Source: a virus. From it: a stretch of 43,395 bases of DNA. Positions 1-43,395 of the stretch are shown one piece after another; the first letter of the stretch is position 1, and every line of letters begins with the position of its first letter. The translations under genes and the position numbers were made by a program. The notes under the pieces were generated by a model. That model was not told where the DNA came from, did not search any database, and saw nothing but the letters and a program-made list of their open reading frames with translations. The stretch covers positions 1 through 43,395 of the IMG/VR virus record IMGVR_UViG_3300001920_000011; one strand, given 5' to 3'.

Positions 1-315
1 ATGAGCGGCGCGTTCGATCCGTTGACGATGCTGGGGCGCGGCGGCTTCGATACGCATGCCACGCTCGATCTGCGCGGCCTCAAGCGCAACGAAGCGCTGG
101 CCAAGTTGCAAGCATTGATCGACACCCATGCCGCACCGGCCCCGCATCGTTACGCGGTGCTGATCGATCCGGCCACGCAAGGCGGCGGGGAGACGTTGTT
201 CCAGCCGGTCGGGCGCTATCTGCTCGACGCCAAGCGTTCGGGCAAGATCTTCGCCGTGACGCCGCTCGCCGATCCGCCGGGCGGCGGTTTCGCGATCGAT
301 CTGGGGCAGGCGTGA
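1..315 (+). CDS. Smr-domain-like small protein (host flank)
   Basis: This 104-aa protein starts with ATG at the window edge, so a longer upstream form cannot be excluded. Residues 20-36 (ATLDLRGLKRNEALAKL) look like the start of a Smr (MutS2 C-terminal) domain, whose usual signature is D-L-H/R-G-L followed by an amphipathic helix. The later GxG region of Smr nucleases is not clear, so nuclease activity is doubtful. It overlaps the next gene by 4 bp (GTGA), which suggests co-translation. It lies outside the prophage. The fold is an inference from one motif. Confidence 0.6.
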   Translation: MSGAFDPLTMLGRGGFDTHATLDLRGLKRNEALAKLQALIDTHAAPAPHRYAVLIDPATQGGGETLFQPVGRYLLDAKRSGKIFAVTPLADPPGGGFAIDLGQA

Positions 316-536
316 GCGTCGACCAAGCCGCCCTCGCGGAACTCGCGATGCGCCTTGCCGAGAATTTTGGCAGTCATTCGAAGCTGGTGGAATTGGTCGC
401 GCGCGCGGCGCGCACCGGCGACGAAACCGTCGCGGCCCAAGCGTGGGACGAGATCGGCAAGCTGCCGCCCGATATCCGGGCGGCGATCGCGAAATGGCTT
501 GCCGAATCCCGGCCTTCGCCGGCGAACGATCGTTAG
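312..536 (+). CDS. Small hypothetical protein
   Basis: A 74-aa acidic, helical protein that starts at a GTG whose last bases form the TGA stop of the upstream gene, so the two are probably translationally coupled. It contains an Ala-rich helix pattern ([14 protein letters not shown]) and a Trp near position 45, with no recognisable domain. It converges on msrA and the two genes overlap by 4 bp at their stop codons. Chromosomal flank of the prophage; function unknown. Confidence 0.6.
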
Positions 537-1189
537 CCGGCGACCTTCACGCCGATCGGGCAGGACACGCCCGTGCCGCCCAGGCCGCAATAATCCGCCG
601 GGTTCTTGGCGAGATATTGCTGGTGATAGGCCTCGGCGTAATAGAACGGGCCCGCGTCGACGATCTCGGTCGTGATCGGGCCGTAGCCGGCCTTGGTCAA
701 CGCCGCGCCGAACGCCGCCTTCGACGCTTCGGCGGCCGCGCGCTGTTCGGGCGAATTCACGTAGATGCCCGAGCGATACTGCGTGCCGACATCGTTGCCC
801 TGGCGCATGCCCTGGGTCGGGTCGTGGCTTTCCCAGAACGTCTTCAGCACGTTGTCGAGGCTCAAGCGCGCGGGATCGAAGGCGACCAGCACGACCTCGT
901 TATGGCCGGTGGCGCCGGAGCACACTTCCTCGTAGGTCGGGTTCTTGGTGTAGCCGGCGGCATAGCCCACGGCGGTCGAAACAGCACCTGGCAATTGCCA
1001 GAACTTGCGTTCGGCACCCCAGAAGCAGCCGAGGCCGACGACGATCGTTTCCGTGCCCGCCGGGAAGGGCGGCTTCAACGGCGTGCCGAGCACGAAATGG
1101 CGGGTGGGAATGGCGATCGCTTCGTCGCGGCCGGGCAGCGCCTCGGCCGGCGACGGCATGACGGCTTTCTTGCGGGCGAAGAGATACAT
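533..1189 (-). CDS. msrA: Peptide methionine sulfoxide reductase A
   Basis: MsrA reduces the S epimer of methionine sulfoxide in proteins, using thioredoxin as reductant. The 218-aa product carries the hallmark GCFWG motif with the catalytic Cys at about residue 55, then [24 protein letters not shown] and a GTQYRSGIY core. The C-terminal [10 protein letters not shown] segment holds two candidate resolving cysteines. The start at 1189 matches the N-terminal extension with [11 protein letters not shown] common in alphaproteobacterial MsrA proteins. It is a normal-length chromosomal gene outside the prophage, apparently on its own minus-strand transcript. Confidence 0.97.
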
Positions 1190-1237
1190 GGGGGAACCTC
1201 GCTTTCGCCGGACGGTTCGTCCGCGAGGCCCGAAAGG

Positions 1238-1585
1238 TTACAGACCTTTGAGGTGGCGGTCGATGCGCATGCGCTCGCCGTCCGACACCGCGACCTCGAA
1301 ACTGTGGCGCAGCGACATCATGGTTTCGAGCTGCTTCATCGACCCGAAGATGCGCCCGGCCGCGAGCTGGCGGGCGACGGCCCCCATATGCTTGGGCGCG
1401 TCGAGGAACACCTGATGGGCCAGCAGAACGGGCTTGCCTTCATGCGTGCCCAACGTCACGAACCATTGCGCGACGGAATTCGAGCCGATGAAAATGCGAT
1501 CGTTGATCAGCGTGCGCGGCGCCTCCGGCGTTGCCGGGGCGGCGGCTTGGGGGCTTTGCGGCGCGGGCGTGTTTTCCATCGGCAT
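1238..1585 (-). CDS. Hypothetical protein, host flank
   Basis: A 115-aa protein with a Pro/Ala-rich N-terminal tail (about residues 1-24) followed by a compact domain beginning RTLINDRIFIGSN and ending in a basic MRIDRHLKGL. No signal peptide or membrane segment is visible and I do not recognise the family. A second in-frame ATG lies two codons inside. It is the last minus-strand chromosomal gene before the tRNA-derived attachment site and lies just upstream of msrA in the same orientation. Codon use looks like the flanking host genes. Confidence 0.65.
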   Translation of the reverse strand: MPMENTPAPQSPQAAAPATPEAPRTLINDRIFIGSNSVAQWFVTLGTHEGKPVLLAHQVFLDAPKHMGAVARQLAAGRIFGSMKQLETMMSLRHSFEVAVSDGERMRIDRHLKGL

Positions 1586-1782
1586 GATCCGTTCGACTCG
1601 TAGAGTGCTGAACTGCGAGTCAATTTGAGGGCTGCCGGTGAATCAAGCGTTAAACTCGGATGCCGAAAACGGACGCTGCGCGCTTTAATCGTTAAAGCGC
1701 GACGGAATGTAAAAATTGCGTCATGCGGAATCGCGATTTGCATCGCCTTCCGGCACTCGGACGCTACGATTTGCTGCGTTGG

Positions 1783-1808
1783 AAAAAAGCCGCGAACCGG
1801 TCGGGTTC
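1783..1808 (-). terminator. Candidate tRNA-Val terminator
   Basis: Read on the minus strand, a GAACC/GGTTC hairpin (1794-1808) is followed after five bases by a run of six T (1783-1788), just past the CCA end of the tRNA fragment. That position suits the terminator of the original tRNA-Val gene. The stem is only 5 bp and the T run is not directly adjacent. The interval 1586-1820 otherwise shows no gene I can support. Confidence 0.35.
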
Positions 1809-1820
1809 GAAGGGGCCGGA

Positions 1821-1867
1821 TGGTGGGCGCTGCAGGGATTGAACCTGCGACCCCTGCCGTGTGAAGG
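1821..1867 (-). other. attL: 3' fragment of tRNA-Val(CAC)
   Basis: The minus strand reads as the 3' part of a tRNA: anticodon loop TTCACAC (1859-1865, anticodon CAC), the 3' anticodon-stem strand GGCAG, variable loop, T arm with GGTTCAATCC and an acceptor end GCGCCCACCA including encoded CCA. The 5' anticodon-stem strand should read CTGCC but reads CATCC, and no D arm or 5' acceptor strand follows, so homology stops in the anticodon stem. The integrase gene ends 43 bp away. This is the classic signature of a phage attachment core inside a tRNA gene. The intact tRNA should lie at the other prophage end, outside the window. Confidence 0.85.
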
Positions 1868-1909
1868 ATGCGGCCCATTTTCATAGGCTATTGATCCGCC
1901 GCATGAATT

Positions 1910-3070
1910 TCACTTGGCCGTGGCGATCTGCACGGACGGTGCACGGATCGGCGTCGGGGGCGCGGCGATTCCGCGTTCCCATTCGTCGGGGTGGTTGGCG
2001 CCCCAGATCAGGCACAGGTCGGGCAGGATATCGCTGGTGGCGAGATGCGCGTAGCGCTCGACCAGCGACAGGCCCGACCAGCCGCCGTCGTGCATCAGGC
2101 GCAGCGCGTCTTGCGTGGCGGCGTAGCGCCATGTCGCCCAGGTGTGCCGCAACCCATGCGGCGTGATCGCCGGCCGCCAGATCACGGGCGAAAATTCGCG
2201 CCGCTCGGCCAGGGCTTCCGTCGCCGGGTCGGTTTCCGTCGCGCGTTCCCATTTGCCCAGTTTCGCGCGCAGGCACGCGTTGCGCCAGGCGCGTTTGAAC
2301 TGCCCGCCTTCCTCGCGTTCCTTGTCGGCATAGGGTTGGCCGTCGGGGCGGCGGAACACGGCGCCTTCGCGTTCCTTCAAATTGGCGAGGGCCGCGATCG
2401 CAGCCGGCGGCAGGCGCACGATTCGGTCCTTGCCGTTTTTGGTTTCGCGCAAGGCGCAACTGCCGCGCTGCAGGTCGACGTCGTCCCAGGTCAGATCCAG
2501 CGCCTCGGCCACGCGGGCACCCGATCCCAGCAGGAACACGATCAGCGGGCGCAGCCTTTCGCCGGCCGCGTCGCGCAGCTTCACGGCGCTGGCGGGCGTG
2601 AGCCACGCGGTGCGGCCCTTGGGCTGGCGCGGCCGATCGAACACCGGGCGATCGCACCAGCCGCGCTTGGCGGCGAAGATCATCACCGAGGTCAGCGGGA
2701 TGACGACCGAACGCAGATGCGTGCCCGGCTTCGCGTTCGCGGCGCACAGCGCCTTGATCGCGCGGTCGACGGCGTTCTGGTCGATCTGCGCCAGGGCGAC
2801 GCCCCGGAAATGCTCGGCCAGGCGTTCCACGCGGCGCGTGTCGCCGAGGCCGGGCTTGCGCGTTTCTAGATACGCGACGGCGGCCTGGACGAACGGGACG
2901 GCCGCGCGCTCGCCAAAGACACTACGGTCCCAGAGCTGCGCTTCGCGTTTCGCGCGGAAGGCTTCGGCGCGCGCGCGTTCGTCAGTGCCCGTAGTTTCGA
3001 AAACAGTCTGTCCTCGGACGGTGCCGCGGACGTAGTAGATGCGCCCCCGGCGGAGGAGTCGAAGCGACAT
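1910..3070 (-). CDS. int: Phage tyrosine-recombinase integrase
   Basis: Site-specific recombinase that should integrate and excise the phage at the adjacent tRNA-Val site. The 386-aa protein has a short N-terminal arm-binding segment (GRIYYVRGTVRG), a core-binding domain at about 55-150 and a catalytic domain at about 155-350. The catalytic set is visible: Arg186 in GSGARVAEAL, Lys211/214 in ETKNGKDRIV, His305-x-x-Arg308 in HGLRHTW, Trp331 in GGW and the nucleophile Tyr340 in VERYAHL. The first 205 bp of the gene overlap, in another frame, the end of the excisionase-like gene. It is the last gene of the leftward operon, ending 43 bp from the att core. Confidence 0.96.
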   Translation of the reverse strand: MSLRLLRRGRIYYVRGTVRGQTVFETTGTDERARAEAFRAKREAQLWDRSVFGERAAVPFVQAAVAYLETRKPGLGDTRRVERLAEHFRGVALAQIDQNAVDRAIKALCAANAKPGTHLRSVVIPLTSVMIFAAKRGWCDRPVFDRPRQPKGRTAWLTPASAVKLRDAAGERLRPLIVFLLGSGARVAEALDLTWDDVDLQRGSCALRETKNGKDRIVRLPPAAIAALANLKEREGAVFRRPDGQPYADKEREEGGQFKRAWRNACLRAKLGKWERATETDPATEALAERREFSPVIWRPAITPHGLRHTWATWRYAATQDALRLMHDGGWSGLSLVERYAHLATSDILPDLCLIWGANHPDEWERGIAAPPTPIRAPSVQIATAK

Positions 3071-3261
3071 GGACCTTTCTCCCTGGCGGCGTGTTCGGCA
3101 GCGAGGCTGATTTTCAGCGCCGCGATATGGCCGTCGTCGAAGCGGTAGACGCGCCCGACGCGCCGATAGTGCGGGTTGTCGGCCAGATGCTCAAGCAGCT
3201 TGGTGCGCCCGCAGCCGAGCTCTTCGCACGCCTGGGCGAGATCGCGGGGGCGGGGGGTCAT
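2866..3261 (-). CDS. Excisionase-like HTH protein overlapping int
   Basis: A 131-aa product whose first ~50 residues (DLAQACEELGCGRTKLLEHL ... YRRVGRVYRF) form a MerR/excisionase-type winged helix-turn-helix. It starts by ATGA overlap with the upstream gene. About residues 65-131 are encoded in the same DNA as the integrase N-terminus in a different frame; this tail is Ser/Ala/Arg-rich (CRFDSS, TTSAAPSEDRLFSK). Small DNA-binding proteins with a similar tail next to integrases are, from memory, common in alphaproteobacterial prophages. The likely role is recombination directionality or integrase control. The HTH part is well supported; the length of the tail really translated is less so. Confidence 0.75.
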   Translation of the reverse strand: MTPRPRDLAQACEELGCGRTKLLEHLADNPHYRRVGRVYRFDDGHIAALKISLAAEHAAREKGPCRFDSSAGGASTTSAAPSEDRLFSKLRALTNARAPKPSARNAKRSSGTVVSLASARPSRSSRPPSRI

Positions 3262-3842
3262 GCGAGCATGGCCCGTTCGCGGCGGATTTGCTTGATCTGC
3301 GCGCGGGTGATGCCGCCGTTCGCGCGAAACCAGATCGATGCGCCGGGCACGAGGCCCGCAAGATCGCAGGCAAGAACAACGTCCATCGGTTCGGCGCCGA
3401 TCGCGTCGGCGATATCGACCACTTTACGCCGCGTGAACTTACCGGTCCCATCTTTGCGCGCGACGAAGGCGGCGGTCAGCGCATCGATGTCGATCGACAC
3501 GACGCCGGCGATCTTCCAATCCGGAAAGGGCCTCTCGGCGTCGCGCGGCCACCAGCGTTCGCGCAGCCCTTGGAAACCGGGGATCGATTCATCGATCGTG
3601 ACGGCGACGGCGCCGCCGCGTCTGCCGATGGCGTCGGCCGTGACGCGCGTGACGGGCGCGTAGCCGCGTAGCCTGCCATGCGCTACGACGTAGAGCCGAT
3701 CGCCCGGCTGTATCTGGCCGATCAGATGATGGCGGGTGAACCATCCCCATTCCTCGCCGGATTCCGGCGCGCCTGCGGGATCGCCCTCGGCGATCCACTC
3801 GGACCAGAAATCCTTCGGACAGGTCGCGACGAGATCGGTCAT
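3258..3842 (-). CDS. ASCH/PUA-like phage protein
   Basis: A 194-aa protein starting by ATGA overlap with the upstream ASCH-like gene. The segment GDRLYVVAHGRLRGYAPVTRV followed by IPGFQGLRERWWPRD resembles the beta-barrel of ASCH/PUA-like domains, which bind nucleic acids or modified bases. A second part (about 140-194) contains DVVLACDLAGLVPGASIW and a basic tail. No catalytic residues can be assigned. It is in the leftward early operon between another ASCH-like gene and the excisionase-like gene. Domain assignment is by pattern only. Confidence 0.7.
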   Translation of the reverse strand: MTDLVATCPKDFWSEWIAEGDPAGAPESGEEWGWFTRHHLIGQIQPGDRLYVVAHGRLRGYAPVTRVTADAIGRRGGAVAVTIDESIPGFQGLRERWWPRDAERPFPDWKIAGVVSIDIDALTAAFVARKDGTGKFTRRKVVDIADAIGAEPMDVVLACDLAGLVPGASIWFRANGGITRAQIKQIRRERAMLA

Positions 3843-4603
3843 GCGGCCTTGGCCTCGGCGCTGTCGATGTTGGCGCGGATGGTTTTGAACGACACCGCGA
3901 CGACCCAGGGATTCGCGGCCCAGGATTTCTCGCCGTTGATCTTTTCCCAGATCGATTGAAATCCGCGCGCGTAGGTCTTCCAAGTATTGCCGAGGTCGTC
4001 GAGGTGCATTTGCTCGGCGCCCTCGGCTTGCGCATCTTCCTCGCTGATGTCCTGAAGGCGCTGGACGCGCACGTCGGTGACGATCAGCGTCAGCCGCGAC
4101 AGCCAGCGCGGCAGATGGATCGCGACGCGGGTCTTGCCCGGTTCCGAAGGCTCGTCGGCGAAGTTTTCGCGCGTGCCGTCGGCTTCGTATTGGATCGGCG
4201 CCCAAGGCCGCCGATAGCCGGACTCGAGACAGGCTTCCTCGATCTTCTTCGGCTTCCATGCGTCCATGCTCTTCGCGGTGCGCCACGTTTCCCGCACCCA
4301 AAGCCGGTCGCCGGGCACGTAGGGCACGCGGAATTGCGGCGGGCACGCGCGGTCGTCGACCTGCCACCAGCACCAACGATCCGACATGCCGCGCGGGTTC
4401 GACGGCTTCGGCCGCCTGGAGCAATAGGAATCCAGATGCGGCGCCGGGTGAATCTGTCGGTGCTTCGGATAGCAGTCGGCTTCGGGCATCGGCGGCACGT
4501 CTTTGACGATCCGCCGCGTCTGGCTTTTGCGGCCGTCGAGCAGTGCTCGCACCATCGGCGCGCTGAAAATGATCGGCCGGTCTTTGGGCGCGTGGGCGGT
4601 CAT
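3839..4603 (-). CDS. ASCH-domain phage protein
   Basis: A 254-aa protein opening with RPIIFSAPMVRALLDGRKSQTRRIVK, the typical start of phage ASCH-family proteins often annotated as morphogenetic protein. Further signatures are YVPGDRLWVRETW and a C-terminal WEKINGEKSWAANPWVVAVSF. ASCH domains are PUA-like folds thought to bind RNA or modified nucleotides; the role in phage is not established. I chose the ATG at 4603 because a GGAG sits 9-10 bases upstream; a GTG at 4618 is an alternative. It overlaps the next gene by 4 bp and belongs to the leftward operon. Confidence 0.88.
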   Translation of the reverse strand: MTAHAPKDRPIIFSAPMVRALLDGRKSQTRRIVKDVPPMPEADCYPKHRQIHPAPHLDSYCSRRPKPSNPRGMSDRWCWWQVDDRACPPQFRVPYVPGDRLWVRETWRTAKSMDAWKPKKIEEACLESGYRRPWAPIQYEADGTRENFADEPSEPGKTRVAIHLPRWLSRLTLIVTDVRVQRLQDISEEDAQAEGAEQMHLDDLGNTWKTYARGFQSIWEKINGEKSWAANPWVVAVSFKTIRANIDSAEAKAA

Positions 4604-4650
4604 CGTCGGGCTCCACAAAACGGGGTGGGGGCGCTAGGCTCGGCCGCGCC

Positions 4651-4899
4651 ATGGCCTTGGGGTTCGACATCTACGCCAAGCGGCCGGACACGCTGCGCGA
4701 TCTGGTCGAGACCGGCGACGCGCGCGGCGTCGAGATCCGCTGCACGCCGTGCCGGAAGGCGCTGTCGATTCCGTTGGCCGCGTTGATCGCGCAATTCGGG
4801 CCGGACGCGCCCCAGCCCAAACACGCGGGCCCGTTCAAATGCCCGTCCTGCCGGCGCCAGCCGGGTTTCTTCAGTTGGGTGGGCCCCAACGGGCTGTAG
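4651..4899 (+). CDS. Small zinc-ribbon protein, opposite strand
   Basis: An 82-aa protein with two CxxC knuckles (CTPC near residue 32 and CPSC near residue 65) separated by about 30 residues, which fits a zinc ribbon. The intervening LSIPLAALIAQFGPD is a plausible hydrophobic helix. Zinc ribbons of this size usually bind nucleic acid or protein partners. It is the only plus-strand gene between 1910 and 9054, sitting in a 310-bp gap of the minus-strand operon, and the minus strand there offers only low-complexity frames. No clear promoter or Shine-Dalgarno was seen, so expression is uncertain. Confidence 0.6.
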   Translation: MALGFDIYAKRPDTLRDLVETGDARGVEIRCTPCRKALSIPLAALIAQFGPDAPQPKHAGPFKCPSCRRQPGFFSWVGPNGL

Positions 4900-4913
4900 C
4901 GCCGCGCGCGCGA

Positions 4914-5978
4914 TCATCGCGGGAATTCCCGGTGTTCGACGCCGTCGAGAAAATGGCCCGCGGCTTTTTTGCCGATCCGGATCATCGCGCCCCCGATGGG
5001 ATCATCGGGGGCGTAGAAGTGCCAACGATCGCCGGTCGGCATGCCTTGCGCGTCGAACATGGAAGGGCCGGGCGCATGCCCCGAAGCCGTTGCGTCGCGC
5101 TCGTCGAGCCACTCGCCCCATTGCTTGAAGAAGAACGGCACCTCGTCGGCGGCGCATTGATCGCGGAGCGCGCGCGCCCAATCGGGGTGGATCGGCCGCG
5201 CGTCGGGCCCGCTCTCCCCGCCGACCACGACCCAGTCGAGGCGCGGTTCGTCGCCGCTGTAGTCGCCTTCGCGCGTAACCATTTGGCCCCTTATCGCATC
5301 GACCGTGATGTCGTCGCGCGGATGGAGATTCACGAGATCGATCGGCCCGAGCAGCGGCTCGGCCGAGATCCAGCGGATCGCCGCCGGCGTGTCGAGCAGC
5401 AGGGGGATGCGTTCGTCGGCGAATTTCTGATTCTCGACGCTGACGCCCAGCCACACGTTGGGCAGGGGCCATGCCGGTTCCTGCGCATTCGTCATCGCGC
5501 TAATTTGATTCGGCGTCAGATGCGGATGAAGCCGCTCGTTGATCTCGCACGCCGCATAGGCGATCGGCAGTTTGCGCGTTTTCTTGGAAAGATATTCCCG
5601 CATCCGGTCGGCGCGCTTCGTCAGCACTTGGTAGGTGTGCTGGGGCGTGAGCGCCATCACCGCGAAGACCTTGTCGATGAAGTCGTCGGCCACGCCATCA
5701 TGGAACAGGTCGGACATCGAGTTGACGAAGATGCGGCGCGGCTTCTTCCAGCGCAGCGGCTGGGTCAGCGCTGCGTCGTCGAGGGCGATCTTGCCCGTCC
5801 ACACCGGCCCGGCTTTCGATTGTTGGGTGAGGCCCGCGTATTTCGCCTGGCCCATGCGTTCCAGACGTGCCGCCATCCTCATCGCGTAGCAATTCGTGCA
5901 GCCGGGGCTGATGACGGCGCACCCCGCGACAGGGTTCCACGTCGCGTCGGTCCATTCGATGCCGGTTTGATCGGACAT
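4914..5978 (-). CDS. DUF5131 (Gp37/Gp68) family protein
   Basis: A 354-aa member of the phage Gp37/Gp68 family (DUF5131). It begins with the family signature TGIEWTDATWNPVAGC and a Cys cluster C20-x6-C27-x2-C30 that resembles a radical-SAM-type or metal-binding arrangement. Other signatures are RIFVNSMSDLFHDGV, FAVMALTPQHTYQVLTKR, NVWLGVSVENQ and VVVGGESGPDARP, ending with VPFFFKQWGEW. The reaction is not known to me; an iron-sulfur enzyme is an inference from the Cys pattern. It lies in the leftward early operon, 13 bp downstream of the GapR-like gene. Confidence 0.92.
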   Translation of the reverse strand: MSDQTGIEWTDATWNPVAGCAVISPGCTNCYAMRMAARLERMGQAKYAGLTQQSKAGPVWTGKIALDDAALTQPLRWKKPRRIFVNSMSDLFHDGVADDFIDKVFAVMALTPQHTYQVLTKRADRMREYLSKKTRKLPIAYAACEINERLHPHLTPNQISAMTNAQEPAWPLPNVWLGVSVENQKFADERIPLLLDTPAAIRWISAEPLLGPIDLVNLHPRDDITVDAIRGQMVTREGDYSGDEPRLDWVVVGGESGPDARPIHPDWARALRDQCAADEVPFFFKQWGEWLDERDATASGHAPGPSMFDAQGMPTGDRWHFYAPDDPIGGAMIRIGKKAAGHFLDGVEHREFPR

Positions 5979-5991
5979 GAAGTCGGGCCTT

Positions 5992-6243
5992 TCAGATTTC
6001 GAGGGCGCGGCGGTAGAGGTCGAGCAGTTCGTCCTGCTCTTTGCGGTCGGGTTCGGGCATCTTCAGCAGCTTGATGATCTGGCGCAGGATCTTGGTGTCG
6101 AAGCCGTTGCCCTTCGCCTCGGCATAGACCTCGCGGATATCGCTGGCGAGATCGGCTTTCTCGGTTTCCAGCCGCTCGATGCGCTCGACGAAGCTGCGCA
6201 ATTTCGCCGCCGCGATGCCCGAATTGTCGCCGATCTCGCTCAT
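5992..6243 (-). CDS. GapR-like DUF2312 DNA-binding protein
   Basis: An 83-aa all-helical protein of the DUF2312/GapR family. It carries the family core: an N-terminal coiled-coil helix (LRSFVERIERLETEKADLA), then IREVYAEAKGNGFDTKILRQIIKLLK and a C-terminal DELLDLYRRAL. In Caulobacter GapR is a nucleoid-associated protein that binds overtwisted AT-rich DNA ahead of replication forks. The start used here is the ATG at 6243, overlapping the upstream stop; a longer frame upstream is low-complexity shadow. A phage copy could act on phage DNA topology or interfere with host chromosome replication, which is inference. Confidence 0.92.
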   Translation of the reverse strand: MSEIGDNSGIAAAKLRSFVERIERLETEKADLASDIREVYAEAKGNGFDTKILRQIIKLLKMPEPDRKEQDELLDLYRRALEI

Positions 6244-6677
6244 GCGTCGACCGGCGTTTCGATGCCGGGCCGCATCGTTGTCGACGCACCGGACACGGCC
6301 GCGTGCCAATTCGCGGCGGCGGCGGCCACGGTGACGATCCGATGCAGCTTGGCATCCTGCGGCGGCATGGCGTTGGGCGGGTTGTGCAGCGCCTTGCCGG
6401 CGAGATAACCGATCAGCCAGAACCAATCGGCGTCGGTCTTGCCCGCGTCATGCTCGCTGGGCCATCGCTGGCGCTGGTGTGCGGCTTCCAGCGCGACAGC
6501 TTTGGCGAAGTCGTGCAGTTCGGGCGTGTTGATCTGCGCCTCCAACTCGGCGACGCGTGCCTTGGCGGCTTCATGAAGCTGTGTTTGGATTGCGAGACGC
6601 CCTCCCAAACTAAGCTCGGTGCGCCGCAACTTCTCGCGCAGGGATTCGATATTGTCGGCGCTATGTTCGGCGTCCAT
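6240..6677 (-). CDS. Phage protein, possible MazG-like helical fold
   Basis: A 145-aa helical protein. Residues 1-55 are a predicted coiled coil (heptad-like ESLREKLRRTELSLG ... RVAELEAQI). The C-terminal half has a run reading EAAHQRQRWPSEHDAGKTDADW followed by LIGYLAGKAL and a final KLHRIVTVAAAAANWHAA. That acidic/His pattern on helices recalls all-alpha NTP pyrophosphatases (MazG-like), but the assignment is tentative. The ATG at 6677 follows the upstream stop by 8 bp. Its neighbour upstream is an HD nucleotidase-like gene, which would suit a nucleotide-pool role. Confidence 0.75.
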   Translation of the reverse strand: MDAEHSADNIESLREKLRRTELSLGGRLAIQTQLHEAAKARVAELEAQINTPELHDFAKAVALEAAHQRQRWPSEHDAGKTDADWFWLIGYLAGKALHNPPNAMPPQDAKLHRIVTVAAAAANWHAAVSGASTTMRPGIETPVDA

Positions 6678-6685
6678 CGTCAGCC

Positions 6686-7333
6686 TCACGCGGCGTGGGG
6701 TTGGGGCAAAGCGGGGCAGTTGGCGCATAGCGCGCGCCAGAAGCGGTCTTCGTTCGCCCCCAGCGGGATCGACTGGATGCGCTCGGGGTAGAGCTTGTTC
6801 GCGCGTTCGACGATTTGCGGCGTGATGCGCGTGTCGCGCGGCGTGTCGGGGCCCAGGTCGCGGAATTCGGCGACGAAGGCGAGGAAGTCGGCCTCGGCCG
6901 TCGCCGCGGCGATCGCGGGCGGCATCGGCCATTCCAGGCCCAGCGCCGGGAAGATCAAACTGTCGAGAAACGCTTTCTGCGCGCGGCGCGCGTCGCGATA
7001 GGCGGGTTGTTCCAGCCACGCGGCCATGTCCTTCTCGGCCGGGGTGGTTTCGTCGCCGGTCCAGGCTTCGTGGAGATCGTGGGCGAGACCATAGGGCTCG
7101 GCCGCCGGCAGGATGGCGCGCGCGATGCGCCCGACGCGGATCGAATGCGACGCGACCGACACGCTGGCGCGCAAGCGGCCGTTGAAGCGGTTGATCCAAT
7201 CGCAGGCGGCGGCGGCGGCGCGGATCTGCGCCAGCGAAAAGGGCCCGGCGCGCCGGCGGCGCAGCTCCGCCGACAGCGCCACGCGCTGCCCCGACGCATC
7301 GGCGAGGAACGGGAAGCCCGAGACGTCGGTCAT
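6686..7333 (-). CDS. HD-domain (YfbR-like) phosphohydrolase
   Basis: A 215-aa HD-superfamily protein. The metal-binding set is visible: His63 in SVASHSIRV, His85-Asp86 in GLAHDLHEAW, then GDETTP at about 93-98. A N-terminal NRFNGRL motif precedes it, as in YfbR-type 5'-deoxynucleotidases carried by phages. The likely reaction is dephosphorylation of nucleoside monophosphates; substrate preference cannot be read from sequence. The C-terminus (from about 190) ends with two Cys in ALCANCPAL. It overlaps its upstream neighbour by 4 bp in the leftward operon. Confidence 0.88.
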   Translation of the reverse strand: MTDVSGFPFLADASGQRVALSAELRRRRAGPFSLAQIRAAAAACDWINRFNGRLRASVSVASHSIRVGRIARAILPAAEPYGLAHDLHEAWTGDETTPAEKDMAAWLEQPAYRDARRAQKAFLDSLIFPALGLEWPMPPAIAAATAEADFLAFVAEFRDLGPDTPRDTRITPQIVERANKLYPERIQSIPLGANEDRFWRALCANCPALPQPHAA

Positions 7334-7527
7334 GCGGGCGCGTGCTCGACGAGGATGGTCAATTCTGCGGGCCGCACCCAGCGTTCCGAGTCCTCGAATT
7401 CCGGGATGCTGATCAAAACGAGAGCTAGCGCGTGGTCAATAGCTTTGACCATATGAATGCGCTCGTCGCAGCTGCGCTTCACGTACTGCCCGACGCGCAG
7501 CTTTCGTTTCGGAATCTTCTTCTTCAC
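7330..7527 (-). CDS. Small phage protein of unknown function
   Basis: A 65-aa protein starting at a GTG (7527) that overlaps the upstream TGA by 4 bp; the longer frame to 7581 crosses the neighbouring gene and is not needed. The N-terminus is strongly basic (VKKKIPKRKLRVGQYVKR) and is followed by a beta-rich segment (MVKAIDHALALVLISIPEFEDSERWV). The basic tail followed by a small barrel-like segment would suit nucleic-acid binding, but there is no family match I can name. Confidence 0.65.
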   Translation of the reverse strand: MKKKIPKRKLRVGQYVKRSCDERIHMVKAIDHALALVLISIPEFEDSERWVRPAELTILVEHAPA

Positions 7528-21193: not shown

Positions 21194-21874
21194 ATGGGCC
21201 GGAAAAGCGGAAATGGAGCGCTAACAATGGGGCTCGGCGCGGCGCGGCAGCGCGGAGCGGGCGCCAAGGCGGCGATCGATATCGAGGCGCTGTTGTTTTG
21301 GGTTTACGCCAAGCAGCTCGCGGCCAAGAACGAAAGCGGCGGCGTGGGGCTGCACGAGGCCGAGCGCTTGGCCGATGGGATCGAATGGGCCGGGTCGTCG
21401 GCCGATGGCGTGGCGGCCGTGGCGCGGATCGGCGAGCTCGGCTGCCGGGTCGATGGCGGCGGGTACACGCATGGCGACGTTCACCCCGATGCCGAGATCG
21501 TGCATCAAGCGGTGTGCGCGCTGGGCGAGGTCGATGCCGGGCTCGTGATCATGATGGCGTCGAGCGGACGGCGGCCGGAATGCTATCCGGACGTGGTGGC
21601 CAAGCTGGTGCCGATGCGCGATGCGCGCGGTCGGCCCATTCCGTTGCGCGATCAGCACGACAACGTGATCAAGGGCCAGTTCAAGATGCGCTGGACCGTG
21701 CGGCAAGACGTGCTCGACAACGTGCGGGCCATGTATACGCGCTGGCACGACCTGCTGACGCTGCTCGCCGAAGGGTTGCAAGGGGCCTTGCGCGATCACT
21801 TGCCGACCGCGCCCGCGTGCCCGCGCGAGCCTTGGAAGCGAAAGGCGCTTGACACGGTTACGGCGAAGGGTTGA
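21194..21874 (+). CDS. Unknown protein at the lambda-Q position
   Basis: A 226-aa protein. I chose the ATG at 21194 because AGGAG (21180-21184) is 9 bp upstream; an ATG at 21185 is too close to that site. A helix-rich N-terminus (IDIEALLFWVYAKQLAAKN) is followed by a hydrophobic helix-strand EVDAGLVIMMASSGRRPECYPDVV and a middle segment QFKMRWTVRQDVLDNVRAMYTRWHDLLTLLAEGLQG. No antiterminator or nuclease signature is visible. Its position, last early gene before a promoter-like TTGACA box, a strong terminator and the terminase genes, is where lambdoid phages encode the late activator, so a late-regulator role is an inference from position. Confidence 0.65.
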   Translation: MGRKSGNGALTMGLGAARQRGAGAKAAIDIEALLFWVYAKQLAAKNESGGVGLHEAERLADGIEWAGSSADGVAAVARIGELGCRVDGGGYTHGDVHPDAEIVHQAVCALGEVDAGLVIMMASSGRRPECYPDVVAKLVPMRDARGRPIPLRDQHDNVIKGQFKMRWTVRQDVLDNVRAMYTRWHDLLTLLAEGLQGALRDHLPTAPACPREPWKRKALDTVTAKG

Positions 21875-21899
21875 CATTCCCTCCGAACGCTAAAGCTGT
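21849..21899 (+). promoter_or_regulatory. Candidate late promoter region
   Basis: Two consensus TTGACA hexamers occur 22 bp apart (21849-21854 and 21871-21876). The second is followed by no good -10; AGCTGT lies at 17-bp spacing. A transcript would start just before the strong terminator at 21910-21952, as with lambda pR' and tR'. The -10 is weak, so this is tentative. Confidence 0.35.
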
Positions 21900-21909
21900 G
21901 TCCGATACT

Positions 21910-21952
21910 CGCCCGCCCGGTCCATGATGGATCGCGGCGGGCGGTTTCGTTT
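21910..21952 (+). terminator. Strong terminator before late genes
   Basis: Perfect 8-bp stem CGCCCGCC (21910-21917) and GGCGGGCG (21936-21943), with an inner TCCA/TGGA stem in the loop, followed by GTTTCGTTT. It lies 12 bp before the HNH gene and downstream of all early genes, so late expression probably needs read-through or a promoter after it. Confidence 0.8.
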
Positions 21953-21963
21953 AAGGGGTTCGC

Positions 21964-22260
21964 ATGCCGGCCGCACCGCCCAAGCATCGGCCCGCCGGAT
22001 GGAAGCCGCCAGTCCCTTGGGCTTCGACGACAACGTCGAGCACCGCGCGGGGCTATGGCGGGCGATGGCAGAAGCTGCGCGCCCAGGTGCTGCGCGAGGA
22101 ACCGCTCTGCCGGGCGTGCAAGCCGCGCGTTACGGCGGCGGTCCATGTCGACCACATCGTGCCGAAGGCGAAGGGCGGGACCGACGAACGATCCAACCTC
22201 CAGCCGCTCTGCGAGCCGTGCCACAAGGCGAAGACCGCGCGCGATCGGGCGACGGGGTAG
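21964..22260 (+). CDS. HNH endonuclease
   Basis: A 98-aa HNH nuclease. The metal finger is visible: CRAC (CxxC), then AAVHVDHIVPKAKGGTDERSNLQPLCEPCHKAKTARD, giving the D-H, N and H residues of the HNH motif and a second CxxC. HNH proteins placed directly upstream of P27-type terminases in cos phages help the terminase cut genome ends. Start ATG 21964 just downstream of the terminator. First gene of the late block. Confidence 0.95.
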   Translation: MPAAPPKHRPAGWKPPVPWASTTTSSTARGYGGRWQKLRAQVLREEPLCRACKPRVTAAVHVDHIVPKAKGGTDERSNLQPLCEPCHKAKTARDRATG

Positions 22261-22361
22261 GGGGGGTGAAATCTCTGGGGCCCTGCGCTCCTAGACCGAG
22301 CCCGTACCCAAATTTTCGTGCCCGCAAGTTTCCCAGAATTTTTTTTTTGGAGCAACGGACG
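22261..22361 (+). other. Candidate cos region
   Basis: Gene-free 101-bp segment between the HNH and small terminase genes, beginning with a G-rich run and AAATCTCTGGGGCCC. In HNH/P27-type phages the cohesive end usually lies between these two genes, in G-rich sequence of this kind. The segment also has a run of nine T before the GGAGC Shine-Dalgarno of terS. The exact nick positions cannot be read. Confidence 0.45.
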
Positions 22362-22958
22362 ATGACGCGAGGACCGAAACCGGAGCCCGCCGCGCTGAAA
22401 CGCGCGAAAGGCAATCCGGGCAAGCGTCGCATCATCGAAGCGCCGCCGCTCGCCGGTGTCGCCGGCAGCAAGATCGTCGCGCATCCGAGTTTGTCGAAGG
22501 ACGCGCGCACGGTTTGGAACAAGCTGGCGCCCGAGCTCGAGCGTCTTCAGTTTCTCCGCCCGACCGACGTCGACGCCTTCGCGCGCTACTGCGAGCATCT
22601 GTCGAAATGGTGGTCGCTCACGCGCGCCATCCGTCGCGAAGGCGAAACCTACCTCGCGAAGTCGGAGCACAACCCGGAAGGGTTGCACCGCCTCAATCCC
22701 AAATTCCTGATCCGCGAGCGGATCGAGAATCGCCTCGAAACGCTGGAAGACCGTTTCGGCCTGACGCCCGCCTCACGTCATCAAATCCTGCGCCAGCTTT
22801 CGATGCTGCCGATGGGCGACCTGTTCGATCGCGTCGGCCAGGCCGATGCCAACGCCAACCCCGTCGGCGGCGCGCCGAACGCCGGACCGCCCGTCAACGA
22901 AACGCCGTCCAGCCCCGTGGGCTTGCTCGCGCGTGCCGCAACCTCGCTGCCCAACTGA
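22362..22958 (+). CDS. terS: Terminase small subunit, P27 family
   Basis: A 198-aa P27-family small terminase. It begins RGPKPEPAALKRAKGNPGKRR, the basic N-terminus typical of the family, then a helical bundle: KDARTVWNKLAPELERLQFLRPTDVDAFARYCEHLSKW and an RLNPKFLIRERIENRLETLEDRFGLTPASR dimerisation/oligomerisation region. It recognises the packaging site and loads the large subunit. The last 45 residues are a low-complexity Asn/Pro-rich tail. GGAG precedes the ATG at 22362. Confidence 0.94.
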   Translation: MTRGPKPEPAALKRAKGNPGKRRIIEAPPLAGVAGSKIVAHPSLSKDARTVWNKLAPELERLQFLRPTDVDAFARYCEHLSKWWSLTRAIRREGETYLAKSEHNPEGLHRLNPKFLIRERIENRLETLEDRFGLTPASRHQILRQLSMLPMGDLFDRVGQADANANPVGGAPNAGPPVNETPSSPVGLLARAATSLPN

Positions 22959-22968
22959 TCGGATCGTC

Positions 22969-24636
22969 ATGACCGCCGCCCTCGCCGAAGCGCCGCTGGC
23001 CTTGCCCGCGGGGCTGCCGGTGTGCCCGCACGGCGGCGAGAAATTTGGCGCGTGGTACGACCCCGCCGCCGCGCAAGCCGCGGTCGACTTCTTCCACACC
23101 TACCTGCGCCACACCGAGGGCGAATGGTGGGGCCGGCCGTTCCGCTTGTCGCCGTGGCAGGAAGCCTTTGTCCGCACCGTTTTCGGCTGGAAGCGCGCCG
23201 ACGGCACGCGTCTCATCCGCCAAGCCTATCTCGAACTGCCGCGCAAAAACGGCAAGACCGAATTCGCGGCGGGCCTCGCGCTGTTGCTGCTGATCGCCGA
23301 TGGCGAACCCGGCGCGCAGATCTACTCGATGGCCGTCGACGAGAACCAAGCCAAGATCGTTTTTAACAAGGCCGGCGTGATGATCGGCCTGTCGAAGGCG
23401 CTCTACGACGAAGCCAAAGTCTTCAAGAAGTCGATTTTCTGCCACGCGCTGATGGGCCGCTTCGAGCCGTTGAGCTCGCGCCCCGGCGGCAAGCACGGTT
23501 TCAGCCCCTCGGGCGCCGTGGCGGATGAGCTGCACGAATGGCCCGACGGCGAATTGCACGACGTGGTGCACAAGGGCACGGGCGCGCGCCGCCAGCCGCT
23601 CGAGATTCTGATAACCACGGCGGGCGAGCCCGGCATCGGCTACGGCCACGAAATGCACGAATACGCGACGGCGGTGCTGCGCGGCGACGTGATCGACCCG
23701 ACCTTCCACGCGGTGATCTACGCCGCCGACGCCGACGACGATTGGCGCGCGCCCGAAACCTGGGCGAAGGCCAACCCCAATCTCGGCGTGTCGGTGAAAG
23801 AGGATTACCTCGCCGCCGAAGTGGTGAAATGCGAAGGCAAGCCCGCGAAGATCGCGGATTTCAAGCGCTACCACCTCAACGTCTGGAACGAGAAGAAGGC
23901 CGGCGGCATCGACATGGACGCGTGGGACAAACTGCCCGCGCGCCGCGTCACGCTCGACGATCTGAAGGGCCGCGTGTGCTGGGGCGGCATCGATCTTTCC
24001 TCGACGACCGACTTGACCGTGCTGGCGCTGGCCGCCGATTGGCCCGACGGGCGCGGGATCGACATGTGGTGGCGCTATTGGCTGCCGGTGCGCGCGCCGA
24101 AGGAATTGCGCGAGCGCGAGCATCGCGACCGCGTGCCCTATTCGCGCTGGATCGACGAAGGCTGGATAGTCGCGACCGAAGGCGACGTCGTCGACTACGA
24201 CGCGATCCGCGCCTTCGTCTCGGGCGGCGTGGAACATCCCGCGCATAAGGGCCCGTCGTTGAAGGAACTCGTCGATATCCGCGATCTGGCGATCGACCGC
24301 TGGAACGCGACGCAAATCTCCAGCCAATTGATGGGCGACGGCATTCCGATGAAGCAATTCGGCCAGGGCTTCGCGTCGATGTCCGCCCCCAGCAAGGAAT
24401 TCGAACGCTTGATCACCGGCGGCCTGCTCGCGCACGGCGCCAACCCGGTCGCGCGCTGGAACGCGCAATGCGTGACGTTCATCGCCGACGGCGCCGACAA
24501 CATCAAGCCCGTGAAGCCCGACCGCCGCCGCACGCCCAAGCGCATCGACGGCATCGTCGCGGCCATCATGGCGATCGGCGTCAAGGGCACGACCGCCCCG
24601 GCGACGGGCAAGTCGTGGTGGGAATCGGCGGCATAA
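22969..24636 (+). CDS. terL: Terminase large subunit
   Basis: A 555-aa packaging motor. The ATPase has Walker A PRKNGKTE at 91-98, Walker B AVADELHEW at about 183-191 and a coupling ILITTAGEP near 213-221. The C-terminal nuclease begins with CWGGIDLSSTTDL (Asp342) and ends with a RIDGIVAAIMAIG metal-binding segment. These match the Terminase_1 family used by HK97-like cos phages. The ATG at 22969 begins 10 bp after the small subunit. Size and motif order are normal. Confidence 0.96.
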   Translation: MTAALAEAPLALPAGLPVCPHGGEKFGAWYDPAAAQAAVDFFHTYLRHTEGEWWGRPFRLSPWQEAFVRTVFGWKRADGTRLIRQAYLELPRKNGKTEFAAGLALLLLIADGEPGAQIYSMAVDENQAKIVFNKAGVMIGLSKALYDEAKVFKKSIFCHALMGRFEPLSSRPGGKHGFSPSGAVADELHEWPDGELHDVVHKGTGARRQPLEILITTAGEPGIGYGHEMHEYATAVLRGDVIDPTFHAVIYAADADDDWRAPETWAKANPNLGVSVKEDYLAAEVVKCEGKPAKIADFKRYHLNVWNEKKAGGIDMDAWDKLPARRVTLDDLKGRVCWGGIDLSSTTDLTVLALAADWPDGRGIDMWWRYWLPVRAPKELREREHRDRVPYSRWIDEGWIVATEGDVVDYDAIRAFVSGGVEHPAHKGPSLKELVDIRDLAIDRWNATQISSQLMGDGIPMKQFGQGFASMSAPSKEFERLITGGLLAHGANPVARWNAQCVTFIADGADNIKPVKPDRRRTPKRIDGIVAAIMAIGVKGTTAPATGKSWWESAA

Positions 24637-24639
24637 GTC

Positions 24640-25881
24640 ATGGGCGTTCTGTCGAGGTTTAACCCGTTCGCGCGCAAGTCGAACGGCATCAGCACGCTCG
24701 ACCTTATTCGCCAGATCTACGGCGGCACGCCCAGCAAGACCGGCGTGTCCGTCACCTGGACCACGGCGTTGCAATGCACGGCGGCGCTGGGCTGCACGCG
24801 CGTCATCGCCGAAGGCGTCGCCCAACTGCCGATCGGCATCTATCGCAATCAGGATCGCCGGCGGATCGAGATCACGGAAGGGGCCGGCGCGCGGCTGCTG
24901 GCCGACGGGCCCAATTCGTTCCAAACGACCTTCGAATTCGTCGAAACGCTGCTGTTCAACGCGGTGCTGGGCCGCGCGGGCTACGCGCTGAAAACCCGTT
25001 CGCCGGTCTCGGGCGACGTGCTGGAGTTGCTGCCCATCCCCGCGGCGTGGGTCACCGAGAAGCGCGACGACAAGTGGCGCGTCTATTATGAAGTCGATCT
25101 GCGCGTCGCGACCGACGGTCCGTCGACGAAGCTGATCGTGAAGTTCGAGGATATGCTGCGCGTGCGCGGCCCCTCGCTCGATGGCTTCACCGGCCTGCCG
25201 GGCATCCAGTTGGCGCGCGAAGCGATCGGCCTGGCGCTGGCGACCGAGGAAGCCCACGCCAAGCTGCATCGCAACGGCGTGCAGACGTCGGGCGTGTGGT
25301 CGGTGCAGGACAGTCTGACCGCCGAACAATACGAGCGCCTCGTCGCGGTGATCGCGAAGTATCAGGGGCTCGAAAACGCGGCGAAGCCGCTGATCCTCGA
25401 CCGCTCGGCCAAGTGGCAGCAGGTTTCGATGTCGGGCGTCGACGCCCAGCATCTGGAAACGCGCAAATTCCAGATCGAGGAAGTGTGCCGCGCGTTGCGC
25501 GTCTTCCCGATCATGATCGGCCACGCGGATAAAACCGCGACCTACGCCTCGGCGGAACAGATGTTCCTGGCGCATGTGGTGCACACGCTGCTGCCGTGGG
25601 TGCGCCGCGTCGAACAGGTGTTCGCGCGCGATCTGCTGACCGAAGCGGAACGCAAATCCGGCGCCTATGTGAAGTTGTCGGTGCAGGGATTGATGCGTGG
25701 CGACGCGAAGACCCGCGCCGAATTCTACGCCAAGGCGATTCTCGCCGGCTGGATGACGCGCAACGAAGCCCGCGCGCTCGAGGAAATGGACGCGATCGCC
25801 GGCCTCGACGAGCCGTTGACCCCGTCGAACATGGCGCTCGGCGCCGATCCGGCGTCCGACAAGGCGCCGAAGAAGGAGTAA
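24640..25881 (+). CDS. HK97-type portal protein
   Basis: A 413-aa portal of the HK97 gp3 family, the dodecameric channel for DNA packaging and release. Visible signatures are WTTALQCTAALGCTRVIAEGVAQLPIGIYR near the N-terminus, PIPAAWVTEKRDDKWRVYYEV, and in the clip/stem region ALRVFPIMIGHADKTATYASAEQMFLAHVVHTLLPWVRRVEQ. It starts 4 bases after the terminase stop. Normal length for the family. Confidence 0.95.
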   Translation: MGVLSRFNPFARKSNGISTLDLIRQIYGGTPSKTGVSVTWTTALQCTAALGCTRVIAEGVAQLPIGIYRNQDRRRIEITEGAGARLLADGPNSFQTTFEFVETLLFNAVLGRAGYALKTRSPVSGDVLELLPIPAAWVTEKRDDKWRVYYEVDLRVATDGPSTKLIVKFEDMLRVRGPSLDGFTGLPGIQLAREAIGLALATEEAHAKLHRNGVQTSGVWSVQDSLTAEQYERLVAVIAKYQGLENAAKPLILDRSAKWQQVSMSGVDAQHLETRKFQIEEVCRALRVFPIMIGHADKTATYASAEQMFLAHVVHTLLPWVRRVEQVFARDLLTEAERKSGAYVKLSVQGLMRGDAKTRAEFYAKAILAGWMTRNEARALEEMDAIAGLDEPLTPSNMALGADPASDKAPKKE

Positions 25882-25886
25882 AGCGA

Positions 25887-26573
25887 ATGGACCGCAGCGA
25901 ATTCGGCCTGCGCGAGGTGAAGCTCGCGAAGGACCCCGCCGAAGGCATGAAGTTTTCGGGCTACGGCGCCGTGTTCGGCAACGTCGATTCCTACGGCGAC
26001 GTGATCGCCCCCGGCGCCTTCGCCGAAACGCTGGCCGCGGCGCGCAAATCCGGCAACTGGCCCGCGATGCTCGCCCAGCACGGCGGCTGGGGCATGACGG
26101 GCGAGGATATGAACCCGATCGGCGTGTGGACCGATCTGGCCGAGGACGGCCACGGCTTGAAGGTCGAAGGCGTGCTCGCCGATACGGCGCGCGGGCTCGA
26201 CACCTACAAGCTGCTGAAGATGGACCCGCGCCCGGCGCTCAACGGTCTGTCGATCGGCTACGTCGCCAAGAAATTCACCGCGCGCTCGAAGCCCGACGAG
26301 CCGCGCCGCAAACTCGAAGCCATCGATCTCTACGAAGTCAGCCTCGTCACCTTCCCGGCCAATCCCAAATCGCGGATCCGCCAGGTGAAGTCGGGCGAAG
26401 GGTTGACGCTGAATGACGCGGAGAAAGCCCTGCGCGAGGCCGGGTTCTCCCGCATGGAAGCCAAGGCGATCCTCGCCAAAGGTTTCAAAGCTCTCGGCCT
26501 GCGCGAGGCCGGCGAGGGCGACGACGAAACGGAAGCCGCGCTCCAGCGGCTCCTCTCCACCCTCAAAAGCTGA
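25887..26573 (+). CDS. HK97-type prohead protease
   Basis: A 228-aa S78-family prohead protease that matures the capsid by removing scaffold. Catalytic His65 lies in MLAQHGG and Ser122 in NGLSIGYV; EAIDLYEVSLVTFPANPKSRI holds the conserved end of the protease fold. The C-terminal ~50 residues (NDAEKALREAGFSRMEAKAILAKGFKAL) form the usual helical extension. GAGTAA of the portal is followed by the ATG at 25887. Order portal-protease-capsid is canonical. Confidence 0.95.
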   Translation: MDRSEFGLREVKLAKDPAEGMKFSGYGAVFGNVDSYGDVIAPGAFAETLAAARKSGNWPAMLAQHGGWGMTGEDMNPIGVWTDLAEDGHGLKVEGVLADTARGLDTYKLLKMDPRPALNGLSIGYVAKKFTARSKPDEPRRKLEAIDLYEVSLVTFPANPKSRIRQVKSGEGLTLNDAEKALREAGFSRMEAKAILAKGFKALGLREAGEGDDETEAALQRLLSTLKS

Positions 26574-26587
26574 AGAAAGGAAATCCG

Positions 26588-27946
26588 ATGTTGGATTTCG
26601 AAGAGAAGGATGCCGGCACGCCCGACGTGTCGCAACTGCCGAAGATCATCGGCGATCTCGGCCGCGCGTTCGAGGATTTCAAGTCCAAGAACGAGAAGGA
26701 ACTGCAGGAAATCAAGGCCGGCACGAAGGCCGCTCCCGCCGATCTCACGAAGGTCGAGGAAGCGCTGACCAAACTGCACGCCGCCAAGGACGCGATCGAG
26801 CTGAAGCTCGCGGGCCAGGAAAAGGCGCAAAAGCAGCTCGAAGCGCTGCTGGCGCGCCCCGGTCTCGGCCACAATGGCGGCCCGGCCCTCGAGGATTCCG
26901 AAAAGCAGTTGAAGGCGTTCAATCTGCTGCGCAAGGCCGGCAGCGCGCCGGTCTCGGCCGAAATCTATGCCGACTACCGCAAAAGCTTCGAAACCGTTCT
27001 GCGCAAATCCGACAAAGGGTGGAGCGCCGACGAAGTGAAGACTTTGGCCGTCGGTCTCGATCCCTCGGGTGGCTATTTGGTCCCGGCGGATATGTCCGGC
27101 CGCATCGTCCAGCGCGTGTTCGAGATCTCGCCCATGCGCCAACTGGCCGATATCGTCACCATCGGCGTCGACGTGCTGGAAGGCATCAACGACACCGACG
27201 AGGCCGATGAAGGCGGCTGGGTGTCGGAAATGGGCACGCGCGCCGATACCGATACGCCGGCGATCGGCAAGTGGTCGATCCCGACGCACGAAATCTACGC
27301 CCAGCCCAAGGTCACGCTGAAGATGCTCGAAGACGGCGTCTTCGACGTGGAGGCGTGGCTTAACCGCAAGGTCTCCGATCGCTTCGCGCGCGTCGAGAAC
27401 GCGGCCTTCCTCACCGGCAACGGTGTGGGCAAGCCGCGCGGTCTCACGACCTACGACACGGCCGCGACGGCGGACGGGTCGCGCGCTTGGGGCACGTTCG
27501 AACACGTCGCGACGGCGAACAACGGCGACTTCGCGTCGTCCACGCCGGCGGACATCCTGTTCGACGTGGTCGGTGCGATGAAGGACGCCTATCTCGCCAA
27601 CGCGACCTGGCTCACGCGGCGCGAGGTGATCACCAAGGTCCGCAAGTTCAAGGAATCGACGACCAACGGCTATCTCTGGCAGCCTGGCTTGCAGCAGGGC
27701 AAGCCGCAGACGCTGCTGGGTTTCCCCGTGTCGATCGCCCAGGACATGCCGACCCTGGCGACGGGTTCGCTGTCGATGGCCTTCGGCGACATGAAGGAAG
27801 GCTATCAGGTCGTCGATCGTGCGGGCATCAGCACGCTGCGCGACCCTTACACCGCCAAGGGTTACGTGAAGCTGTTCACGCGTCGCCGCGTGGGCGGCGG
27901 CGCGTTGAACTTCGACGCGGTGAAGTTCGTCAAGTTCGGCTCGTAA
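26588..27946 (+). CDS. HK97-fold major capsid protein
   Basis: A 452-aa HK97-fold capsid precursor. Residues 1-105 are a helical coiled-coil delta/scaffold domain that the protease should remove, ending near PGLGHNGGPALEDSEKQLKAF. The mature part starts after about 110 and contains KTLAVGLDPSGGYLVPADMSGRIVQRVFEISPMRQLADIV, AAFLTGNGVGKPRGL and MPTLATGSLSMAFGDMKEGYQVVDR. The motif GLGHNGGP (92-99) recurs in a fibre protein at 39929. Shine-Dalgarno AAGGAAA precedes the ATG. Confidence 0.96.
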   Translation: MLDFEEKDAGTPDVSQLPKIIGDLGRAFEDFKSKNEKELQEIKAGTKAAPADLTKVEEALTKLHAAKDAIELKLAGQEKAQKQLEALLARPGLGHNGGPALEDSEKQLKAFNLLRKAGSAPVSAEIYADYRKSFETVLRKSDKGWSADEVKTLAVGLDPSGGYLVPADMSGRIVQRVFEISPMRQLADIVTIGVDVLEGINDTDEADEGGWVSEMGTRADTDTPAIGKWSIPTHEIYAQPKVTLKMLEDGVFDVEAWLNRKVSDRFARVENAAFLTGNGVGKPRGLTTYDTAATADGSRAWGTFEHVATANNGDFASSTPADILFDVVGAMKDAYLANATWLTRREVITKVRKFKESTTNGYLWQPGLQQGKPQTLLGFPVSIAQDMPTLATGSLSMAFGDMKEGYQVVDRAGISTLRDPYTAKGYVKLFTRRRVGGGALNFDAVKFVKFGS

Positions 27947-27976
27947 GCGCCGAACCTCCCGAACGGCGATCCACGC

Positions 27977-28010
27977 GAAGGGCCCGGGGAAACTCGGGCC
28001 CTTCATCGTT
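27977..28010 (+). terminator. Terminator after capsid gene
   Basis: Perfect 10-bp stem GAAGGGCCCG (27977-27986) and CGGGCCCTTC (27995-28004) with an 8-base loop, followed by ATCGTTT. It lies in the 90-bp gap after the capsid gene and would reduce transcription into the connector genes, so that more capsid protein than tail protein is made. Confidence 0.8.
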
Positions 28011-28036
28011 TCCACGCGCCAACAGGAGTTTTTCCG

Positions 28037-28459
28037 ATGCGCGATCTCATGAACAACGTGCACCTGAAGCGGGCCATCAGCCCGGTTTCGGTGTCGGACG
28101 ACACGGCCCAGGTTTCGCAGATCATCGACACCCAGGGCTACAACTCGCTGACCTTCGCCATCCTGGCCGGCTCGCTCGCCGATGCCGGCGCCACTTTCAC
28201 GGCGCTGGTCGAGCATGACGACGCGGCCGGCTTCGGCACGGCGGCGGCGGTGTCCGACGACGAGTTGATCGGCACCGAAGCGCTGGCCTCGTTCAATCAG
28301 GGCGATGACAACAAGTGCTTCAAGATCGGCTATGCCGGTACGAAACGCTATGTGCGCCTGACGATCACGCCGGCCGGCAACGCGTCGGCGGCGCTGGTCG
28401 CCGCTGTCGCGATCCTCGGCCACCCGGCCCAGGCGCCGACGTCGAACCCGCCGGCCTAA
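28037..28459 (+). CDS. Probable virion structural protein
   Basis: A 140-aa beta-rich protein (MRDLMNNVHLKRAISPVSVSDDTAQVSQIID ... LTFAILAGSLADAGATFTALVEHDD ... YVRLTITPAGNASAALVAAVAILGHPA). Proteins with this pattern (DTQGYxSLTF, TExLASF, KRYVRLT) occur next to capsid genes of many alphaproteobacterial phages; a head decoration or auxiliary structural role is likely but not established. It follows the terminator after the capsid gene with a CAGGAG Shine-Dalgarno. Confidence 0.8.
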   Translation: MRDLMNNVHLKRAISPVSVSDDTAQVSQIIDTQGYNSLTFAILAGSLADAGATFTALVEHDDAAGFGTAAAVSDDELIGTEALASFNQGDDNKCFKIGYAGTKRYVRLTITPAGNASAALVAAVAILGHPAQAPTSNPPA

Positions 28460-28510
28460 CCGCAACGCGAAGGACAAGGGGCGGGGCTTCGGCCTCGCCC
28501 CGCTATCCCC

Positions 28511-29107
28511 ATGCCGCTGCCCTTCCTCGCCCTCGCCACGCCGCCGGACGAAGAGCCGGTGACGCTGGCCGACGCGAAGATCCATCTGCGCGTCGACGGC
28601 ACGGCCGAGGATACGCTGATCGGCGGTTTGATCGTCGCGGCGCGCCAGGCGGCGGAAGCCCACACCAACCGCGCTTTCGTGGCGCAGACCTGGCTGTGGA
28701 CGCTCGACGATTTCCCCTGCGCGGGGAAATGGCTGGAATTGCCCAAGGCGCCGCTGGCGTCGCTGGAAAAAATCGAAGTGCGCGGCGCTTCCGGCACCTA
28801 TGCCGAAGCCACGCTGGCGGATTTCGACGTGCTCGCCCCCGCCGGGCCTTACGCCCCGCCGGCGACCGTCGGCCCGATGCCGGACAAGGCGTGGCCGTCG
28901 TCCGATTGGGCGGGGGCGGCGCGCGCGCGCTTCCAATTCGTCGCGGGCTATGGCGACGGCGAGTCCGTGCCCGAAGCGATCAAGTCGGCGATCAAGCTGA
29001 TCCTGACCGACCTCTACGAAAACCGCGCCGCCCAAGCCGAACGCGCGCTGACCGAAAACGCCGCGGTCAAGGCGCTGCTTTTCCCGTTCCGCGTGCATTA
29101 TGTCTGA
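28511..29107 (+). CDS. Head-tail connector, gp6/gp8 type
   Basis: A 198-aa adaptor of the HK97 gp6 / phiE125 gp8 type. It opens with LADAKIHLRVDGTAEDTLIGGLIVAARQAAEAHTNRAF, the usual family signature, has the trailing WTLDDFP strand region, and ends with VPEAIKSAIKLILTDLYENR. It joins portal to tail-completion proteins in the neck. Its last bases overlap the next gene (ATG at 29100) by 8 bp. Confidence 0.92.
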   Translation: MPLPFLALATPPDEEPVTLADAKIHLRVDGTAEDTLIGGLIVAARQAAEAHTNRAFVAQTWLWTLDDFPCAGKWLELPKAPLASLEKIEVRGASGTYAEATLADFDVLAPAGPYAPPATVGPMPDKAWPSSDWAGAARARFQFVAGYGDGESVPEAIKSAIKLILTDLYENRAAQAERALTENAAVKALLFPFRVHYV

Positions 29108-29426
29108 ATTGAAAGCGGGCCGTCTCGATCGCCGCGTGACCTTGCGCGCGAAAACGCTGGCCAACGACGCCTCGGGCCAAGCGATCGAAACCTGGGCCGA
29201 TCTCGCCACGGTGTGGGCGGAAAAGCGCGATCTGCGCGGCCGCGAATATCTCGCCGCGCAAGCGGTCAACGCCGAGGTCGAGACGGTTTTCCGCATCCGC
29301 TGGCGGTCGGACGTCACGCCCGCCAACCGCCTGACCTATGACGGCAAGGATTACGACATCGCCGCGATCGCCGAGATCGGCCGGCGCGAAGGCCTCGAGC
29401 TGCGCTGCACCGCGCGGGCGGACTAA
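29100..29426 (+). CDS. Head-tail adaptor (head closure)
   Basis: A 108-aa beta-barrel head-closure protein (SPP1 gp16-like). Signatures: LKAGRLDRRVTLRAKTLANDASGQ, WADLATVWAEKRDLRGREYL and FRIRWRSDVTPANRLTYDGKDYDIAAIAEIG, which are the standard motifs of this family. It sits between the connector and tail-completion proteins as in HK97-like phages. Normal length. Confidence 0.94.
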   Translation: MSELKAGRLDRRVTLRAKTLANDASGQAIETWADLATVWAEKRDLRGREYLAAQAVNAEVETVFRIRWRSDVTPANRLTYDGKDYDIAAIAEIGRREGLELRCTARAD

Positions 29427-29435
29427 GGAAGCAAC

Positions 29436-29951
29436 ATGCCGATCGGCACGCCCAATAGCGGGCATCCCCTCGTCGATTTTCGGATCGACGGCTTGAAGGC
29501 GCTCGACGCCGCGCTGAAGGAACTGCCGCAGGCGATCGCGAAACGCGAATTGACGGGCGCGATGTTCGCGGGAGGTCAGGTTTTGCGCAAAGAGGTTTTG
29601 GCGCGCGCCCCGGATAGCCCGAAAGTTCATAAATGGGGCGATCTGCGCGCGAACATCAAGGTCCGCTACCTCAAGCTTCTTTATGACGGTGCCGTCGCCG
29701 TCGGCGTGACGACGGGCCGGGCGTTCTACGCCAAGTGGCTCGAATATGGCCGGGGGCCGGTGCAGACCGTTCGCGCGGATGTGCTGACGGATCTGAATAA
29801 ATTCTATGGAACGGATGTCGCGGCGCAACCCGCCCGGCCCTTTATGCGGCCAGCGATGGATGCGGGCGCGCCGAGGGCGTTGACGGCGATCGTTGCGCGT
29901 CTGAAGGCCGGGATCGAGCGGCAGGCCAAGCGCCTCGCGGGCAAGAAATGA
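29436..29951 (+). CDS. HK97 gp10-like neck protein
   Basis: A 171-aa protein of the HK97 gp10 family. The sequence LKALDAALKELPQAIAKRELTGAM and FYAKWLEYGRGPVQ match the family helix and the conserved E-Y/F-G segment; the C-terminus (ARPFMRPAMDAGAPRAL) carries the typical P-F-M-R-P-A. It acts at head-tail joining or tail-tube initiation. The next gene overlaps it by 4 bp (ATGA). Confidence 0.92.
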   Translation: MPIGTPNSGHPLVDFRIDGLKALDAALKELPQAIAKRELTGAMFAGGQVLRKEVLARAPDSPKVHKWGDLRANIKVRYLKLLYDGAVAVGVTTGRAFYAKWLEYGRGPVQTVRADVLTDLNKFYGTDVAAQPARPFMRPAMDAGAPRALTAIVARLKAGIERQAKRLAGKK

Positions 29952-30373
29952 GTAACCTGGGTTCTTCCCTGCGCACCGTGCTGGCCGCGAATGCGGGTGT
30001 CGCGGCGCTGGTCGGCGGCACGGGTTCGGCCGCGCGGATCCATCCGCTGGTCGCGCCGCAGAAAGCTGCGCTGCCTTACGTCACCTATTACATCGCGTCG
30101 TCGGTCGAAAAATCCGCGTCGCTCGATGGCTTGGCCGCAGCACTCGAATGGTGCCGCGTGACCTTCGATTGCTGGGCCGAGAAATACGCCGATGCCGCTT
30201 CGCTGGAGAAAGCGATCCGCCTGGCGCTCGACGGCTATGCCGGCACGCCCGCCGGCGGCGTGAAAATCCTCGCCTGCCGCCGGATCGACCGGCGCGAGCT
30301 TTACGAACCCGACGCCAGCCCGAAAGCCCTGTACCGGGCGGGTGCGGACTATCTCGTCAACGCCGAAATCTAG
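29948..30373 (+). CDS. DUF3168 tail-completion protein
   Basis: A 141-aa member of DUF3168. It shows LRTVLAANAGVAALVGG, a YVTYYIASSVEKSASLDG strand and RVTFDCWAEKYADAASLEKAIRLALDGY, which is the pattern of tail-terminator/completion proteins that cap the tail tube. Gene order (after gp10, before tail tube) agrees. Length normal. Confidence 0.93.
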   Translation: MSNLGSSLRTVLAANAGVAALVGGTGSAARIHPLVAPQKAALPYVTYYIASSVEKSASLDGLAAALEWCRVTFDCWAEKYADAASLEKAIRLALDGYAGTPAGGVKILACRRIDRRELYEPDASPKALYRAGADYLVNAEI

Positions 30374-30382
30374 GAGAAGAAC

Positions 30383-31012
30383 ATGGCCTCGAAAGCGATC
30401 AGCGCCCAGAAGACGATCATCCGGGGCGTGCTCGAGAAAACCCTGGCGGTCGAATTCGAAGCGACCGGCAGCCTGATCAAGCGCACGACCGGCTCGTTCG
30501 TGACCGACGGGTTCTTGGTGGGCATGACGCTGACCACGACCGACGGCACCAACGCCAATTGCGGCACGATCACGCTGGTCGAGGCGCTGCAACTCACCGT
30601 CTCGGCGTCGATCACCGACGTCGCCTCCGCGTCGAAAACGCTGACCGCCCACGCCGCGATCGGCGAGGTCAAGTCGTTCTCCGGCCCCGGCGGCCAAGCG
30701 TCGGATATCGACGTGACGTCGCTGGATTCCGACGCGAAGGAATTTCGCCGCGGCCTCGCCGACGAAGGCGAAATCACGCTCGAGGTCAATCTCGACCCGA
30801 CGAACGCGGGCCAGCAATTCTGCCGCATCGCGCGCGCCGAAAACGTCGCGCCGTTCGGCAAGCGCAATTTCGAGATCGTGTTCCCCGACGCGGATACGAC
30901 CACGCTGGAATTCGAGGCCTTCGCGAAGGGGTTCTCGATTTCGGGCGGCGTCGACGACGTGGTGCAGGCCTCGCTGGCGCTGCGCATCACCGGCGCCGTG
31001 ACGTGGTCGTAA
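30383..31012 (+). CDS. Major tail tube protein
   Basis: A 209-aa tail tube protein. The C-terminal half has the tail-tube pattern: EGEITLEVNLDPTN, KRNFEIVFPDADTTTLEFEAFAKGFSISGGVDDVVQASLALRITG. The first 90 residues contain a polar beta-rich segment (GSLIKRTTGSFVTDGF ... TDGTNANCGTITLV) that looks like an inserted domain; the tube part would then start near 95. It precedes the tail chaperones as expected. An AGGAGAAG Shine-Dalgarno precedes the ATG. Confidence 0.9.
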   Translation: MASKAISAQKTIIRGVLEKTLAVEFEATGSLIKRTTGSFVTDGFLVGMTLTTTDGTNANCGTITLVEALQLTVSASITDVASASKTLTAHAAIGEVKSFSGPGGQASDIDVTSLDSDAKEFRRGLADEGEITLEVNLDPTNAGQQFCRIARAENVAPFGKRNFEIVFPDADTTTLEFEAFAKGFSISGGVDDVVQASLALRITGAVTWS

Positions 31013-31013
31013 C

Positions 31014-31373
31014 ATGACCGCGCCGAAGAAAGCCCTCGATCGCGCGGCGATCCTCGACGTGGCGCCCGCGATCGTGCCCTTCGACATGCCGGAATGGGGC
31101 GGGACGGTGCATCTGCGCGCCGTCCCCTTCGCCGAGGCGATGGAGCTGCAATCGGCCTCGGGCGTCGATTACGCGCCGCTGCTGATCGTGGCGTGCGTGG
31201 TCGACGAAGCGGGCGCGCCGATCTTCACCGCCGACGACGTTCCGGCGCTGAAGCGCAAGCCCGTGCGCCAGATCAACCGGCTGATCGCGCGCATCAACGA
31301 ACTGAACGCCCTGGGCGTCGCGGAAGCGGAGAAGATCGCGGGAAACTCCGACGCGAGCCCTGGCGCCAGCTAA
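31014..31373 (+). CDS. Tail assembly chaperone gpG
   Basis: A 119-aa tail chaperone (lambda gpG type). The pattern MPEWGGTVHLRAVPFAEAMELQ ... LLIVACVVDEAGAPIFTADDVPALKRKPVRQINRLIARI matches GTA/siphophage chaperones upstream of tape-measure genes. It ends at 31373, but a slippery heptamer at 31340-31346 allows some ribosomes to shift to -1 and continue to 31693. gpG binds the tape-measure protein while the tail tube forms. It begins 2 bases after the tube gene. Confidence 0.9.
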   Translation: MTAPKKALDRAAILDVAPAIVPFDMPEWGGTVHLRAVPFAEAMELQSASGVDYAPLLIVACVVDEAGAPIFTADDVPALKRKPVRQINRLIARINELNALGVAEAEKIAGNSDASPGAS

Positions 31374-31693
31374 GGCTGCGCCTGGCGCTCGCATTCGGTG
31401 TCTATCCCTCCGATCTCGACCGGACCTTGCCGGCCAAGGATTGGGCGGAGCTGCAAGCGCTCGACCGGCTCGATCCGTTCGGGCCGGAGCGCGGCGATTG
31501 GCGGATGGCGATCCTCGCCAGCCTGATGGTCAATCTCAAACGCGATCCGAAGAAGACGAAGCCGTTCAAACCGATCGACTTCATGCCGTTCCTCGATCCG
31601 GCGTTGCGCAAACGCGTCGAACAGCACGATCTGAAAACCGCGCTGATCGGCGCGCTGAACCCCGTCAAAAAGAAAACGCGAAAGAAAACCTGA
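31014..31693 (+). CDS. gpGT frameshift fusion protein
   Basis: Predicted 226-aa fusion made by a -1 shift at GGGAAAC (31340-31346), read G-GGA-AAC in the gpG frame. The upstream part is 31014-31346 and the downstream part resumes at 31346 with LRREPWRQLRLRLALAFGVYPSDLDRTL, then WAELQALDRLDPFGPERGDWRMAILASL. The downstream frame has no good start of its own, and its W..LRL.LA..G..P pattern matches the T domain of chaperone fusions. The T part should recruit tube subunits. Supported by heptamer phase and the absence of any stop up to 31693. Confidence 0.87.
31340..31346 (+). promoter_or_regulatory. -1 frameshift slippery site
   Basis: GGGAAAC in X-XXY-YYZ register with gpG codons GCG-GGA-AAC. 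It lies 24 bases before the gpG stop TAA (31371-31373). The -1 frame then reads without a stop to 31693. Confidence 0.88.
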
Positions 31694-31696
31694 TCC

Positions 31697-34045
31697 ATGT
31701 CCCAGGACATCGGCGCCCTCGTTCTTCGGCTGGAGGCGCAAACCGCGACGCTTCAGCGCGACATGAACGCCGCGCGCCGCATCGTGTCCGAAAACACGTC
31801 GCAGATGACGCGCAGCATGAATCAGGTGCGCGACATCTCGACCAAAACGGCCCAGGCCTTGGGCTCGATCGGCTTGTCGCTGGGCGTGGGCGCCATGGTC
31901 GCCTACGCCAAATCGGTGATCGATACCGTGGGCGGGCTGGGCGAGCTGGCCGATCAGCTCGGCGTCACGACCGAGCAGCTTCAGGCGCTGCAATACACGG
32001 CGCTGGCCGCCGGCGCCTCGGCCGAAACGCTGGAAACCGGCATCGCGCGTTTGACGCGCTCGATCGGCGAGGCGGGCGAGGGCAACGACGCGCTGATCCG
32101 CCGCTTCCGCGATCTCGGCGTCAGCTTGCTGGACGTCAACGGCAAGCAGCGCGACACCGGCGCCGTGCTCTCGGACGTCGCCAAGGGCATCGCGGGCATC
32201 GAAGACCCGGCCAAGCGCGCCGCCGCCGTGGTCGATTTCTTCGGCAAGTCGGGGCAGAAATTGCTGCCGCTGCTGATGGAGATCGCCGATGTCGGTCTCG
32301 ACGGCATCGCGCGCAAGGCCCGCGAAGCCGGGGCGGTGATCGACAGCGAAGCGATCAAACGCTTCGACGAATTGTCCGACAAGGCCGCCCAGCTCGGCAA
32401 AGTCGGCTTCGTCGCCGTCGCCGACGGCCTTGCCAAGATCGTCGACTACATCAACAATCTCGACAAGACCAAGGCCGCGTTGCTGGCCGGGTTGCTGGCG
32501 GCCGGGGCGGGGGCCCGCGTCGCGGGCGTGCCGGGCGCCGTCGTCGCGGGCTCGGCCGTCACCGGCGCGATGCTCGCCCCCGGCCCGAAAACCTATACGG
32601 CGCAGGACGAGCAGCGCCTGATCGAGGAACTGAAGCAAGAGCAAATGGGCCTCGGTCGCCCGATGGTCGAGATGGATATAAATCGCCGTCTCGCCGAAGT
32701 GCGCCGCTATCTCAATGCCCAGGGCATCGGCCCGGCGGCGCCCAATTCGCCCTATCGCGATCTGCCGACGATGCCGGATGCGGCGGTCGCGCCGGCCGCC
32801 CCGGCCGCGTCGCCGGGCACGCCCAATCTGCCGGTCTCGACGCGCGAATTGACCAATCAAGCCGCGGGCGACGCGCTGGTCCGAAGCCTGCAATTGCAGA
32901 AGGATTCCTACGGCCAGATCGAAAGCGCCGCGTTGCGCCTGCGCCTGGAACGCGAGCGCGACATCGCGGTGATCGATGGCCAGATCAAGGATCTGGGGCC
33001 GAAATACACCAAGGCGCAGATCGACGCGGCCGTGGCGATCCAGCTTCAGGTCGAAGCGCTGGTCGATTTGCGCCGCGCCCAGCTCGACGCAGGCGCCACG
33101 GCCGCCGCCCAAGCCGCCGAGCGCGAGAAGGAACGGGCGGCGTCGGCCGAGTTCCGCAACCAGCAGGTTCTGATCGCGCAGAAGGTCGAAGAACAGATCG
33201 CCCAGACGCGCGCGCAGATCCCGCTGGTCGAGCAATCGACGATCGTCTGGAACAAGCACACGCGGCAATTCGAACTGGTCAACGAACAGCTCGATCTCTA
33301 CCTCGCCAAGCAGCGTTTGATGGCGGCCAACCCCGGCATGAAGCCGGACGACGTCGATCGTTTGGCGAAGGACGAGGTCGACGCGGCCAAGCGCCTGAAA
33401 GCGGCGACCGACGAACAAACCGCCGCCGTGCAGCGCCAGCAGGCGACCTACGATTTCCTCGCCAATATGGGCGAGCGCGCCTTCGACCGCATCGGCGACG
33501 CGATGGTCGATATGGCGATCGAGGGCAAGGACGCGCTGGGAAGCCTGACCAATGTCGCGCGCGCCGTCGTCGCCAGCATCTATGCCGATTTCATGAAACT
33601 GGCGATCGCCAACCCGATCAAGAACGCGATCTTCGGCGGCAATTCCCCCACGCTGTCGGACGGCGGCGGCATCTTCAAAGGGTTGTTCGGCGGTTCCCAG
33701 GCCGCCGGCGGCCCGACCGACGCCGCGACCGGCATGACCGGCACCACGGGGTTGAGCTTCGGCGGCCCGCGCGCCAAAGGCGGGCGCGTGTCGCCCGGCA
33801 ATTGGTACATGGTCGGCGAGGAAGGGCCCGAGCCCTTCGTGCCCGATGTGGCCGGGCGCATCTTCCCGCACGATGCCAGCGGCGGCGGGCGCAGCGGCGA
33901 TACGTTCTATATCGACGCCAAGGGCGCCGACAAAGACGGGTTGCGCCGCGTCGAAGAAATGATCCGTCAGGTCAACGGCTCGGTCGAAAAACGCGCCGTC
34001 ATGGCCGTCACCGCCGCGCGGCAACGGGGCGCGATCCCGGCATGA
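31697..34045 (+). CDS. Tail tape measure protein
   Basis: A 782-aa tape-measure protein that sets tail length. The N-terminus (IGALVLRLEAQTATLQRDMNAARRIV) is a coiled-coil; about 65-130 has the hydrophobic DNA-ejection-type segment (GSIGLSLGVGAMVAYAKSV) and LGVTTEQLQALQYTALAAG; about 250-300 is another hydrophobic stretch. The C-terminus has AKGGRVSPGNWYMVGEEGPEPFVP, the lambda gpH/tail-tip-interaction signature. At roughly 0.15 nm per residue it would predict a tail near 115-120 nm. Overlaps next gene by ATGA. Confidence 0.92.
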   Translation: MSQDIGALVLRLEAQTATLQRDMNAARRIVSENTSQMTRSMNQVRDISTKTAQALGSIGLSLGVGAMVAYAKSVIDTVGGLGELADQLGVTTEQLQALQYTALAAGASAETLETGIARLTRSIGEAGEGNDALIRRFRDLGVSLLDVNGKQRDTGAVLSDVAKGIAGIEDPAKRAAAVVDFFGKSGQKLLPLLMEIADVGLDGIARKAREAGAVIDSEAIKRFDELSDKAAQLGKVGFVAVADGLAKIVDYINNLDKTKAALLAGLLAAGAGARVAGVPGAVVAGSAVTGAMLAPGPKTYTAQDEQRLIEELKQEQMGLGRPMVEMDINRRLAEVRRYLNAQGIGPAAPNSPYRDLPTMPDAAVAPAAPAASPGTPNLPVSTRELTNQAAGDALVRSLQLQKDSYGQIESAALRLRLERERDIAVIDGQIKDLGPKYTKAQIDAAVAIQLQVEALVDLRRAQLDAGATAAAQAAEREKERAASAEFRNQQVLIAQKVEEQIAQTRAQIPLVEQSTIVWNKHTRQFELVNEQLDLYLAKQRLMAANPGMKPDDVDRLAKDEVDAAKRLKAATDEQTAAVQRQQATYDFLANMGERAFDRIGDAMVDMAIEGKDALGSLTNVARAVVASIYADFMKLAIANPIKNAIFGGNSPTLSDGGGIFKGLFGGSQAAGGPTDAATGMTGTTGLSFGGPRAKGGRVSPGNWYMVGEEGPEPFVPDVAGRIFPHDASGGGRSGDTFYIDAKGADKDGLRRVEEMIRQVNGSVEKRAVMAVTAARQRGAIPA

Positions 34046-34668
34046 GCGTGACCTATCCCCTCGCGCATCCGGCGACGCCGGTCTTCCGCGCGCTGAATTG
34101 GCGCGCGATGGACGTTATCGCCATCACGCGCAGCCCCTTCACGCTGCGCGAGGAAACCCAAGCCTTCGACGGCGATGCCTGGGGCTGCGATGTCGATCTG
34201 CCGCCGATGGACCGGATCGAAGCCGATGCCTGGATAGCCTGGGCTTTGGCGTTGCGCGGCCGGCTCGGCACGTTCCATCTGGGCGATCCCACGGCCAAAA
34301 CGCCGAAGGGAATCGCGACCGGCACGCCCTTGGTCGACGGCACGCAAAGCGCCGCCGCGCGCACGCTGGCGACGAAAGGCTGGACGACGAGCACGACCGG
34401 CATTCTGAAGGCCGGCGATTTCATCGAATTGGGATCGGGCGCCACGCGCCGCCTGCACCGCGTGCTGACCGATGCGAATTCCGACGGGGCGGGCAAGGCC
34501 ACGCTCGATATCTGGCCCGCCTTGCGGCTTGAAGGCGCCACCAACAACGCCGCGATCGCCACGGCGAATTGCAAGGGCACGTTCCGGCTCGCCACCAACG
34601 CGCGCGAATGGTCGGTCGGCGAAGCCAAGATCTACGGTTTGTCTTTCTCGGCGGTCGAGGCGCTGTGA
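34042..34668 (+). CDS. Probable distal tail protein
   Basis: A 208-aa beta-rich protein right after the tape measure, where distal-tail (Dit-like, DUF2460-like) proteins sit. It has PVFRALNWRAMDVIAITRSPFTLREETQAFDGDAWGCDVDLP and RGRLGTFHLGDPT, then a variable middle domain of about 70 residues and a closing FRLATNAREWSVGEAKIYGLSFSAVEA. The tail-tip role is from position and fold pattern; I have no firm family name. Starts by ATGA overlap. Confidence 0.8.
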   Translation: MSVTYPLAHPATPVFRALNWRAMDVIAITRSPFTLREETQAFDGDAWGCDVDLPPMDRIEADAWIAWALALRGRLGTFHLGDPTAKTPKGIATGTPLVDGTQSAAARTLATKGWTTSTTGILKAGDFIELGSGATRRLHRVLTDANSDGAGKATLDIWPALRLEGATNNAAIATANCKGTFRLATNAREWSVGEAKIYGLSFSAVEAL

Positions 34669-34692
34669 TGTTGCTCGCGAACTCCAATCTTA

Positions 34693-34749
34693 CGCGCGCC
34701 GCGAGGGTTGGTGTGGCGGCTCGCGGCGCGCGGAAAAAAAACCGCGCGC
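34693..34749 (+). promoter_or_regulatory. Two mutually exclusive hairpins
   Basis: Hairpin A pairs 34693-34705 with 34720-34732 (13 perfect bp). Hairpin B pairs 34726-34733 with 34742-34749 (8 perfect bp) around an A8 loop. Both need 34726-34732, so they cannot form together. They lie in the 95-bp gap before the tail gene at 34764. Hairpin B ends 14 bases before that ATG and contains much of the G-rich leader. A 30-codon reading frame at 34668-34760 crosses the region. Confidence 0.5.
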
Positions 34750-34763
34750 GGGGCGGATAAAAA

Positions 34764-35324
34764 ATGCCCAGGAATCTCACGACCGAGATGGCCGCGCAAA
34801 TCGCCGCGCGCGTCAAATATCCGGTCATGCTGGTCGAAATCGAAACCGCCGGGGCGCCTGTGCGCGCGTGGTCGGGCATCGGCGATCTGGCTTGGGACGG
34901 CAAGACCTTCACCGGGGTGGGCACCTTCGGCGGCGTGCAAACGGCCGACGAAACGCTCGATCTGCGCGCGTCGGGCGATGTCTACACGCTGTCGGGTATC
35001 GACCCCGCCTTGCTGTCGGCGGCGATCGGCGATTTGCGCCAGAACTTGCCCTGCCGGCGCTGGCTGGGTTTCCTCGACGCCGCCGGCGCTTTGATCGCCG
35101 ATCCGATCCTGATGTTCGAGGGCACGGCGGCCGTGCCCACGACCGACGACGACGCGGACACGCTGACCATCGCGATCTCGTCCGAAAACCTGCTCAACAC
35201 GCTGAAGCGCCCGCGCGAAACCCGCTACACGCCCGAAGATCAAGCCACGCGATCGGCGGGCGACAAGGGCTTCGACTACGTCGCCGCGTTGCAGGACCGC
35301 GTCATCGCCTGGGGGCGTTCGTGA
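34764..35324 (+). CDS. Tail-tip protein, DUF2163-like position
   Basis: A 186-aa protein with MLVEIETAGAPVRAWSGIGDLAWDGKTFTGVGTFGGVQTADETLDLRASG and IDPALLSAAIGDLRQNLPCRRWLGFLD, the pattern of baseplate/tail-hub proteins that precede NlpC/P60-type peptidases in GTA-like tails. A C-terminal LTIAISSENLLNTLKRPRETRYTPEDQ follows. Most of the sequence is beta-rich. Likely part of the tail hub. The Shine-Dalgarno is weak; see the hairpins upstream. GTG start of the next gene overlaps its stop by 4 bp. Confidence 0.82.
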   Translation: MPRNLTTEMAAQIAARVKYPVMLVEIETAGAPVRAWSGIGDLAWDGKTFTGVGTFGGVQTADETLDLRASGDVYTLSGIDPALLSAAIGDLRQNLPCRRWLGFLDAAGALIADPILMFEGTAAVPTTDDDADTLTIAISSENLLNTLKRPRETRYTPEDQATRSAGDKGFDYVAALQDRVIAWGRS

Positions 35325-35758
35325 CCCGCGCATCCGATTGGCCCGAAATCCTGGCGCGCCATATCGCCGCCGCGCGGGCGCGCGTTTTCGAATGGGGCGT
35401 GCATGATTGCTGCGTCTTCGCCTGCGACGGCGTGCGCGCGATGACCGGCGTCGATCCGATGGCGGTCTTGCGCGGCGCGTATGACGATGCCGTCTCGGCC
35501 GCGCTGGCGCTGAAAATCCATGCCGGCGGCGGCTTGCCCGAAGCGGCCGATGCGCTGGCGCGCGATGCCGGGCTGGAAGCGATCGCGCCCGGCTTCGCCC
35601 AGCGCGGCGACGTGCTGCTGGCCGATATCCTGTCTTTGCACGGCAAGCGCGCCTGGGCGCTGGGCCTGGTCGCCCCCGACGGGCGCGGCGCCTTCGCCGC
35701 CCCGGTCGGTATCGCCTTCCTGCCGATCCGCGCGGCCGCGCGCGCCTGGCGGATCTGA
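35321..35758 (+). CDS. DUF6950/NlpC-P60-like tail protein
   Basis: A 145-aa protein. The segment FEWGVHDCCVFACDGVRAMTG has the W-G-x-x-D-C-x-x-F-A motif of small NlpC/P60-like tail proteins, with Cys as the likely nucleophile; the His partner in SLHGKRAWALGLV is plausible. Such proteins cut peptidoglycan during infection or form the tail hub. It starts at GTG 35321 overlapping the previous stop. Position and size match the GTA/siphophage gene between hub and host-specificity genes. Confidence 0.88.
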   Translation: MTRASDWPEILARHIAAARARVFEWGVHDCCVFACDGVRAMTGVDPMAVLRGAYDDAVSAALALKIHAGGGLPEAADALARDAGLEAIAPGFAQRGDVLLADILSLHGKRAWALGLVAPDGRGAFAAPVGIAFLPIRAAARAWRI

Positions 35759-35761
35759 CCC

Positions 35762-38700
35762 ATGCGCCGCCTGTCCCTGTTGCTCGCCACGACCGCGCTG
35801 ATCGCGATTCCCGAACCGGCTCCGGCGGCGCCGGTCGTCGCGGCCGTGGGGGCGGCGGCGCTGGGCGGGTTGCAGATCGGCGGCACGCTGGCCACGGGCT
35901 TGACCTTCGGCTTCTCGTGGACCGCCGCCGCCGTCGCGGGCGTGGGCTCGCTGGCCCTGGGCTTCGTCACCCAGGCGCTGACGCCCAAACCCAAGGCGGC
36001 CGAGGCGCCGTCGCTGCCCGATATCTCGCGCGACCGCACGCTGGCGATCCGCCAGCCGATCGTCACCGGCAAATTGCATGTCGGCCGCTTGCGCCTGTCG
36101 GGCGCGCAAACCCTGGTCGAATCCACGGGGGCGAATAACGGCAAGCTGCATCTGCTGATCACGCTGTCGGTCCAACCGCTCGGCCGGCTCGACGAGCTTT
36201 GGATCAACGACGAACAAGTGCCGCTCGACTGGGAATTCGGCGCCGGGATCGGCGGCAACGCCACGGGCAAATACGCCGGCAACGTCAAAGCATGGTTCGG
36301 GCGCGGCACGACCGACGGCGATTCCGCCCTCAACGCCGCGTTGACCGATGCGCTCGGCGCGACCTGGACCGAAGACCACAAGCAGGACGGCTGCGGCAAA
36401 CTCTACGTCCAGCTCGACTGGAACGAATCGCTGTTCGGCGGCGGCACGCCCAACGTGTCGTGCGTCGCGCGCGCCGCCGATCTGCACGACCCGCGCGACG
36501 ATTCGACCGGCTGGACCGACAATTGGGCGCTCGCCGTCGCCTATTATTTGACGCTCGCGCAAAATCTCGGCGGCTTCGGCGCCGCCTGGGCCGAAATCGA
36601 CGACGACGCCTTGATCGCCGCGGCCAATGCCAGCGACGAAATGGTCGCGGTCGCCGATAAATCCGTCACCTTCACCGCCGATGCGGCGGCCGATACGTTG
36701 ACGCTCGCCGACGGCACGGCGCGCTTGCGCACCGGCATGCGCGTGCGCCTGACCACGACCGGGACCTTGCCCGGCGGGTTGGCGACCGGCACCGATTACT
36801 ATGTGTGCGAAACCGGCACGCTGGTGCTGGGCTTGTCGACCACGCTCGCCAATGCCCGCGCGCGCACGATCATCGCGCTTTCCGACGCGGGGTCCGGCAC
36901 GCATACGATCACGGCGAAGGCCGAGCCGCGCTACACCGCCAACGGCACGATCGACACCGCCGACGATCCCGAAACCATCCTCGGCAAATTGCTGTCGGGC
37001 GGGGCGGGCAAGCTGGTGCGCGTGCAGGGCAAGTGGGAAATCAAGGCCGGCGTGTGGGCGGCCCCCACGCGCGCGGCATTGACCATGGACGACATGGTCC
37101 AGGGTTTCTCGGTCGCGTGGCGGCGCGAACCGCGCGAGGCGTTCAACGGGGTGAAGGGCACCTTCGTCGATCCCGACAGCGCATGGCAGCCGACCGACTT
37201 CCCGGCCGTCGCGGTCGCCGCCTATTTGACCGAGGATCAGAATATCCGCGCCTGGCGCGCCAACGCCGAATTGCCCTTCACCTTGTCGCCCAGCATGGCC
37301 CAGCGCATCGCGCGGATCGAGCTGGAGCGCAACCGCCGCCAAGTCTCGACCAAATGGGGCTGCAAATTGACGGCGCTGGATATCGCGGCGGGCGATGTCG
37401 TGCCGCTCACCTATCCGCGCTACGGCTGGTCGGACAAGGCGTTCGAGGTCGGGTCGTTCAAACTGACGACGATCGAGGCCGAGGGCGCCACGGCCGCGAT
37501 GGTCGAATTGGGCTTGGCCGAAATCGACGAAAACGTGTTCGCCTGGAACCCGGCCGACGAAATCGATCTGCCGCCGTCCCCGCGCACCAATCTGCCCAGC
37601 CCCGGCACGGTCGCTCCGCCCACTTCGCTGACGCTGTCGTCGGGTTCGGGCGAGTTGGACTCGCGCATCGACGGCACGATCTTCTCGCGCCTGCGCCTGG
37701 ATTGGGTATCGCCCGCCGACGCCTTCGTCACCGGCGGCGGCTTGATCGAAATCCAGTTCAAGAAATCGGCCGACGCGGAGTGGCAGCCCAGCGAATTCGC
37801 GCGCGGCGACGCGAATTTCTATCGCATCCTCGACGTCGCCGACGGTGTGGCCTACGACGTGCGCATCCGGTCGCGCAATTATTTGGGCGCCGTCTCGCCC
37901 GATTGGGTCGTCAAGACCGGCCATGTCGTGCAAGGCAAAAGCGAGAAACCGCCGCGCGTGATCCGCGCGCGGTTGAGCCAGGGCCGCATCTGGGGCGAGC
38001 TCGAATCCGCGCTGCCGCTCGACTTCGCCGGGTTCCGCGTCAAATACAATCGCGGCGCCGATCGCAATTTCGCGACCGCGCGCGCGGCCCACGGCGATAC
38101 GGTCGTGGCGTTGCCGTGGGATGTTTCGCCCGATCTCGCGGGCCGCGTCACGTTCTTCGTCGTCGGCGTCGATACGTCGGGCAACGAATCCGCGTCGCCC
38201 GCCGTGATCGTCGTCGATTTGGGCGATCGTGCCATCGCCAACGTGATCGAGACGGTCGATTTCAAGGCGGCGGGTTTCCCCGGCACGATCGCCGGCGGTT
38301 CGGTTTCGGGCGGCGATCTGGTCGCCGACGACGACGGCGGGCTTTATCTGCCCAACCCCAACGCGCTCTATCTGCCCGACGGCGCGGCCGATTATCTGCC
38401 GGTCGCCTACGAAGAATTGACCTACGAATTCGCCTATGTGCCCGGGCCGGACGCGATCCCCTCGACGTTGACGCTCGATCTCGACGCGGCCGGCGAAGGG
38501 ATCGCCATCGAGTTCGACCCCGACGATCAAGCGCAGTATCTGCCCGACGGTTTGGGCGCCTATTTGCCGGGGTCGGGCGGTTATCTCGCCGACGGGGCGG
38601 GCTGGCGCCCATGGCCGGGTGCCGTCGAAACCGCGCGCCAGCTTTACCGGTTCCGGATCACGGCCCAAGCCTCGGCGACGCGCGGCCGGATCTCCGCCTG

Positions 38701-38962
38701 CGCGATCGTGATGGACGTGCCCGACGCGGAAGAGGAAATCGCCGATCTGACGATTCCGTCGGGCGGTGTGCGCTTGCCGCTCGCCAAGTCCTACCGGTCC
38801 ATTCGAACCGTGATCGGCACGTTCCAAGACGACGGCGGCACCGCCGACAAGCTGCTGGTGCTCGACAAGGACGCGGCGCTGGGGCCGCTCGTCCAGGCTT
38901 TCGCCGGCGGGTCGCCGGTATCGGCGCTGGCCGATTTCCGAATCAAAGGGGTGAAACGATGA
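35762..38962 (+). CDS. gpJ-like tail tip / host specificity protein
   Basis: A 1066-aa central tail-tip protein. Residues 1-22 look like a signal peptide (MRRLSLLLATTALIAIPEPAPA), unusual for a virion protein; 24-75 is hydrophobic. About 95-290 has the gpJ-like hub pattern (TGKLHVGRLRLSGAQTLVE, FGRGTTDGDSALNAAL). Residues about 300-385 appear to be an inserted beta domain (FTADAAADTLTLADG, LRTGMRVRLTTTGTLPGGL, LSDAGSGTHTITA). A fibronectin-III-like domain spans about 635-720. The C-terminal ~100 residues repeat YLPDG/YLPN-type units. It should bind the host receptor directly or carry the fibres. Confidence 0.9.
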   Translation: MRRLSLLLATTALIAIPEPAPAAPVVAAVGAAALGGLQIGGTLATGLTFGFSWTAAAVAGVGSLALGFVTQALTPKPKAAEAPSLPDISRDRTLAIRQPIVTGKLHVGRLRLSGAQTLVESTGANNGKLHLLITLSVQPLGRLDELWINDEQVPLDWEFGAGIGGNATGKYAGNVKAWFGRGTTDGDSALNAALTDALGATWTEDHKQDGCGKLYVQLDWNESLFGGGTPNVSCVARAADLHDPRDDSTGWTDNWALAVAYYLTLAQNLGGFGAAWAEIDDDALIAAANASDEMVAVADKSVTFTADAAADTLTLADGTARLRTGMRVRLTTTGTLPGGLATGTDYYVCETGTLVLGLSTTLANARARTIIALSDAGSGTHTITAKAEPRYTANGTIDTADDPETILGKLLSGGAGKLVRVQGKWEIKAGVWAAPTRAALTMDDMVQGFSVAWRREPREAFNGVKGTFVDPDSAWQPTDFPAVAVAAYLTEDQNIRAWRANAELPFTLSPSMAQRIARIELERNRRQVSTKWGCKLTALDIAAGDVVPLTYPRYGWSDKAFEVGSFKLTTIEAEGATAAMVELGLAEIDENVFAWNPADEIDLPPSPRTNLPSPGTVAPPTSLTLSSGSGELDSRIDGTIFSRLRLDWVSPADAFVTGGGLIEIQFKKSADAEWQPSEFARGDANFYRILDVADGVAYDVRIRSRNYLGAVSPDWVVKTGHVVQGKSEKPPRVIRARLSQGRIWGELESALPLDFAGFRVKYNRGADRNFATARAAHGDTVVALPWDVSPDLAGRVTFFVVGVDTSGNESASPAVIVVDLGDRAIANVIETVDFKAAGFPGTIAGGSVSGGDLVADDDGGLYLPNPNALYLPDGAADYLPVAYEELTYEFAYVPGPDAIPSTLTLDLDAAGEGIAIEFDPDDQAQYLPDGLGAYLPGSGGYLADGAGWRPWPGAVETARQLYRFRITAQASATRGRISACAIVMDVPDAEEEIADLTIPSGGVRLPLAKSYRSIRTVIGTFQDDGGTADKLLVLDKDAALGPLVQAFAGGSPVSALADFRIKGVKR

Positions 38963-39927
38963 CCGCACTTCCCGCCGCCGGGTATTTTTCCGATCCGGCC
39001 CGCACCAACGCCGAAGCGAAAACGGCGCAGGACGACATGCTGGCTTTCGTGCGCCAGATGCTGGGCGGCCAAGCGTCGACCGAGCTGACGATCGCGTCGG
39101 GCGCGGCCGTCCCGACGCGCGGCATGCACACGATCGACACCGAAGCGGATGCGGCTTCCGACGACCTGACCAATCTCGACACGACGAATCTGCCCGACGG
39201 GTCGTGGCTGCTGGTCGGTTGCGCCGACGCGGCGCGCGTGGTCACGGTCAAACACAACGCCGGCGGGGCCGGGCAGATCGCGCTGACCGGGGCGGCCGAC
39301 GCGGCGCTCGACGCCACGTCGAAATACATCCTGCTGCGCCGGTCCGGCGCGAACTGGGCGGAGATCGGGCGCTTCGGCTTCATCGTCGAATCGGAGTTGC
39401 TCAAACAAGGCCGCCACACGATTTGGGTGCCGGCCGTCGCGATGATTCCGCGCACGACCAACGGCGCGGCGTCGGGCTCGGTCGAAACGACGACCAACAA
39501 GGTCATGCTGAAGACCTTGGATTTCGACGCGTCGACGATCGAATACGCGCAATTCGCGATCCGCATGCCCAAGGGCTGGGACGAAGGAACGGTCGCGGCC
39601 GTGTTCGTGTGGTCGCACGCGGCGACGACGACGAATTTTAAAGTGTCCTGGGGCTTGCAGGCGGTCGCGATTTCCGACGATGACGCGCTCGACGCCGCCT
39701 TCGGCACGGCGCAATACGCCAACGACACCGGCGGCACGACGAACGACGCCTATGCCTCGCCCGAAACGTCGGCGATCACGATCGCGGGCACGCCGGCGGC
39801 CGAGGATCTCGTGATCTTCCAAGTGCTGCGCAAGGCCGACGACGGCACCAACGACACGCTGGCGGTCGATGCGCGCCTGCATGGCGTGACGCTCTACTAC
39901 ACCGTCAACGCGCCGACGGACGCCTAA
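38959..39927 (+). CDS. Tail appendage protein
   Basis: A 322-aa protein with a N-terminal 140-residue linker-type domain (MTALPAAGYFSDPARTNAEAKTAQDDMLAFVRQML ... SKYILLRRSGANWAEIGRFGF) and a C-terminal beta domain (WVPAVAMIPRTTNGAASGSVETTTNKVMLKTLDFDAS ... YAQFAIRMPKGWDEGTVAAVFVWSH ... DARLHGVTLYYTVNA). The C-terminal pattern is widespread in phage tail or structural proteins of alphaproteobacterial and marine phages. Likely part of the tail fibre/tip. Starts by ATGA overlap with the gpJ-like gene. Confidence 0.82.
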   Translation: MTALPAAGYFSDPARTNAEAKTAQDDMLAFVRQMLGGQASTELTIASGAAVPTRGMHTIDTEADAASDDLTNLDTTNLPDGSWLLVGCADAARVVTVKHNAGGAGQIALTGAADAALDATSKYILLRRSGANWAEIGRFGFIVESELLKQGRHTIWVPAVAMIPRTTNGAASGSVETTTNKVMLKTLDFDASTIEYAQFAIRMPKGWDEGTVAAVFVWSHAATTTNFKVSWGLQAVAISDDDALDAAFGTAQYANDTGGTTNDAYASPETSAITIAGTPAAEDLVIFQVLRKADDGTNDTLAVDARLHGVTLYYTVNAPTDA

Positions 39928-39928
39928 G

Positions 39929-40870
39929 ATGACCCGCCCTTACGACAAGCCGGGGCTGGGCCATAACGGCGGCCCGCCGCTCGACGATATCGATCCGGCC
40001 GAAGCGCGGATCGTGTCGAAGTTCCGTTGTTCGCTGCTGATGACGACGGCGCTGGTCGGCTTCATGGCCGGTGCGGCGCTCGCGGCGCCGCCCAGCGTCG
40101 ATTTTCTGCTGGGGGCCGGCGGCGGCGGCGGCGGTTACAACGGCGGCGGCGGCGGCGGGGCGGGCGGCGTCAAATCCGGCACGCAAGCCATCGTGCCGGG
40201 CGACACCTACACGGTCACGATCCCGGCCGGCGGCAACGGCTCGACCAGCGGATCGGTCAAGGGCGGCAAGGGCAGCAACGCGGCCTTTGGCCCGAACTCG
40301 GCCGAGGGCGGCGGCGGCGGCGGCTCGGGCTCTAACGTCAACGGCGATAATGGCGGCTCGGGCGGCGGTGCGGCGTGGAACGGCAATCCCGGCGCCAAGG
40401 GCCTTGGCACGTCCGGCGAAGGCAACGACGGCGGCGTCAACCATTTCGGCAACGCGATGGCCGGCGGTGGCGGCGGCAAAAACCAAGTGGGGGCCAATGG
40501 CGCCACGACCGCCGGCAAAGGCGGCGACGGCGTCACGTCAAGCCTGTCGGGCGCGTCCGAAGCCTATGGCGCGGGCGGCGGCGGCGGCGGCAACACGGCG
40601 TCGTCGGGTGGCGATGGTGGGTCCAGCAATCTCGGCGGCAAGGGTGGTTCGGCGGCCGGCGCCGGTTCGAACGCGACGGCGAGCAAGGCCAGCGGCGGCG
40701 GCGGCGGCGGCTCCCTCGCCAATGGCGGCAACGGCTCGGGCGGCTTCCTGATCGTCAGCTATCCCGACACCTACGCCTTGCCGGTTCTGACGACCGGGTC
40801 GCCGACTTACGTCCATTCCGGCGGCAATCATATTTTCATCTTCCTGGGCTCCGGCTCGATCAAGTGGTGA
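39929..40870 (+). CDS. Glycine-rich tail adhesin
   Basis: A 313-aa protein. Residues 9-16 are GLGHNGGP, 33-52 are a hydrophobic, AxA-ending segment like a signal peptide (CSLLMTTALVGFMAGAALA), and about 60-270 are Gly-rich, with multiple runs of Gly separated by Asn/Ser/Ala (more than ten GGG to GGGGGG tracts). The end (FLIVSYPDTYALPVLTTGSPTYVHSGGNHIFIFLGSGSIKW) is beta-like. Polyglycine sandwich tips are known receptor-binding adhesins (phage S16 gp38-type), so receptor binding is a reasonable inference. The repeat structure could also promote strain-to-strain variation. Confidence 0.8.
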   Translation: MTRPYDKPGLGHNGGPPLDDIDPAEARIVSKFRCSLLMTTALVGFMAGAALAAPPSVDFLLGAGGGGGGYNGGGGGGAGGVKSGTQAIVPGDTYTVTIPAGGNGSTSGSVKGGKGSNAAFGPNSAEGGGGGGSGSNVNGDNGGSGGGAAWNGNPGAKGLGTSGEGNDGGVNHFGNAMAGGGGGKNQVGANGATTAGKGGDGVTSSLSGASEAYGAGGGGGGNTASSGGDGGSSNLGGKGGSAAGAGSNATASKASGGGGGGSLANGGNGSGGFLIVSYPDTYALPVLTTGSPTYVHSGGNHIFIFLGSGSIKW

Positions 40871-40878
40871 GGGCGGCG

Positions 40879-41223
40879 ATGGCGCATTTCGCGAAACTCG
40901 ATTCGGAAAACGTCGTCGAGCGGGTGGAGGTCGTCAGCAATGCGATTGCGACCGACGAAGCGGCGGGCGTGGCGTTCCTGCAAAGCCTTTACGGCGCCGA
41001 AACGCGCTGGGCGCAATGCTCGTATAACGCGAATATCCGCAAGCAATTCCCCGGCGCCGGATTCAAATTCGACGCCGCCGCCGATGTGTTCGTGGCACCC
41101 CGCCCGTTCGCATCGTGGTCGCTCGACGAAAACCACGATTGGCAACCGCCGGTGCCGATGCCCGGCGAAGGCGGCCCGTGGTTCTGGAACGAAACCGCGC
41201 AAGCGTGGGAGGCGTCGCCATGA
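40879..41223 (+). CDS. Small tail-associated protein
   Basis: A 114-aa protein (MAHFAKLDSENVVERVEVVSN ... FLQSLYGAETRWAQCSYNANIRKQFPGAGFKFDAAADVFVAPRPFASWSLDENHDWQPPVPMP). This pattern is common in tailed phages, including cyanophages, as a short structural protein of unknown role near fibres. I start at the ATG at 40879, preceded by GAGGG; a GTG at 40867 overlapping the previous stop is the alternative. Its final AWEASP overlaps the next gene by 4 bp. Confidence 0.85.
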   Translation: MAHFAKLDSENVVERVEVVSNAIATDEAAGVAFLQSLYGAETRWAQCSYNANIRKQFPGAGFKFDAAADVFVAPRPFASWSLDENHDWQPPVPMPGEGGPWFWNETAQAWEASP

Positions 41224-41306
41224 CCATCCCCGATTGGCGGGTCGCGGTCGCGCTGCTGATCGTGTTCGTTCTCGTGGCCATCTTCTGGCCGGAAAAGAAG
41301 GGGTAG
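41220..41306 (+). CDS. 28-aa membrane peptide
   Basis: A 28-aa peptide, MTIPDWRVAVALLIVFVLVAIFWPEKKG: one transmembrane helix with a basic C-terminal tail. It starts by ATGA overlap with the preceding gene and ends 3 bp before the holin-like gene. Small membrane peptides at this location can modulate holins, which is inference. A second 28-aa membrane peptide lies at 42811-42897 in the same cassette. Confidence 0.6.
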   Translation: MTIPDWRVAVALLIVFVLVAIFWPEKKG

Positions 41307-41309
41307 GGG

Positions 41310-41651
41310 ATGGGCGATCCGTTCGCATGGCTGGCCGAGGCGTCGGGGATCGCGAAGGGGGTGATCGTCACCTTCGTGGCGTCGCTGTTCGGGCGCTTGA
41401 TGTTCCACGCCCGCGCGGCCCAGCGCGGCACGCGGCGATTCTGGTCGTGGCATCTGGCGTGGGAACTGCCCGTCGCCGTGGGCATGGGCCTGATCGGCGA
41501 CGGCTTGGCCACCTGGCTCGATCTCGCCGACGGCACGCGCATCGGCTTCGTCGCGATGGTCGCCTATCTCGGCCCGCACGCGATCGACGAAATGTTCGTG
41601 ACCGCGCGCGACGCCGCGCGCACCCGCATGGGCGGCAACCCCAAAAACTGA
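41310..41651 (+). CDS. Holin-like protein (LydA type)
   Basis: A 113-aa membrane protein with hydrophobic segments near 14-33 (GIAKGVIVTFVASLFGRL), 50-66 (WELPVAVGMGLIGDGLA) and 76-93 (IGFVAMVAYLGPHAIDEM). The middle FWSWHLAWELPVAVGMGLIGDG is the pattern of LydA-type phage holins. It opens the inner membrane to release endolysin or signal lysis. It sits just upstream of the muralytic gene, as in many lysis cassettes. Assignment by pattern. Confidence 0.78.
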   Translation: MGDPFAWLAEASGIAKGVIVTFVASLFGRLMFHARAAQRGTRRFWSWHLAWELPVAVGMGLIGDGLATWLDLADGTRIGFVAMVAYLGPHAIDEMFVTARDAARTRMGGNPKN

Positions 41652-41662
41652 AGGACGACAAC

Positions 41663-42139
41663 ATGACCGCTTCGATCGGCCGGGCCGTGCCCGGCGGAAA
41701 CGTGCCGCCGCGCGCGTTTCGCAATCACAATCCCGGCAATATCCGCGAATCCGCCGGCGACCGCACGCAATGGGTGGGCGAACGCGCCAACGACGACGAT
41801 CCCGCGTTCGAGGAATTCGACACGCCCGTCTTCGGCTTCCGCGCGTTGGCGATCACGCTGCGCAATTACAAACGCCTCTACGGCCTCGCCACGATCCGGG
41901 GGCTGATCACGCGCTGGGCGCCGCCCAAGGAAAACGACACGGCGAAATACATCGCCTTCGTGTCGCGCGCGATGTCGCTCGACGCCGATGCCGAGATCGA
42001 TCTCGACAGCCGCGCCAACCTCATCTGCCTGTGCTTCGCGATCTCGCGCAAGGAAGCGGGCTATCGCCCCGACGGGTCCGATTGGTTCCGCCTCGAGGAT
42101 GCCGCCGCGGGCATCGACCTCGCCCTCGGCAAAGCCTGA
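41663..42139 (+). CDS. P5-like muralytic protein (endolysin)
   Basis: A 158-aa cytoplasmic-type protein without signal peptide, homologous by pattern to PRD1 P5-like structural/lytic proteins: FRNHNPGNIRESAGD, WVGERANDDDPAFEEFDTPVFGFRALAITLRNYKRLYGLATIRGLITRWAPPKEND and AKYIAFVSRAMSLDADAEIDL. The R-N-x-N-P-G-N-I motif and downstream W-A-P-P are diagnostic of that family, which cuts peptidoglycan. Lies between two holin-like genes. It starts at ATG 41663 with AAGGA upstream. Confidence 0.88.
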   Translation: MTASIGRAVPGGNVPPRAFRNHNPGNIRESAGDRTQWVGERANDDDPAFEEFDTPVFGFRALAITLRNYKRLYGLATIRGLITRWAPPKENDTAKYIAFVSRAMSLDADAEIDLDSRANLICLCFAISRKEAGYRPDGSDWFRLEDAAAGIDLALGKA

Positions 42140-42151
42140 AAGGAAATCCCG

Positions 42152-42814
42152 ATGCTTCCCGCCATCTTCGCCGCGATCAGCGGCGTGGCCGCGTTGGTCG
42201 ACGCGGGCAAATCCGCCTACGAGGCGATCGCCGGAAAACCGTCTTCGGCGCCCGACGCGAAGGCGCTGCAAACGGAAGTCGAATCCCTGCCGCCCGAACA
42301 GCAGCAAGCTTGGGCCTCGGCGATGTCGCAAAAGATCGACATGCACAAGTCCGAGACGGCGCGTATCGCCAACGAACAGGGCGAGGTGACGGCCGAGCTG
42401 CTGCGCGTGCTCGATCCGGTCGCGGCGGCGAAGGTGGCGGTGCTGCGCATGACCACGCGCCCCTGGGTCGTGCGCAAAATGGTGCATGTGATCGTGCTGC
42501 CGGTCTACGTCACCTGCCTCGACGTGGTGCTGATGTTCCTCAACGGCTGCTATCGCACCGTCACCGGCAATCGCGAATTCTCGCCCTTCGATCTCTTCGC
42601 CGAAAAGCTGTTCGGCGAGGGCTCGATCTACGTCGTCATGTATCAATGGGCGGCCCCCACGGCCGCCGCCGTAGTCGTTTCCTACATCGCCGCGAAATCG
42701 GTCGAGGCCGTCAAGAACGGCCCGGCCGCCGGCGACGGCATCGCCGGCGCGATCGGCCGCGTGGTGCAGGCGGCGACGTCCGTCGTCTCGACCGTGCGCG
42801 GCGCGAAGAAATGA
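42152..42814 (+). CDS. 3-TM holin, GTA type
   Basis: A 220-aa protein resembling the gene-transfer-agent 3-TM holin family. Residues 1-25 are an Ala-rich amphipathic helix, 40-105 a charged region (LPPEQQQAWASAMSQKIDMHKSETARI) and a TTRPWVVRKMVHVIVLPVYV membrane entry starts near 110; further TM segments lie near 115-140 and 165-185. R-P-W at about 109-111 is a family hallmark. A second holin beside the LydA-like one suggests a two-component or holin/antiholin arrangement. Confidence 0.87.
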   Translation: MLPAIFAAISGVAALVDAGKSAYEAIAGKPSSAPDAKALQTEVESLPPEQQQAWASAMSQKIDMHKSETARIANEQGEVTAELLRVLDPVAAAKVAVLRMTTRPWVVRKMVHVIVLPVYVTCLDVVLMFLNGCYRTVTGNREFSPFDLFAEKLFGEGSIYVVMYQWAAPTAAAVVVSYIAAKSVEAVKNGPAAGDGIAGAIGRVVQAATSVVSTVRGAKK

Positions 42815-42897
42815 CCGCGCGCGCCTGGGGCTTCGTCGCCCTGTTCGTGATCTGCGCGGTGCTGGTCGCCCCGCTGATCCATTTCCCCAAACCCTGA
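42811..42897 (+). CDS. 28-aa membrane peptide
   Basis: A 28-aa peptide, MTARAWGFVALFVICAVLVAPLIHFPKP: a single transmembrane helix with a short Pro/basic tail. It starts by ATGA overlap with the 3-TM holin gene, which supports translation. It has the same length and layout as the peptide at 41220-41306, although the sequences differ. It might tune lysis timing, by context only. Confidence 0.6.
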   Translation: MTARAWGFVALFVICAVLVAPLIHFPKP

Positions 42898-42933
42898 AAT
42901 CGCCCGCCCTCGAAACGAACGAAAGGAATCGCC

Positions 42934-43395
42934 ATGTCGATCTTCGATTGGATCTATCTCGTCGCCGCATTGCTGGTGGCGCTGCTGGGCGTCGCCGTCA
43001 TCAGGAACGCGCGCGGGCTGGGCGGGGCGGGCTTCGCCGTCGTGCTGTTCATCCTCGCCTTGCTGCTCGCGGGCCAGGCGCTGGGCGCCCCGCCGGCGGG
43101 CGGCCCGGGCCCGCATGCCGATTGGTATCGCGGGCTCGAGCGCCCGAACAACGCGGGATCCTGCTGCTCGGAAGCCGATTGCCGCCCGGTCGAAGCGCGC
43201 GTCGGGCCGGCGGGCTACGAGGCGTTGATCACGCCCGAAACGCACGGGCCGGTCGGCGCCAAGCAAGCCGAATGGATCGCGATCCCCGAGGACAAGATCA
43301 TCCGCCCCGCGCAAGGCGGCCACCCCGAAGGCCGCGCGGTGCTGTGTTGGATGCAGGGCACGATCTATTGCTTCGTCCGCCCGCTGGAGACGTGA
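42934..43395 (+). CDS. Membrane-anchored Cys-rich protein
   Basis: A 153-aa protein. Two hydrophobic helices span about 5-23 and 30-51, followed by a periplasmic/extracytoplasmic domain that starts after PHADWYRGLERPNNAGSCCSEADCRPVEARVG. It has CC at 72-73, C near 78 and two more Cys (LCWM, YCFV). Similar C-C-x-x-x-D-C domains are common in alphaproteobacterial chromosomal and phage proteins; function unknown. The stop is the last base of the window, so the prophage continues beyond. AAAGGAAT precedes the ATG. Confidence 0.75.
   Translation: MSIFDWIYLVAALLVALLGVAVIRNARGLGGAGFAVVLFILALLLAGQALGAPPAGGPGPHADWYRGLERPNNAGSCCSEADCRPVEARVGPAGYEALITPETHGPVGAKQAEWIAIPEDKIIRPAQGGHPEGRAVLCWMQGTIYCFVRPLET

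Follow-up and report, generated by a model that had tools for sequence, protein, structure and literature searches.

A GHN peptide on unrelated proteins of alphaproteobacterial phages and their hosts as a candidate docking tag

Short peptides carried on the tails or linkers of many unrelated proteins are familiar from the clamp-binding peptide, the C-terminal tail of SSB and the SspB-binding tags, hub-binding motifs in which a fixed core lies in a flexible setting amid variable surroundings. Similarly, the encapsulin cargo-loading peptides and the T4 capsid-targeting sequences are found at protein termini and direct unrelated proteins to a single destination. The peptide described here, denoted the GHN tag (for example, GIGHNGGPPLDD), resembles both groups in these respects. 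Its sequence, however, is unrelated to those of the clamp-binding peptide, the SSB tail and the SspB tags, its partner is putative and, unlike these motifs, it is restricted to Alphaproteobacteria and their phages; whereas the encapsulin and T4 peptides act on capsid shells, the GHN tag is borne by host proteins as well, and by the shell, the portal and the terminase. We consider it probable (about 0.58) that the tag is a lineage-restricted short linear motif that docks, in trans, to a putative conserved alphaproteobacterial factor.

Two copies of the peptide are encoded in the window, the 43,395-nucleotide stretch of IMG/VR virus record IMGVR_UViG_3300001920_000011 analyzed here, which contains genes for a terminase, a portal protein, an S78 prohead protease and an integrase, with msrA at the left end, and which we read as a provirus plus some host DNA. 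Copy 1 (PGLGHNGGPALED; positions 26858-26896, plus strand) spans residues 91-103 of the 452-aa HK97-type major capsid precursor (26588..27946, plus strand; PF05065, E = 5.6e-74; phrog_10, major head protein), and copy 2 (PGLGHNGGPPLDD; 39950-39988, plus strand) spans residues 8-20 of a 313-aa Gly-rich protein, adhesin- or fibre-like (39929..40870, plus strand; PF21722 Gly_rich_2, E = 7.4e-13; phrog_2295). The preliminary description of this DNA had pointed out that the two proteins share PGLGHNGGP-x-L-(E/D)-D, and both copies indeed lie at the sites it gave, on the plus strand, in proteins whose naming is borne out by the matches to PF05065 Phage_capsid and PF21722; its residue range for the Gly-rich protein was exact, but that for the capsid (91-102) fell one residue short of its own pattern. 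The GHNGGP codons of the two copies differ by 4 synonymous changes. The common 9-mer is the longest identical peptide between any two genes of the window, and in 300 within-protein shuffles of the window a shared 9-mer never arose (0/300) and a shared 8-mer arose in 10, which, taken by itself, is modest evidence against chance.

In the Gly-rich protein, the tag is located in the N-terminal tail, before a hydrophobic segment; no relatives of this protein were confirmed among the viral contigs searched. The tagged tail is followed by a signal-peptide-like stretch (window 39929-40015; KFRCSLLMTTALVGFMAGAALAAPPS), and the gene has an in-frame GTG at 40013; use of two starts, yielding a tagged and a secreted form, is conceivable.

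The capsid precursor is a secure member of PF05065 (249.5 bits against a curated cut-off of 24.2) and has an N-terminal helical, delta-like domain. In the predicted structure, helices 50-88 and 100-114 flank a linker (residues 84-101; pLDDT <50) that is predicted to be disordered and contains copy 1. The motif itself occupies residues 92-99, AVGLDPSGG is found at 154, and the conserved capsid domain, starting with GGY(L/V)P, begins ~50 residues downstream of the motif. The nearest homologue has RPGLG--GGS at the tag site, GHN is absent from the other aligned homologues, and some motif phages encode relatives of this capsid with the motif sitting in another gene. The preliminary description had held that lack of conservation in homologues would count against it, and locally this is the case: the window capsid family lacks a conserved motif, and the capsid copy is therefore probably a recent gain in a linker.

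The same description had suggested a protease site. Cleavage by the phage prohead protease, or self-cleavage at Asn-Gly, would suit the position of the motif between the N-terminal and capsid domains, which the window capsid shares with a protease-capsid fusion (L083, phrog_617), as well as the Peptidase_S78 gene (25887-26573) adjoining that of the capsid precursor. However, the distance to the conserved capsid domain speaks against such processing, as does the presence of the motif equally on host proteins and on enzymes that undergo no maturation step, among the carriers being exonuclease, IscU-like proteins and methylases; furthermore, N, Q, S and R are all accepted at position +4, which is ill-suited to Asn-Gly chemistry. 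A processing site is thus highly improbable.

Across the collections searched, the core of the motif is G-H-N, with a hydrophobic residue or G as the usual residue before it and with G, N, S, Q or R after it, then G or P, and then often P and acidic residues. With reversed patterns of equal composition as controls, the degenerate G-hydrophobic-GHNGGP pattern was found in at least 118 IMG/VR stretches, compared to 16 for the reversed pattern in the whole collection, and IGHNNPP in at least 120, compared to 3. Hence the peptide is in excess of what Gly-rich composition would yield, contrary to the other possibility that the preliminary description had considered damaging. Among the ORFs of the loci fetched for the motif, GG came next after GHN in 146 of 166 instances, and the reversed NHG occurred 23 times. 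Around the motif, P was enriched in the flanks (1.85x and 1.64x) and D/E downstream (1.6x), with F and W depleted upstream. Short-peptide tblastn against isolated phages returned few records, given the E-value limit. String searches of open-access papers yielded no relevant description of the GHN tag; with respect to the papers so searched, this would be an undescribed docking tag. In the PDB, the motif profile best matched the PGIGHN loop of uS12, in which six residues are identical to the motif and those that follow are unrelated to it; with E = 0.35 the match is not significant, and mimicry of uS12 was set aside as chance.

The conservation is at the protein level. Most viral matches are in frame within long ORFs, and 240 matches comprise 186 distinct 23-mers. 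A DNA- or RNA-level signal translated by happenstance could draw on the first Gly codon after Asn, which is GGC in 200 of the 240, but all other synonymous positions vary widely, and GHNGGP and GHNNPP replace each other despite their different DNA; judged from this codon variation, such a signal appears largely refuted, and we assign it a nearly negligible likelihood. Recent copying of a DNA cassette was likewise rejected, considering the diversity of the 23-mers and the lack of relatedness between carriers by blastp, and the shared DNA beyond the motif that a transposable linker cassette would leave was not found.

The translated matches in ORFs of at least 60 aa fall into 71 sequence-unrelated clusters, of which 28 have two or more members; some of the singletons will be due to chance, mainly those in short ORFs from other bacteria. 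Together with the reversed controls, this places the same core in unrelated proteins beyond chance, as is typical of short linear motifs. The carriers, named by PHROG and Pfam, include the terminase large subunit, with the motif in an internal loop (phrog_9) or at the N-terminus (phrog_979); residue 326 in the terminase of Roseobacter phage RDJL Phi 2 is a third site, so that the terminase acquired the motif at three different places. The motif is also found in several unrelated families of portal proteins (C-terminal or internal), in capsids of phrog_10, phrog_264 and phrog_617, at the N-terminus of an exonuclease, at the extreme C-terminus of a NifU/IscU-like protein, and in C5-methylases, a late sigma factor, an integrase and a helicase. 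Thus, the sites used in these unrelated proteins include both termini as well as linkers. A single copy is present in 46 of the 50 motif phages and the carrier varies, and therefore no single phage process appears to need the motif.

Within phage families, the motif comes, goes and varies. One TerL family has either GIGHNGGPSLWEPQPGPQSL or QIGHNNPPDLWEPQPGPQSL at the same N-terminal site, the exonuclease family includes GHNQPP and GHNNPP as well as IGDNGGP, IGGNKPP and IGSNGAPP, and phage GapR proteins carry GHNSG or GHNGGP ahead of the same domain; GHNGGP, GHNNPP, GHNSG and GHNQPP are interchangeable at one site of one family. In phrog_9 TerL, GHN is kept in 52 of 75 homologues, the others having decayed or shortened loops, and the tree contains at least 8 supported changes in motif state; given its repeated loss, the motif must be dispensable in places. 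Where the TerL loop after ITTAG lacks GHN (L480-L553), it reads GHGGGP, GLGGGP, GRDGGP or GCEGGxFP, and such loops show a graded decay, amounting to a natural mutation series of the motif.

GHN is present in 7 of 30 phage GapR proteins not selected for the motif versus 0 of 25 chromosomal ones (p = 0.012), and chromosomal GapR, with no GHN in its 25 N-termini, was dismissed as the natural bearer; a composite GapR query and an alignment (A2) containing hand-typed padding letters served solely as search bait. For the IscU-like phage proteins that bear a C-terminal IGHNNPP tag, relatives in a cyanophage and in an Acinetobacter-phage record stop short of it, at the point at which the tagged versions run on into IGHNNPP. 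Judging from these sequences, the tag on phage GapR and IscU would be an added address rather than a part of the enzyme.

The preliminary description mentioned comparable strings in further proteins of alphaproteobacterial phages, and the many carriers found here, with identified hosts that are nearly all Alphaproteobacteria, agree with that statement. Motif phages with named hosts infect Roseobacter, Ruegeria, Rhizobium, Sinorhizobium, Agrobacterium, Bradyrhizobium, Acetobacter and Caulobacter. Among the 80 genome matches listed, 67 are alphaproteobacterial by record title, 2 are named 'Proteobacteria' and 11 are from elsewhere, many of these 11 being in short or unlikely ORFs and two, from Caballeronia, being the same protein. 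In evenly drawn whole genomes, the strict form is rare, occurring in 7 of 289 Alphaproteobacteria (2 control matches) and 1 of 229 Gammaproteobacteria (1 control match), counts that include one centre genome per class chosen for having the motif; without the centre genomes, the numbers are 6/288 versus 0/228 (p = 0.04). With a wider pattern, Rhodobacterales gave 54 matches versus 27 controls, and Gammaproteobacteria fell below the control. The marine contigs bearing IscU with IGHNNPP have as their nearest records cyanophages, Methylophilales phage Melnitz and Pelagibacter phage HTVC008M. The 'Microcystis' phages Mae-JY35, Mwe-JY07, JY08 and JY25 (L558) carry exonuclease or GapR genes otherwise found in alphaproteobacterial phages, and their host assignment may be wrong.

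Conservation of the motif is best tested in a chromosomal family of Rhodobacterales, the one order in which the profile search was performed, with members in 44 of 81 genomes. A second profile, free of the motif, recovered all 44 copies, and GHN is present in 44/44, followed by GGP (15), SGR (10), NGP (9), QGP (4), RGP or others, within variable flanks. Thus, the core is more constrained than the flanks, another mark of short linear motifs, in this family but not in that of the window capsid. In the AlphaFold model of a family member, the body has a mean pLDDT of 88 and the motif-bearing tail is below 50; hence in both carriers modelled, this protein and the window capsid, the motif lies in a segment predicted to be disordered, and packing of the motif in cis on its own domain was rejected for the host protein. 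A motif kept and yet modelled outside the fold is what would be expected for binding in trans. The suggestion in the preliminary description that the peptide serves recognition and is not a fold is therefore upheld: its sites are termini and linkers in unrelated carriers, both models predict disorder for it, and only GHN is conserved. Of the functions given there as examples, a chaperone or localization signal may apply.

This invariant core also bears on whether a partner is needed at all. A passive, turn-forming G/P-rich spacer, favored for solubility or flexibility, would be in keeping with the P-rich flanks and the sites in linkers, with the different Gly-rich linker that the capsid relative has at the tag site, and with the frequent loss in TerL. 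It would nevertheless leave without explanation the His-Asn pair that is invariant (44/44) in a disordered tail, the strong lineage bias, and the rarity of the reversed sequence, whose composition is the same, and we find it unlikely. The conserved His and Asn, and the fact that several carriers act on DNA, could also suggest that the motif itself binds a small ligand, a metal or nucleic acid; but there is a single His, the flanks are acidic rather than basic, and restriction to certain hosts is hard to square with a universal ligand, all of which renders this option very unlikely.

In the three loci in which the neighbors were read, the gene of the chromosomal family directly follows one whose product starts with MFTGIVTDIGE, which we read as ribE, encoding riboflavin synthase. 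The ribE-linked protein (L157, L206, L212; alignment A1) has ~190 aa, and no Pfam or NCBIfam family was found for the members tested. The model comprises a three-helix part and a Rossmann-like domain weakly similar to HAD phosphatases (2pr7, GmhB), and the protein is possibly, as judged from this model, a relative of a riboflavin-pathway phosphatase. Alphaproteobacterial proteins of 74-105 aa with a GHN tail (L135, L173, L178 and L183) share with this family a helical part, W..CW..AH..AWKTPP.EI..RR..RAE.LGM.Y; the one tested, L173, has no NCBIfam name.

Under the docking hypothesis, disordered tails and linkers would expose GHN, and a putative conserved cytoplasmic factor of Alphaproteobacteria would bind it in trans through a protein-binding pocket. 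Phage proteins would acquire and drop it through small linker changes, and those bearing it would be recruited to the putative host factor. The existence of such a partner, its nature as a host factor and a benefit from binding, such as help in assembly, localization or stability, are what we infer. The excess of the motif in head genes may reflect help in assembly or localization; because enzymes also carry the motif, we claim no virion role. In a more specific scenario, Alphaproteobacteria would possess an undescribed GHN receptor that the ribE-linked host protein uses, and phages of many kinds would time and again have placed the tag on proteins unrelated to one another (terminase, portal, capsid, nuclease, methylase, and their versions of GapR and IscU) so as to take advantage of it; this is plausible, with odds we put somewhat short of even. 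If the peptide is a docking tag, there would be a host hub with which the phages of an entire bacterial class interact by means of proteins unrelated in structure, the peptide would be a ready bait for finding that hub, many 'hypothetical' phage proteins could be better annotated, and the extra tail on phage copies of GapR and IscU would be accounted for.

The window encodes a C5-methylase of its own (17421-19538). In place of the GIGHNGGP loop of other methylases (L144 and L120), it reads GFPDSYRIDEGPEGKRLSK, without the motif, and it contains a long region of repeated 'EPLxTVTA'-like units.
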